Counted from the stretch's first letter, positions 1 to 55,302 are shown. The stretch: 55,302 nucleotides of DNA from Lewinellaceae bacterium (GCA_947459655.1 CANHEE010000004.1:1-55302), one strand, 5' to 3'. Notes: generated by a model from the sequence alone, not told the origin. Numbers and translations: made by a program.

Positions 1-108
1 ATCTTCAGGATGCTGCTCCACCAGTCTTTTGCTGATTTCATAACTATATCGACCGATGCCCTCCAACCGGCCCTCCAGTAAAAACCTCGCATTTACAGCA
101 ATCCGCAT
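1..108 (-). CDS. Glycosyltransferase, N-terminal fragment (cut by window edge)
   Basis: Only the first 36 codons are present, read leftward from an ATG at 108. The N-terminus reads MRIAVNARFLLEGRLEGIGR followed by YSYEISKRLVEQHPED. This resembles the start of Bacteroidota family 4-type (GT-B fold) glycosyltransferases, where a short strand is followed by a Gly-rich loop (G-x-G-R) and the first helix. Such enzymes transfer sugars from nucleotide-sugar donors during surface polysaccharide synthesis. The donor-binding C-terminal half lies outside the window, so substrate cannot be guessed. It is divergent from folA, with about 180 bases between them. Confidence 0.6.
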   Translation of the reverse strand, partial: MRIAVNARFLLEGRLEGIGRYSYEISKRLVEQHPED

Positions 109-288
109 TTTTATTAATTATTCATTTGCGCTTCACCCGGAAGCTTGGCGTAGATTATTATTACCTTTATAACGCATTTGCTCCGCTTCAAACCGACATA
201 CATATGCAGTTTTGGGGCATAAAAGTCGGCATCACAAGCCGGACAAAAGTACAAAATTATCGTTAGCTTTACGCCCAAATTCTGAACG

Positions 289-807
289 ATGATCGTATCT
301 GCAATTGTGGCAATGGCGAAAAACCGGGTGATTGGCCGCAACAATGAAATACCCTGGTACCTGCCCGAAGATTTTAAGTGGTTCAAAAAGCAAACGCTGA
401 ATCACTGCATCATCATGGGTCGAAAATGTTTCGAGTCAATAGGCAGACCCTTGCCAAAGAGAACCAATATCATCATCAGCAGAGATGTTTTTTACATTGC
501 TTCAGGCTGTATCGTGGTACATTCACTGGCTGAGGCACTGGAAATTGCCAAGCGGGAATCAGAAACCGAAGCATTTATCATCGGCGGTGGTGAAATCTAT
601 AGTCAAAGCATGCATATGCTTGACAGGCTGTACATCACTGATGTCGACCTGGACACTGATGGCGATGTTTTTTTTCCGGAATTTGATGAAAAGGAATGGA
701 AATTGGTATTTGAGGAAAATCACAGTAGGGACGAAAAAAACGAGTACGATTTCCGGTTCAGGATACTGGAAAAAGGTAGCAAAGGGACATCAATTTACTT
801 CAGGTAA
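289..807 (+). CDS. folA: Dihydrofolate reductase
   Basis: This 172-residue protein has the normal length and order of bacterial DHFR: reduction of dihydrofolate to tetrahydrofolate with NADPH. Visible signatures are the N-terminal strand MIVSAIVAMAKNRVIG, the substrate-loop motif NEIPWYLPEDFKWFK with the catalytic acidic residue (PED), the cofactor motif IIMGRKCFESIGRPLPKR, and the late cofactor loop FIIGGGEIY. Its start is the ATG at 289, directly before the first conserved strand. The neighbours (pth downstream, a glycosyltransferase upstream) are not folate genes, so it seems to stand alone. No thyA is seen nearby. Confidence 0.96.
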   Translation: MIVSAIVAMAKNRVIGRNNEIPWYLPEDFKWFKKQTLNHCIIMGRKCFESIGRPLPKRTNIIISRDVFYIASGCIVVHSLAEALEIAKRESETEAFIIGGGEIYSQSMHMLDRLYITDVDLDTDGDVFFPEFDEKEWKLVFEENHSRDEKNEYDFRFRILEKGSKGTSIYFR

Positions 808-905
808 CTGCTTTGCAAAACCAAGATGAAAAGCAGGAATGCGGCACATACCAGCAGCCAGAAACGCAGATCTTCGTAGAATACTACCCTATTGTCCTTG
901 TGCAT
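795..905 (-). CDS. Possible 36-residue single-pass membrane protein
   Basis: A short reading frame runs leftward from an ATG at 905 to TAA at 795-797. Its 36 residues have a charged N-terminus (MHKDNRVVFYEDLR) followed by about 17 hydrophobic residues (FWLLVCAAFLLFILVL) and a short polar tail. That is the profile of a genuine small membrane protein. The last codons overlap the end of folA on the opposite strand by 13 bases. No family is recognised, and no strong ribosome binding site is visible, which is normal here. It could be chance; the clean hydropathy pattern is the main support. Confidence 0.35.
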   Translation of the reverse strand: MHKDNRVVFYEDLRFWLLVCAAFLLFILVLQSSYLK

Positions 906-979
906 ATTTACGTTTTGAATATATTAAGAAGCAGTGACATCTATACTCCAAAAACGATGCCAACTCATTTATAAATTTT

Positions 980-1582
980 ATGTTTAACTGGATTAAAAAA
1001 CTGCTCGCAGTAGATGGGGGCCGTTTGGAAGAACTCAATAATATGAAATATCTGATTGCAGGCCTGGGCAATATGGGCGCGGATTACGATGGTACCCGAC
1101 ACAATATCGGCTTTGAAGTTGCTGATGCCCTGGCAAAAAAGTTTGAGGTTGGTTTCAGTAGCGACACCCATTGCAACATTGCAAGATTCAAGCACAAGGG
1201 GAGAACCATTATCATGATTAAACCCACCACATACATGAACCTTAGTGGTAAAGCCGTTCGCTACTGGTTACAGAAAGAGAACATTCCGCAAGAAAATCTG
1301 CTGGTGGTGCTGGACGACCTGAATCTTGAATTTGGAAAACTTAGGATCCGTGCCAAAGGAAGTGATGGTGGACACAACGGGCTGAAAAACATTGATGCCA
1401 CACTGGGAAACAACAACTACGCGAGGCTTCGGATAGGCATAGGCTCCAATTTTAGCAAAGGCAGGCAGGTGGATTTTGTCCTGGGAAAATGGTCCGACCA
1501 GGAAGCCGACCAGCTGCGAGATATTTTGCCAAAATCCTGCGAAATGGCGCTTGAATTCTGTACAACCGGCATCCGCTCATGA
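980..1582 (+). CDS. pth: Peptidyl-tRNA hydrolase
   Basis: Cleaves peptidyl-tRNA released by stalled ribosomes and recycles tRNA. The 200-residue product has the family's hallmarks: GLGNMG with the catalytic-site Asn, TRHNIGF containing the catalytic His (about residue 41), the Lys-Pro-Thr-x-Tyr-Met-Asn strand, LDDLNLEFGKLRIR with the catalytic Asp, and GSDGGHNGLKN. Conserved residues begin at MKYLIAGLGN (residue 22). The start at 980 adds a 21-residue leader beginning MFNWIKKLL. Similar basic/hydrophobic leaders are common in flavobacterial Pth proteins as far as I recall, so I keep the longer form; an ATG at 1043 is the alternative. Confidence 0.95.
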   Translation: MFNWIKKLLAVDGGRLEELNNMKYLIAGLGNMGADYDGTRHNIGFEVADALAKKFEVGFSSDTHCNIARFKHKGRTIIMIKPTTYMNLSGKAVRYWLQKENIPQENLLVVLDDLNLEFGKLRIRAKGSDGGHNGLKNIDATLGNNNYARLRIGIGSNFSKGRQVDFVLGKWSDQEADQLRDILPKSCEMALEFCTTGIRS

Positions 1583-1977
1583 TAAAAACACCACCCTCTC
1601 CGGTGGTAATTTCCATGCCTTTAAATTAGTGAGGAGGATTTTATTTCACTAACCGACATCGCTAACTAAAGAAGTGTTGACACGGCTGCTGTTATTGCGA
1701 ATTGGATACGAAATCGGTATATAATCGACTAATTTGCCATATGGGAGATATTGTAATATCCAGATTCCAAACCCCTCAAATTCGACGGATTTTGAATAAA
1801 AGCCTAGGAAAATATGTTTATGCAATGCAAACATCCTAATTATTATAATTAATTGATAATGTGTAAAATGTGTTGCAGCTAATCCAAAATAGACAAGCGC
1901 TGACTCATCATCGATAGACAACAGCATAAAACAGCGAATGAAACATGATCAGCAATAAACACTAAGGACTATTTTTC
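1583..1977. other. 395-base gap, no convincing gene
   Basis: AT-rich DNA between pth and the GHMP kinase. It holds one weak hairpin near its left end. A 92-codon minus-strand frame (1649-1927) has no recognisable motif, signal or typical composition, so I do not call it. No promoter of the TAnnTTTG type is evident. Confidence 0.5.
1590..1607 (+). terminator. Weak hairpin after pth
   Basis: ACCACC pairs with GGTGGT around a six-base loop, 8 bases after the pth stop codon. The following bases (AATTTCC) are only slightly T-rich, so termination is uncertain. Confidence 0.3.
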
Positions 1978-2931
1978 ATTCAAACTATTTCTTTTAAAAA
2001 AAAATACGCTATCAAGACTTTTTACAGCAACGGAAAATTACTGCTCACCGGAGAGTATTTTATATTGGATGGAGCGGCGGGCTTTGCGATCCCAACCCGA
2101 TACGGACAGTCATTGCGGGTTCAGGAAACCGACAGCGATTCCCGACTGGACTGGAGCAGCTTTGATGAGGAAAACCGTTGCTGGTTTAGGGGAAGTTTTG
2201 ACACAGGCAGTTTGGAAATACTGGATAGTAGTGACCAAAAGGTTGCAACCACTCTTTCGGGAATTTTGAAAGCTTCCAGGGAAATAAATGCCGAATTTTT
2301 GGCCAAAGGTCTGTCTTACAGCTGCGAAACCTCTCTGAATTTTCCGCGAAATTGGGGACTGGGAAGTAGTTCGACCCTTATAAATAACATCGCTTCGTGG
2401 GCCGAAGTCAATCCCTATCAACTGCTGCAGAATACCATGGGGGGATCCGGCTACGACATCGCCTGCGCAGGCATCAATCAGCCCCTGATTTACCGAAGAA
2501 ATGCATTTTCACCAATTATAGATCAGATAAGCTACGCACCTTCTTTTGCAGATCAATTGTATTTTATCCACCTGGGAAACAAGCAAGACTCCCGCGAAGG
2601 AATAAACAGGTACCGGTCGGTCAGCAAATCGAAAGAAAGTGCCATAAGGGAACTGGACGCCCTCACAGAGCGGTTTATCGCAGCGGAGACGCTGCAGCAG
2701 CTTAATGCTGTCATCAAAACACACGAAGCGCTGATCAGCAAGTTTCTTGAAATAGAATGCGTAAAAGAAAGGCTTTTCCCCGATTTTTGGGGTGAAATAA
2801 AATCACTGGGCGCATGGGGTGGCGATTTCGTCCTTGTGAGCAGTGACAGAAACCCACAGGACACTTCGCATTACTTCCATCAGAAAGGCTATCCGGATGT
2901 GATTCGCTTTAACGATATGATTTTTGCATAA
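1978..2931 (+). CDS. GYDIA-family GHMP kinase (mevalonate-kinase-like), non-ATG start
   Basis: A small-molecule kinase of the GHMP superfamily. Visible motifs are the N-terminal FYSNGKLLLTGEYFIL strand-turn (substrate side), the Gly/Ser-rich ATP loop NWGLGSSSTLINN, the signature GGSGYDIACAG that names the GYDIA subfamily, and the late LGAWGGDF glycine motif. Members are annotated in Bacteroidota as putative mevalonate or phosphomevalonate kinases; the exact substrate is not shown here. The conserved N-terminus starts upstream of any ATG, GTG or TTG in frame: the first TTG (2065) would delete FYSNGKLLLTGEY. The most plausible start is ATT at 1978, preceded by AAGGA at 1964-1968 with 9 bases of spacing; ATC at 2011 is an alternative. 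The next gene (SET protein) follows after 16 bases. Confidence 0.82.
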   Translation: MQTISFKKKYAIKTFYSNGKLLLTGEYFILDGAAGFAIPTRYGQSLRVQETDSDSRLDWSSFDEENRCWFRGSFDTGSLEILDSSDQKVATTLSGILKASREINAEFLAKGLSYSCETSLNFPRNWGLGSSSTLINNIASWAEVNPYQLLQNTMGGSGYDIACAGINQPLIYRRNAFSPIIDQISYAPSFADQLYFIHLGNKQDSREGINRYRSVSKSKESAIRELDALTERFIAAETLQQLNAVIKTHEALISKFLEIECVKERLFPDFWGEIKSLGAWGGDFVLVSSDRNPQDTSHYFHQKGYPDVIRFNDMIFA

Positions 2932-2947
2932 GCAGATACCTTCAAAT

Positions 2948-3358
2948 ATGAGTTTACACAGCCAGCAAATCTATGTCGCGGCAAGTCCGCTTGGAGGCCG
3001 GGGCGTTTTTGCTTCCAAAAAAATATATAAGGGCGATGTCATTGAGGTCTGTCCGGTCATTGTCATGAAGCCCGGAGAAATTGAGCTGCTTGACAAAACC
3101 ACGCTGTACGATTATTATTTTCTTTGGGAAGACGAAGAAAATGATCTAAAAACCTGTGCAATTGCGCTCGGACTGGGTTCGCTTTACAACCACGCAGCAC
3201 CCTCTAATGCCGACTACATCATGGACATGGATATGCTGACCATAGACATCATTGCGGAGCGCGATATCGAACCTTTTGAAGAGATAACCATAAACTATCA
3301 CGGAGACCCCTACGATGACAAACCTACCTGGTTTATGACCGACGACAGGGTGAGGTAG
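2948..3358 (+). CDS. SET-domain protein (putative lysine methyltransferase)
   Basis: A 136-residue protein that is almost entirely one SET domain. Motifs run in the expected order: PLGGRGVFASKKIYKGDVIE (SAM-binding GxG), a YDYYFLWEDE segment, GLGSLYNHAAPSNADY (the N-H pair of the SET knot), and ERDIEPFEEITINYHG (the catalytic Tyr region). SET domains transfer methyl groups from S-adenosylmethionine to protein lysines; bacterial substrates are mostly unknown. I use the ATG at 2948 rather than the TTG at 2924, which would overlap the kinase gene. It probably shares a transcript with the GHMP kinase and converges on the flippase-like gene. Confidence 0.85.
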   Translation: MSLHSQQIYVAASPLGGRGVFASKKIYKGDVIEVCPVIVMKPGEIELLDKTTLYDYYFLWEDEENDLKTCAIALGLGSLYNHAAPSNADYIMDMDMLTIDIIAERDIEPFEEITINYHGDPYDDKPTWFMTDDRVR

Positions 3359-3369
3359 AAAAACGATTG

Positions 3370-4557
3370 CTATTTGGTTGACATTCGCTCCAGCAACAGT
3401 CGTCTGATCCAGTTGGGAACAATGGCTGCGCCAAGCAGCAGATAAGTGTAATGCGACATCATCCGCCAGACAAGACCCACCACCGAAGCGATGGTTTTAG
3501 GAATATAGTCACTTAAAAAACTTACAAAAGCTGCTTCCGCAAAACCTGCTCCACCGGGAGAAGGTGCAAATAGCGTAACGACATACATGGAGGTCACTCG
3601 GCCAAATACCATGGCGTGGGTGTGCAAATCGTGGTCCATCTCCGAGTAAATCCCATAAATAAGTACATTGACCATCATAAACCTGCAGGTCCAGGCTGCA
3701 ATGGTTGTTGCGAAAGCTTTGTAGTGGAAGCTCCAGGATTTGCCCTTCATGGCTTTAGAGGCAATCATCACTTCCTCCCCGAATTTATTTGCCTTTTCGT
3801 TGAAACGATTCAGCAATGGAAGGCTTGTTATCCAGTGTAGTAGCTTTTTGAATCCAAGTGGATTGAAAAAAACACCGTAAAACATGAGTCCACCTTGCAA
3901 TGCCATGAGTCCATAGACGGTAAGAAATGTGTATCCAAGTCCGCCAATGTGATGAATTCCGGTCGTTTCCGGGCTAATAAAATGGAAGCCCAGAAATAAA
4001 AACAAAACCGGAAATAGCAACAGGTAGAAAATGCTGTCGAGCAGTACTTTGTAGATGACAATTACCGCAGTTCTGGCTGGCGGTATTTTCTCCAGGGTGA
4101 GTACAAACAGTGCAACAGCGGCTCCACCCGCACTGGTGGGAGTAACGGCTGTGCTGAATTCCCAGATGAAAAGCAACTCAAAGCACTTGCGGAAACTTAA
4201 TGCTCCGTCGGCAAGAATAAACAGCCGGAGCGTGTAAAATAAGTGCCTTATGATGAGAAAAAAAGTTGCAACCCCTAACCAGAAAAGTGTTGTCCCCGTC
4301 CACCTTATTTTTTCAAATTCTGTGGGGTCAAAATTGCGGTAAACCATGAAAAATCCAACACCTATGCCCAGTAAAATCGGAGCAATTACCCTGGATGACC
4401 TGAAAGACCTGAAAATTTCCTCCTGTCTACCCTTATTGATGTCAAAAATTTCTTTTTCTCTGCTCACAGCGTCTGCATTGAACTCCAAAGATAAAATTAA
4501 ATTATCTTTTTCTTTGCTAAAATCGGCCCAAGCTAAAATCAGTGGTTTTTCGGTCAA
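3370..4557 (-). CDS. Flippase-like / lysylphosphatidylglycerol-synthase-type membrane protein
   Basis: A 395-residue polytopic protein of the YbhN/AglD/MprF-flippase-like family. After a charged cytoplasmic N-terminus (about 60 residues) there are several hydrophobic segments. The family signature is visible as FIWEFSTAVTPTSAGGAAVA near the middle and LFAPSPGGAGFAEAAFV toward the C-terminus. Relatives move or modify lipids across the inner membrane, and in Bacteroidota are annotated only as 'flippase-like domain'. It lacks the soluble aminoacyl-transfer domain of MprF, so lipid lysylation is not implied. It is 21 bases downstream of the helicase gene on the same strand and is probably co-transcribed with it. 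Confidence 0.85.
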   Translation of the reverse strand: MTEKPLILAWADFSKEKDNLILSLEFNADAVSREKEIFDINKGRQEEIFRSFRSSRVIAPILLGIGVGFFMVYRNFDPTEFEKIRWTGTTLFWLGVATFFLIIRHLFYTLRLFILADGALSFRKCFELLFIWEFSTAVTPTSAGGAAVALFVLTLEKIPPARTAVIVIYKVLLDSIFYLLLFPVLFLFLGFHFISPETTGIHHIGGLGYTFLTVYGLMALQGGLMFYGVFFNPLGFKKLLHWITSLPLLNRFNEKANKFGEEVMIASKAMKGKSWSFHYKAFATTIAAWTCRFMMVNVLIYGIYSEMDHDLHTHAMVFGRVTSMYVVTLFAPSPGGAGFAEAAFVSFLSDYIPKTIASVVGLVWRMMSHYTYLLLGAAIVPNWIRRLLLERMSTK

Positions 4558-4578
4558 AGCAGATGTCAGCTCAATTGA

Positions 4579-6495
4579 CTATAACATAAACTCCCAAGCA
4601 GTGTGATAGGCACCGTGTTGTTCACAGTAGTTGAGAAAAGCATCATAAAATTTATCCTGACCGATGGTCCCGCTGTCGCCAACAACCACCAGCTTTTTGC
4701 GGGCGCGGGTCATAGCAACATTCATTCTGCGGTAATCTGTCAAAAAACCTATTTCACCCTTGCTGTTTGATCGTACCAGCGAAATGTAAACAACATCCCG
4801 TTCCTGACCCTGAAAGCCGTCTATCGTATTCACGGTCACCGGCAGTTTTTTCATCTCCTCGTCTTCACTGATCATGGTTTGCATATATATAACCTGCTCC
4901 CGATAGGGTGAAATAAGTGCAACGGAGTGCAAATTTTCTGCATCGTAATCCTCGAACAACTTCACCATGTGCTCCCGGATAATGGCGTACTCATCGGGAT
5001 TAAATCGGCTCGGAAATCTGCCCTGTACCTCGACAACCTGTTCGTCAAAGCCGCAGCCCACCGTATCCACAAAAGTTACAGGCTCACCGGCATCTGAGTA
5101 GAGTCTGTGGCTTCTGACAGCCTCATGTGCCTGCAATTTTCCATCGTAAAAATGCCTGTTGGAAAATTCCATAATCGCCTGATTCATGCGGTATTGGATG
5201 TTGAGCAAAGCTCCCGGAATATGTTCAAGACATCTCTCCATAGTCGTCACCGAAAGTCCCATTCTGCGTGCGTCAAGGGACTTTACAGTGGGAGGCAACT
5301 GGAATGGATCTCCGGCGAAAACAATTTTTTCCGCTTTGCAAAGCGGAATCCAAATGGCAGGCTCCAGTGCTTGCGCTGCTTCATCCACCACCACGGTCCT
5401 GAATTTGTATTTTTCTATGGTAGGATGAGCGGCTCCCACCAAAGTACAGGCAATGACATCTGCACCATCGAGAATCTGATCCAGCAGCCGATTTTCCATC
5501 TGATTGGCCCATGCACTCAATTCTCCGGCCTCCTGCTGCAATTTCTCCCTATTCTCTCGCTCCCGAATACCAAAACTCCTTCGGTAGCGTTTGGCTTTCC
5601 GTCGGCATTCGCTCGCCTGAGCCCGTATTTTATTGATGTTTTTTCGCTCGGGATGATGCGCCATAATATAATCTACAGTATGCCTGAGTAGATCCTCATC
5701 TACTCTCGAGATATTGCCCACCCTGACCACATTAAGTCCTCCGGAAGCGAGACGCTCTGTCAATAGATCGACTGCAGAATTGCTGGGAGCGCAGACTAGT
5801 ACCGTTCCCTCTCTGGTATTAATTTCACGAATGGCCTGCACCAGCGTTGTGGTCTTTCCTGTACCGGGCGGACCATGGATAATAGCGACATCTTTGGCAG
5901 CTAGGATTGCTGATATGGCCTCATTCTGTGAGGGATTCAGGTGGGGAATATCGATGGGAATGCGGTATTCAGAATATGCTGCCGGTCTCAGACCGTGAAG
6001 AATCACGCGCAATTCCGCGATGCGGTTTTTTTCTGCTTTGATGACTTTCTTCAACACCTTCTCCATCTCCTCGTAAGAGCGTTCGTCAAAAAGCATGTCA
6101 AGACCAAGGCCTGACTCATCAATCCACTCGGGAATGTCCTTGGTATTGAGGATGATTTTCATCCGGTTTCGCTCAATAAAATTGATTACACCGGTTTTTT
6201 CTTTGATTTTTCCGTCAGGTCTCTGTATAAAAAAACTGACCGTACTACCATCGCGAAACTGGTGCGGACTATCCCTTCGAGCCATTCTCTCTACGATGAC
6301 AAATGCCCGATCGCCGATGGCAAAACCGGCTCTTTCCACTTTAATTGGATACCAGGAATAGCCCAGCTCTATCCGCTCCTGCAAGGGAACACTTTGAATC
6401 ATTTCCTTGAATTGCAGAAAATCCTCCTCCCGCTCGGTCTTCAAGGCCGATAAAATTCTCTCCAGGTAAACTATATCCGCTTTTTTCTCACTCAT
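4579..6495 (-). CDS. SF1 helicase of the UPF1/IGHMBP2-like (AAA_11/AAA_12) group
   Basis: A 638-residue nucleic-acid helicase. Motifs in order: Q-like LNPSQNEAI (about 187), Walker A GPPGTGKTT (208-216), motif Ia VCAPSNSAVD, Walker B VVVDEAAQ (about 368-375), motif III FAGDPFQLPPT (about 394-403), motif IV region NIQYRMNQAI, motif V TIDGFQGQERDVV and motif VI VAMTRARKKLVVVGD. This set is typical of 5'-3' SF1B helicases of the UPF1 class. The first 180 residues look like the beta-barrel/stalk seen in IGHMBP2. A charged helical insertion (about 290-330) lies between motifs Ia and II. Cellular role in bacteria is not established. Confidence 0.93.
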   Translation of the reverse strand: MSEKKADIVYLERILSALKTEREEDFLQFKEMIQSVPLQERIELGYSWYPIKVERAGFAIGDRAFVIVERMARRDSPHQFRDGSTVSFFIQRPDGKIKEKTGVINFIERNRMKIILNTKDIPEWIDESGLGLDMLFDERSYEEMEKVLKKVIKAEKNRIAELRVILHGLRPAAYSEYRIPIDIPHLNPSQNEAISAILAAKDVAIIHGPPGTGKTTTLVQAIREINTREGTVLVCAPSNSAVDLLTERLASGGLNVVRVGNISRVDEDLLRHTVDYIMAHHPERKNINKIRAQASECRRKAKRYRRSFGIRERENREKLQQEAGELSAWANQMENRLLDQILDGADVIACTLVGAAHPTIEKYKFRTVVVDEAAQALEPAIWIPLCKAEKIVFAGDPFQLPPTVKSLDARRMGLSVTTMERCLEHIPGALLNIQYRMNQAIMEFSNRHFYDGKLQAHEAVRSHRLYSDAGEPVTFVDTVGCGFDEQVVEVQGRFPSRFNPDEYAIIREHMVKLFEDYDAENLHSVALISPYREQVIYMQTMISEDEEMKKLPVTVNTIDGFQGQERDVVYISLVRSNSKGEIGFLTDYRRMNVAMTRARKKLVVVGDSGTIGQDKFYDAFLNYCEQHGAYHTAWEFML

Positions 6496-6689
6496 CGTGC
6501 TTGATAAACGCTAATGCCCCAGCATTGTTGGAAAAGACTTTCAGATTTTGGCAATGATTTTTCGGCTTTGATTTCAATTTTCATTAAATTATTCTAATTT
6601 TATGCAAGCTTCGAGGTGAGGAAAGTGCGGAAATTAACCGGACTATGACCCGAAAATAGAAAGCGAATATTGTCCCGTACGCACATCAG

Positions 6690-7295
6690 TTGCTCTATTG
6701 CAAAATTGAAAAATCTCAATCATTGATTGAAAAGCTGCTCAAATATTGTTCAAGATATGTTCAACTTTCGGCGTTGGATAAAGAAGCTATTGAACTAAAT
6801 TTTAAAGCCATCAAACTAAAACGGAACGACTTTCTGCTGACAGAGGGTAAGGTTTGCGATTTTGTGGCATTCGTAGCGACAGGAGTCATACGGCACTACC
6901 ACATCAAAGACGGCAACGAAAAAACCTGTGACATAACGCTTCGCGATACTTTTATTACAGATTTCAAAAGCCTAACTGAGGGTTTACCGACAAATTATTA
7001 TTTTCAGGCGTTAAAAGATGCTGAACTACTTGTCATACAAAAAAGAGATTTGATGATGCTTTATGCTGAAAATCGAAATATCGAATCTATCGGGAGGATT
7101 ATGGCTGAAAAGGTGGCACAACGGACAGTTGAAATAGCGATGTCATTAACTTCTGACAAGCCCGCAGAGCGATTTGAAAAACTAATCGCACAGCGACCTG
7201 AGTTATTTCAAGAAGTTCCGCAGCGATACCTTGCCAATCTTATTGGCATAAGTCCTGAAAGTTTAAGCAGAATCAGGGCCCGTAGAAAATCTTAA
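6690..7295 (+). CDS. Crp/Fnr-family transcriptional regulator
   Basis: Contains an N-terminal cyclic-nucleotide-binding beta-roll (about residues 25-130: the motifs LLTEGKVCDFVAFVATGVIRHYH and ITDFKSLTEG) and a short C-terminal helix-turn-helix (VPQRYLANLIGISPESLSRIRAR). The family senses a small ligand or redox state and binds DNA as a dimer. The ligand-pocket residues typical of cAMP-binding Crp are not evident, as is usual in Bacteroidota paralogues. No ATG exists in the open frame; TTG at 6690 or TTG at 6723 must serve. Two same-strand genes follow and may be its targets. Confidence 0.88.
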   Translation: MLYCKIEKSQSLIEKLLKYCSRYVQLSALDKEAIELNFKAIKLKRNDFLLTEGKVCDFVAFVATGVIRHYHIKDGNEKTCDITLRDTFITDFKSLTEGLPTNYYFQALKDAELLVIQKRDLMMLYAENRNIESIGRIMAEKVAQRTVEIAMSLTSDKPAERFEKLIAQRPELFQEVPQRYLANLIGISPESLSRIRARRKS

Positions 7296-7360
7296 CAACA
7301 GTCAATAATAATCTCGTACAACTTGAATGACCTTTGTGCTTCATCAGATAAAAAAGCACA

Positions 7361-7981
7361 ATGAACAGGTACATTACCATTGCAGCACTTGTCTCAATGA
7401 CAACATGCCTTTATGCACAGCGAAAAACGACCTTCTTTCAAGTCCAAATTTTAGGAAAGGAGCATGATCCAGCGCCATTCCAATTGAGTGTAGACGCCTA
7501 CCCGTTCTTGTTCCTGTCAAGTGGCGGGGGTGGTAGCATCGGATTTGAAGTCAACAACTGGCAGGTGGGTCTTATAGGTTTTAGCGTAGTTCCTCCCGGG
7601 TACATAAAGAGTACTTTTTTTAAAAATGCAGACAATGTAAAAGTAAGTCGAAACAATGCCGTCGAATTTTTTGGAAACTACTTTTTACGAAATGACAGAA
7701 AGGGGTTATATGGCGGTATTTTGGGTGGACCTGAGTGGTTTAAAATGGAGGATAAATTAAGCGGCACCAGAGAAACCATTTTAATAAGCTATGTTGTACC
7801 TAAGTTAGGATTAAGATTATTTCCTTTCAAAAAGATATTCTACGCCGATGCAAGTTTTGGTTGGAGTTTTAATATCAGTGGTACAGAGACCAGAAAATTG
7901 GGTCTATCCAGCTACAATGCGTCTAAGGGTGGTTTCATCTATTTTCTGCAGATTGGAGGAAGATTTAACCTCAGGAAATAA
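7361..7981 (+). CDS. Secreted beta-rich protein, probable small outer-membrane barrel
   Basis: A 206-residue product with a clear Sec signal peptide (MNRYITIAALVSMTTCLYAQ, cleavage near residue 20). The mature part alternates polar and hydrophobic residues in about eight strands, is rich in Gly and aromatics, and ends in a strand (FIYFLQIGGRFNLRK) resembling outer-membrane barrels. I recognise no specific family. It lies 65 bases after the Crp-type regulator and 80 bases before the epimerase-like gene on the same strand. Confidence 0.7.
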   Translation: MNRYITIAALVSMTTCLYAQRKTTFFQVQILGKEHDPAPFQLSVDAYPFLFLSSGGGGSIGFEVNNWQVGLIGFSVVPPGYIKSTFFKNADNVKVSRNNAVEFFGNYFLRNDRKGLYGGILGGPEWFKMEDKLSGTRETILISYVVPKLGLRLFPFKKIFYADASFGWSFNISGTETRKLGLSSYNASKGGFIYFLQIGGRFNLRK

Positions 7982-8061
7982 AATGTAAAGATAGACCTTC
8001 CCCAAAACCGAAAAGTTTGCAAATCTAAACCTTTTTTTCTTCAATTATTTCACGCAACCAT

Positions 8062-8991
8062 ATGCAGACAATCCTCGGTGCAGGAGGCACGATTGGCACT
8101 CCTCTGGCCAAAGCACTTATAAAATATACCGATAAAATTAGGCTGGTCAGCAGAAATCCAAAAAAGGTGAACAAAATTGATGAGCTTTTTCCGGCAGACC
8201 TTAGCGACCATACTCAAATTGACCGTGCAGTTGAGGGCAGTGAAGTCGTGTACGTTGTTCTTGGATTTGAGTACAAGCTTGCTGTCTGGAAAAAAATCTG
8301 GCCAGGTTTTATCAGCGCAGTAATTGCAGCCTGCAAAAAACACAAAGCAAAACTCGTCTTTTTTGACAATGTTTATTTGTACGATAGAGCAGCAACGACC
8401 CATCTAACAGAAAATTCACCCATCAATGCCCCTAGCAAGAAAGGAAAAATCAGACAACAAGTTAGCGAAATGATTATGAATGAGGCACGAAATAATACGC
8501 TTCAAGCAATGATTGTAAGATCCGCCGATTTTTATGGCCCGGATAATAAGAACAGTGCGCTCGGAATCATGGTCGTAGACAATCTCATGAAAGGCAAAAA
8601 AGCACAGGCATTTGGGGATGTACACAAAATCCATACTTATACCTACACACCCGATGCTGCGCTGGCAACCGCATTACTTGGCAACACAGAGGATGCATAC
8701 AATCAGGTGTGGCACTTACCGACCACCAAAGAAAAGTTGACAACTTTACAGTGGATTGAAATGATTGCCTCCGCTCTTAATACAAAAGCTAACGTCCAAG
8801 TGCTACCGGTTTGGCTGATGAAATTTCTCGGCCTTTTCATTCCTGTGATGAAAGAGTTTCCAGAAATGAATTACCAGTACGAACAGGATTACCTTTTTGA
8901 CAGTAGTAAATTTGAAGAAAAGTTTGGCATCATGGCCACCCCACCACGAGAGGGAATTAAACAGATGATCGAAAGTCTACGGCTGCCTTGA
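8062..8991 (+). CDS. NAD-dependent epimerase/dehydratase-like (atypical SDR)
   Basis: A 309-residue Rossmann-fold protein. The nucleotide-binding loop is at the very N-terminus (LGAGGTIGTPLAKAL, G-x-G-G-x-I-G). Other supporting segments are the strand-turn SEVVYVVLGFEY, the strand LVFFDNVYLYD and the VRSADFYGP motif typical of extended/atypical SDRs. The canonical YxxxK catalytic pair is not evident at the usual place, so it may bind NAD(P) without acting as a standard epimerase. Substrate unknown. It is in line with the Crp-type regulator and the small barrel protein, suggesting a three-gene unit. Confidence 0.85.
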   Translation: MQTILGAGGTIGTPLAKALIKYTDKIRLVSRNPKKVNKIDELFPADLSDHTQIDRAVEGSEVVYVVLGFEYKLAVWKKIWPGFISAVIAACKKHKAKLVFFDNVYLYDRAATTHLTENSPINAPSKKGKIRQQVSEMIMNEARNNTLQAMIVRSADFYGPDNKNSALGIMVVDNLMKGKKAQAFGDVHKIHTYTYTPDAALATALLGNTEDAYNQVWHLPTTKEKLTTLQWIEMIASALNTKANVQVLPVWLMKFLGLFIPVMKEFPEMNYQYEQDYLFDSSKFEEKFGIMATPPREGIKQMIESLRLP

Positions 8992-9056
8992 TAATGCACC
9001 TCATTTTTTCACATGGAAACGACATATTTCAGCGGTATTGAAAAAACAGATAAATC

Positions 9057-9842
9057 ATGGAAAAAGTCATTGCAATCCATATCGCCGACAGCATTGATGT
9101 CAGGAAGTTTTGGAAATCTTTTGGTGTTTCTGAAAGATATCATTCGTCATCGGAAATTTTTTATGCGAATGAAAAGGAGCAATACCTCTATCTGCTTACC
9201 TATGGCGTGGTGGTTTTTTGCGGCTACAACGAGGCTGAAATAGCAAACATTACGGGACAGCTCAAACCCTACTGTAAGAATTTGCTAAGCGATGTCATGC
9301 GGGAGGAGCTGCCCGTACACACCTCCACAAACAAAGATGCCTTCGAGTACAATGAAATACACATCAGCAAGTCGGGACCCAATGTCATCAGGATCATCAT
9401 GCTAAATGTCGCACAATCTGTCGCGCTGGATTACTACGCCAAACTGGGAGAAGAGCTAATGACGGAAACTAACCAGTACATCCAACAACTTGAGACACGG
9501 GGGAAAATCAACATCTCGTTCAGGAAGTTGAAAATGTTTATTGGCAAAGTGCTGAACATCAAAAACAGAATCGCTTACAACCTCTACATTTTTGATTCCC
9601 CTGAGGAAACCTGGGAGGATGAGTACCTGAACCGAATAGATTCGGGACTCAGACGGACCTTCGACATCAGAATCCGCTTTAGGGACATTGACAACCTGCT
9701 GCAAATCATCAGAGACAACCTTAACCTCTTGAACGACCTTGCACAACACCGATACAGCAACATCCTGGAGTGGGTAGTTATTCTTCTGATTCTGGCTGAA
9801 GTGATTGACCTGATAATTGCAAGGTTCATTCTGCACTATTGA
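9057..9842 (+). CDS. RMD1/YagE-family (DUF155) membrane protein
   Basis: A 261-residue protein of the DUF155 family, known from yeast Rmd1/Rmd8 and bacterial YagE. Visible features are the N-terminal strand-rich domain with YLLTYGVVVFCGYNE, then a helical section (QYIQQLETRGKINISFRK, KVLNIKNRIAYNLYIFDSPEETWED) and the characteristic C-terminal RYSNILEWVVILLILAEVI segment that forms a membrane anchor close to the end. Function is not known for bacterial members. It lies 65 bases after the epimerase-like gene, and icmF begins 102 bases downstream. Confidence 0.85.
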   Translation: MEKVIAIHIADSIDVRKFWKSFGVSERYHSSSEIFYANEKEQYLYLLTYGVVVFCGYNEAEIANITGQLKPYCKNLLSDVMREELPVHTSTNKDAFEYNEIHISKSGPNVIRIIMLNVAQSVALDYYAKLGEELMTETNQYIQQLETRGKINISFRKLKMFIGKVLNIKNRIAYNLYIFDSPEETWEDEYLNRIDSGLRRTFDIRIRFRDIDNLLQIIRDNLNLLNDLAQHRYSNILEWVVILLILAEVIDLIIARFILHY

Positions 9843-9920
9843 GCCTGAAAATACATCGCAAAACCTCCCGAAACAGCCCAAAATTTGGCTTTTCTTTAAC
9901 CATAGCGGACATTTTTTGTT

Positions 9921-9928
9921 TACCTTTG
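9921..9928 (+). promoter_or_regulatory. Bacteroidota -7 box upstream of icmF
   Basis: TACCTTTG matches the TAnnTTTG -7 consensus exactly and lies 16 bases before the ATG at 9945. No clear TTTG is seen at the correct -33 spacing. Confidence 0.55.
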
Positions 9929-9944
9929 CGCTCCCTTTCGGCCA

Positions 9945-12900
9945 ATGCAACTGAAAGGCACCCCTTTTACTTTCAACAGCAATTTACAGAATATGCAGGA
10001 AACACAACCTTACCAACCCAATAATAAAGTCAGGCTGGTGACCGCAGCAAGTCTCTTCGATGGGCACGATGCAGCCATCAACATCATGCGCCGTATCATG
10101 CAGAGTTCGGGAGCCGAAATCATTCACCTTGGTCACAATCGCTCGGTGCAGGAGATTGTCAACTGTGCCATTCAGGAAGATGTTCAGGGCATCGCGATTA
10201 CCTCCTACCAGGGCGGACATATCGAGTTTTTTAAGTATATGTACGACTTGCTGAAAGAAAAAGGAGCAGGTCAGATCAAGATCTTCGGCGGCGGCGGTGG
10301 AACAATCCTCCCTGAAGAAATTCAGGAGCTACACGCCTATGGAATTGCAAGAATCTACTCCCCTGACGACGGTCGTGCAATGGGACTTCAGGGCATGATC
10401 AACGATGTGCTCAGAACATGCGATTTCCCGACAGGTCTGCATGTGGAGAAAGAACTCGGCGGTTTCAGACAAAAAGATGCTGCCGCACTGGGAAGACTGA
10501 TTTCAGCAGCTGAAAACCAGCCGGACTACTACCATTCAGAAATTAGACCTGGAATCGCAAACATACTCAATGAAAAGAAACGCCACTGTCCCGTACTCGG
10601 CATAACCGGTACCGGAGGCGCTGGGAAAAGCAGTCTCGTCGACGAACTGGTACGTCGTTTTTTACTTGATTTTCCTGAAAAAAACATTGCGATAGTTTCC
10701 GTAGACCCTTCCAAACGGAAGACAGGAGGAGCTTTACTGGGCGACCGAATCCGTATGAACAGCATCAACTCCGAGAAGGTGTATATGCGATCGCTCGCCA
10801 CAAGGCAATCCAACCTTGCTTTGTCAAAACACGTTCAAGACGCCCTGGATATTCTCAAGGCAGCAGATTTTGACCTTATTATCTTGGAAACCTCAGGAAT
10901 CGGACAGTCTGATACCGAAATTACCGACCATTCAGATGTTTCGCTGTATGTCATGACACCTGAGTACGGAGCGGCAACGCAACTCGAGAAAATCGATATG
11001 CTGGACTTTGCCGATGTAATTGCTATCAATAAATTCGACAAGAAAGGTGCGCTTGACGCCCTTCGTGATGTTCGCAAACAGTACCAGCGCAACCACAATC
11101 GCTGGGAGGACTCGACCGATGCCATGCCGGTATTCGGCACCATGGCCAGCCAGTTCAACGACCCCGGAATGAACACGCTTTATGCCTACATCATAGGGGT
11201 CATCAACCAACGTTGCCAGCAGGACTGGAAATCGGCTTTTGAGTTGACGGAGAAAATGTCTGAGAAAATATACATCATCCCTCCGGGCAGAATCCGCTAC
11301 CTTTCAGAAATTGCGGAGAACAATCGCAACTACGATAAAAAAGTAAAAGAACAGGCTGAAATCGCCGAGGTTGCCTATTCTTTCCACAACATCCAAAAAT
11401 ACTACAGCGATAAAAAAGGCAGCGAGGGCAACACACTGGACCTGGAAAAGGAAATGAACAACCAGCTGCGCAGACTGGATTCCGGTTGCTACGAAATACT
11501 CGAGCAATGGGATGACAAGATCAGCAGATACGAAGCTGATGAATTTGTCTACCAGGTAAGGGGCAAAGACATTAAGGTCCCTACCAAGAGAATCTCCCTG
11601 TCGGGAAATAAAATCCCGAGGGTAAGCGTACCTCGCTATAGTTCCTGGGCAGACAGACTGCGCTGGGCGATGCAGGAGAATTTTCCCGGAGAATTTCCCT
11701 ACACAGCCGGCGTGTTTCCTTTCAAAAGAGAGGGGGAAGACCCAACCAGAATGTTCGCAGGCGAGGGAAATCCGGAGCGCACCAACCGCCGTTTTCATTA
11801 TGTGAGTCTTGATATGCCCGCAACCAGGCTTTCAACGGCATTTGACAGCGTGACGCTCTACGGAGAAGATCCCGATTACCGCCCTGACATTTATGGAAAA
11901 ATCGGAAACTCCGGCGTTTCGATTTGTTGTCTTGACGATGCCAAAAAATTGTATTCCGGTTTTGACCTCTGCAGTCCGAAAACTTCGGTCTCTATGACCA
12001 TAAACGGTCCGGCTGCAACCATCGCGGCATTTTTCATGAATGCAGCCATCGATCAGGAATGTGAAAAGTACATCAGAGCGAACAAACTCGAGCACCTCGT
12101 TGAACAAAAGCTGAAGGAAAAATACGAAAACAAGGGACTTAAACGACCAGTCTACGCAGGCAGCCTGCCCGAAGGCAACGACGGACTCGGGCTATTGCTG
12201 CTCGGTATCACAGGCGATGAGGTACTCGAACCGGAGGTCTATGAAAGCTGCCGTAAAACAGCACTGACCAGTGTCAGGGGTACCGTTCAGGCAGATATCC
12301 TCAAGGAAGACCAGGCCCAGAACACCTGTATCTTCTCGACTGAGTTCAGTCTGCGGCTGATGGGCGATGTGCAGCAGTATTTTATAAGGGAAAAGGTCCG
12401 AAATTTTTACTCCGTATCAATCTCCGGTTACCACATCGCAGAGGCAGGTGCCAATCCGATTTCACAGCTGGCTTTTACGCTTTCCAACGGATTTACATTT
12501 GTAGAATATTACCTAAGTAGGGGCATGAATATCGACGATTTTGCACCCAACCTGTCATTTTTCTTCAGCAACGGCGTTGACCCCGAGTACGCAGTTATCG
12601 GTCGTGTAGCCAGGCGAATCTGGGCAAAAGCGATGAAGTTGAAGTATGGCGCCAACGAACGGAGCCAGCAGCTCAAATACCACATACAGACTTCGGGCCG
12701 CTCGCTACACGCACAGGAAATCGATTTCAACGACATCCGCACCACGTTGCAGGCCCTCTATGCCATTTATGACAACTGCAATTCTTTGCATACCAATGCA
12801 TACGACGAGGCCATTACCACGCCTACTGAGGAAAGTGTACGTCGTGCCATGGCCATACAGCTAATCATTAACCGCGAGCTCGGTCTGGCCAAGAACGAAA

Positions 12901-13376
12901 ATCCGCTTCAGGGCGCATTTATTATTGAAGAACTTACCGATCTGGTGGAAGAGGCAGTACTGAGTGAATTCGACCGCATCACCGAACGCGGTGGAGTGCT
13001 GGGCGCTATGGAAACCATGTACCAGCGTGGTAAAATTCAGGAGGAGAGTCTGCACTATGAGATGCTGAAACATACCGGAGAGTACCCGATTATTGGCGTC
13101 AATACCTTTTTGGCGAAGAATGGAAGTCCGACTGTTACACCGGGAGAAGTAATTCGCGCGACTGAAGAAGAGAAGGAACTGCAGATCATGACCCTGCAAA
13201 AACTGAAAGACACCTCGCCGGAACGCACAAAAGCCCATCTCAAAAAACTTCAACAAACGGCCATCGAGAACGGCAATCTGTTTGAGGCGCTGATGGAAGC
13301 AGTCAAATACTGCTCACTTGGTCAAATCACCAATGCGCTATATGCCGTTGGCGGACAGTACAGGAGAAACATGTAG
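9945..13376 (+). CDS. icmF: Fused isobutyryl-CoA mutase (acyl-CoA mutase with built-in G-protein chaperone)
   Basis: A 1143-residue three-part enzyme. Residues about 28-155 form the cobalamin-binding domain ([15 protein letters not shown] with the cobalt-ligand His at 41, then TSYQGG and GGGGGT). Residues about 210-440 are a MeaB-type GTPase (Walker [10 protein letters not shown] at 222-230, [23 protein letters not shown]) that loads and repairs the cofactor. The rest is the substrate-binding TIM barrel ([64 protein letters not shown]). This order is diagnostic of IcmF, which interconverts isobutyryl- and n-butyryl-CoA, and sometimes pivalyl- or isovaleryl-type substrates, by a B12 radical mechanism. 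A second ATG at 9993 is an alternative start. It stands as a single-gene unit between its own promoter and a strong terminator. Confidence 0.94.
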
Positions 13377-13398
13377 GAATTTTAGAACACAAAATAGT

Positions 13399-13437
13399 AG
13401 CGCCGGCTTACAGATGCAAACCGGCGCTTTTTATTTT
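13399..13437 (+). terminator. Intrinsic terminator after icmF
   Basis: AGCGCCGG (13399-13406) pairs perfectly with CCGGCGCT (13421-13428), followed by a T-rich tract TTTTTATTTT. It lies between the convergent icmF and peroxiredoxin-like genes. Confidence 0.9.
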
Positions 13438-13978
13438 ACATATCCCGAGAACAACAGGATGTCGCCATTGAAACATAATCGGGATTGTCAGAGACATATT
13501 TGTGTATGTAACTGCTGACGATATTTCTCTTGTCCAGCATAAAAACACCCGGCATCTGAAAGCCGTCCCCTATTTCACGACCCCATAGATTTCCCTTAAT
13601 AACCCCCGCTTCGACAAATCTGCCCCAGTTTTTCAGTCCAAACAATTGATTCATCGTGCCTTTCACCAAACCAAACTCCTTGTAGTAGGTACACATTTGG
13701 TCTGATATGTGCTCTGCACCGGGAAACTTATAATCCTTAAAATACTCTTCTGCGACACTCTCCTCTGACATGTGTACGAAGATGATTCTTATCCCCTTTT
13801 GCTCGATTTTTTTTCTGTTTTTGGCCAATTCAGCAATGGCCCCCCGACAGAACATACAACCGAAATGCCTTAAAAAAACCAATAACACGGGCTGCTTGTC
13901 CGTAATTGCGCCCAGTGGCTCCCCCTTATTGGTGTACATCACATCCAGATCAAAATCTGCAGCCAGTGACATCTCCAT
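13436..13978 (-). CDS. Peroxiredoxin-like protein (AhpC/TSA_2 type)
   Basis: A 180-residue thioredoxin-fold protein. The active-site segment LLVFLRHFGCMFCRGAIAEL has the two cysteines in CxxC spacing that marks the AhpC-TSA_2 (PRXL2-like) group; later GDGFQMPGVFMLD supplies the cis-Pro loop. Such proteins are presumed thiol reductases or peroxidases of the cytoplasm. There is no signal peptide. The ATG at 13978 (MEMSL) or the Met two codons later may start it. It is transcribed from its own promoter and ends in the terminator shared with icmF. The C-terminus has a Cys-Cys pair (SCCSRDM) that may be redox active or bind metal. Confidence 0.85.
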   Translation of the reverse strand: MEMSLAADFDLDVMYTNKGEPLGAITDKQPVLLVFLRHFGCMFCRGAIAELAKNRKKIEQKGIRIIFVHMSEESVAEEYFKDYKFPGAEHISDQMCTYYKEFGLVKGTMNQLFGLKNWGRFVEAGVIKGNLWGREIGDGFQMPGVFMLDKRNIVSSYIHKYVSDNPDYVSMATSCCSRDM

Positions 13979-14033
13979 ACTATTTTACGCTTTATTAATT
14001 ATATGAAACTTTGCGATCTGCGCATTTGAACTG

Positions 14034-14067
14034 CAAATTTAGTGCTCGGAAATTCATCAGTTGCAAA
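14034..14067 (-). promoter_or_regulatory. Promoter of the peroxiredoxin-like gene
   Basis: On the minus strand, TTTG (14067-14064) is followed after 22 bases by TAAATTTG (14041-14034), both exact Bacteroidota -33/-7 elements. The predicted start of transcription leaves a leader of about 50 bases. Confidence 0.65.
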
Positions 14068-14199
14068 GCTTACAAAAATATTATAAAAATTTGACAAACC
14101 GCCGCTCTGACCTATCAATTCACCTTTCAAAAATACAGATTTATCTATTTGCCGGACTAAGCACCTCGAATTCACGATTAATTTAACGCTTCTTTAGGA

Positions 14200-14228
14200 T
14201 TGTAATCCAAAAATTGAACCTATTTTTG
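14200..14228 (+). promoter_or_regulatory. Promoter of the TlpA-like gene
   Basis: TTG at 14200-14202, an 18-base spacer, then TATTTTTG at 14221-14228 (exact -7 box). The ATG is about 35 bases after the expected start point. Confidence 0.65.
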
Positions 14229-14267
14229 TGAGATAAAAAACAGTTTACTCCTGAAATACTGATTAAA

Positions 14268-15644
14268 ATGACAAACATCAAGATTTTGTTTTTTGCGCTT
14301 CTGTTTATGACAACGGCTGGCATCCAGGCCGGAAATGAGCCGAAGCTGAACATCAAATGCAATATTGCCAACTGCGAAGGCGATTCCATGAACCTCTATC
14401 AGTTTGATGGTATCGTTTTCAGCAGAATACAGACTGCCAAATCGAACCCAAAAGAACATATCTTTCAATTTTCCGTCCCAAAGGGGAAAAACGACTTTTA
14501 TTTCCTTGGTCTGAGCACGCAGGAACTTAAACCGGTCATTCTCGGAACGGAAGAAAACATCAGCATCGAGGGTGATTGCTATGCTTTCCGGTTTATAACC
14601 GTTAAAGGCTCGAAAATCAACCAGGAATACGACCGCATCACTAAAAGAATGGGCACCCTCTTCTCTGAAGCAGAGGATGCAAAAAAACTGCGTGAAGCAG
14701 CAGGCAATGATCTGCAGCGCATTCAGATGGCAGAGATGGACCTTTACAAAAATGACCAGAAAAAAACTGCACTTTTGGATTCGCTGAAAAAGAGCTATCC
14801 CTACCTGGCAAATCTCGTGGCAATGAATACAATTTTGAGCTACCAGGCCCACGGAAAAAAGCAATACGAAGATGAAGTAGCATATCTGGCAAAGGAGTAC
14901 TTTGCATTTGTAAATTTCAATGACCCGGATTACAACCGCCTGCCAATGGTATTTGAAGGGTTCAAAAATTTCACCAACCTGATGAATCAGGTTAATATCA
15001 GCAACGACAAGCACAGGGAATACATCGAATACTGGTTATCCAAATTTCCGAAAAACAGCCGTGCATACAAGATGGCACTCGGTGGTATAGTCACCAGTCT
15101 GATGACCAGAAACCACTACAATTATATCTACTTTGGTGAAAAATACTGCGATGTTTTTCAAAAGGAAGATCCATCTGTGACGAAAGAATTAAGGGTGCTG
15201 GTTTCCCGCGCTAAATCCTCTATTCCCGGTATGGAACCGCCTGAGTTCAGCCAGAACAATCCTGAGGGAAAACCCATTAGCCTGAGCTCCTTGAGGGGGA
15301 AAATCACCCTGATTGATTTCTGGGCAAGTTGGTGTCGTCCATGCAGAATGGAAAACCCGAATGTAGTCAGACTGTACAATATGTACAATAAAAAAGGATT
15401 CGACATTCTCAGCGTAAGTCTTGACAGCGATCAAAGCCGCTGGTTGGACGCCATACAGCAGGATGGTCTTGTGTGGAAAAATCACGTCAGTGACCTGAAA
15501 GGTTGGAAAAATGAAGTGGCCGGTCTTTACGGTATCAGTTCAATCCCACAAACCCTACTACTCGATAAGGATGGTAAGCTGATTGCCCGCAACCTGAGGG
15601 GAGAACAACTCGAACAAAAACTGAAAGAAATTCTCGGAGAATAA
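14268..15644 (+). CDS. TlpA-like secreted thiol:disulfide oxidoreductase
   Basis: A 458-residue exported protein. A signal peptide (MTNIKILFFALLFMTTAGIQA) is followed by a DUF4369-like beta domain (about 25-115), an alpha-helical linker region (about 120-315) and a C-terminal thioredoxin-like domain (about 325-458). The active site is FWASWCRPCRMENP (WCxxC), with the cis-Pro loop ISSIPQTLLLDKDG. This is the common Bacteroidota layout for periplasmic thioredoxins that reduce cysteines in exported proteins. It has its own promoter and a strong terminator, so it is monocistronic. Confidence 0.9.
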   Translation: MTNIKILFFALLFMTTAGIQAGNEPKLNIKCNIANCEGDSMNLYQFDGIVFSRIQTAKSNPKEHIFQFSVPKGKNDFYFLGLSTQELKPVILGTEENISIEGDCYAFRFITVKGSKINQEYDRITKRMGTLFSEAEDAKKLREAAGNDLQRIQMAEMDLYKNDQKKTALLDSLKKSYPYLANLVAMNTILSYQAHGKKQYEDEVAYLAKEYFAFVNFNDPDYNRLPMVFEGFKNFTNLMNQVNISNDKHREYIEYWLSKFPKNSRAYKMALGGIVTSLMTRNHYNYIYFGEKYCDVFQKEDPSVTKELRVLVSRAKSSIPGMEPPEFSQNNPEGKPISLSSLRGKITLIDFWASWCRPCRMENPNVVRLYNMYNKKGFDILSVSLDSDQSRWLDAIQQDGLVWKNHVSDLKGWKNEVAGLYGISSIPQTLLLDKDGKLIARNLRGEQLEQKLKEILGE

Positions 15645-15646
15645 AT

Positions 15647-15682
15647 AAAAGGCCTGAATTGCGTTGCAGTTCAGGCCTTTTT
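15647..15682 (+). terminator. Intrinsic terminator after the TlpA-like gene
   Basis: AAAGGCCTGAA (15648-15658) pairs with TTCAGGCCTTT (15670-15680) and continues into a T run. The preceding A run makes it partly bidirectional, so it may also serve the minus-strand SPOR gene that ends at 15730. Confidence 0.9.
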
Positions 15683-15729
15683 CTACTCGGATAATACTTT
15701 TTCTCGTAAGATGGCTTACGGAAGCATCA

Positions 15730-16338
15730 TCAATTGATTCGCTTCACGAAACTCTCTATACTCATCCGATCAAGCTGCTTCTTGAGGTTCATAGCCGATT
15801 TTTCATCAGGAAACGTACCTGCATATACGATATAACGACCGCCCTTGTTCACTGACTTGGCACGGCTGAATCCCTTCGCTTGTAGCTTTGCCTCAGCTGC
15901 TTTCGCTGCAGCAGCTGAACTCAGCGCAGCAGTCTGTACTGCATAGTGGTCGGCAGAAGATGTAACAGGAGCTGTGGACTTAACCGCTGATTTTGCTGGT
16001 TTTTCGTTGTTCCGAACAGGCTTTTCAGGCGCCGGGGCAACTGTTACTGTTTTGGAAGCTTTCATTTCCTCTTTTTTAGCAGAAGTCTCTTCTTTTTTAA
16101 CCGGAGCTTCTTCCTCCTCAACTTTCTCATTTTCCTCTTCCTGCTCATTGGCAGCAAACGCGCCTTTCAGCGTGTCCGCATCGGTAGTTGTTGAATCTGC
16201 TTCAAGTTCTTCCTCCTCCTCTACAAGCAGAGGTTGTTCGGTTTCTGTGTTTACACTATTGGTGCGCATCACAATTACACCCGCAATTGCCGCGAGAATG
16301 GCGGCTGCAATCAATACATATTTCAATTCTTTGCTCAT
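15730..16338 (-). CDS. SPOR-domain protein with membrane anchor
   Basis: Starts at ATG 16338 (MSKELKYVLIAAAILAAIAG), giving one N-terminal membrane segment. Next comes a very acidic, then Lys/Ala/Pro-rich low-complexity linker (EEEE and KKEE runs, about residues 35-125), and a C-terminal SPOR domain (about 130-202: HYAVQTAALSSAAAAKAAEAKL, GRYIVYAGTF). SPOR domains bind denuded peptidoglycan at the division septum, so it probably acts in the periplasm near sites of wall remodelling. The longer frame to 16392 would run into the tig terminator and is rejected. It lies downstream of tig on the same strand. Confidence 0.88.
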   Translation of the reverse strand: MSKELKYVLIAAAILAAIAGVIVMRTNSVNTETEQPLLVEEEEELEADSTTTDADTLKGAFAANEQEEENEKVEEEEAPVKKEETSAKKEEMKASKTVTVAPAPEKPVRNNEKPAKSAVKSTAPVTSSADHYAVQTAALSSAAAAKAAEAKLQAKGFSRAKSVNKGGRYIVYAGTFPDEKSAMNLKKQLDRMSIESFVKRIN

Positions 16339-16356
16339 AAGTAAATTTTTGTGGAT

Positions 16357-16405
16357 AAAAAAAATCCTGTAAATACACGGATACTCGTGCAATTATAGGA
16401 TTTTT
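16357..16405 (-). terminator. Terminator downstream of tig
   Basis: Read on the minus strand, AAAAATCCT (16405-16397) pairs with AGGATTTTT (16368-16360) and runs into eight T. A small inner stem CACG/CGTG sits in the loop. It separates tig from the SPOR gene. Confidence 0.8.
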
Positions 16406-16455
16406 CTGCGAAAATATAAATTTTCGGCGTATTAATTTGGTTAGACATCAATTCA

Positions 16456-17874
16456 TCAAGCCATAGCCTCTTCTCCTTCGGCTGCCAGTTCAACAGCTTC
16501 ACCTTCCCTCGATTTCTTGGCCGCCTCAAGTGCCAGCTCGCGTTTGGCATTGAATTCTTCCCATGTAACGTTGATATCAGTCACATCTACAAGGCTCGCA
16601 ATTTTTCTGAAAACCTGGTTAAACATAGCGGATTCAACCACATCTTCATGTTCTTTTGATTGCTTTTTGGAAGCTTCTTCCATCATGCGCTGTGCAAACA
16701 TATCGAGAAATTCCTCACCCAGCTGAGCACCATAGGATGCGCGTATTCTGTCTTTATACACAGCGGCAATATCTTCAGTGTGTACATGAACATGGTGTTT
16801 CTCTATAATCTGGTCACGGAGAAGTGTCCATCTAAGATTGGCAGAGAAGCGCTCAAAGTCTTTTTCTATGACATCCGGCGTATTTTTCTCGCTGCTGAAA
16901 GCCAGCCAGCGCTTCAGAAAAGTTTCCGGAAGTTCCAACGGATTCATTTCTAGAAGTCGCTCCTGCAAATCCCTTACCAGCAGACCCCATGAATCACTTT
17001 CAAAGTACTTCGCGAATTCTCCGTATAAAAATGCTCTGGCCTCTTCCTCAGTGGTAACGTTCGGTCCAAATGCTTTAGTAAAAAACGCCTCATTCAGTTC
17101 GGCAGGGCTGATGCGTGTGATTTCTTCAATGGTTCCGTTAAAAGAGGAATGAAAACTTTCGTCCTCGGTGATGTCCAGAATATACCTGCGGATATGTGCC
17201 TCATCCTTGTCCTTCTCCATTTTAAGAATATCAAAATCAAAGGAATCTCCGGCCTTCTTGCCTTTGAGCAGTTTGATGAATTCAGGAGTAAGGTCTTCGT
17301 ACAATACTGCGAAAGACTTTTCAATACTGCCACCATTCTCTTTTGCCTTAATCTTAATCAGATCTTTATCCTGAAGGTCTTTGCTTTCAATTTGAGTAGT
17401 GGCTCCATGTCTTTTGCGCTCTGCCTCAATAGCATCGTCTATCCACGCAACAGGAACTTCAGGGACCATCTTCACAAACTTATTCTGTTTATCAAGTCCG
17501 TTCACTTCAAAAACAGGTGCCAGCCCAATATCAAAGGTAAACTCCAAATCCTGAATATTGGTGACAGAGAAGTTGTTGCGGGCAGAATCTTCTGCAGGTA
17601 TCGGACGTCCAAGAATGTCCATTTTGTTGTCCTGAAGGTAGTTTCCGACTTCATTGGACACTGTGTCGTTGATGAGGTCACTCATGATGTCGTTTCCATA
17701 TATTTTCTGGATATAGGACATCGGAGTTTTTCCCTTTCTGAATCCTTTTAGCGCTGCCTTCTGCGAAAAACGGTTTAGTTCTTTCTTGAATTTATCTGAA
17801 AGTTCTGGAGCAGGTATCTGCACAGTCAACTTTACATTCAGGTTGTCAATATGTTGAGCGGTGATGGTCGCCAT
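16456..17874 (-). CDS. tig: Trigger factor
   Basis: Ribosome-bound chaperone that meets nascent chains at the exit tunnel. The 472-residue product has the N-terminal ribosome-binding domain with the signature loop GFRKGKTPMSYIQKIYG (about residues 44-60), then a central domain corresponding to the peptidyl-prolyl isomerase region (about 150-250, weakly conserved as in other Bacteroidota), and the long helical C-terminal domain. The C-terminus is acidic and Ala-rich (EGEEAMA). The start is ATG 17874, beginning MATITAQHIDNLNVKL. A tRNA-Leu gene lies upstream on the same strand. Confidence 0.95.
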   Translation of the reverse strand: MATITAQHIDNLNVKLTVQIPAPELSDKFKKELNRFSQKAALKGFRKGKTPMSYIQKIYGNDIMSDLINDTVSNEVGNYLQDNKMDILGRPIPAEDSARNNFSVTNIQDLEFTFDIGLAPVFEVNGLDKQNKFVKMVPEVPVAWIDDAIEAERKRHGATTQIESKDLQDKDLIKIKAKENGGSIEKSFAVLYEDLTPEFIKLLKGKKAGDSFDFDILKMEKDKDEAHIRRYILDITEDESFHSSFNGTIEEITRISPAELNEAFFTKAFGPNVTTEEEARAFLYGEFAKYFESDSWGLLVRDLQERLLEMNPLELPETFLKRWLAFSSEKNTPDVIEKDFERFSANLRWTLLRDQIIEKHHVHVHTEDIAAVYKDRIRASYGAQLGEEFLDMFAQRMMEEASKKQSKEHEDVVESAMFNQVFRKIASLVDVTDINVTWEEFNAKRELALEAAKKSREGEAVELAAEGEEAMA

Positions 17875-18021
17875 GTTGATTTGTTTTTAAATTTCAGAAT
17901 TGTGTACCAATATAAAAAAAAACAACCGCGCAGGTAGCACAGTCATAGGATTGAATCGTCAAAAAAACTGAAAAAATGAGGGAAAGATTGAAAACTCAAG
18001 AGGGTGTTTTTTCTCAGTTAA

Positions 18022-18051
18022 TTCATTGGATACCCTGGGGTATCCAATGAA
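18022..18051. repeat. Perfect 14-bp inverted repeat next to tRNA-Leu
   Basis: TTCATTGGATACCC (18022-18035) and GGGTATCCAATGAA (18038-18051) are exact reverse complements separated by two bases. It lies 12 bases beyond the 3' end of the tRNA gene. No T run follows on either strand, so it is not a standard terminator; it may be a tRNA-processing or termination structure, or a protein-binding palindrome. Confidence 0.8.
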
Positions 18052-18063
18052 CTTGTAAACAAG

Positions 18064-18145
18064 TGCGGGCGGAGGGACTCGAACCCCCATACCTCGCGGC
18101 GTCAGATCCTAAGTCTGATGCGTCTACCAATTTCGCCACGCCCGC
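18064..18145 (-). tRNA. tRNA-Leu (anticodon UAG)
   Basis: On the minus strand the 82-base gene begins GCGGGCGTGGCGAAATTGG and ends TTCGAGTCCCTCCGCCCGCA. The acceptor stem GCGGGCG/CGCCCGC is perfect, the anticodon stem TCAGA/TCTGA encloses CTTAGGA with anticodon TAG, and a long variable arm (class II) is present as expected for Leu. CCA is not encoded. Confidence 0.96.
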
Positions 18146-18305
18146 TAAAAGTGCCCGCAAAAATAAGCGTTTTTTGTAAACTGCAATAGTTTTGAAAAAA
18201 AAAATTCAAATATTTTTTCTCTTCCGGCCAGATTAAAAAGTCGCTTTACAAAGATTCTGAAGCGCAAAAAAATACTTCCACAAAACGCTGAAGTAAGCAA
18301 ATATT

Positions 18306-19007
18306 TCAGAATAATATTCGAATCAGGTTCCTAATTTCCTGCCTGATAACTTTCCATCCCATTTTACTGAAGACAATCCCCTCTTTCAGTTGCACGGGCA
18401 CACTGTAAATAGACACCGACTTTTCTCGGGCAGCCAAAACAAGAAACTCAAAATCGAAAAGATAGCGGTCCGTTTCTGTTCGAAGAAACAACTCCTTACC
18501 GACATTGTCAAAGCCTTTCAGGCCACACTGCGTATCAGAAACCGGAATGCCCACTGTTCTGATAAACAGGCGAAACATTCTCGATAGTATCTTTCGAGAC
18601 AATGGAACCTTCAGATAATAATCCTGATTCCTGAATCCGGCGGCGATACCCTTGCGCTCCACGAGTTCCTGAATCAGACTGACCATACTCGCTTCAGTGT
18701 ACGGAAAATCCACATCCGTAAAAACATGAAATTCTGCAGCCGATTGCGCAACCCCCTGCCTCAAGGCATATCCTTTTCCCCTGTTCGCACCGTAAGTGAT
18801 GTACTTAAAATCCGAAATCTCCCGTCTGAGCATCACAAGGTTCTCTTCCGTCACACCGCTGCTGGATCCATCATTGACCAACACCAACCCCAGATCTATG
18901 CCAATCAGGTTTTGCCTGATTTTCTCAAAGGAATGCACAATGACCTCTGCCCAGTTTTTCTGAACCGGGTTGAAGCAGGGGATTATCAGGTTAAGGCGCT
19001 TGTTCAT
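18306..19007 (-). CDS. Family 2 glycosyltransferase (dolichyl-phosphate-sugar-synthase type)
   Basis: A 233-residue GT-A enzyme. It has the N-terminal strand LNLIIPCFNP, the nucleotide-binding segment LVLVNDGSSSG, the segment YGANRGKGYALRQGV, the metal-binding DxD-type motif FTDVDFPY and the acceptor-site pattern SDTQCGLKGF. This pattern matches polyprenyl/dolichyl-phosphate glucose or mannose synthases (DPM1/GtrB class). It has no membrane segments, so it probably acts at the inner face of the membrane. It begins three bases after prfC ends, so the two are almost certainly co-transcribed. Confidence 0.88.
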   Translation of the reverse strand: MNKRLNLIIPCFNPVQKNWAEVIVHSFEKIRQNLIGIDLGLVLVNDGSSSGVTEENLVMLRREISDFKYITYGANRGKGYALRQGVAQSAAEFHVFTDVDFPYTEASMVSLIQELVERKGIAAGFRNQDYYLKVPLSRKILSRMFRLFIRTVGIPVSDTQCGLKGFDNVGKELFLRTETDRYLFDFEFLVLAAREKSVSIYSVPVQLKEGIVFSKMGWKVIRQEIRNLIRILF

Positions 19008-19010
19008 TCT

Positions 19011-20594
19011 CTATGCTTCAGAAGTGAATCTGAATTCAATTTTTGGAAAATTCTCCTGTACCATTTTCAGCGACCAAGCCGATTCTGCAAGCAGCACCAT
19101 CTGCCCGTCCTTGTCTACAGCAAGATCTTTCTTCCGCTTGTTCACAAAATCTTTCAGCACAGCCTCATCATCGCAGCTGAACCAGCAAGCCTTGTAAAGG
19201 TTGACCGGTTCATAATCGCAGGAGGCACCATATTCGTGTTTAAGGCGGTGCTGTATCACTTCAAACTGAAGTGCGCCCACCGTTCCTATGATTCTGCGGC
19301 CATCGATATTTTTGGTAAACATCTGTGCCACACCTTCGTCCATCAACTGCTCCAAACCTTTAGCAAGTTGCTTGGATTTTAAGGGGTCAGTATTGTTCAC
19401 ATATCTGAACTGCTCTGGGGAAAACTTTGGAATGCCTTTGAAATGCAGCACCTCTCCCTCGGTGAGCGTATCACCAATTTTAAAATTTCCTGCATCATAT
19501 AAGCCCACAATATCTCCCGGAAAGGCATCATCAACCACTTCTTTTTTGGAGGCCATGAACATCGTCGGATTGGAAAATTTCATTTTCTTTCCCTGGCGTA
19601 CGTGAAAATAGTTGGTATTGCGCTCAAATTTTCCGGAACATATTCGGAGAAAAGCAATCCGGTCACGGTGCCTCGGGTCAATATTCGCGTGAATCTTGAA
19701 AACAAATCCACTGAGCTTTTCCTCTTCCGGCGCAACCATCCGTTCTTCTGCCTGTCTTGGCAATGGTTCGGGTGCTATGTCTACAAAACAATCCAGCAAT
19801 TCCTTTACGCCAAAATTATTGACCGCAGATCCGAAAAAAACAGGTGAAACCAGTCCCTCTCGGTACTCTTCCAGATCAAATTTCGGATAGACAGTTTCAA
19901 TGGTTTCTATGTTTTCTCTCAACTCAGCCGCAGGTCTTTCACCGATAATTTTTTCCAGTTCCTTGCTGTTGATGTCGTCAAAAACGATGGTTTCTTCCTC
20001 GTTTTGTTTTCCGTGCGCTCCGAATAAGCACAGTTTTTTCTCATATCTGTTGTAAACACCCTGAAAGGTCTGACCCATACCAATAGGGAAACTCAACGGC
20101 GTTACAATCATGTCGAGCTTTTTCTCCACCTCGTCCAGCAGTTCAAATGCATCCCTACCCTCTCGGTCCAGCTTATTGATGAAAACGATAATGGGTGTAT
20201 TCCGCTTGCGGCATACCTGAACGAGTTTTTCCGTCTGGGTCTCCACACCTTTTGCGACATCTATCACCACAATGGCACTGTCTACTGCAGTGAGTGTTCG
20301 GTAGGTGTCTTCTGCAAAATCCTGGTGACCTGGCGTGTCAAGGATATTTACCTTTACATCGCGGTAATCAAATCCCATAACGGAGGTAGCCACAGATATT
20401 CCTCGCTGTTTCTCAATCTCCATAAAATCGGAAACAGTGGTTTTCTTTATTTTATTTGATTTCACAGCACCCGCTGTCTGGATTGCACCTCCAAAAAGAA
20501 GTAGCTTCTCCGTGAGGGTAGTCTTCCCTGCATCGGGGTGACTAATAATGCCGAAAGTACGGCGCTTGTGTATTTCTTCCTTTAAACTACTCAT
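19011..20594 (-). CDS. prfC: Peptide chain release factor 3
   Basis: GTPase that removes RF1/RF2 from the ribosome after termination. It has about 527 residues, as expected. G-domain motifs: G1 [14 protein letters not shown]2 area [13 protein letters not shown]3 DTPGHQDF, G4 FINKLDREG. The C-terminal RF3 domains follow ([40 protein letters not shown]). I start at ATG 20594 ([15 protein letters not shown]) rather than the GTG nine bases upstream. It is the first gene of an operon with the glycosyltransferase. Confidence 0.96.
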
Positions 20595-20835
20595 ATGGTG
20601 CACTGCAATTCTTGCCCGTTGAAAAATCGCCGCAAAGGTAAAATAAATAAAGCACTTTTAATCAGTCATGACGATGCAGGTGGTCACTTAATGCTCCAAT
20701 TTGTTATTCCGGACTTGTATCATTTGTTTATTTAAGCACTGTATTGGTATATAAAAGTTATTTAATGTGTTAAAAACAGAATTTCAATGTTTAATTTATT
20801 AATAAAAGATATCATTTTTAAAAGTTGGCATAATA

Positions 20836-20863
20836 TTTGATTTTAATTATATGTGTAAGTTTG
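20836..20863 (+). promoter_or_regulatory. Promoter of the putative short RNA
   Basis: TTTG (20836-20839), 16-base spacer, TAAGTTTG (20856-20863, exact -7 box). The first terminator lies only about 30 bases downstream. Confidence 0.5.
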
Positions 20864-20869
20864 GTTAAA

Positions 20870-20923
20870 AATAGGATTTTTAGAATTCGTTTTGTGTCCC
20901 GTTAACAGCGGGACATTTTTTTT
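20870..20923 (+). ncRNA. Candidate short RNA between prfC and prc
   Basis: The stretch begins just after an exact TAAGTTTG box and ends in a strong intrinsic terminator, and it is too short for a protein gene. Expected transcript length is about 50 bases, most of it the terminator hairpin. It could be a small regulatory RNA, an abortive leader, or the tail of a longer upstream transcript. Only its flanking signals support it. Confidence 0.3.
20895..20923 (+). terminator. Intrinsic terminator with no obvious upstream gene
   Basis: TGTCCCG (20895-20901) pairs with CGGGACA (20909-20915), loop TTAACAG, followed by eight T. Oriented to the right, although the gene to its left is on the other strand. 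Confidence 0.85.
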
Positions 20924-20964
20924 ACCCCCCATACACGTCCCCTCCAACGTTTGGTATCATTTTT

Positions 20965-20995
20965 ATTGCCCAATCCGATTTTCATCCTACATTTG
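20965..20995 (+). promoter_or_regulatory. Promoter of prc
   Basis: ATTG (20965-20968), 19-base spacer, TACATTTG (20988-20995, exact -7 box). Predicted leader of about 105 bases before the prc ATG. Confidence 0.6.
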
Positions 20996-21106
20996 GCGTT
21001 AATATTTTGGTAAAGTAACCCTTTACCTTTCTGCATATAAAACATGATGATTATTATTGCGTTAATTCTTGTGTTTTAACTACTGCAAAAAAATATAACC
21101 TGCAAT

Positions 21107-23263
21107 ATGACAATGACAATGAAAAAAAGTCTGCTTATCATCGGTTCGCTGGCCACAGCTGTCGGTATTTTATTTGCCACAAGCCTAAGCATGCGCGACC
21201 ATCAAGGCGACTCCAAAGAAAAAGAGGCCATGATCATTCAGACGCTGATCAGCGGACTAAACAATATGCACTACAGCCCGAGACAAATCGATGATAAATT
21301 TTCCAAAGAAGTCTTCGCTTTGTACATGGATCGCCTGGACAATGCCAGACGCTTCTTCACGGAGGAAGACATGGCTCAGCTTCGCAGATTTGAAAACCGG
21401 ATTGATGACGAAACCAACAGTGCATCTTACGAATTCTTTGACCTTTCCCTTCAGCTACTGGAAAAACAGTTGACGACTACGCAGGCATATTATCGTGAGA
21501 TATTAGCAGAACCTTTCGATTTTTCAAAAGATGAGAGTATTGAACTGGACGGAAAAAAACACGACTATGCCAAAAACGATGCAGAACTGAAGGATATGTG
21601 GCGCAAACTGCTGAAGTATGAGGTACTAAACCGTGTGGTCGACAAGGAAGAGGCACAAGACAAAGGAGAAAAAGACGAGAAGGGTCAGCTGCTTCCCAAA
21701 AAGACAACTGCCGAACTCGAAGTAGATGCCCGCAAAGATGTTTTGAAAACCTTCGACGACTGGTACAAGCGAATGCTTAAAGCCAAAAGAATGGACCGAC
21801 TCAGCGATTACCTCAACTGCATTACCAATGTATACGATCCACATACCGGTTATTTTGAACCCAAAGACAAGGAAAAATTTGACCAGGATATGTCAGGCAA
21901 ATTTGAAGGCATCGGTGCTCGCCTACAACCGGAGGGCGAATATGTGAAGGTAAATGAAATCATTGCAGGCGGTCCGGCATGGAAACAGAAGGAGCTGGAG
22001 GTTGGTGATGTTATCATGAAAGTGGCACAAGGCAGCAATGAACCCGTTGATATAGCCGGAATGGACATGGATGATGCCATTAAGCTGATCAAAGGGAAGA
22101 AAGACACTGAGGTCAGACTGACCGTAAAGAAAAAATCTGATGGCAAAACCAAGGTCATCACCATTATCAGAGATGAAGTGATTCTGGATGAAACTTTTGC
22201 AAAGTCGCTGGTCATCAAAAGCAAGGATGGCAAGGAAAAAATTGGCTACATCAAGTTGCCCCGTTTCTACGCAGATTTTGAAAACTCCAATGGCAGCTCA
22301 TGCGCAAGAGACATGGCTACAGAAGTGGAAAAATTAAAAAAAGAAGGTGTAAAGGGATTAATTATTGACCTGCGCAACAATGGCGGTGGATCACTACGCG
22401 ACGTGGTTCAGATGTCAGGTCTGTTTATCAAGGACGGTCCAATAGTTCAGGTAAAAAGCAGGGAAATAAAACCCGAGGTGTTGCGCGACTACGATAAAGA
22501 TGTGCAGTACGGTGACCCACTAATCATCATGGTCAACCAGGGTTCCGCATCTGCTTCTGAAATAATGGCGGCTGCACTGCAAGATTACGGCAGAGCTGTC
22601 ATCGTTGGCTCCAAAGGAACCTACGGGAAGGGAACCGTTCAGCGCTTTCTCGATCTGGACAGAACCATTTCCGGACACAATGATGTGAAACCATTGGGGG
22701 AAGTCAAACTAACCATTCAGAATTTTTACAGAATCAATGGTGGCTCAACGCAGCTACGCGGTGTTACACCGGATATTATTCTACCAGATAGCTACAACTA
22801 CCTGAAAGTGGGAGAAGTAGAAAATGAACACCCGCTGCAGTGGACTGAGATTGCTCCTGCCACATATGAAAAAACAGGAAGCATTAAAGATCTGGGCAAG
22901 CTTCGAACAGCAAGTGAAGCTAGGGTACACAAAAATGCTACCTTTGCCAAAATAGAAGAAAATGCAAAACGCCTGAAAAAGCGCAGAGACATCACTAAAT
23001 ATTCACTTGAGTACAGGAAACACAAAAAATACGATGAGGAGCTCACAGCAGAGGCGAAGAAATACGAAGATATGCTGAAGGAAATCTCCGACTTTGTTCT
23101 TGACAATCCGGGACCTGACAAGTCAAAAATTGAATCTGACTCGGTGTATATAGCGAGGAATCAGGATTGGTTCAAGAATGTCAAAAAAGATGTTCAGCTA
23201 TACGAATCGATGAACATCATGTACGATATGATTCGTCAGAATGGCGAAACTGCGGAAAATTAA
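21107..23263 (+). CDS. prc: Carboxy-terminal processing protease (tail-specific protease)
   Basis: A 718-residue exported S41 protease. An N-terminal signal/anchor (KKSLLIIGSLATAVGILFATSL) is followed by a helical N-terminal domain, a PDZ domain (about 245-345, FEGIGARLQPEGEYVKVNEI and GGPAWKQKELEVGDVI) and the catalytic core. The Ser-Lys dyad is visible as NQGSASASEIMAAALQDYG (Ser about 482) and TYGKGTVQ (Lys about 508). The C-terminal helical region (DUF3340-like) follows. Prc cleaves periplasmic proteins from their C-termini and controls wall hydrolases in other Gram-negatives. The start is ambiguous among three closely spaced ATG codons (MTMTMKK). Confidence 0.95.
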   Translation: MTMTMKKSLLIIGSLATAVGILFATSLSMRDHQGDSKEKEAMIIQTLISGLNNMHYSPRQIDDKFSKEVFALYMDRLDNARRFFTEEDMAQLRRFENRIDDETNSASYEFFDLSLQLLEKQLTTTQAYYREILAEPFDFSKDESIELDGKKHDYAKNDAELKDMWRKLLKYEVLNRVVDKEEAQDKGEKDEKGQLLPKKTTAELEVDARKDVLKTFDDWYKRMLKAKRMDRLSDYLNCITNVYDPHTGYFEPKDKEKFDQDMSGKFEGIGARLQPEGEYVKVNEIIAGGPAWKQKELEVGDVIMKVAQGSNEPVDIAGMDMDDAIKLIKGKKDTEVRLTVKKKSDGKTKVITIIRDEVILDETFAKSLVIKSKDGKEKIGYIKLPRFYADFENSNGSSCARDMATEVEKLKKEGVKGLIIDLRNNGGGSLRDVVQMSGLFIKDGPIVQVKSREIKPEVLRDYDKDVQYGDPLIIMVNQGSASASEIMAAALQDYGRAVIVGSKGTYGKGTVQRFLDLDRTISGHNDVKPLGEVKLTIQNFYRINGGSTQLRGVTPDIILPDSYNYLKVGEVENEHPLQWTEIAPATYEKTGSIKDLGKLRTASEARVHKNATFAKIEENAKRLKKRRDITKYSLEYRKHKKYDEELTAEAKKYEDMLKEISDFVLDNPGPDKSKIESDSVYIARNQDWFKNVKKDVQLYESMNIMYDMIRQNGETAEN

Positions 23264-23298
23264 TATTTAGGTCATCCCTGACCCTAAAACAAAAAGCG

Positions 23299-23340
23299 AA
23301 GGAAGCGTTGGAATTAAATTACCGGCGCTTCCTTTGTTTT
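23299..23340 (+). terminator. Intrinsic terminator after prc
   Basis: AAGGAAGCG (23299-23307) pairs with CGCTTCCTT (23326-23334), then TTGTTTT. It lies between convergent prc and infC. Confidence 0.8.
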
Positions 23341-23432
23341 AATGGTGCAAAGCAGCCGATTAGCGCTACTTGATTACCGGGTGAACCGCAAAAAAAATCC
23401 CGGATCTTTGCTGTCCGGGATTCGATATATTT

Positions 23433-24035
23433 TTACTTTTTCTTCTTTGGTCCGATGGTTACGAACATCCTTTTGCCCTCAAGTTTTGGCTCTGCCTCCG
23501 GCACACCATAGTCTATCAGCTCTTTCAGAAAGTTCAGCAACAACAACTCCCCTTTGTCTTTGAAAACAATTTCACGCCCCCTGAACTGAACATAAGCTCT
23601 GACCTTGGCTCCTTCCTGAAGGAATTTGGTGGCATGCCGTACCTTAAATTCAAAATCGTGCGCCTCTGTAGACGGACCGAAACGGATTTCCTTCACTTCT
23701 ACTTTGGAAGAATTGGCTTTGATTTCCTTTTCCTTCTTTTTCTTGAGATACAAAAACTTATTGTAGTCGGTTATCCTCGCAACAGGTGGGTTCGCGTTCG
23801 GAACCACTTCAATCAGGTCAAGTTCGGCTTGTTCTGCCCACAATTGCAGTTTTCTGAGGGGATAGATACCCGGTTCAATTTTTTCTCCTACGATTTCACT
23901 CAGTTCTTCGAGACTGTCACCTGCGAGTCTCAGCTCAGGAACTTTGATGAAATCATTGATACGGTGCTCCGGTTGTTTTTGTCCACGGAAGGGGACTCTT
24001 GGGTTGTTGTTATTCTTTCTAAATACTTTTGCCAA
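23433..24035 (-). CDS. infC: Translation initiation factor IF-3, non-ATG start
   Basis: A 200-residue IF-3. The N-domain begins at EHRINDFIKVPELRLAGD, continues through LIEVVPNANPPVARITDYNKFLY and a Lys-rich linker, and the C-domain holds VKEIRFGPSTEAHDFEFKVRHATKFLQEGAKVRAYVQFRGRE. No ATG is in frame before the conserved region. I place the start at TTG 24035 (MAKVFRKN); upstream ATT codons are also possible. Rare starts in infC are a known device for self-control, because IF-3 discriminates against them. Unusually, rpmI and rplT do not follow; prc converges instead. A 23-codon ATG-started frame overlaps the start. Confidence 0.93.
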   Translation of the reverse strand: MAKVFRKNNNNPRVPFRGQKQPEHRINDFIKVPELRLAGDSLEELSEIVGEKIEPGIYPLRKLQLWAEQAELDLIEVVPNANPPVARITDYNKFLYLKKKKEKEIKANSSKVEVKEIRFGPSTEAHDFEFKVRHATKFLQEGAKVRAYVQFRGREIVFKDKGELLLLNFLKELIDYGVPEAEPKLEGKRMFVTIGPKKKK

Positions 24036-24201
24036 AAGGAAACGGGGTTTTGTTAATAATAAAATTAATACGCAAAAAACAATCAATCATAGCAATGTCT
24101 TCAGCGAGGTAAAAGTAGCGAATTTTTGGATATTGCCGCAGATTAGATATAAAAAATTTGATATTATCGTGTTAACGGCCTATCTCAAGTCAGTCACTTT
24201 A

Positions 24202-24209
24202 CAAATTTA
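24202..24209 (-). promoter_or_regulatory. Bacteroidota -7 box upstream of infC
   Basis: On the minus strand this reads TAAATTTG (exact -7 box). It predicts a leader of roughly 160 bases before the infC TTG, long enough for regulation. The -33 element is not clear. Confidence 0.4.
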
Positions 24210-24272
24210 TCAATTGGAAGAACGATTGGGCTCAGGGTCTCACTTGTCAACCTACAATTTATCTGCCCAATA

Positions 24273-25937
24273 TTAATTGCGAAGGCAATTCTCAATCAAC
24301 TGGGCTACAGTTTCTTTTGCAATCTTGGCAGCTTCAACGTCGGGAAACTCAAAGTTGATATCTGACTGGTATCCGGGTTTGCCGTCCTTATAGTAGGAAA
24401 TGATCTTTTGCTTCAGCTTTGTTTGTAGAACCACGTACACTTTCTTACCGGAAACCTTCAATTTTACTGCTTTGGAGTCTATGTCTGAAAGCCCAAACTC
24501 GTATATTTCCTCTACTGATGTTTTTCCGCTGATGCTTACCCTCGAAAATTTCCACTTGCAGGCCTCGCCTGAAGATTGAAATTCAAGTTTCTGTTTGAGG
24601 AAGTTTTCTCCGGAATCATCTATGGTGAAGTTTTTTTGGAGCCAGCCAAAATCCATCGCCTGTACAGGCTGTCTGCAGTGTGCAATAACTTCGGATAAAA
24701 GGGCCTCGTAGTATCTAGCACTTTCCACATCCGGAAGCGCAAAAGAAAGGTCATCGTCATAGCCCAGAATGACACCATCCTTTTTTTCCTGAATCCATTC
24801 TTCTGAAGAAATCACTTTGGCTTTCAGTGTAATGCCTTTTCCACCGATATCAAGAGATAGCGCTTTTTCATTTAGGTCACCAAAATTAAAGGAATATTCC
24901 ATCAACTCATTGTTCTTTTTCAGCGACAGCGTCGTGAAACAGGCTGCTTGAAGCTGTTGCTCCATTTCTCCCTTTTCGGTGCCAATGCGAGATGGCAAGG
25001 CACAAAAAAGTTTGAGCGCCTCAACACCCTTCTCTTTGGGCAGGCGCTTTTTTATTTCAGTCTCTCCCAGTGGAATCATCAGCTGCAGCACTTTCAGCAT
25101 GTATTTACCCTGTTCAGGGTCTGCCGCAAATATTTTTATTTCCTTTTCAAAGCCCGTGGCTTTGCCCTCTTTCAGGACGCTAATCCAACGCAGATTGCGT
25201 TTGCCACCACATTCAATGGTAACGAATTTGCTGGAAATCTCAAGATTCAGACTGATTTCATTTAAATCTCCGATGCTAAATTCAAATACCTCAGTTTTGG
25301 AAATCCCTTTTGAACTATACGATTCAATCGTTTGCCTTATCCGGTCGGAATACGTGCCTGCTGCTTCAAATTTTTGTATGTATTTGCCGTCTCCGGTTGA
25401 AACCTCGAGATTTGTTTTGAATAAAATATCCAGCAATTCCGACAGACTTTTGCCTTTTATATTCAGGTCGGCATCGGAGAGATTTCTCGCAACGGGTATT
25501 GCAGACTTTAATGCGGCCTCAATATTGCGTGCGTTGTCAATGTTCCGAGCATAAATCGTGACTTCTTTTACGTAGGCATCGAATGTACCATCTTTGGTTG
25601 CCCTGATGAATTTCTGACCTTTTGCTGCGCTCATCGTGATTGTCAATACTTTGCCCTCTTTCCAGCGGACAGTATTTTTATCGATATCTCCCAAATTAAA
25701 CTCCAGTTCCTCTGTGGACTGCTTCCCTTTGGCATCAGTGGTTCTGACCAGCAGGTTAACCAGATATGGCTTCGAAGGGTCTGCTGTGAAAGCCTGCCCG
25801 TAAGTCAATTTATCAGCAGGTACTTCACCTACTTCAGCACAGATTTTCTTTATGTCCTCAGCAAGTGACTGCGCTCTAAGTATCTGACCCGAAGAAAACA
25901 AAACCAGCAGAAAGAAAAAATTTAACAAAGATTTCAT
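24273..25937 (-). CDS. Secreted protein with four tandem ~135-residue repeats, unknown family
   Basis: A 554-residue exported protein (signal peptide MKSLLNFFFLLVLFSSGQILRAQ). Four repeats fill the rest. Each has a beta-rich core with [YF]xF-x-[LIF]-[GS]-D-[IL]-[DN] (motifs at residues 83-86, 223-226, 353-356, 484-487), a lysine/valine strand pair, a K(D/E)G turn and a terminal helix (DxExAxxxxxxL). Spacing is 130-140 residues. I do not recognise a named family. The repeat looks like a small alpha/beta ligand- or peptide-binding unit, but that is inference. It lies between glyA and infC on the same strand and probably has its own promoter. Confidence 0.82.
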   Translation of the reverse strand: MKSLLNFFFLLVLFSSGQILRAQSLAEDIKKICAEVGEVPADKLTYGQAFTADPSKPYLVNLLVRTTDAKGKQSTEELEFNLGDIDKNTVRWKEGKVLTITMSAAKGQKFIRATKDGTFDAYVKEVTIYARNIDNARNIEAALKSAIPVARNLSDADLNIKGKSLSELLDILFKTNLEVSTGDGKYIQKFEAAGTYSDRIRQTIESYSSKGISKTEVFEFSIGDLNEISLNLEISSKFVTIECGGKRNLRWISVLKEGKATGFEKEIKIFAADPEQGKYMLKVLQLMIPLGETEIKKRLPKEKGVEALKLFCALPSRIGTEKGEMEQQLQAACFTTLSLKKNNELMEYSFNFGDLNEKALSLDIGGKGITLKAKVISSEEWIQEKKDGVILGYDDDLSFALPDVESARYYEALLSEVIAHCRQPVQAMDFGWLQKNFTIDDSGENFLKQKLEFQSSGEACKWKFSRVSISGKTSVEEIYEFGLSDIDSKAVKLKVSGKKVYVVLQTKLKQKIISYYKDGKPGYQSDINFEFPDVEAAKIAKETVAQLIENCLRN

Positions 25938-25991
25938 AACGTGATATTGTGCCTGATTGAATTTGGTTTTTGAGTTTTCAGCAGCGTGAAA

Positions 25992-27260
25992 TCATTGATA
26001 AAGTGGAAACTTTTGCATGAATTTATTCACTTCAATTCCGATATCGGCAATCAGTGATTCATTTTCACTATTGGTTATCACTTGATCCATCCAGTCAACC
26101 ACTGTTACACAATCCGACTCAGTGAAACCTCTGCTCGTTACTGCTGCAGTACCCACACGGATGCCTGAAGTAACCATTGCCGACTGTGTATCAAAAGGCA
26201 CCATATTCTTATTTACCGTTATGTGGGCCTTGCCCAGTGCAGCATCTGCAGCTTTTCCGGTAACTCCCTTTGAACGAAGGTCGATGAGCATCAAATGGTT
26301 TTCAGTACCACCTGATATAATATGATACCCCTTTTGCACGAATGCATGGGCCATCGCCTGTGCGTTCGCCCTTACCTGACGGCAATATGTGACAAATTCG
26401 GGCTGAAGCGCCTCGCCGAAAGCAACAGCCTTCGCAGCGATTACGTGCTCAAGCGGACCACCCTGCATTCCGGGAAAAACACCGCTGTTTAGAATCGATG
26501 ACATCTTTATCAACTCTCCTTTTTTGGTTGTGCGACCCCATGGATTTTCAAAATTGTGACCCATCATTATGATCCCACCTCGCGGACCGCGAAGGGTCTT
26601 ATGGGTAGTAGAGGTAACGATGTGACAGTGAGGCATCGGATCATTCAGTAACTTTGCAGCAATCAATCCGGCCGGGTGGGCGATATCCGCAAGCAACAGT
26701 GCCCCAACTTTATCGGCTATCTGACGAAACCGCTCATAATCCCAATCCCGGGCATAGGCTGAAGCCCCACAGATAATCATTTTTGGCTTTTCCCTGAGTG
26801 CAATGGCTTCGACCTTGTCCATGTCGATGAGACCGGTAGCCTCTTCCACTCCGTAAAAAACAGGGCGGTATACTTTGCCCGAGTAATTTGCAGCAGCACC
26901 GTGCGAAAGGTGTCCCCCGTGGGCAAGATCAAAGCCCATAAAGGTGTCACCCGGTTGCAGTGTAGCCAGAAAAACTGCTGCATTTGCCTGCGCGCCCGAG
27001 TGTGGCTGCACATTGGCATATTCAGCCCCAAATAAAAGCTTTAATCTATCAATAGCGAGTTGTTCAATTTCATCAACTACTTCGCATCCGCCGTAATAGC
27101 GGGCTTTTGGGTAACCTTCAGCATACTTGTTGGTCAGGCATGAACCCATCGCGTTCATCACCTGAGGGCTCGCGAAATTCTCGGAGGCTATTAACTCAAT
27201 GCCATGGCGTTGACGCTCCAATTCTTTTTGGATGAGAGAAAATACAATATCGTTCTGCAT
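25992..27260 (-). CDS. glyA: Serine hydroxymethyltransferase
   Basis: PLP enzyme interconverting serine and glycine with tetrahydrofolate, the main source of one-carbon units. Motifs: [65 protein letters not shown], and the Schiff-base lysine in [13 protein letters not shown]. The product is 422 residues from ATG 27260 ([10 protein letters not shown]). The upstream TTG at 27290 is excluded because a promoter -7 box lies over it. It supplies methylene-THF in the same pathway as FolA, but the two genes are far apart here. Confidence 0.97.
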
Positions 27261-27287
27261 TACTTGCTTTTTGTTAAAATAATAACG

Positions 27288-27295
27288 CAAATGTA
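27288..27295 (-). promoter_or_regulatory. -7 box of glyA
   Basis: Minus-strand TACATTTG, exact consensus, ending 27 bases before the glyA ATG. It decides the start codon of glyA. Confidence 0.55.
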
Positions 27296-27375
27296 GTGTA
27301 TTTCCAGTGACCGGGGGATATTTAAGGGGGGATTTTGTGGGGATGGATAGGCTAGTTACATAACCATGTAGGAGA

Positions 27376-27723
27376 TCAGTTCATGCAGATTTCTGAAAAG
27401 TCGTCCTTGGGGATATTCAATACAGTGAGGGGAGAAATCTGAACATCCATTAATGCGGAGAGCGGTAATTCTGACACAAGGTTCATCAGCTCATTTTCTG
27501 AGTCTACCTGAAAAATTACCCACATTCTGTAGGTTTCCACAGATAAGGCATAGCTCAGAATTTTTCTGTCATTCATGTACTTATTGATCAATTGTCGCTG
27601 CATCGGCACTGCGGAAATGAACTCATCGGAGAGGCGGCTGGGCATCGTAAACTCAACCATATACTCCAGGCAGGTCAGCGGTGCCGCCGTGATGGTTTTC
27701 CGAAATATATTAAAATATTTCAT
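27376..27723 (-). CDS. Muconolactone-isomerase-like small protein
   Basis: A 115-residue protein. After a 20-residue lead ([20 protein letters not shown]), the core [30 protein letters not shown], then [40 protein letters not shown], shows the ferredoxin-like pattern of the muconolactone delta-isomerase family (strand, helix with Pro/Gln/Arg, strand with Trp, helix, strand). In Bacteroidota such proteins rarely sit with aromatic catabolism genes, and none is present here, so enzymatic function is doubtful. Upstream on the same strand there is a promoter-like box and a terminator hairpin that could attenuate it. Confidence 0.6.
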
Positions 27724-27792
27724 AAATTATATATTTTTAGTATTTAACTGAATAGTATGGAACTGATTTTCGAGGCACCACCTGAAGGTTAC

Positions 27793-27819
27793 AAAAAAAA
27801 AGCCAAAAATGATGGCTTT
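27793..27819 (-). terminator. Minus-strand hairpin with nine-T tail
   Basis: On the minus strand AAAGCC (27819-27814) and GGCTTT (27804-27799) enclose a nine-base loop and run into nine T. It lies about 70 bases before the start of the muconolactone-isomerase-like gene, so it could be an attenuator or the end of a short RNA. Confidence 0.6.
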
Positions 27820-27944
27820 AAAAAAATAGTTAGCATACTTTTTTTCATTATTTGTAATGGTGCGAAAAATCGGAAATTGGAAAAAATGAGCGTTGAAAAA
27901 AAAATCACAGTTCACCAATAAGGCTGTCCGCTAAAACCAACACA

Positions 27945-27952
27945 CAAATGTA
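27945..27952 (-). promoter_or_regulatory. -7 box upstream of the terminator
   Basis: Minus-strand TACATTTG, exact consensus. It would make a transcript of about 140 bases ending at the hairpin, or a read-through message for the small gene at 27376-27723. No good -33 element at normal spacing. Confidence 0.4.
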
Positions 27953-28176
27953 GATTACCGTGAACATGGGGCTGAATTGTCAACCAATACCGTCAAAAAA
28001 TGATGCATTTTATGCACTTACTAGACAATATCCGGTAATAACTGCACACAAAAACAACATGGACAGACCAATCAGCAGTTGTCATTTTTTGAAAGAATTA
28101 CCAGCAGGATAAAATGGAATCAACCTGAATGACTAACTTCGCATCACGCTGATGCAGCTCGATAAACAATTCAACA

Positions 28177-28809
28177 ATGGTTTCATTTTGTCTTATGCTA
28201 TACAGCATATTGTGTATTCTGACGACCCAACCTATTACCGAGAATCGCCTTACTCCAAACCAGGAGGATGAATTTGTGGAATTGAGTAGACTGGCTCCGG
28301 GAATCATAACGGAGATAAGATATGCCGGCACCAACAATTTTGTAAAAGAAAAAATGTACCCTTGTGGACGATGCTATCTCCGAAAAGCTCCTGCTGAAGC
28401 CATTGCAAAAGCACAGAAAATACTTAGAAAAAAGGGACTTGGCCTGAAAATATGGGATGGATACCGACCATTGTCAGTGCAGTACAAACTATGGAAAAAA
28501 AAGCCCGATCCCAGGTTTGTGATGAATCCCAAAACAGGGTCTATGCACAACCGTGGTGCAGCAGTAGACCTTACCATCGTAGATCTCAAAGGCAATGAAC
28601 TCGATATGGGTACGCCCTACGATTTCTTCGGAGAAAAGGCCTATCAAACCTACACCGCATTGCCTGAAGATGTCCTGAAAAACAGGAATCTGCTCAAAGA
28701 AACGATGGCTGCAGTTGGTTTCAAGTCCATTCGGACAGAATGGTGGCATTACAGTTATCCCGGAAAAAAATACGAAGTATCAGACTGGCAATGGGATTGC
28801 CCGAAGTGA
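28177..28809 (+). CDS. D-alanyl-D-alanine dipeptidase (VanX/DdpX, M15D)
   Basis: A 210-residue zinc dipeptidase. It has an N-terminal hydrophobic signal (MVSFCLMLYSILCIL), then the Arg-bearing IWDGYRPLSVQ, the zinc-binding SMHNRGAAVDLTIV (His and Asp ligands) and EWWHYSY (catalytic Glu, third ligand His). It hydrolyses D-Ala-D-Ala, probably recycled from peptidoglycan in the periplasm. There are no vanH/vanA-like neighbours, so glycopeptide resistance is not suggested. It converges on the lipoprotein gene at 28822. Confidence 0.93.
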   Translation: MVSFCLMLYSILCILTTQPITENRLTPNQEDEFVELSRLAPGIITEIRYAGTNNFVKEKMYPCGRCYLRKAPAEAIAKAQKILRKKGLGLKIWDGYRPLSVQYKLWKKKPDPRFVMNPKTGSMHNRGAAVDLTIVDLKGNELDMGTPYDFFGEKAYQTYTALPEDVLKNRNLLKETMAAVGFKSIRTEWWHYSYPGKKYEVSDWQWDCPK

Positions 28810-28821
28810 GCGAAGGATACT

Positions 28822-29424
28822 TTATTCGCTGGTTACACCAAAAAAACTGAAGTCAATCAAAGCATCTATACTTTGTCCGGGTTGCCCCCTCAGGTCGAGT
28901 CTGATTTCCATCGAATAGCGTTCAGACCCAACGATGCTTTTCACATCTGCAATACCCGGATTAAGGTTAATAATGTTGCCGGTATTGACCGGAATGTTGT
29001 CGCGATAAAAAACTTCTATTTTTTTGTCGGGTTGGTTTACCGGATAGACGTATACGAAAACCCTGTTGACAAATACAAAATCACCATTACCGAATCTCGC
29101 CGATATCCTGGCGAATTTGGGAATGATTCTTTTTATATCGGCTTCGGCTACCTGATTGTTTTTGTAAAACACCTGTGCATTACTGCTGATTTCAGGTATG
29201 GTAAAATTATGTGAGAACAAAACGGACGCCGCTGCCGGAATTTCACGCGGAAAATCTTGGCGGTAAACCATATCTATCCCTTCCAGATTACCTGAACAGG
29301 ACCAGTTAATGCAAAGCAACCCCATCCAGAATCCCGAAAAAAGCAATCGATTTACATTCCTTCTCACATCAAGCAATGTACAGTATTTTGCAAACGACCC
29401 ATGGCTGTTGAGTAGTAAATCCAT
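28822..29424 (-). CDS. Probable lipoprotein, unknown function
   Basis: A beta-rich protein, 200 residues from ATG 29424. A GTG at 29367 gives MRRNVNRLLFSGFWMGLL followed by CINWSC, a good lipoprotein signal with its acylated Cys, so the shorter form is attractive; the longer ATG form is tightly coupled to the upstream gene (three bases from its stop). The mature part (FTIPEISSNAQVFYKN, then VYVYPVN and RLDLRGQPGQ) is an Ig- or beta-sandwich-like domain of no recognised family. Its operon partner is the choice-of-anchor B protein. Confidence 0.7.
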   Translation of the reverse strand: MDLLLNSHGSFAKYCTLLDVRRNVNRLLFSGFWMGLLCINWSCSGNLEGIDMVYRQDFPREIPAAASVLFSHNFTIPEISSNAQVFYKNNQVAEADIKRIIPKFARISARFGNGDFVFVNRVFVYVYPVNQPDKKIEVFYRDNIPVNTGNIINLNPGIADVKSIVGSERYSMEIRLDLRGQPGQSIDALIDFSFFGVTSE

Positions 29425-29427
29425 CGG

Positions 29428-30822
29428 TTATTGCCTCACCAATTTGATTCGTTGCTGAAAATTACCATTGCTGACAGTGACAAAATAAATTCCCGCGGGA
29501 TGCTCATTTCCAAAAGCAAATGAAAACTGATCGGGATGCTGGTTCTTAAAAGCCATAATCTGTCTGCCCGAAAAATCGTGAACGATGATATCTGCAACTT
29601 CAGTGTACTTGCTGTGGAAAGTTACTACTCCGGAAGTCGGATTGGGCCAAACACTTGCCAATTGAGCAGGTGGAAGATCTTTGCTACTGACACCAAGGCC
29701 ATAAGCTTCTTTGGCATCTAGCACAAACAAACCATGCTGCATATCGACCAGCACGACGTTTTTACTAGGCAACTCAGTATAGGCACTCCAGTTTCCGGCA
29801 TATGCACCGCTGGTTGTGACACTGTCACTTTCCGGATGAGAGTCGAAGTATCCAGTTTTTACTACATTTTTTGGATCACTGACATCAAAAATCTGAATAC
29901 CGTCCTCATAGTAGGAAATAACTACCCTATTGTTGGGCGCAGGAAACGGATTGTGTGGCGTAGCTTTCGTACCCGAGGAGAAAAGTGAAAGTACTTTCAG
30001 ATCTTTCAAATCCGTCACATCCACCATTTTTACCGGCAGACTTGCAGGCACCTCATCCATCAAGATGAGGGTTTTTCCGTCCTCTGTGAGCAGACTGCTG
30101 TGGTTGTAACCTGATGAGGGATACTGGGTAAGTGAACCAAGCAGATCAAAAGTTGGCACGCTCTTGTTGAAGTAAAAAACTTTGAGTCCTTTGTATCCAA
30201 ACGAACCGTATACTGTATCGTTTTTCACAAACATGTCGTGTGCCTGACCGGTAGTCGGAAAATCATCTGCCAGATTGCGCAGCAGAACCGGCTTTTCCGG
30301 ATTGGCGAGACTGTAGGCTACAAGTGTATTGGTTCCACCGGCTATGTACATGATGTCTTTGTAAATCGAAATGGTGTGCCCGCGTGCAAACGGCTGGTCA
30401 CCATCATAGACCACATGGGTGCTGTCCGGAAGATACTTAAGATCAACGATTTGAAAACTGTTTGGCAAACCATCGTCACTAATGCAGTATAGGTAGTTTT
30501 TGTACGTTTTGTATTCACGCCAGACTGCATTTTTGTGCTTACCGGGAATAAACGACCTTTTTACAGGATTTCCTGGATTGCTGATATCCACTATATATGT
30601 ACCATTCTGCGCGCCCACTACCGCATATTCGCGCCCAGCCTGTGTATATCCCCAGCAGCTGCTGTATCGGTTGTTTACCCAGGTGCCATTCGGACCAATA
30701 GCAGAATCGTCCCAGGTGCCGAGTAATTTTACATGCTGGCTGTTGTAAACCGGTGCCTGGGCTTGCACGGAACGGGCAAAGGCAGACAAAATAGTCAGAA
30801 TCAGCAACAATCTCATTTTCAA
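29428..30822 (-). CDS. Choice-of-anchor B family secreted protein with type A T9SS tail
   Basis: A 464-residue exported protein (signal MKMRLLLILTILSAFARSVQAQ). The body consists of LVIVD-like beta-propeller repeats (GTYIVDISNPGNPVKRS, YSLANPEKPVLLRNL, IQIFDVSDPKNVVKTG), characteristic of choice-of-anchor B proteins. The last ~75 residues form a Por-type T9SS sorting domain (VWPNPTSGVVTFHS, DFSGRQI, PAGIYFVTVSNG, RIKLVRQ). It is thus exported through the outer membrane and probably cell-surface anchored or released. Its promoter is at 30845-30852. Confidence 0.9.
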   Translation of the reverse strand: MKMRLLLILTILSAFARSVQAQAPVYNSQHVKLLGTWDDSAIGPNGTWVNNRYSSCWGYTQAGREYAVVGAQNGTYIVDISNPGNPVKRSFIPGKHKNAVWREYKTYKNYLYCISDDGLPNSFQIVDLKYLPDSTHVVYDGDQPFARGHTISIYKDIMYIAGGTNTLVAYSLANPEKPVLLRNLADDFPTTGQAHDMFVKNDTVYGSFGYKGLKVFYFNKSVPTFDLLGSLTQYPSSGYNHSSLLTEDGKTLILMDEVPASLPVKMVDVTDLKDLKVLSLFSSGTKATPHNPFPAPNNRVVISYYEDGIQIFDVSDPKNVVKTGYFDSHPESDSVTTSGAYAGNWSAYTELPSKNVVLVDMQHGLFVLDAKEAYGLGVSSKDLPPAQLASVWPNPTSGVVTFHSKYTEVADIIVHDFSGRQIMAFKNQHPDQFSFAFGNEHPAGIYFVTVSNGNFQQRIKLVRQ

Positions 30823-30844
30823 TAATTTAAGGTGAATGAATCAC

Positions 30845-30852
30845 CAAATTTA
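30845..30852 (-). promoter_or_regulatory. -7 box of the choice-of-anchor B gene
   Basis: Minus-strand TAAATTTG, exact -7 box, 22 bases before the ATG at 30822. Confidence 0.5.
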
Positions 30853-30952
30853 AGGTTATTTATTTTTCCGCATCGCTTTTGGTCTCATTTTACAAAAGTT
30901 TTAACATATCGGCACCGCTTTTCCGTAGACCACCCAATTATTCCAAATTTAA

Positions 30953-30985
30953 TTTGGAAATCTAAGATAAGGAATGCTATCTTTG
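30953..30985 (+). promoter_or_regulatory. Promoter of efp
   Basis: TTTG (30953-30956), 21-base spacer, TATCTTTG (30978-30985). Both elements are exact. Leader about 80 bases. Confidence 0.7.
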
Positions 30986-31070
30986 CCCGATTTTTAAGAT
31001 GGTTTTCCGTCTCATCAGAACAAACTTTTATTATTTATTCATAATTTATTGATTTAAAATAATTTAACCA

Positions 31071-31643
31071 ATGGCAACTACATCTGATATTCGCAATGGG
31101 TTTTGCATGGAATTCAACCATGATATCTATGTCGTAACTGATTTTTTACATGTAAAACCGGGAAAAGGTCCTGCATTCGTTCGTACCACACTAAAAAGTG
31201 TAACCAACGGTAAAGTAGTTGACCAGACTTTTCCTTCGGGACATAAAATAGAGGAAGTACGCGTAGAGCGTCGTTATTTTCAATACCTATACACCGATGA
31301 AATGGGTGTAAACCTGATGAATAACGAAACCTATGATCAGATTACCATCCCGGAAAAGTTGATAGGCGATGCTGCAAAATTCCTGAAGGAAGGCATGCAG
31401 GTTGAGGTGCTTTACCACGCCACTAAGGAAATTCCGTTGAATGTGGAGTTGCCTCAGCACATGAACTATGAAATTGTCCAGACCGACGAGATGGCTACTG
31501 CAGGAAACACCTCCACCAACGCACAGAAAGTGGCCAAACTGGATTGCGGAGCGGAAGTAAAAGTGCCATTGTTTATCAATATCGGCGACATGGTCAGAAT
31601 CGACACCCGTACCGGAGCATATCTGGAAAGAGTAAAAAAATAA
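31071..31643 (+). CDS. efp: Elongation factor P
   Basis: A 190-residue EF-P that rescues ribosomes stalled on polyproline. The three-domain layout is complete: KOW-like domain I with the modification loop LHVKPGKGPAFVRTTLK (conserved Lys about 32), OB domain II with VEVRYH-like VEVLYHATKEIPLNVELP, and domain III ending FINIGDMVRIDTRTGAYLERVKK. Neither earP, epmA nor epmB is in this window, so the modification system is not known here. It precedes the accBC unit, from which it is separated by a hairpin and a new promoter. Confidence 0.97.
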   Translation: MATTSDIRNGFCMEFNHDIYVVTDFLHVKPGKGPAFVRTTLKSVTNGKVVDQTFPSGHKIEEVRVERRYFQYLYTDEMGVNLMNNETYDQITIPEKLIGDAAKFLKEGMQVEVLYHATKEIPLNVELPQHMNYEIVQTDEMATAGNTSTNAQKVAKLDCGAEVKVPLFINIGDMVRIDTRTGAYLERVKK

Positions 31644-31664
31644 TCCAACTGAGTTTTCCCCTCA

Positions 31665-31700
31665 GCAAATGACACCGAACTTAGGTTTGGTGTCATTTGC
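31665..31700 (+). terminator. Strong hairpin after efp, without U-tract
   Basis: GCAAATGACACC pairs with GGTGTCATTTGC, extended inward by AAC/GTT. The 12-bp stem is strong but no T run follows, so termination is uncertain; an RNA-stability role is possible. Confidence 0.5.
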
Positions 31701-31731
31701 CGCTTAAGGGAAATTGTTAAAAAAAAATTGC

Positions 31732-31766
31732 TTTGACAGAAATACTCAGAATCTGTCGTATTTTTG
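31732..31766 (+). promoter_or_regulatory. Promoter of accBC
   Basis: TTTG (31732-31735), 23-base spacer, TATTTTTG (31759-31766). Both exact. Leader about 75 bases to the accB ATG. Confidence 0.65.
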
Positions 31767-31846
31767 ATTCTTGAATTTCAATAATCGCCATTTGAAAGAC
31801 AATAATTGAGGAAAAACCTTTAAGTCATACAAATTATTAAGTAATT

Positions 31847-32353
31847 ATGGATTTCAAAGAAATACAGGAACTCATCAAATTGGTCAGCAAATCCGGACTG
31901 ACAGAATTCAAATATGCCAACGGTGACACCAGGATTGTGATCCGCACCACCGATGGGGGGAATGTCGTTCATCAGATTGTGCAACCTGCTGTTCCTCAGA
32001 TGGTAGCCTCAGCACCTGTTGCAGCCCCCGTGAATAATCCTGCACCGGCAAGCGCAGCTGCTCCCGCAGTAACTGAGGCCGCAAGACCTGAGGCCGCTGC
32101 CGACAAAAGCAGCAACCTGATTCCCATAACTTCTCCGATAGTGGGCACCTTCTACCGCTCCACCTCTCCCGAAAAACCACCCTATGTAAAAGTAGGTGAT
32201 ACAGTTGACAAAGGCACAGTGGTTTGTATCATTGAAGCAATGAAACTGTTCAATGAAATTGAATCTGAAATTAAAGGTAAAATTGTGAAAGTCCTGGTTG
32301 AGGATGCCACTCCGGTTGAGTATGGCCAACCTCTTTTCCTGGTTGAACCATAA
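31847..32353 (+). CDS. accB: Biotin carboxyl carrier protein of acetyl-CoA carboxylase
   Basis: A 168-residue carrier. It has an N-terminal amphipathic region (MDFKEIQELIKLVSKSGLTEF), an Ala/Pro-rich flexible linker (about 50-90) and a C-terminal biotinyl domain with the attachment motif VVCIIEAMKLFNEIE (Lys in EAMK). It carries CO2 between biotin carboxylase and the transferase subunits at the start of fatty acid synthesis. accC follows after 122 bases and they share a promoter. The transferase genes accA and accD are not in the window. Confidence 0.96.
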   Translation: MDFKEIQELIKLVSKSGLTEFKYANGDTRIVIRTTDGGNVVHQIVQPAVPQMVASAPVAAPVNNPAPASAAAPAVTEAARPEAAADKSSNLIPITSPIVGTFYRSTSPEKPPYVKVGDTVDKGTVVCIIEAMKLFNEIESEIKGKIVKVLVEDATPVEYGQPLFLVEP

Positions 32354-32475
32354 CTTTCCGAAAGCGAATTAGTGGAATTCAGGTAGCCGCTCCATTCCAA
32401 GTGGAATGCACCTGTCAATGATTTTACGTCTTTTCTGACTGATCAAACCACCTTTAAAAACCAGTAACTAAACTT

Positions 32476-33828
32476 ATGTTTAAGAAAATACTCATAGCTA
32501 ATCGGGGTGAAATTGCGCTCCGGATTATACGTACGTGCAAGGAAATGGGTATCAGGACCGTGGCGGTGTACTCTACCGCTGACCGGGATAGCCTGCATGT
32601 CAGATTCGCAGATGAAGCTGTTTGTATCGGACCTGCACAGTCTTCTGAATCCTATCTTAATATCCCCCGCATCATGGCCGCAGTGGAAATCACCAATGCA
32701 GATGCAGTACACCCGGGATATGGTTTTTTGGCTGAAAATGCCAGTTTTGCCGAAATATGTACCGAATATGGCATCAAATTCATAGGTCCGACCGCTGATC
32801 AGATCAGACAGATGGGCGATAAAATTACGGCAAAGGAAACGGCTCAGCGTGCAAATGTACCTGTCGTACCCGGTTCTGACGGACTCCTTTCCTCTTTCGA
32901 GGAAGGTCTTAAGCTTGCCGTTGAAATTGGTTATCCGATTATTCTGAAAGCCACTGCCGGTGGTGGTGGCAAAGGGATGCGCATCGTATGGAATGAGTCC
33001 GAGTTTGAAACTGCTTGGGATTCAGCACGTCGCGAGGCAGGTGCTTCCTTTGGAAACGATGGCATTTACCTCGAAAAGTACATTGAAGAACCAAGACATA
33101 TAGAAATACAGGTGGCAGGAGACCAGTTTGGAACCGTAGCACACCTGAGTGAGCGCGACTGCTCCATTCAGCGTCGCCACCAGAAACTGGTTGAGGAATC
33201 CCCTTCGCCTTTCATGACAACCGAGCTGAGAGATCGCATGGGTGAGGCTGCCATAAACTGCGCCAAAGCCATCAACTACGAGGGCGTTGGAACAGTTGAG
33301 TTCCTGGTAGACAAATACAGGAACTTCTACTTTATGGAAATGAACACCCGTATCCAGGTAGAACACACCGTAACTGAAGAGGTAATAGACTTTGACCTTA
33401 TCAAGGAACAAATCAAGATTGCTGCCGGAATTCCAATTTCTGGCCAGAATTATATACCCACGCTGCATGCCATCGAGTGTCGAATCAATGCAGAAGATGT
33501 ATGGAATGACTTCCGTCCAAATGCCGGCAAAATTACCTCTTTTCACAGCCCGAAAGGTCATGGTATCCGCGTTGACACGCATGTGTATGCAGGTTATGCT
33601 GTGCCACCTTTTTACGATTCAATGATTGCGAAGCTGATCAGTAAGGCCCGCACCCGGGAGGAAGCCATCACCAAGATGGAGCGGGCATTGGATGAATTCA
33701 TTGTTGAAGGCATCAACACAACTGTCCCTTTTCATAAAGCACTGATGAAAAACGAAGATTTCCGCAAAGGCAACTTTCATACGGGATTCTTGAGCAACTT
33801 TGATTTTGGTGCCATCAAAAGAGACTAG
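32476..33828 (+). CDS. accC: Biotin carboxylase subunit of acetyl-CoA carboxylase
   Basis: A 450-residue ATP-grasp enzyme that carboxylates biotin on AccB using ATP and bicarbonate. Motifs: N-terminal [30 protein letters not shown]...[15 protein letters not shown], the glycine-rich ATP loop [14 protein letters not shown], and the catalytic segment [15 protein letters not shown]. The length is standard. It ends at an intrinsic terminator. Confidence 0.97.
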
Positions 33829-33855
33829 AGAAATAAAACCATATGTAAGTTATTC

Positions 33856-33897
33856 AAAATCGGTAATTAGCGCTACGCTTTTTACCGATTTTTTTTA
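33856..33897 (+). terminator. Intrinsic terminator after accC
   Basis: AAAATCGGTAA (33856-33866) pairs with TTACCGATTTT (33882-33892), continuing into a T run to 33896. Confidence 0.85.
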
Positions 33898-33915
33898 TTT
33901 ATTGAAAAAAATGGA

Positions 33916-33923
33916 TAACTTTG
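33916..33923 (+). promoter_or_regulatory. -7 box upstream of the 1732-residue gene
   Basis: TAACTTTG, exact -7 box. The leader to ATG 34037 would be about 105 bases. No TTTG at -33 spacing. Confidence 0.5.
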
Positions 33924-34036
33924 TGACCCGTCAAACACCAATGATTCCTGTGACCTTTTCTAGGGTTCAGCAATCCCATTCGAAACACCGACTTCCAACA
34001 AAACTTAATTTATTTTTTACCTAAACAACCAAAAAT

Positions 34037-37000
34037 ATGAGCTTGCTCAATTCTTGTAATCCAACCTTGTTCACGATGCTGCTTTGCATGGGCCTCTCCT
34101 TCACCACAAAAGCCCAGATCAGTATCGGTTCATCGTCATATACCACCCTGAAAGCTGCATTTGAAGACATTAACGCGGGTGTACAAACCGGAATCGTTAG
34201 CGTATCCGTTAATGGCAATACCACCGAAACGGCAAGTTGCACCCTGAATGCCAGTGGAACAGGATCTGCAAACTACACTTCTGTGACTGTTTTCGCAAAT
34301 GGCGGGCCGTGGACCATCTCCGGAAACCTAACTGCCGGGCATCTGATTGACCTCAATGGAGCCGACAATGTCAAAATTGATGGCGGCAACAATCTTACGC
34401 TGTCCAATTCGGGACTTGGAGCCTCCAGCGTTATCAGAATCTACAACGATGCCAGCGGAAATCAGATCAGAAACTGTGCGCTGCTGGGTTCGGCAAGTGC
34501 CTCCTTTGGTGTGGTTTCGTTCGGAAATGCTGTCGGTACAGGAAACGATTTCAACACCATTGACAACTGCAATATTTCTGCTGCGGGCAGCAATTTTCCG
34601 CTGAACGGCATCTACTCAATGAACACCACTGCAGGCACTGACAACGACAACAACACCATATCCAATTGCCGCATTTATGACTGCTACAACGCGAGCAACG
34701 CATTTTTTGGCATTCAACTGAATTCGGGCAACAGCACCTGGACCATCAGCGGAAATAAAATTTTCCAGACCGCATCCAGGTCTGTGACAACGGCCAATAC
34801 TTTGAGCGCGTTATTCGTCGGTGCAGGTTCCGGATATGTCATCAATAACAACACCATCGGTTTTGCAAATTCAACTGGCACAGGCACCTACACGATGACC
34901 TCTACTGTTGCGCTGCGTTTTGTTGGCATCAATTGCACACTTGGCGCCGGCACACCTACTGAAATCAATGGAAATACCATCAGTGCGATCAGCTTTACCA
35001 CCTCAAGTGGTGCAGCAACAACAAGCGGTGTTCTTTGCGGCATCAACATCACCGGTACCGGGGCTGCCAACATAGGCAATACGCAAGGAAATTTAATAGG
35101 ATCTTCCACAGGTGGTTCCAATCTTGTAGCCACTTCCACAACTACGCAGGCGTTGATTGTGGGCGTCCACTCTTCATCCACAGGAGCAATAAGTATTAAA
35201 AACAATACATTTGGTGGCTTCAGGTCAGGTGGAGCCACGGCAACTATCGCCGGGGCAATCATGGGTATCAATATTTCCGGTGCAGCCACATCTGTGAACA
35301 TAGAGAACAACATCATTGGCAATAGTACAGCAAACAATATGCAGGCGGGTTCGCTTACGTCGCCGACCACCAGTGGGTCGTCAATCTGTGCCGGGGTCAG
35401 TATCGCAAATGCAGCTGTAGGCACTGTTTCCATCCAGAATAACACCATTCAGAATTTTACATCTTACGGAACAGCCACGGCAGGCTATGTGAGAGGAATA
35501 CTAACGGTTGCCTCAACTGCAAATACGACCATCTATACCATCAGCAACAATACCATCAGTAGCCTTACTACCAACTCAACCTTCAACACATACTCTAATG
35601 GCCTAATGACGGCCAGCGGCATCGGACTTTCAACAGGATTGAACTCTGTCATTTCAGGAAACACCATTTCAAATATATCCTCGACCAATACCGGAACCGT
35701 ACCCTGCAATGCTGCCGGTATCGCCATCGGCAATGCCTCTGCGACACAGATATTCAGCAACCGGATTTTCAACATCAATAATGCCGGCACATCGACAATT
35801 GCGGCAACACCTGCCACTGCCTCAGGTATCATGATACGCTCTGCCACAGGAACTATAGCCATTTTCAACAATATGATATCGCTGGGAGCCGGACAGAACA
35901 CCAACACTTCATTTGTAGGCATCATGTGCAACAACGGATCATCTCCTAATCCCACTGCACAGCTGGTGTATTTCAATAGTATCAGTATTTCAGGGACGGT
36001 TAGTAGTGGCGCTCAGCCCAGTTTTGGAATAGCCAGAACAGACTACTCTACAACCGCCAAAACCTTACCAGTCTCCATCAGGAACAATTTGATTGTCAAT
36101 ACCCGAAATGGAGGAACGGGAGTTCACTGTGCCATTTGCAACAATTATGGGGCAACCGCAAGTGCAACAGGATGGGAATCAAATTACAATCTGCTTAATG
36201 CCACTAGCGCTACCGTAGGTTACTGGAGTACAGCGGTTAACCTGAGTGCCTGGAAATCGGCCGCAGCAAGCGATGCAAACAGCCCGTCGGGCATAACAGT
36301 CAATTTCGTCAACCTTTCAGCGGGTGATCTCCATCTCAATATGGGAATGACTCCAACAGGTATTGAATCCGGTGGAACCACCATTCCGGGATACACAGCA
36401 GACATAGATTCCGATGTGCGTCCCGGGCCTACAGGATCAATCAATGGTGGTGGTGTTGCTCCGGACCTGGGAGCAGATGAATTTGATGGTATGCCGGCAG
36501 ACCTAGCCGGACCTACCTTATCGGTTACAGCTGTAAGCAACAGCTGTTCAACCATGAACAGAATACTTACCGCCTATATCAAGGATGCATCAGGAATTCC
36601 TTTGGCAGGAAACCTTGTTCCAAGGGTTTATTTCCGAAAAGGCACTACTGGTAGCTGGTTTTCAACTGCCGGTGCACTGAACAATGGAACTTCCACTGAC
36701 AGCAACTGGGATTTTACCATTGACCAAGCTTTGATGGGTGGTGTAAGCGCCGGCGACTATATTTATTATTATGTAATTGCGCAGGACATCGCCGGCAATG
36801 TCAGTTCAGCGCCAGCAGGTGCTTCCGCTTTAGATGTCAATACAGTTAGCCTTGCGCCTGCAAGCCCGCTGGTCTACCAGATGGCTTATGCGGCACTCAA
36901 CGGAACATTTCAGGTGGGAAGCAGTCAGCCATCGCCGTTCCATACACTGACCAGTGCGATCAACACATTCAATAACGCCTGTACACTTAGTGGTCCTGTC

Positions 37001-39235
37001 GTTTTTGAACTCACAGATGCCACATATAGTACTGCCGAAACCTTTCCGCTGGTCATCAACAAGCACAGCAGCGCAAGCGCCGTCAATACTTTAACCATAC
37101 GTCCTGCCGCAGGCAACAATGCGAGTATTACCGGTACGCTTTCCAATTCACTTTTGATAGCCTGTTACAATAGTTTTACTACGATAGATGGTTCAAATAA
37201 CGGAACAACGAGTAAAAACCTGACACTTGGTGGTACAAGCACGACAGTTGCATTTTACTCATCAGGCAGTACAGCACCGGTAAGCAATTGCACCCTTAAA
37301 AACACTACTATTATGAATGGTGCGCAGACATCATCGGCGATAGTGGTCAACGATGCTACTCCGGGCAGTACCGGCGGATTTTTCAGCAACATTGGCATCA
37401 GAAACAATGACATACAAAGAGCTTTCAACGGCATCTACATCTATGCAAATCCGGCAGCGGCGGGTAATGGAGGTGGAACTGCTGTCGCGCAGAACAATAT
37501 GGTGTCCACCGGAACCAATTCAATCCGCCTGAATGGAGTGTACATGCAGGGCGTATCGGGTGCCGACATCAGCGGCAATACATTTGCGAATTTTGAAAGT
37601 GCCACGCTCGAAAACGATAACGCGATCAGGTTGTTTGGGGTAAACAGTACGTCAGTTTCAAACAATAACATTTCCGCCATGTCCTGTAGCAATACCAGCA
37701 CAGCAGCGCCGACAGGCATCGCATTGAACTCCAATTGCGCAGATATTACTGTTTCCGGAAATGTCATTTCCGGCATCACCACTGCGGGAACGAATACTGT
37801 GGCGGCCGTTGCCATTACATCAGGAACGGGATTTACTGTAAACGCAAATAAAATCAGCAACGTCAAAAATACCAATTCGGGTGGTTGGGGCGCCGCGGGT
37901 ATAAACATGTCCGGAACCAACTCCAGAATCACCAATAATTTTGTCTCCGATGTGGCTGCATATGGCTTTGCAAACTATGGTGTCGGAGACAATGGAAATG
38001 GTATAGTACTGAACGGCGGCATCAACCATGAACTCTACCACAACACGGTGCTGATGAATACCAATCAGACAGCTGTGACCGGCGTTCCCGCTGCATTGCT
38101 GATTACCACCGGAATGAATACCAGTGCATCAATTTATATTGTAAACAATATTCTCGCGAATACCCAGACAATCGGAAATCAGCGCTATGCCATTGTTTGT
38201 ACCGCTTCAACCAGCATCATCAGCGACATGAACAACAATGACTACTACAGCAGTGGACAAGGCCTGGCATATGTCAGCAACACAACCTGTACAACGCTGG
38301 CTGACATCACCACATATTTTGGTGGAAACAGTAATTCTTTCGTTGAATTACCCAACTTTGTTTCACCCACCGACCTGCACCTTAATACAGGCTCCACACC
38401 TACAAAACTTGAAAGCGGTGCTGTGGTTATTGCTGGACTGAACACTGACATTGACGGTAATAGCAGACCCGGACCGCAGGGAACCATCAATGGCGGCGGA
38501 TCTGCACCTGATGTAGGGGCCGATGAATTTGATGGTGTAAAAATTCCGGTTTTACTGAATGCCAAAGTTTTTCTGCAAGGCGTCGACTCCCTCACCGGAT
38601 TAATGAGCGACTACCTTAGAACCGTAAACTTCCCTACCTCTGACCCATACAGCAATCCTGCGAATCCTTACTTCACGACGCACGTGAACAACCTCACGGT
38701 TGCTACGGTTTCACCTGCCGTTCTAGCGCTCAGCGGAAACAACGCCGTGGTGGACTGGGTGTTTGTTGAATTAAGAACCGGCTCGACAGGAGCAACCACA
38801 GTTGTAGCAAGCAAGACGGCCCTGCTTCAGAGAGATGGAGATATCGTCGCTACTGATGGCGTTTCACCGCTGAGTATCAATGCTTCTCCGGGCAATTATG
38901 TAGTGGGCATCAGGCACCGCAACCACCTGCGTTTTGAAACTGACCAGCCTGTAGCACTGACCAACACGCCAGTCAGCCTGAATTTTACTGATAACTCGGT
39001 TGTCCTTTGGGGTAATTTCCCCAATGCTCTGAACAGCGCAGGTGGCGGAAAATGGATGATGATTGGCGGCGATGCCAATGCAGACTCATCAGTTGACGCC
39101 CTTGACACACCACCATGGGAAATCCAAAATGGTTTGTTTGATGATTACTTCATGAATGCAGACTATAATCTGGATGGCTCCACAGATGCCCTTGACTCAA
39201 TCGTCTGGGAATTGAATAATGGGAAATTCCTCTAA
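34037..39235 (+). CDS. Large secreted beta-helix protein with dockerin-like C-terminus
   Basis: A 1732-residue exported protein. A signal peptide (MSLLNSCNPTLFTMLLCMGLSFTTKAQ) is followed by two long Asn/Thr/Ser/Gly-rich sections of right-handed parallel beta-helix character (GNTISNISS-type repeats). Each section closes with a copy of a DLHLN...ADEFDG module (residues about 764-822 and 1446-1503). Between them lies a small beta domain (about 830-960). The last 226 residues (1507-1732) form a module shared with the next gene, ending in two calcium-loop motifs (1679-1690 DANADSSVDALD, 1709-1720 DYNLDGSTDALD). There is no type A or type B T9SS tail. Likely role: surface adhesin or polysaccharide-active protein, by inference only. 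Confidence 0.85.
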   Translation: MSLLNSCNPTLFTMLLCMGLSFTTKAQISIGSSSYTTLKAAFEDINAGVQTGIVSVSVNGNTTETASCTLNASGTGSANYTSVTVFANGGPWTISGNLTAGHLIDLNGADNVKIDGGNNLTLSNSGLGASSVIRIYNDASGNQIRNCALLGSASASFGVVSFGNAVGTGNDFNTIDNCNISAAGSNFPLNGIYSMNTTAGTDNDNNTISNCRIYDCYNASNAFFGIQLNSGNSTWTISGNKIFQTASRSVTTANTLSALFVGAGSGYVINNNTIGFANSTGTGTYTMTSTVALRFVGINCTLGAGTPTEINGNTISAISFTTSSGAATTSGVLCGINITGTGAANIGNTQGNLIGSSTGGSNLVATSTTTQALIVGVHSSSTGAISIKNNTFGGFRSGGATATIAGAIMGINISGAATSVNIENNIIGNSTANNMQAGSLTSPTTSGSSICAGVSIANAAVGTVSIQNNTIQNFTSYGTATAGYVRGILTVASTANTTIYTISNNTISSLTTNSTFNTYSNGLMTASGIGLSTGLNSVISGNTISNISSTNTGTVPCNAAGIAIGNASATQIFSNRIFNINNAGTSTIAATPATASGIMIRSATGTIAIFNNMISLGAGQNTNTSFVGIMCNNGSSPNPTAQLVYFNSISISGTVSSGAQPSFGIARTDYSTTAKTLPVSIRNNLIVNTRNGGTGVHCAICNNYGATASATGWESNYNLLNATSATVGYWSTAVNLSAWKSAAASDANSPSGITVNFVNLSAGDLHLNMGMTPTGIESGGTTIPGYTADIDSDVRPGPTGSINGGGVAPDLGADEFDGMPADLAGPTLSVTAVSNSCSTMNRILTAYIKDASGIPLAGNLVPRVYFRKGTTGSWFSTAGALNNGTSTDSNWDFTIDQALMGGVSAGDYIYYYVIAQDIAGNVSSAPAGASALDVNTVSLAPASPLVYQMAYAALNGTFQVGSSQPSPFHTLTSAINTFNNACTLSGPVVFELTDATYSTAETFPLVINKHSSASAVNTLTIRPAAGNNASITGTLSNSLLIACYNSFTTIDGSNNGTTSKNLTLGGTSTTVAFYSSGSTAPVSNCTLKNTTIMNGAQTSSAIVVNDATPGSTGGFFSNIGIRNNDIQRAFNGIYIYANPAAAGNGGGTAVAQNNMVSTGTNSIRLNGVYMQGVSGADISGNTFANFESATLENDNAIRLFGVNSTSVSNNNISAMSCSNTSTAAPTGIALNSNCADITVSGNVISGITTAGTNTVAAVAITSGTGFTVNANKISNVKNTNSGGWGAAGINMSGTNSRITNNFVSDVAAYGFANYGVGDNGNGIVLNGGINHELYHNTVLMNTNQTAVTGVPAALLITTGMNTSASIYIVNNILANTQTIGNQRYAIVCTASTSIISDMNNNDYYSSGQGLAYVSNTTCTTLADITTYFGGNSNSFVELPNFVSPTDLHLNTGSTPTKLESGAVVIAGLNTDIDGNSRPGPQGTINGGGSAPDVGADEFDGVKIPVLLNAKVFLQGVDSLTGLMSDYLRTVNFPTSDPYSNPANPYFTTHVNNLTVATVSPAVLALSGNNAVVDWVFVELRTGSTGATTVVASKTALLQRDGDIVATDGVSPLSINASPGNYVVGIRHRNHLRFETDQPVALTNTPVSLNFTDNSVVLWGNFPNALNSAGGGKWMMIGGDANADSSVDALDTPPWEIQNGLFDDYFMNADYNLDGSTDALDSIVWELNNGKFL
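38555..39235 (+). repeat. C-terminal module copy 1 (shared with the 1074-residue protein)
   Basis: Encodes residues 1507-1732. It aligns throughout with 42019-42708: AKVFLQGVD versus AKVYLDDVN, VDWVFVELR versus VDWVMIELR, ALLQRDGDI versus ALLQSDGDI, GIRHRNHL versus AVRHRNHL, then the two calcium loops and a WE-x-x-NG motif. Confidence 0.85.
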
Positions 39236-39274
39236 GTTGACATCTATAATCTTCTGGAAAAGATAAACCACACC

Positions 39275-39315
39275 AAAAAAAAACTGATTTTGTAAAAAAA
39301 ATCAGTTTTTTTTTT
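39275..39315 (+). terminator. Intrinsic terminator after the 1732-residue gene
   Basis: A run and ACTGATTTT (39283-39291) pair with AAAATCAGT (39298-39306), ending in ten T. It separates the two secreted-protein genes. Confidence 0.9.
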
Positions 39316-39341
39316 GAAAATGCATATTATTATTATCTTTG
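39313..39341 (+). promoter_or_regulatory. Upstream promoter of the 1074-residue gene
   Basis: TTTG (39313-39316), 17-base spacer, TATCTTTG (39334-39341). Its -33 element lies inside the T tail of the previous terminator. Confidence 0.55.
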
Positions 39342-39400
39342 TTTCTCATTATTCCCGAAATATTCCTTTAGACTGTAAATCAATAGAATTATATTTTAAA

Positions 39401-39408
39401 TATATTTG
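39401..39408 (+). promoter_or_regulatory. Second -7 box of the 1074-residue gene
   Basis: TATATTTG, exact -7 box, 75 bases before the ATG. Two tandem boxes suggest strong or dual expression. Confidence 0.5.
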
Positions 39409-39483
39409 CACTGACAAAACTATTTACGATAAAGTACCCATTCAATTCATTTAAATTTATTTTTAAACTTTAAAAAATTCAAC

Positions 39484-42400
39484 ATGATACGCATTTTTTC
39501 CAACGCTAACAAACGAATGAGTTTATTGCTCTTTCTGGGTATGTTGTGTACAGGAATTTCCCTGTTTGCCCAAAGAACAGCAAGTTTTACCAATGGCACC
39601 GTTGGTGGATCTACCAGCGGAGTATTAGGTACCAATTCCAGATATGCTGTAAATGAAAGCCTATACTTGGATTCCGAGATTGCAGCGGGCAACCAAAATT
39701 CCACGATTCAGGCAATCACTATTGAAGCCAACGTGGGTTTCAGTACGGTTGGAAACAACCACATTTTCAACAATGTAACTATCCGTATGAAAGAAGTACC
39801 TTCTACGGTCACGTCTCTGGCAGCTGCAGCTTACGACACAACAGGTTACACGAAAGTGTTTTCAGGAACGGTTGTCGCGCCAACTGCAACCAGAGGTCAA
39901 TTGAGAATCAATCTGAGTACCCAGTTTCCAAGGACTGCAGGCATGAATCTTATGCTGATGATTGAGCGCTTAGATAACGTCATTCACAACGGTGTTACCG
40001 GCCAAGTTGGAAACTGGATTGTATACAATAGTGCTATCACCACGAGTGCAATGTCAAGGAGATTGAATATAAATACTGCTCCCGTTAATGGTACCAGTGC
40101 GATATCAGCTTTGTTTGCAGGAAGGCCATTGAATAGCATGACCTATTCCTACTCAGATCCCAATCTGTCTGTAGAACATGTGTATACTTTGGGTAAATTG
40201 CCAATTCCTTATGGCACGCCGCACATCGTTCAGGCGAATGTTGCCAATAATTCAATTGGAACAGTATACAATGTAATGGCAAAAATAACCATCAGCGGAG
40301 CCAATAATGTACAGGATAGTATTGTCATTGATTCCATCCCTCCAGGAAAGAAAATCGTAAGCTTCCCTGCATTTAACCCAACAAACTATGGTTTAAATAC
40401 CATCAAAGTAGATGTAGTTCCTCAAGGAATTCAGCAACCATCCGGAATTACCACGTTCAGCATGGACCAAACGGTTACAAATAACGTGTATTCACTCGCA
40501 TACGGTTTCAATGGTAACCCGCCGGTTGCGGCAGGTGGTGTTGGTTTTACGGGTGCAACTGGAGACTTTATCGCAAAGTTTTATTCAGATAGCCCATCTA
40601 AAGTAAATCAGGTAGCTGTTACCTTCAACGGAAACCCAGGTCAGACCTTCAAAATGGGTATCTGGGGCGATTCAGGAAGTGGCACTCCGGGTGCACTACT
40701 TTGGGAATCACCTCAGCAGACATCAGTAGCCGGTGTATTTACCGTTCCGGTGAGTCCTAAAGTTCCGGTATTGGGTAACTTCTTCGTGGGTGTCCGTCAA
40801 TTGGGTACCACCAATATTGCGTTCTCTTACCAAGCGGAAAATCCGCCAAGAGCAGGAAGTTATTTCTATACATCTCCAACAGGAAACACCAACTGGGTAG
40901 ATTTTGCGACTTCTCAAAGCCCATTCCGATTCATGGTTGAGCCAAAGCTTGAGCTTGCAAATGACGTAGGAGTTTCTCAGGTGACTGTTCCGGGAACAGG
41001 TCTACAAATTGACAGATGCGGACTCGTTGCTCCAAAAGCAACTGTAACCAACTATGGTATCTTTGACCAGATTGATGTACCGGTACAAATGGTTATTACT
41101 GAAAATGGTGCGCCTGTTTATACAGAAACAGTAACCATTCCATCATTGACATCCGGCCAAATTCTAACCGTTACATTCCCTCAGACTTTCAATACAGGTG
41201 TTGCGGGAACAGGACTTTCAAACTACACTGCAACCTGTACCACCTACCTTACAGGTGACCAAGACAACCTGAATGATGGTAACGTGAGTAACTTCAGCTA
41301 TGGAGACTTCTCATACGGACAGGATAACTTAACAACGTATCAGTTCTCCAACTCTACAGCTTGTGCAGCAGCAGCACCATTCCAACCTACATACAACTGG
41401 ATTACGCAGACAGCCAACGAGGTAACATGGTCAAGCACCAACGCTGACGACCTATTTGCTGGGCCGTATACACTACCGTTCCCCTATAACTTCTACGGTG
41501 TCGACTATACTCAATACTGGGTGAGTTCAAACGGTTTTATTACTTTTACTGATCCGAGCCTTTGGACTGCTTTCAACAACGGAACTGCGCTTGCAATTCC
41601 TGCTGCAGGTGGACTTGAGAACTACATCGCAGGTGCAATGGATGACTTAGACTTCTCACCAGGTACTTATCCAGATGCACATGTATACTATGGTCCTAAT
41701 CCAAACAATCCTGATGAGTATGTCATTACTTTCTGGCATGCACACAAGTACTACACTACTCCACCTTCACCATCTGAATATGTTACTTTCCAGATCGTAT
41801 TGAAAAGAAGTGGAAGATTTCCTTTCACCATCAATTACAACAGCGTTGCATCCCTTAATCCTGCTTCAATCGTAAACACATGTACCATCGGATTTGAAAA
41901 TGAGACCGGTACTGCAGGTGTACAATACCGCAGACTGGGAAGCCGTGGTGAAATGTTTGATGTCAACAACGGAGACATGGCATTTTCAGCAAGATATCTT
42001 GTAGACAAATCCATCAGCTTGAGCGCAAAAGTGTATCTTGACGACGTAAACCCAACCACAGGTTTGATGACAGTTTACCTAAACAGTCTCTCAAACTTCC
42101 CAATTTCGGATCCATATGCAGTGGCTCCTTTCATCACTCGCTTCCCGCATGTAAACAGCGGTGCGCTGGCAGCAACCAATCCTTCTGTTTTGGCTGTTAC
42201 AGGTCCAGATGCTATCGTTGACTGGGTGATGATTGAATTGAGACAAGGCGTTGCAGGTGCTACTACCGTTACTGCTTCAAGAGCAGCACTTCTTCAAAGC
42301 GATGGCGACATCGTTGATGTTGATGGTATTTCTCCTGTAAGTTTCGTTGGTGTAAGTCCGGGCAACTATTACATAGCGGTTCGTCATCGCAACCACCTTG

Positions 42401-42708
42401 GTTTCCGTACCAACGATCCTATCGCTATGGGTACAGCACCAACTTCGTTAAACTTCACAGACAATTCTACATTGCTGAATGGTTCATTCCCAACTTATCA
42501 GAAAACTGCAACGGTATTTGCAATGGTAGGTGGTGATGCCAATTTCGACGGATCTGTGGATGCTGCAGATACTCCGACATGGGAATCTCAAAACGGTTTG
42601 TTCGATGATTATTCCAACAACGCAGACTACAACCTTGACGGTTCAGTGGATGCGGTTGATACGCCAATCTGGGAATCTCAGAATGGTAAATATGAAGAAT
42701 TGGATTAA
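39484..42708 (+). CDS. Large secreted protein with nidogen-like domain and dockerin-like C-terminus
   Basis: A 1074-residue exported protein (signal ending in GISLFAQ). It contains an N-terminal beta-rich section (about 30-320), a middle section with paired Ig-like domains (about 320-620), and a segment PFPYNFYGVDYTQYWVSSNG then AGAMDDLDF and YVITFWHAHKYY (about 660-780), which resembles nidogen-like beta-sandwich domains. The last 229 residues (846-1074) are the module shared with the preceding gene, ending in calcium loops DANFDGSVDAAD (1018) and DYNLDGSVDAVD (1048). Codon choice looks more biased (many GGT, GTA, AAC) than in its partner, consistent with high expression. Function not known. 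Confidence 0.85.
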   Translation: MIRIFSNANKRMSLLLFLGMLCTGISLFAQRTASFTNGTVGGSTSGVLGTNSRYAVNESLYLDSEIAAGNQNSTIQAITIEANVGFSTVGNNHIFNNVTIRMKEVPSTVTSLAAAAYDTTGYTKVFSGTVVAPTATRGQLRINLSTQFPRTAGMNLMLMIERLDNVIHNGVTGQVGNWIVYNSAITTSAMSRRLNINTAPVNGTSAISALFAGRPLNSMTYSYSDPNLSVEHVYTLGKLPIPYGTPHIVQANVANNSIGTVYNVMAKITISGANNVQDSIVIDSIPPGKKIVSFPAFNPTNYGLNTIKVDVVPQGIQQPSGITTFSMDQTVTNNVYSLAYGFNGNPPVAAGGVGFTGATGDFIAKFYSDSPSKVNQVAVTFNGNPGQTFKMGIWGDSGSGTPGALLWESPQQTSVAGVFTVPVSPKVPVLGNFFVGVRQLGTTNIAFSYQAENPPRAGSYFYTSPTGNTNWVDFATSQSPFRFMVEPKLELANDVGVSQVTVPGTGLQIDRCGLVAPKATVTNYGIFDQIDVPVQMVITENGAPVYTETVTIPSLTSGQILTVTFPQTFNTGVAGTGLSNYTATCTTYLTGDQDNLNDGNVSNFSYGDFSYGQDNLTTYQFSNSTACAAAAPFQPTYNWITQTANEVTWSSTNADDLFAGPYTLPFPYNFYGVDYTQYWVSSNGFITFTDPSLWTAFNNGTALAIPAAGGLENYIAGAMDDLDFSPGTYPDAHVYYGPNPNNPDEYVITFWHAHKYYTTPPSPSEYVTFQIVLKRSGRFPFTINYNSVASLNPASIVNTCTIGFENETGTAGVQYRRLGSRGEMFDVNNGDMAFSARYLVDKSISLSAKVYLDDVNPTTGLMTVYLNSLSNFPISDPYAVAPFITRFPHVNSGALAATNPSVLAVTGPDAIVDWVMIELRQGVAGATTVTASRAALLQSDGDIVDVDGISPVSFVGVSPGNYYIAVRHRNHLGFRTNDPIAMGTAPTSLNFTDNSTLLNGSFPTYQKTATVFAMVGGDANFDGSVDAADTPTWESQNGLFDDYSNNADYNLDGSVDAVDTPIWESQNGKYEELD
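42019..42708 (+). repeat. C-terminal module copy 2
   Basis: Encodes residues 846-1074 and matches the module at 38555-39235 in order and motif. DNA similarity is visibly lower than protein similarity, so this is not a recent duplication. Confidence 0.85.
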
Positions 42709-42729
42709 TTCATTTCTACTCTGAATACA

Positions 42730-42765
42730 AGTGCCCTGATTTTATCAAATCAGGGCACTTTTTTT
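42730..42765 (+). terminator. Strong intrinsic terminator, convergent genes
   Basis: AGTGCCCTGATTT (42730-42742) pairs perfectly with AAATCAGGGCACT (42747-42759), loop TATC, T run to 42765. It ends the 1074-residue gene; rmlD stops at 42764 on the other strand. Confidence 0.95.
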
Positions 42766-43639
42766 ATGGCATCAAATCAAGCATTTTTTTTAGGCTATCT
42801 CGCCAATATGGAATTTGCAAATCAAAAGTTGCTTTGATCAGCGCTTTATCCATCAGACTGAATGGTGGGCGCTCAGCAGCAGTAGGAAATTGGTCTGATC
42901 TTACCGGATGAACATCACAATTTATCCCTTTCAATTCAAATATAGCATTTGCGAAATCAAACCAACTGGCCACTCCCTCATTGCTGTAATTGTAGATGCC
43001 ACTTGCTTCCTCCCAGCTTATCTGACTTGTTTCTACTCTTCCGATGATTTGCATAATGGCTTCTGCCAGATCTGCTGCGAAAGTCGGTGAGCCAATCTGA
43101 TCAAAAACCACATTTAAATTATTTCTTTCTGCTCCCAGTCGAAGCATCGTTTTTACAAAATTACTCCCAAAAGAGGAGTACACCCATGAGGTTCTAATGA
43201 CCACTGCACGTATATTTCTCTCCAGAACCTGGTGCTCTCCTGCGTACTTGGTTTTTGCGTAAATACCGCGCGGATTTGGAACATCCGATTCTCTGTAAGG
43301 ACGGTTCTGGTCACTATGGTATACATAATCTGTGGAAATGTGAATCAAGGGAATTTGTTGCAATTCACACAACGCAGCCAGTGTACCGGCTCCATTCACA
43401 TTGACGGCTACACACTCATCAATTTCCGTTTCGGCTTTATCCACTGCTGTATAGGCAGCACAGTTGATGCAGATATCAATATGGTGATCGTGAAAGTACT
43501 TCTCCATACCTGCAGAGTCTGCAAGATTGAAATTTTCCCTGCCGGCAAACAAAAAAACATAGGAAGAAAACTGGCGTGAGATTACTTCAAACTCCTTACC
43601 CAACTGCCCATTTGCTCCTGTTATTAGGATAGATTTCAT
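42764..43639 (-). CDS. rfbD: dTDP-4-dehydrorhamnose reductase
   Basis: A 291-residue RmlD that makes dTDP-L-rhamnose for surface polysaccharide. Motifs: the NAD(P) loop ITGANGQLGKE, NCAAYTAVDKAETE, the strand HISTDYVYHSD, YAKTKYAGE (YxxxK), and VVIRTSWVYSSFG. I start at ATG 43639; the longer frame to 43702 begins above the promoter box and is rejected. The other rml genes (rfbA, rfbB, rfbC) are not in the window. Confidence 0.93.
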   Translation of the reverse strand: MKSILITGANGQLGKEFEVISRQFSSYVFLFAGRENFNLADSAGMEKYFHDHHIDICINCAAYTAVDKAETEIDECVAVNVNGAGTLAALCELQQIPLIHISTDYVYHSDQNRPYRESDVPNPRGIYAKTKYAGEHQVLERNIRAVVIRTSWVYSSFGSNFVKTMLRLGAERNNLNVVFDQIGSPTFAADLAEAIMQIIGRVETSQISWEEASGIYNYSNEGVASWFDFANAIFELKGINCDVHPVRSDQFPTAAERPPFSLMDKALIKATFDLQIPYWRDSLKKMLDLMP

Positions 43640-43650
43640 ACTTTTTTTTG

Positions 43651-43658
43651 CAAATATA
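43651..43658 (-). promoter_or_regulatory. -7 box of rfbD
   Basis: Minus-strand TATATTTG, exact -7 box, 11 bases before the ATG. Implies a very short leader. Confidence 0.45.
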
Positions 43659-43739
43659 AATACATCGCTTCGTTTGACATCTTTATCGGCTGTCAAATAC
43701 AATCAAACGAAATTATTAGGTAAAGGTGCATATTCATGC

Positions 43740-43747
43740 TATTTTTG
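43740..43747 (+). promoter_or_regulatory. -7 box of the ABC ATPase gene
   Basis: TATTTTTG, exact -7 box, 38 bases before the ATG at 43786. It falls inside the upstream extension of the reading frame, which supports the later start. Confidence 0.5.
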
Positions 43748-43785
43748 GAAGCGATTTACTTTTTACCTCAATTCCCTATCAGAAT

Positions 43786-44697
43786 ATGTTAAAACTTGAA
43801 AATATTGTTAAAACATACGACAAATTCATAGCCGTTGACGACGTGAGTTTTGAAATACCCCAAGGACAGATTTTTGGGATGCTCGGTCCCAATGGAGCGG
43901 GTAAAACCTCTATAATCAGGATAATCACAACAATAACCAGGGCAGATTCCGGAAAGGTATGGCTTGGAAACCAGGCACTCAGCGAAAAAAATGCCGCTCA
44001 GATTGGATATATGCCCGAGGAAAGGGGTTTGTACAAAAAAATGAAAGTAGGTGAGCACCTGCTCTACCTCGCTCAACTAAAGGGAATGTCTTATGCAGAT
44101 GCTCGAAAGGAAATCATCCGATGGATGGAAAAACTTGAAATTCAGAGCTGGTGGGACAAAAAGATTGAAGAACTTTCCAAAGGAATGCAGCAAAAAGTCC
44201 AGTTCATTTCTACCATAATTCACCGCCCCATGTTGCTGATTCTGGATGAACCCTTTACCGGACTTGATCCCCTGAATGCAGCACTGCTTCAGGATGAAAT
44301 CTTTGAACTGCACCGAAACGGAACCACCATTATTTTCTCCACACACCGAATGGAACAGGTTGAAGAAATATGCGACAGTATTGTACTGATCAATAAGGGG
44401 AAAAATGTACTTGAGGGAAATGTGAAAGACATCAGACAACAATACCGAGAAAATACATTTGAAATTAGTTTTGAAGGGTCAGTTCCCGACGCCATAAGCA
44501 ACATGTGTTCCATGGCTATGGTGCCAAAAGGAAGCCATCTGATCCTCAAACTGAACAATGGTGTACGATCCAACGATGTTTTGCAAAAATTCATAGAAAA
44601 CGGCAATCAGATATTGTCATTCCATGAAAAACTGCCTTCACTCAACGAAATTTTCATCAAAACTGTCGAGGGAAATTTGTCACCAGGCACCAATTGA
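43786..44697 (+). CDS. ABC transporter ATP-binding protein
   Basis: A 303-residue ATPase of the ABC-2/NatA class with a C-terminal DUF4162-like domain. Motifs: Walker A GMLGPNGAGKTSIIR, Q-loop region GYMPEERGLYKKM, signature ELSKGMQQKVQF, Walker B MLLILDEPFTGLDP, and the switch His in IIFSTHRMEQVEEICD. The ATG at 43786 (MLKLENIVKTYDKF) matches the family N-terminus. No permease gene is next to it; nadC follows instead. The protein must pair with a membrane subunit encoded elsewhere. Confidence 0.92.
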   Translation: MLKLENIVKTYDKFIAVDDVSFEIPQGQIFGMLGPNGAGKTSIIRIITTITRADSGKVWLGNQALSEKNAAQIGYMPEERGLYKKMKVGEHLLYLAQLKGMSYADARKEIIRWMEKLEIQSWWDKKIEELSKGMQQKVQFISTIIHRPMLLILDEPFTGLDPLNAALLQDEIFELHRNGTTIIFSTHRMEQVEEICDSIVLINKGKNVLEGNVKDIRQQYRENTFEISFEGSVPDAISNMCSMAMVPKGSHLILKLNNGVRSNDVLQKFIENGNQILSFHEKLPSLNEIFIKTVEGNLSPGTN

Positions 44698-44820
44698 TTT
44701 ACTGCTTAACAGGAAGTAAAAAATACCTATAAACATCCACTGGCAGTTTGCCTTTTCCTGAATGAGTGCATCGAAGCCGATTTTATTGGCTATTCTTCAA
44801 TAGCCTTGAAGGGAAAACAC

Positions 44821-44828
44821 TAACTTTG
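44821..44828 (+). promoter_or_regulatory. -7 box of nadC
   Basis: TAACTTTG, exact -7 box, 27 bases before the GTG start at 44856. Confidence 0.5.
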
Positions 44829-44855
44829 TGCCCAATATTCATAAAACAATAAAAA

Positions 44856-45719
44856 GTGGCTAAGACGCATATTTCAAGAGACGAACTTTTTGATTTTATT
44901 AAAGCAGCACTACTCGAGGATGTAGGTGAAGGCGACCACACATCAATGGCCTGTATCCCAGCAGAGGCTCGCTCAAAGGCCCGGTTGCTGGTAAAAGATG
45001 CGGGGATTCTGGCCGGAGTGGACTTTGCTGCAGCAGTTTTTGAGTATGCTGATCCGGAGTTTAATATAGAATTTTTCAAGCAGGATGGTGATGATGTCGT
45101 TTATGGAGACATCGCATTCATTGTCAACTGCAATACGAGAGCGCTGTTACAGGCGGAAAGGCTCGTATTGAATACCATGCAACGCATGAGTGGCATTGCA
45201 ACCATCAGTAGCAGGTTTTCTTTTGAAGTTGCCGGCACCAAGGCCAAAATTCTGGATACCAGAAAAACCACTCCCCTTTTCAGGATGCTTGAGAAATGGG
45301 CAGTACGCATTGGCGGTTGTTACAATTACCGAGACGGGCTCTATGACCGCTTTATGCCAAAAGACAACCATGTTGACGCATGTGGCAGCATAGCAAAGAC
45401 AATCGAGCGCATCAGCGCTTACAAAACTGCCAATCAGATAAACCTTCCGGTCACGATTGAAGTACGCAATCTGGTTGAATTGTATGAAGTGCTGGAAATA
45501 GGGAACATAGACCGCATCATGCTGGATAATTTTGAGTTGCCACTGATGCACGAGGCCGTTGCCATTGTGGACGGCCGATATGAAGTAGAAGCTTCAGGTG
45601 GCATTACGCTTCAAAACGTAGGAATGGTAGCCAAATCAGGTGTAGATTTTATTTCAGTAGGTGCGCTGACCCACTCGGCTACTTGTCTTGATCTAAGCCT
45701 GAAAATCATCAAAGGGTAA
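44856..45719 (+). CDS. nadC: Quinolinate phosphoribosyltransferase (carboxylating)
   Basis: Makes nicotinate mononucleotide from quinolinate and PRPP in NAD synthesis. The 287-residue product has LLEDVGEGDHTSMACIP, ERLVLNTMQRMSGIAT, LDTRKTTPLFRMLEKWAVRIGG (PRPP/quinolinate-binding), DNHVDACGSI, EVRNLVEL, and the C-terminal VEASGGITLQNVGMVAKSGVDFISVGALTHS. The start is GTG at 44856. nadA and nadB are not adjacent. Confidence 0.95.
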   Translation: MAKTHISRDELFDFIKAALLEDVGEGDHTSMACIPAEARSKARLLVKDAGILAGVDFAAAVFEYADPEFNIEFFKQDGDDVVYGDIAFIVNCNTRALLQAERLVLNTMQRMSGIATISSRFSFEVAGTKAKILDTRKTTPLFRMLEKWAVRIGGCYNYRDGLYDRFMPKDNHVDACGSIAKTIERISAYKTANQINLPVTIEVRNLVELYEVLEIGNIDRIMLDNFELPLMHEAVAIVDGRYEVEASGGITLQNVGMVAKSGVDFISVGALTHSATCLDLSLKIIKG

Positions 45720-45738
45720 TCCCCAAAAAACCTTTACA

Positions 45739-46485
45739 CTACACATTACCCTTCATCGTTCCAATATTTGAGAATCCCTTACGATTCGCGAGTTCACGGT
45801 CAACGGCAACCCAGCGTCCCGATTCCCAGTTGAAGTATTCCGTATTGTGAAATTGTTTTTTATAGTCCATGTGTGATGGATCAAAATAGGCATAACCGGG
45901 ATAAAAAATCTTTTGCTCCTGTGAAATGGCATTTTGAATTTCAAGACACATGGTAAGTATGCCAAGACTTCTTTTTGACTCATCAGGATCAAACATGGCA
46001 TAAATACTCGCAGTTGTACCAGGAGTCATGTCAAAAAAAGAGCATGCAACCAGACGGTCCATCCTATAGATCAGGCACTCCCAACTCATGTTGGGCTCTG
46101 TTAGCCACCTCGGCGTCATTTCAAGAATAGACTGCGGCACTCTTTTGCTGAAACGCTGGCTGTGTTTGACGAACAATTTGTGTTTCTCCTCATCGATGTA
46201 TCGCAGCGGCTGAATTTTGAATTTCAGGTCGGCATTTTTCCTGAACACACTGCGCTGGCTTTTTGAAAATTCAAAATCAGTCAACTTGTACCTGAGATGC
46301 ATTACTCTTCGCCTGTTTTCCCAGTCATGCCACTCAAAATCGTACATGATCCTCCACAAATAACTCTCCAGATGCCACCAACCCTCGGCAAGCAACTGCT
46401 CATAGACTTCAGGGCCAACAGCAGCGGCAATTAAGGGTATGTCCTGGGGAGAATCGGGTATGTCCCATTTTACGATATCTGTCAT
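45739..46485 (-). CDS. Arginyl-tRNA-protein-transferase-like (ATE/Bpt type)
   Basis: A 248-residue protein. The C-terminal half has the ATE/Bpt pattern: SIYAMFDPDESKRSLGILTMCLEIQ, then FYPGYAYFDPSHMDYKKQF (compare the GYYI-x-K-M-x-YK motif of arginyl- and leucyl/phenylalanyl-type transferases). The N-terminal half has FEFSKSQRSVFRKN, matching the S-x-S-Q-R-x-x-x-x-N core. It lacks the Cys-rich N-terminal cluster found in ATE1. Members add Arg or Leu to protein N-termini for the N-degron pathway; whether this one is active is not shown. ATG 46485 is chosen because a promoter box lies just upstream. Confidence 0.8.
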   Translation of the reverse strand: MTDIVKWDIPDSPQDIPLIAAAVGPEVYEQLLAEGWWHLESYLWRIMYDFEWHDWENRRRVMHLRYKLTDFEFSKSQRSVFRKNADLKFKIQPLRYIDEEKHKLFVKHSQRFSKRVPQSILEMTPRWLTEPNMSWECLIYRMDRLVACSFFDMTPGTTASIYAMFDPDESKRSLGILTMCLEIQNAISQEQKIFYPGYAYFDPSHMDYKKQFHNTEYFNWESGRWVAVDRELANRKGFSNIGTMKGNV

Positions 46486-46506
46486 CCGGGATTGCGTATT
46501 TACTGC

Positions 46507-46514
46507 CAAAAGTA
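46507..46514 (-). promoter_or_regulatory. -7 box of the transferase-like gene
   Basis: Minus-strand TACTTTTG, exact -7 box, 21 bases before the ATG at 46485. It rules out the longer TTG-started frame. Confidence 0.55.
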
Positions 46515-46562
46515 GCAAAATAAATTAAACACATCAAGAACATTTTTTGACCTGAATGACGT

Positions 46563-46570
46563 TATATTTG
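46563..46570 (+). promoter_or_regulatory. -7 box of the solute-binding lipoprotein
   Basis: TATATTTG, exact -7 box, 21 bases before the ATG at 46592. The two divergent promoters lie back to back with about 50 bases between them. Confidence 0.5.
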
Positions 46571-46591
46571 TCACATTATAATGCCTTTACA

Positions 46592-48352
46592 ATGAAGAAA
46601 TTCTTTCCGGAAATGATTTTTAACCACCGACTATTTTTGTACCTGACGCTGATTTCAGTTTGTATTTTTTTCCATTCCTGTAAGAATGATCCAAAGGGGA
46701 ATGAAGTAAGCGTCGGCCTTTCAGGCGAACCAGACGGACTGAATCCAATTACGTCAGCAGGTCAGGCCTATTCGAGGCAGGTTTGTGAGCGCCACATTTT
46801 TTGCTCATTGGGAGATACCGACCCCAATACACTTGCATTTACCCCGTTTCTATCCAAAGCAGATGCGGAAATTACCCCAATTGATATGGGTAATCTTAAA
46901 GGCGGAACATCGTACACATACGAAATTCTGGAAGAAGCAAAATGGGACAACGGCGAGCCTGTAACGGGATATGATTTTGAGTTCACAATAAAAACAATTT
47001 TGAATCCAAAGGTAAATGCCGCAGTATGGAGAGGCTACCTCGATTTCATTAAGGTTGTAAGGGTGGATAATCAAAATCCCCGAAAAATCACCATAATGAC
47101 CGATAAAAAATACATTCTCGCAAAAGATGCCATTGAAAATATGCCTATCCTCCCGGAATACATTTATGACAGTGAAAAGGTTATGAGAAAGTACTCCATC
47201 GATATGTTTCAAGACAAAAGTAAGATGGAGGAACTGGCCAATGATGCAGCACTTTCTGCATTTGCAAAGCAATTCAACAACAACTTCAACAGGGAGAAGG
47301 ACAAAATTGTCGGTTGCGGACCTTATCAGCTGGAGCAGTGGGAAAACGGACAGCGAATTGTGCTGAAGAAAAAGGAGGACTGGTGGGGAAATGCACTCAT
47401 GTCAAGCAGACCCGCTTTGGCTGCCTATCCCGACAGGCTGATTTACCGCTTCTACGGAAATATGCAGACACAACTTGCCGATCTAAAGGCACAGAATCTG
47501 GATGTGATGAGCACCATTCCCGCTGCCGATTTCAAGAAACTGCAGGCAGACCCTGAATTTTCAAAACAGTATGGACTGTATGTTCAACCTTCCTATACCT
47601 ATAGTTACCTATCACTGAATACGCGAAATCCAATATTAGAGGATGTCAACACCAGAAAAGCACTGGCATTTGCCATCGATGTTGATGGAATCATCAGCAA
47701 TATCCTGGAAGGTATGGCGGTGCGGATGAACAGTATTGTACTTCCCGTCAAAGAATACAACAGAAAAGATCTTCAACCTATCCCATTTGACATTCAGAAA
47801 GCCAAAATAATGCTTGCAGAGGCGGGCTGGAAAGACAGTGATAACAACGGCATACTGGATAAAAAAATCAATGGGAAAAACACTGAGCTGAAATTAAATT
47901 TCCTCATTCCGAATAAAGCGCCTCTCCCCGAACTGGCTTTGCTGGTCCAGAACTCGGTCAAAGAAGCCGGAATAAGGCTAAATCCGGTAGCCAAAGATTT
48001 TAATGTGATAAAAGAGGATATCAAAAACAAAAACTTTGAAATTGCATATACCGCAAAAGGTGGAAACCCTTCTCTGGATGATTTTGAACAAAGCTGGCAC
48101 TCCACAAAGGGCTCAAATGATACAGGCTTTGGAAACCCGGCAATGGATGAGCTCATTGAGCAAATGAACAGCACACTTGACGCAGGAGCCCGAAACCAGT
48201 TGTATGGGAAATTTCAGCAGCTAATCTATGACGGACAGCCTGTTATTTTGCTGACCAACGCAAAAGAACGCATCGCCATCAGCAAAAGGTTTCCCAACGC
48301 ACACCCTTCCCTGCTCAGACCTTACTTTTTTGAACAATCTTTTCAAAAATAA
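46592..48352 (+). CDS. Family 5 extracellular solute-binding lipoprotein (peptide-type)
   Basis: A 586-residue lipoprotein: the signal MKKFFPEMIFNHRLFLYLTL leads to a lipobox FHSC. The mature protein carries the SBP_bac_5 fold (VSVGLSGEPDGLNPITSAG, AKWDNGEPVTGYDFEFTIKTILNP, VGCGPYQLEQWENGQRIVLKKKEDWWG, LSLNTRNPILEDVNTRKALAFAIDVDGIISNILEGMAV). These proteins bind oligopeptides or nickel for ABC import. No permease or ATPase of that class is adjacent, so it may act with a distant transporter or as a free binding protein. Confidence 0.93.
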   Translation: MKKFFPEMIFNHRLFLYLTLISVCIFFHSCKNDPKGNEVSVGLSGEPDGLNPITSAGQAYSRQVCERHIFCSLGDTDPNTLAFTPFLSKADAEITPIDMGNLKGGTSYTYEILEEAKWDNGEPVTGYDFEFTIKTILNPKVNAAVWRGYLDFIKVVRVDNQNPRKITIMTDKKYILAKDAIENMPILPEYIYDSEKVMRKYSIDMFQDKSKMEELANDAALSAFAKQFNNNFNREKDKIVGCGPYQLEQWENGQRIVLKKKEDWWGNALMSSRPALAAYPDRLIYRFYGNMQTQLADLKAQNLDVMSTIPAADFKKLQADPEFSKQYGLYVQPSYTYSYLSLNTRNPILEDVNTRKALAFAIDVDGIISNILEGMAVRMNSIVLPVKEYNRKDLQPIPFDIQKAKIMLAEAGWKDSDNNGILDKKINGKNTELKLNFLIPNKAPLPELALLVQNSVKEAGIRLNPVAKDFNVIKEDIKNKNFEIAYTAKGGNPSLDDFEQSWHSTKGSNDTGFGNPAMDELIEQMNSTLDAGARNQLYGKFQQLIYDGQPVILLTNAKERIAISKRFPNAHPSLLRPYFFEQSFQK

Positions 48353-48384
48353 GATTTAATTCAGTACATCATAAAGCCTGTAGG

Positions 48385-48539
48385 CAAAAAGCACAGCGGC
48401 CACCATTCCATTGAATCGTGACCGCTGTGTCGTTTTATTTTTGTCTCTGTGGGTACCTCTTTTTTATTTGTCTATCAGCAACACATCTCCCTTGTATACC
48501 TCCTTGTACCCGTCGATGAACTCAACCAGACAACCATAA
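48385..48539. repeat. Direct repeat copy 1 (3' end of giant gene plus terminator)
   Basis: Nearly identical to 55145-55302 over the full compared length. The only differences are one substitution in the hairpin loop (48409 versus 55169) and a three-base insertion between the terminator and the stop codon. Confidence 0.97.
48386..48429 (-). terminator. Terminator of the 2120-residue gene
   Basis: On the minus strand CACAGCGG (48429-48422) pairs with CCGCTGTG (48399-48392), followed by CTTTTTG. The stem extends to 12 bp with one mismatch. The plus strand is also T-rich beyond it, so it may serve the solute-binding gene as well. Confidence 0.85.
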
Positions 48540-51500
48540 GTGTATACACCCGGCACCGCCTTCTGGCCTCGGTAGAAACCATCCCAGCCCTTGTCCTGAT
48601 TGCTCACATCCTTCCGTGTGAAGTCCAGATCTTCAAACACCGCATTGCCCCAGCGGTCGTAGATCCTGAAGTAATGCACTTTCAGTACCTCCGGTCCAAG
48701 GAATACCTTCAACTTGCGGTTGCGGTCATCATCACTATCCGGATAGAAAATATTCGGTATGTAAACCCTCCTCGGCTTGTTCACCCGAAGCAGTACATTA
48801 TCACTCGCAGTACAGCCCCTCTTGTTCACTACCGTGACCGTGTACAGCGTGGTCTCCAACGGATACGCCTTGTAGCTCAGCGACTTCGTCTTTGGCGCAA
48901 ACAAACACGAGTCACAGGCCGGAGCCCACGTAACCTTCTTCAGCAGCGAATCTGCAAAGTTGATCTTCGCAACTATCGTATACGCCTGACCCAGTTCTAC
49001 ATCCACATCATCACCCGCAGACACACTAATCTCTGCAGGTTGCGTAACCGTCACCGTGCGACTGAAAGGACAACCCTTCGCATCCTTGATCCCTATCGTG
49101 TAAACACCAGCCTTCAGGTTCAAAAAGTTCCTGTACGGTGAGTACGGACCGTTGTTGATGCTATAGCGGAATGGTGGCGTTCCGCCAGTAACCTGACTGA
49201 TGTCTACCGTTCCATTGTCTTCTCCGAAACAACTCGGTTCCACTACCGCCTCCTTAAAGCCGGTTATCTCTACAATATTCCGCGTTACATCCACCGTATC
49301 TCTCGAGAAACACTTCGTCACGTTGTCACGAACCTCCAATCCGAATGTACCAGGCTTGCGCGTAACCGGATTCTTTATCTTTGTATTGCTCAACTGGTCA
49401 CCAACGACCGTTACCCACTGATATTCTATCGATGGACCCACTGATGAGTTGCCACCAAGCGTAACCTCTTCCGTATCACAGTTCAGATCCTGGTTCCTGC
49501 CGGCATCCGCTACCGGATTAGGGTCTACAATGACCCGGAAAGTCTGGCTCGCATCAGGACATGGTACTGCGCCCCTCACAAGATAGGTAAACGTATACGT
49601 GCCCGGGGCAGCATTCAGCGTGCGGAATGTCGCAGTGCCCGAATTGAAGCCCGCAACAGAAGGACTCACAGACCAGCTTCCTCCCGCATCCTCGTTGTTC
49701 AGCTCTCCCTCAAGATTTATCGTGACATCCGTGCCAAAGCAAAGGCGGCGATCAGGATTTGGCGTTCCCGCACTTACCGGATTGTTCACGCGAACTTCAA
49801 TGCTCTTGTTGGAAACCGCAGAACAGCCATTGCCATCCGTGACCTTGCCAAACAGATAGGTCGTCGTCACATCCGGCTTCACAGTATAGCTGAAGGTCGT
49901 CTGAGCAGCTGTCAAAGAAGGCTGGGCTGAACCGTTCGCAGTATACTGCACATCAAATGGTGACTTGCCCGTAAAGGTGAAATTCAGTGTCGCTGTCGAA
50001 CCCTTACAGATCGTCGTATTGTCCAGAACGCTCGTCGTAGGAAGTGCATGGAAAACGATTGGCTGACCAAGGGAAACATCAACACAGTTGTCGTTCAGAT
50101 CTACTTCACTCGCATTCGTGCTGCTCTTGTCTCCCACAACATATGATACATAGTACGTCACCTCAGCAACCATACCACCCGTGAAGGTAAATTCTCCCGT
50201 GGCATTGTGGGCAATCACCGTCCCCAATTTCCTGTTCGCGCCATTGCCGGTATGTAGGAAGAATTCTCCCGTGTCATCAGAATCAAGGAACAATCCCGTC
50301 GCTGCTGTTGGCTTATTTACCGTTATCTTGCCATCAACACAGGCCTCAGCAAGACTCTGAACCATCCGACCCGCATTGCTCAGACATGGACACTTCGGCT
50401 CAAACTCGCCGCATACCGGATTACAAACCAATGCATCCGTAAAGCACACCTTGATCTTCGATCCGGAGTTCACCGCATCGGTCGTAAACTGGTTGCCGTT
50501 GAAAGTTCCCGTCACGGTACTGCCCGGATCAAGTGCATAAGGTGCAGCACCGCTCAGCGTGAAGCGGAGCTGATAGGTCTTCGCATTAGAGGAGCATAGC
50601 GTATCTACTACGAAGGACAAATCGCCTTTCTTCTTAATCGTTACATCTACAGAGGCACTCGCAGTACAGCCATTGTTCTCCTCAGTCCATACGAATGTAT
50701 ATTTGCCGTACGACAACAACGTGACGCTAACCTGCGGAGCATCCGCATTCGGACTGAAGGTCGCACTGCCCGCAGAGCCTGTGCCTATCGTCCACTTACC
50801 CTTCTTGCCCGGTTCTGCCTTCAGTTGTGCTTTCAGCGCACAGCTGTCAACACTCACAATGCTCACCGTCGGGTTCGGGTTGCAGATAAACAGCACATCA
50901 CGGCATGAACTCTGAAGACACTTATCGCTAAGGTCTACCTGGCTCGGGTTACCGCTTTGTTTGTTACCGATAACCGCTATCAGTTTGTACGGCTTGTCGC
51001 ACTCCATCGTCTGTGGATTGAAACTGAACACACCGCTGTTGTTCCGTGCGATGATGTTCGAAGTAGTCAGATCGCAGCCGTCGGCAAACAGGAATTCTTC
51101 AATGTCATTGCCGTCACGGAAAGAGCCCGTGATTTTTGCAGTCAGATCAGTGCCGACACAAACATTCGCATTCGTTATGCTGAACTGACCAAGACTCGTC
51201 GTACAAGGACAAAAATGGCTTTGTTTAAACTCGATTGTATCGCACTTGTAGCTGTCTGTAATTTTTACTTTTACTTCAGTGCTGTTTGGTATTGTCTTAT
51301 ACGTATAGGTGTATGGCAAACTGCTCACTGTTCCAAGGACTGCTCCCGTAGTGTAGTCCAGCACATAATACGGAGCCTTCCCACCATTGATGGTAAAGGT
51401 CACATCGTAGTTGTCATTAGTGCTGTCGCAGTCGAATTTTACATTCGAGGTCGTCAGATCGCTCTTGATGAACGTAACCGTTACCTTGGAAGAATCCTTG

Positions 51501-54500
51501 CAAATACCATTTGATTCTACCCACCAGAACGTATATACCCCTGCGGTAGAAACACTCAATCTCGCAGTAGGACTTGTCGCGGTATCTATTGCAGAATAAT
51601 TGCCTTTCCAAATGCCTGTGTATGTTCCCTTCGGAAGAGCGGCAGCCATCGTTGCGCTCAATCCGCAAATCTGGAAATCAGGCCCCGCATTAGGCTTCGG
51701 CTTGCAATCCCACATCACCGGCTGGCCAACCGGCGTAACCTGAAGACATTTGTCCAAAGGATCAGGGAAACCGTTCTTCGCGTTGCCCATCACATACGAT
51801 ATGTAGTAGGTCTTTCCACATTGCATCTTCGCCGCATCAAAGCCAAAGGTACCCGTCTTGTTCCGAGCAACTTCTTTCTGGATCAGGCCGCCGTTGCCTT
51901 CGTGCAATACAAAGGCAAAAGTGTCATCACCATCGTTGAACTCCGTGCCGGCTTTGTGCTTCGCAGTAACCTGTCCGCCGAATTCACAAACAACAGGCAT
52001 CGCAGTCAAATCCATCTCGCCCGCAAGCGTCTCACAGTTACATACCGCAAGAACCGGAATCGTAATGTTGCAACCAGCGTCATTCGAGACTATCACTGAC
52101 CATGAAGTATCTGCTTTTGGAATATTGAGGATGGTCAGTACATTACCACTGAAAGAGGTATCAAGGTAGGGACTTGAAGCCACCCTGAATGGCGCATCGC
52201 AACCTTCCAGTTCTATCGTCACAAAATATTTCTTCGTCACTGCATTGCAGGTATAATTGAAGTTCTTAACAGTCGGAGGCTCACTGAACCGTATCTGTAC
52301 CGTGTCGCTGGCACTACAAATTCCATTGGACTCAGTCCAGATAAAATTGTACACTCCGCACTGCGTTACCGCTACAGCTGTGGAGTCGCGGTTCCGATTT
52401 GCAAAGGCTGCAACACCCGGGGCGCCCGCAGCAAGGCTCCAGCGGCCGGTGTTGCCGGACTGAGAAATGGTCGTCCTAAGTGTTGTGGTTCTTGAACAAA
52501 CCTTCCTGTCAGTACCCGCACTCGGCTTCGGAATAGGCTTTACCTCGATATTGATACACAGCGTATCTGAACCCTCTGGACGGCACTTATTCACCGACTT
52601 TACGCAAAGCTGATAAACACCCTCAGCAGTCCAGTTGATATTGATCGTTTTGGAGGTATCAGGGGGCGTAATCGTGCCGCCTCCGGAAAGATACCACTGG
52701 TAACCTGACGCAAAAGCCGCGTCGTTAACAGTATAGCTTGCCGTTTCATTCAGACACACAATGCGCTTGCCGGAAATCGTCTGAGGCTTCTCAGGAAGAC
52801 TGTTGATCACAAGATTTGCGGTGACACTGTCCTTGCCACAACGCTCAGTTACAATAAGCGTGACCGAACCCGAAGTCGCAACACTGCTCCACTTCACATA
52901 AATCTGTGAGGAGTCCGCGTTGAATGATGAAATTACCCCGTTGCTCACCTTCCATGAATAGTTTACAGAAGGACTATATGCATTCGGATTGCCAACCTCG
53001 TAGCTCACGCTATCGCCCTGACATACCGGAAGTACAGTTAGTACAGGCTTCACCGGAGGCGGAATCGGTGTAACCGTGATACACTCTTCGGGTGAGGTCT
53101 TGTTACAGGCGTTCTTCACAAGGCAAACCTGGTATGGACTGCCGTTGTTCTTCACAACCAATTTTGTCGGGTCGTTGTCCGGGCCAACGATGGTAGCACC
53201 ACCCTTAACGCTCCACTTGTAGCCCTGCGCGTTAAGATCAGGATTGATATAATAGCTCGTGGTATCACCGGCACATGGGTCGGCAACGGCAATCGGGGTC
53301 TCCGCTACTGCGGTACCGGGATTACCCAGTATCTGAACCTGTGCAGTCTTGAAACAGGTCTTTTTGAAAACGCCCTGTACTCCATTAATTTTTTGGGTAA
53401 TCTCATAGGTGTAACTCAGCGTGACCTCATACAAACCCGGCTGCGTTACAAGCAACTTCGCATTCGTCTCACCTGCAAGTTCGACACCATCTTTACTCCA
53501 TTTGTATTCTCGCGTACCAACGCCCGTGTAAGAGGTCAGATTTATACTGTTGGGAAGCGTAAGCGTTCCCGCTCCTCCGGCATTCAGCGTCAGCTGAGTA
53601 GTACTACAGTCTAACGTACCGCTTCCCGTTATCCGTGGGGTAATCTTGATACACTGCACCAAAACCTCAAAGGTCGTATCACAACGTATCGGCTTCGGAT
53701 TGCCATCCTGTACAAATTTCTTCGGGGAGTTGCCCGCATCGGCACAGGAAAACTGTATTCCCTTAACTGTCTGTTTCTCGCCATCGCAAAGGATAACAGG
53801 GGGCAACTGTACAGGCTTGTTGTCAAATACGTTGATATCAAGGGTCACATCGCCCTGGCATCCTGCTCCGTCGATGGAATAGGTAATCTTCTGTGAGCGC
53901 TTGGTGCCGGGTGGAAAATTAATCACATAGGTCTCGGGCTTGATCGTTCCGGAAAAAGTCGGATTGGTCGTCTTGATACAATTGATCAACTCGTATACAA
54001 CAGGACGCTCTTCAGGACAAATTTCCACCTTGCAGGTCGCCGGTTTCAACTCCAAAACCTCAACCTCTACACAGACCTTGTTGACCTTCGGAAGGCATTT
54101 GCCCTTGAAAACAGGTTCAGCACAGACCTTTACCTTGCCATTCGCAGGGGGATTTGTGATCTTGATGTTTACATCATCAGGGGATCCGGCAACCTTCGTC
54201 GCAGTTCCTGCACTTGCAGGTTCAATAGTCCACTTCCAGTCATCAGGACGACAGCCCGGAAGAGAAGGAAGGGAGGCGTTGAATTTCGCACTCGCACCCT
54301 TGCATATCTGCATCGGCCCTGTCAACTTCGCAGGAGGAACCTCCTTCAATATCTGATTTTTATCGTAGGTACAGATTACGTTGCACTGGCATTCTGCCAG
54401 TCCATCAATCTGAAGGTAGTACACCTTACACGGACTAACTGAGGTGGTAAGAATACCGGAAGTACCCACAACGCAGTCAATAGCTGTCACACTACCACAG

Positions 54501-54826
54501 TTGTCACCTTCCCAGATGGTCATCTGAACACCGATAGAACCTCCTGCACCAGGAACACAGTTGGATGTGGTAATAGAAAAGGTCAGTTTATTACCTGAGG
54601 GACGGATAATCCACCATGCAGGATTGTCTTCTGTTGTTCCGGAACCACATGGCAGATTCAGATTAGGAGAAACGCCATTCTGATTCGGCTGACGACCTGT
54701 AATGGATGATTTGTTGACGTCAATGCAGGTAGCCGTACAGGGCGTACCTTCAACAATCTGGCCAGAAGATTCAGCCATAAAAATACACAGCAACAGCAAC
54801 GACAATACGTTTCTTATAAATTTCAT
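48464..54826 (-). CDS. Giant surface protein with Ig/PKD-like repeats, SprB repeat and type B T9SS tail
   Basis: A 2120-residue exported protein (signal MKFIRNVLSLLLLCIFMAESSGQ). The N-terminal ~160 residues are a Cys-rich beta domain (GGSIGVQMTIWEGDNCG). Many PKD/Ig-like domains follow (about 165-760). Three tandem supermodules of about 278 residues occupy ~760-1590; each begins with an Ig-like unit ending WTESNGIC or similar and closes with a Cys-containing unit ending in a DLxDxCLxV/GQP pattern. More Ig-like domains come next, then an SprB-like repeat (CFGEDNGTVDISQVTGGTPPF, about 1860) and, at the C-terminus, the gliding-motility-associated type B domain (YIPNIFYPDSD, YFRIYDRWGNAVFE, VPGVYTYGCLVEF, KGDVLLIDK). 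It is probably a T9SS-secreted adhesin or motility-related surface protein. Confidence 0.92.
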   Translation of the reverse strand: MKFIRNVLSLLLLCIFMAESSGQIVEGTPCTATCIDVNKSSITGRQPNQNGVSPNLNLPCGSGTTEDNPAWWIIRPSGNKLTFSITTSNCVPGAGGSIGVQMTIWEGDNCGSVTAIDCVVGTSGILTTSVSPCKVYYLQIDGLAECQCNVICTYDKNQILKEVPPAKLTGPMQICKGASAKFNASLPSLPGCRPDDWKWTIEPASAGTATKVAGSPDDVNIKITNPPANGKVKVCAEPVFKGKCLPKVNKVCVEVEVLELKPATCKVEICPEERPVVYELINCIKTTNPTFSGTIKPETYVINFPPGTKRSQKITYSIDGAGCQGDVTLDINVFDNKPVQLPPVILCDGEKQTVKGIQFSCADAGNSPKKFVQDGNPKPIRCDTTFEVLVQCIKITPRITGSGTLDCSTTQLTLNAGGAGTLTLPNSINLTSYTGVGTREYKWSKDGVELAGETNAKLLVTQPGLYEVTLSYTYEITQKINGVQGVFKKTCFKTAQVQILGNPGTAVAETPIAVADPCAGDTTSYYINPDLNAQGYKWSVKGGATIVGPDNDPTKLVVKNNGSPYQVCLVKNACNKTSPEECITVTPIPPPVKPVLTVLPVCQGDSVSYEVGNPNAYSPSVNYSWKVSNGVISSFNADSSQIYVKWSSVATSGSVTLIVTERCGKDSVTANLVINSLPEKPQTISGKRIVCLNETASYTVNDAAFASGYQWYLSGGGTITPPDTSKTININWTAEGVYQLCVKSVNKCRPEGSDTLCINIEVKPIPKPSAGTDRKVCSRTTTLRTTISQSGNTGRWSLAAGAPGVAAFANRNRDSTAVAVTQCGVYNFIWTESNGICSASDTVQIRFSEPPTVKNFNYTCNAVTKKYFVTIELEGCDAPFRVASSPYLDTSFSGNVLTILNIPKADTSWSVIVSNDAGCNITIPVLAVCNCETLAGEMDLTAMPVVCEFGGQVTAKHKAGTEFNDGDDTFAFVLHEGNGGLIQKEVARNKTGTFGFDAAKMQCGKTYYISYVMGNAKNGFPDPLDKCLQVTPVGQPVMWDCKPKPNAGPDFQICGLSATMAAALPKGTYTGIWKGNYSAIDTATSPTARLSVSTAGVYTFWWVESNGICKDSSKVTVTFIKSDLTTSNVKFDCDSTNDNYDVTFTINGGKAPYYVLDYTTGAVLGTVSSLPYTYTYKTIPNSTEVKVKITDSYKCDTIEFKQSHFCPCTTSLGQFSITNANVCVGTDLTAKITGSFRDGNDIEEFLFADGCDLTTSNIIARNNSGVFSFNPQTMECDKPYKLIAVIGNKQSGNPSQVDLSDKCLQSSCRDVLFICNPNPTVSIVSVDSCALKAQLKAEPGKKGKWTIGTGSAGSATFSPNADAPQVSVTLLSYGKYTFVWTEENNGCTASASVDVTIKKKGDLSFVVDTLCSSNAKTYQLRFTLSGAAPYALDPGSTVTGTFNGNQFTTDAVNSGSKIKVCFTDALVCNPVCGEFEPKCPCLSNAGRMVQSLAEACVDGKITVNKPTAATGLFLDSDDTGEFFLHTGNGANRKLGTVIAHNATGEFTFTGGMVAEVTYYVSYVVGDKSSTNASEVDLNDNCVDVSLGQPIVFHALPTTSVLDNTTICKGSTATLNFTFTGKSPFDVQYTANGSAQPSLTAAQTTFSYTVKPDVTTTYLFGKVTDGNGCSAVSNKSIEVRVNNPVSAGTPNPDRRLCFGTDVTINLEGELNNEDAGGSWSVSPSVAGFNSGTATFRTLNAAPGTYTFTYLVRGAVPCPDASQTFRVIVDPNPVADAGRNQDLNCDTEEVTLGGNSSVGPSIEYQWVTVVGDQLSNTKIKNPVTRKPGTFGLEVRDNVTKCFSRDTVDVTRNIVEITGFKEAVVEPSCFGEDNGTVDISQVTGGTPPFRYSINNGPYSPYRNFLNLKAGVYTIGIKDAKGCPFSRTVTVTQPAEISVSAGDDVDVELGQAYTIVAKINFADSLLKKVTWAPACDSCLFAPKTKSLSYKAYPLETTLYTVTVVNKRGCTASDNVLLRVNKPRRVYIPNIFYPDSDDDRNRKLKVFLGPEVLKVHYFRIYDRWGNAVFEDLDFTRKDVSNQDKGWDGFYRGQKAVPGVYTYGCLVEFIDGYKEVYKGDVLLIDK
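50056..52546 (-). repeat. Three tandem ~278-residue supermodules inside the giant gene
   Basis: Ig-like units beginning KPSAGTD, KPNAGPD and NPTVSIV start near residues 760, 1040 and 1315. Cys-units beginning CETLAGEMD, CTTSLGQF and CLSNAGRM start near 927, 1206 and 1478. The regular spacing marks three tandem copies. Boundaries are approximate. Confidence 0.75.
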
Positions 54827-55144
54827 CGTAAAAGTTGTTTCAATAATTCAACTATAAAAAACAAAACAAAAAATACTTCCATGCAAAATAAATACCTGAT
54901 TAACAACCAGATAAAGATCAGCAAGGAAGCAAGGCTTCAACTTTAATTTTTCTAAAAATTACTTTGACAATACAAATATGAGGATTATTGAATTATTCTC
55001 CAAATACAATTTACCGCAACATTTATGTAATGAGGTGACTATAAAACTGAACAGCGGACATATTAAGGACTTTCATCGCCAAAGAAATAAGAAAAAAAAT
55101 GCAATTTTTTTGCATCCGTTTAGGTCGCGATATCGATAAATTGT
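54827..55144. other. 318-base gap upstream of the giant gene
   Basis: Very AT-rich, no gene seen. On the minus strand a TATTTTTTG sequence near 54884 is one base longer than the -7 consensus, and no clean promoter is visible. The gap separates the two tandem paralogues. Confidence 0.5.
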
Positions 55145-55145
55145 C

Positions 55146-55189
55146 AAAAAGCACAGCGGCCACCATTCTATTGAATCGTGACCGCTGTG
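55146..55189 (-). terminator. Terminator of the second giant gene
   Basis: Same hairpin as at 48386-48429; the single base change (55169) lies in the loop, so both stem arms are intact. Confidence 0.85.
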
Positions 55190-55226
55190 TCGTTTTATTT
55201 TTGTCTCTGTGGGTAACCCCTCTTTT

Positions 55227-55302
55227 TTATTTGTCTATCAGCAACACATCTCCCTTGTATACCTCCTTGTACCCGTCGATGAACTCAACCAGACAACCAT
55301 AA
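55227..55302 (-). CDS. Second type B T9SS-tail protein, C-terminal fragment (cut by window edge)
   Basis: The last 24 full codons plus stop of a minus-strand gene, encoding YGCLVEFIDGYKEVYKGD followed by VLLIDK. This is exactly the C-terminus of the 2120-residue protein, so the next gene to the right is a close paralogue, or at least shares the same sorting domain. Confidence 0.9.
   Translation of the reverse strand, partial: YGCLVEFIDGYKEVYKGDVLLIDK

Follow-up and report, generated by a model that had tools for sequence, protein, structure and literature searches.

The window, a stretch of 55,302 nucleotides from a Lewinellaceae bacterium (GCA_947459655.1 CANHEE010000004.1), encodes two large adjacent proteins whose C-termini are related to each other, and it raises the question of whether this shared region acts in sorting, in anchoring or in assembly. 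The features considered here are as follows.

29428..30822, - strand: choice-of-anchor B protein with a type A T9SS tail (TIGR04183, 44 bits), the comparison gene
34037..39235, + strand: exported giant 1, 1732 aa, with signal peptide, Gly/Asn-rich repeat body and C-terminal module
38555..39232, + strand: module copy 1, 226 aa, an X-like beta domain followed by a dockerin-like loop pair
39071..39106, + strand: Ca-loop 1 of module copy 1, DANADSSVDALD
39161..39196, + strand: Ca-loop 2 of module copy 1, DYNLDGSTDALD
39484..42708, + strand: exported giant 2, 1074 aa, with signal peptide, a body without strong family match and C-terminal module
42019..42705, + strand: module copy 2, 229 aa, the copy used for the AlphaFold2 model (pLDDT 89.9, pTM 0.89)
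42535..42570, + strand: Ca-loop 1 of module copy 2, DANFDGSVDAAD
42625..42660, + strand: Ca-loop 2 of module copy 2, DYNLDGSVDAVD

A third class of C-terminal module

The sequence-only reading of the window had claimed that two adjacent exported giants end in the same module of about 228 residues, and this holds: both ORFs have signal-peptide-like N-termini and the two module copies align end to end with 57% identity (E=9e-88). Each copy contains two 12-residue loops of the form D-x-[ND]-x-D-x(3)-D-x(2)-D at a spacing of exactly 30 residues, and each loop is followed by WE, as had been noted, at a distance of three residues; shuffling of either giant yields such a loop pair in 0 of 2000 shuffles. 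Pfam and NCBIfam scans assigned no family to the module, and a Pfam scan found none in the body of giant 1. The giants had also been described as lacking both established kinds of T9SS tail, and indeed neither matches the type A (TIGR04183) or the type B (TIGR04131) model. The further statement that the window itself holds tails of both types stands for type A, which is present on the choice-of-anchor B protein listed above, whereas the type B case at 48464-54826 is weakly supported by a CHU_C match of 24.1 bits, below the cut-off of 27.

The source genome (G000; 3.0 Mb, 99.8% complete) contains 21 credible module matches with 42-100% identity, and 19 of the corresponding ORFs stop at the module end or at most one residue from it; of the other two, one runs into a contig end within the module and the second, a divergent copy, continues for 32 aa beyond it. 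The module is C-terminal in relatives too, with Ignavibacteria-type copies adding a short basic tail, and the expectation that it would always be terminal is borne out by essentially every copy. The paralogues in the source genome have in common a C-terminal signature close to WExNNGKYEELD, and the D positions of the Ca-loops are invariant in 17 of them. The bodies ahead of the module are diverse, including alpha-amylase, esterase-like, YHYH plus GEVED, M36 fungalysin, choice-of-anchor B (LVIVD) and fn3 domains, among others. Whether the module is confined to signal-peptide proteins received a partial answer from a crude rule, which is positive for 28 of 33 module ORFs as against 56 of 96 neighbours; taken alone, this rule would be weak evidence for export of the module ORFs.

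Outside the source genome, two relatives of the same family, G005 and G003, have 138 and 63 module matches respectively, and the module is present in at least 34 of the 247 Bacteroidota genomes sampled, a lower bound obtained with about 11 candidates scored per genome. The gene for SprA, of the T9SS translocon, occurs in all 34 module genomes (34/190 SprA-positive versus 0/57 SprA-negative genomes, Fisher 1e-4; the SprA-negative genomes in the sample are phylogenetically clustered, mostly in one family), and the anticipated co-occurrence with the PorU sortase was found in 9/9 genomes examined. The named relatives of the module are mostly from MAGs and span Chitinophagales, Saprospiraceae, Chitinophagaceae, Flavobacteriaceae, Sphingobacteriales, Bacteroidales, Calditrichaceae and Ignavibacteria.

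Homologous cargo can bear either the module or a type A tail. A paralogue of the window's choice-of-anchor B protein (G000:C75; 32% identity over 380 aa) carries the module instead, and the M36 protease of the source genome carries the module where 7/7 homologues with a readable C-end from other genomes (44-53% identity) have type A tails. Both swaps imply that the module stands in the position otherwise taken by a T9SS tail. The module is a real, widespread C-terminal class, which is neither type A nor type B.

Predicted fold and genome-specific repeats

An AlphaFold2 model of the module, computed after aligning the two window copies with 34 named relatives, attained a pLDDT of 89.9 and a pTM of 0.89. 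The four best matches of this model in a Foldseek search of the PDB are all X-dockerin chains from type II cellulosomal complexes, namely 4u3s_B (E=3.8e-4), 4wi0_B, 5g5d_B and 2b59_B, with probabilities of 0.99-1.00 and with TM-scores, for this predicted model, that are modest at 0.33-0.40 by query; no T9SS CTD is among the 50 PDB matches listed. A helix is modelled at 212-220, and the segment 190-195 after loop 1 is poorly modelled. Like a dockerin, the module has two duplicated repeats of a 12-residue Ca-loop plus helix and, on the predicted model, it has the fold of an X-dockerin dyad. At the level of sequence the Pfam dockerin model (PF00404, Dockerin_1) gave 13.9 bits for P0004, below the cut-off of 22.9, and no match for P0003; the relative L043 reached 17.2 bits, also below that cut-off, and a PDB sequence search with the module recovered a dockerin at E=0.076. 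With sequence scores below cut-off and a match in predicted structure, the resemblance is one to a fold and not to a sequence family. The description of the module as dockerin-like is in this way upheld by structure prediction, and its predicted fold supports placing it closest to the cellulosomal X-module–dockerin dyads.

The repeats further contain lineage-specific residues common to most paralogues of a given genome: DGSVDAIDSIxWExNNG in the source genome, NAADRSxxWNxRN in most G005 copies, NGxDKAxW in G003, QNIDIN in G108 and QASDKNAYF in G238. When loop positions 10, 11, 13 and 14 are compared between repeat 1 and repeat 2, agreement falls from 0.55 within one protein to 0.42 within a genome and 0.11 across genomes. 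The C-part of the module is more genome-specific (identity 0.52-0.75 within genomes versus 0.23-0.44 between them) than the N-part (0.38-0.58 within versus 0.27-0.37 between). By analogy, this loop code resembles the recognition between cohesins and dockerins, which is species-specific (PMC12484212), and it could in part be an effect of lineage-specific gene expansion.

A neighbouring gene and its R domain

In distant genomes, a co-directional ORF of 260-520 aa lies directly downstream of the tagged gene in 49 of 63 cases. The proteins encoded by these neighbours have a signal peptide, an N-terminal domain of about 150 residues (here called R) and, in most cases, a type A tail, with an fn3-like linker frequently present. 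At the named loci, 15 of 31 tagged genes but 3 of 96 control genes are followed by a neighbour whose tail is type A-like (p=1e-8). These features, a signal peptide and usually a type A tail, led us to reject the neighbour as a PorP/SprF-like shuttle. A profile of R detects 17 copies in the source genome, 16 in G003, 11 in G005 and 6 in G209; in the 15 genomes of the same search set that yielded no module, it detects none. Across the 247-genome sample R is present in 9/34 module genomes and 0/213 others (p=6e-9), or 6/31 versus 0/213 after removal of the three genomes that contributed rows to the profile (p=3e-6), both being counts that ignore phylogeny. Four genomes without rows in the profile (G034, G144, G238 and G262) show an R match in the ORF adjoining the module.

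The architectures of the R proteins are varied. Their tails score 35.7-46.3 bits with the type A model (cut-off 23), and in G209, which also encodes an 851-aa protein with three R domains, 49 bits with the type B model (cut-off 35). The source genome encodes a protein of 4410+ aa with four R domains and a type A tail (C45), one of 3548+ aa, truncated at a contig end, with a signal peptide and four R domains (C57), and single-R type A proteins of 401 aa, 35 nt from a tagged gene (C19), and of 263 aa (C41). R is fused to the module itself in C108 and C166 of the source genome and in a 548-aa R-module protein of G005. A mirror comparison of the module with the N-domain of the partner gave r=0.44, with a partial r=0.25 given the partner tail (0/2000 permutations), which is weak support because the partner tails correlate too (0.60). 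Most tagged genes of the source genome, including both in the window, are without an adjacent partner, so that a shared receptor would be required. Several module genomes have no match with the R profile; many of them have a different repeat type, and modules of this second repeat type have partner domains of other kinds, which the R profile does not detect.

No relation of the R profile was detected to the cohesin profile (hhalign prob 0.5) or, by sequence search, to PDB chains. With the Pfam cohesin model (PF00963) the G209 R protein reaches E=0.016 and L078 E=0.27, and the R proteins of the window's own genome are not matched. The AlphaFold2 model of R is poor (pLDDT 53), and a Foldseek search with this weak model returned generic beta-sandwich matches, with one cohesin (2vo8) at rank 46. 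R as a cohesin is not established by these profile, PDB sequence and structure-prediction results; it represents a new beta-rich family of about 150 residues and possibly a divergent cohesin-type domain. The sequence-only reading had seen no cohesin-like gene, which is true of the window ORFs scanned and does not extend to the genome: PF00963 domains as well as R domains occur elsewhere in it, and the apparent absence was an artefact of a window-only view. The search for a cohesin-like partner beyond the window thereby yielded two kinds of candidate, the R family and the PF00963 cohesins.

Docking, sorting and known systems

Based on these observations we propose, as the more probable account, that the module and R form a system of X-dockerin-like plugs and T9SS-exported sockets for surface assembly, comparable to a cellulosome. 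The module would be a C-terminal docking dyad, in which two dockerin-like Ca-loop/helix repeats come after an X-module-like beta domain, and would tag exported cargo without a T9SS tail of its own, such as adhesin-like giants, proteases, amylase and esterase. The tag would plug into R domains on T9SS-tailed proteins, which reach the surface and anchor to it, and the roles may be divided as in a cellulosome, with several R domains making a scaffold, R plus module an adaptor and the module only a cargo. The cargo would cross the outer membrane by its own signal or be carried out with its R partner. We infer from the comparisons above that module and R would bind physically, that binding would depend on Ca, that the complex would lie at the surface, and that the cargo would cross the outer membrane by one of these two routes. 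A more far-reaching version, in which module-only cargo is exported in trans by riding on an R partner with a T9SS tail and genome-specific plug codes keep the system private to each species, we regard as rather unlikely.

The module might alternatively be a new class of T9SS C-terminal signal in its own right, read by the translocon or by a shuttle of its own, with the R protein a merely associated surface protein. Its extreme C-terminal position with conserved last residues, its replacement of type A tails on homologous cargo and the presence of SprA in all 34 module genomes would all suit such a signal, although the SprA-negative genomes come mostly from one family. However, the predicted fold is that of X-dockerins, with T9SS CTDs missing from the PDB matches listed, the repeat codes vary between genomes while the T9SS is conserved, and R domains follow the module in their distribution and share a chain with it in adaptor-like proteins; on balance we consider this reading unlikely. 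The earlier suggestion of a separate sorting, anchoring or assembly tag survives as a third C-terminal class, with the comparative data in better agreement with docking or assembly on a T9SS protein that is exported separately than with a sorting role for the module. The best-supported reading is a variant of the cohesin-dockerin kind of assembly rather than a T9SS sorting signal.

It is improbable, in our estimate, that the receptor in such an assembly is the ordinary cohesin family (PF00963) and not R. In the source genome PF00963-type domains are numerous on T9SS type A/B proteins, in tandem runs of up to three, these cohesins are enriched in module genomes (23/34 versus 62/213; among SprA-positive genomes 23/34 versus 60/156), and both G034 and G098 have a fusion of cohesin and module. 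Yet cohesins are common in genomes without the module, the type A cohesin giants of the source genome bear their own internal Pfam dockerin, and the same search, with a custom profile included, detected no cohesin in G005 with its 138 module copies or in nine other module genomes. PF00963 cohesins, while enriched, were accordingly rejected as the universal receptor because of their absence from module-rich G005. Still more remote is the possibility that the module only caps the protein, as a structural or adhesive element stabilised by Ca and spread through recombination, and has no dedicated receptor; the module is found on many unrelated cargo types and contigs break inside it, so that it behaves as a dispersed repeat, but its strict C-terminality, the genome-specific codes in both repeats and the conserved adjacent partner speak against a mere cap.

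The proposed system is reminiscent of several known ones. With the cellulosomal X-module–dockerin dyads (type II XDoc of CipA/ScaA; 2b59, 5g5d, 4u3s, 4wi0) the module has in common the predicted two-part fold and the C-terminal place, as well as duplicated Ca-loop/helix repeats, a species-level loop code and a scaffold/adaptor/cargo architecture (PMC12484212). It differs from them in scoring below the Pfam dockerin cut-off, in its occurrence in T9SS Bacteroidota on non-cellulosomal cargo, and in a candidate receptor that is not recognisably a cohesin. Like the T9SS signals of type A (TIGR04183), type B (TIGR04131) and type C (ChiA), the module is C-terminal on signal-peptide proteins of T9SS genomes, and with the type A tail it is interchangeable on homologous cargo; unlike these signals it lacks a match to the type A/B models and has a two-domain Ca-loop architecture with a genome-specific code. 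The partners of type B substrates are PorP/SprF shuttle proteins (PMC12618676), and in such pairs too the gene for an exported cargo is directly followed by that for a dedicated partner. The module's neighbour is, in contrast, itself a T9SS-tailed protein, with a signal peptide, an R domain and in most cases a type A tail; it is not PorP/SprF-like. Choice-of-anchor B proteins (TIGR04312) join one core to differing C-terminal anchors, among them the type A tail and, in the present case, the module, but that family is defined by its core and not by its anchor.

Bacteroidetes have been described as without cellulosomal cohesins and dockerins (PMC5831590), and among the papers listed by our literature searches none describes such a plug-and-socket system on T9SS anchors. 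If the proposal is true, some members of the phylum possess a counterpart of the cellulosome in which plugs and sockets are mounted on T9SS anchors and as many as 138 proteins of a single genome are tagged. Many exported proteins that lack a recognised T9SS signal would then have a hypothesis for their localisation, and the system would be a source of orthogonal docking pairs.

Variant ends and repeated copies of the module

At a set of loci in relatives (L042, L045, L052, L072-L077 and L080-L093) the N-terminal part of the X-dockerin-like module is the same and is followed by an expanded, different C-terminal repeat pair of the VRxTGPxxND... type, and the partner proteins at these loci have N-domains of another kind. 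Separately, the copies from Ignavibacteria (L097-L101) display a Lys/Asn-rich extension of 50-60 residues after the loop pair, and two planctomycetal loci (L104, L106) encode dockerin-like pairs followed by PEP-CTERM-like tails, with the X-like N-part absent.

In the genome that includes the window (G000), three contigs stop inside or close to a module (C98, end; C115, start; C110, start), which implies that the assembly was probably broken by the repeated module. The sequence at the break is common to C98 and C115. In a relative of the same family (G003), at two places (C24:28898-33388 and C77:3768-8246) the open frame matching a PorU-like C25 peptidase and the one matching the module agree in length and location, which suggests peptidases with a C-terminal module.

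Dockerins and cohesins on proteins with T9SS tails

Proteins of G000 with type A or type B tails:
C8 (L194, L195): cohesin-type domains, type B tail
C134 (L197): cohesin-type domains, type B tail
window 48464-54826, minus strand: 2120-aa protein with PKD-like domains, SprB repeat and weak type B (CHU_C) tail scoring below the cut-off
C16 (L196:6151-9231): giant with CarboxypepD_reg, Dockerin_1, Cohesin, type A tail
C86 (L199:7982-11950): giant with the same architecture

The C8 and C134 proteins are reminiscent of scaffoldins in possessing up to three N-terminal cohesin-type domains. In the C16 and C86 giants the CarboxypepD_reg, Dockerin_1 and Cohesin (PF00963) domains are internal, in that order, and a cohesin also precedes a type A-like tail in giants on C24 and C23. 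The dockerin/cohesin complement of the C16 and C86 giants is a second set in this genome, recognisable by Pfam, beside the module.
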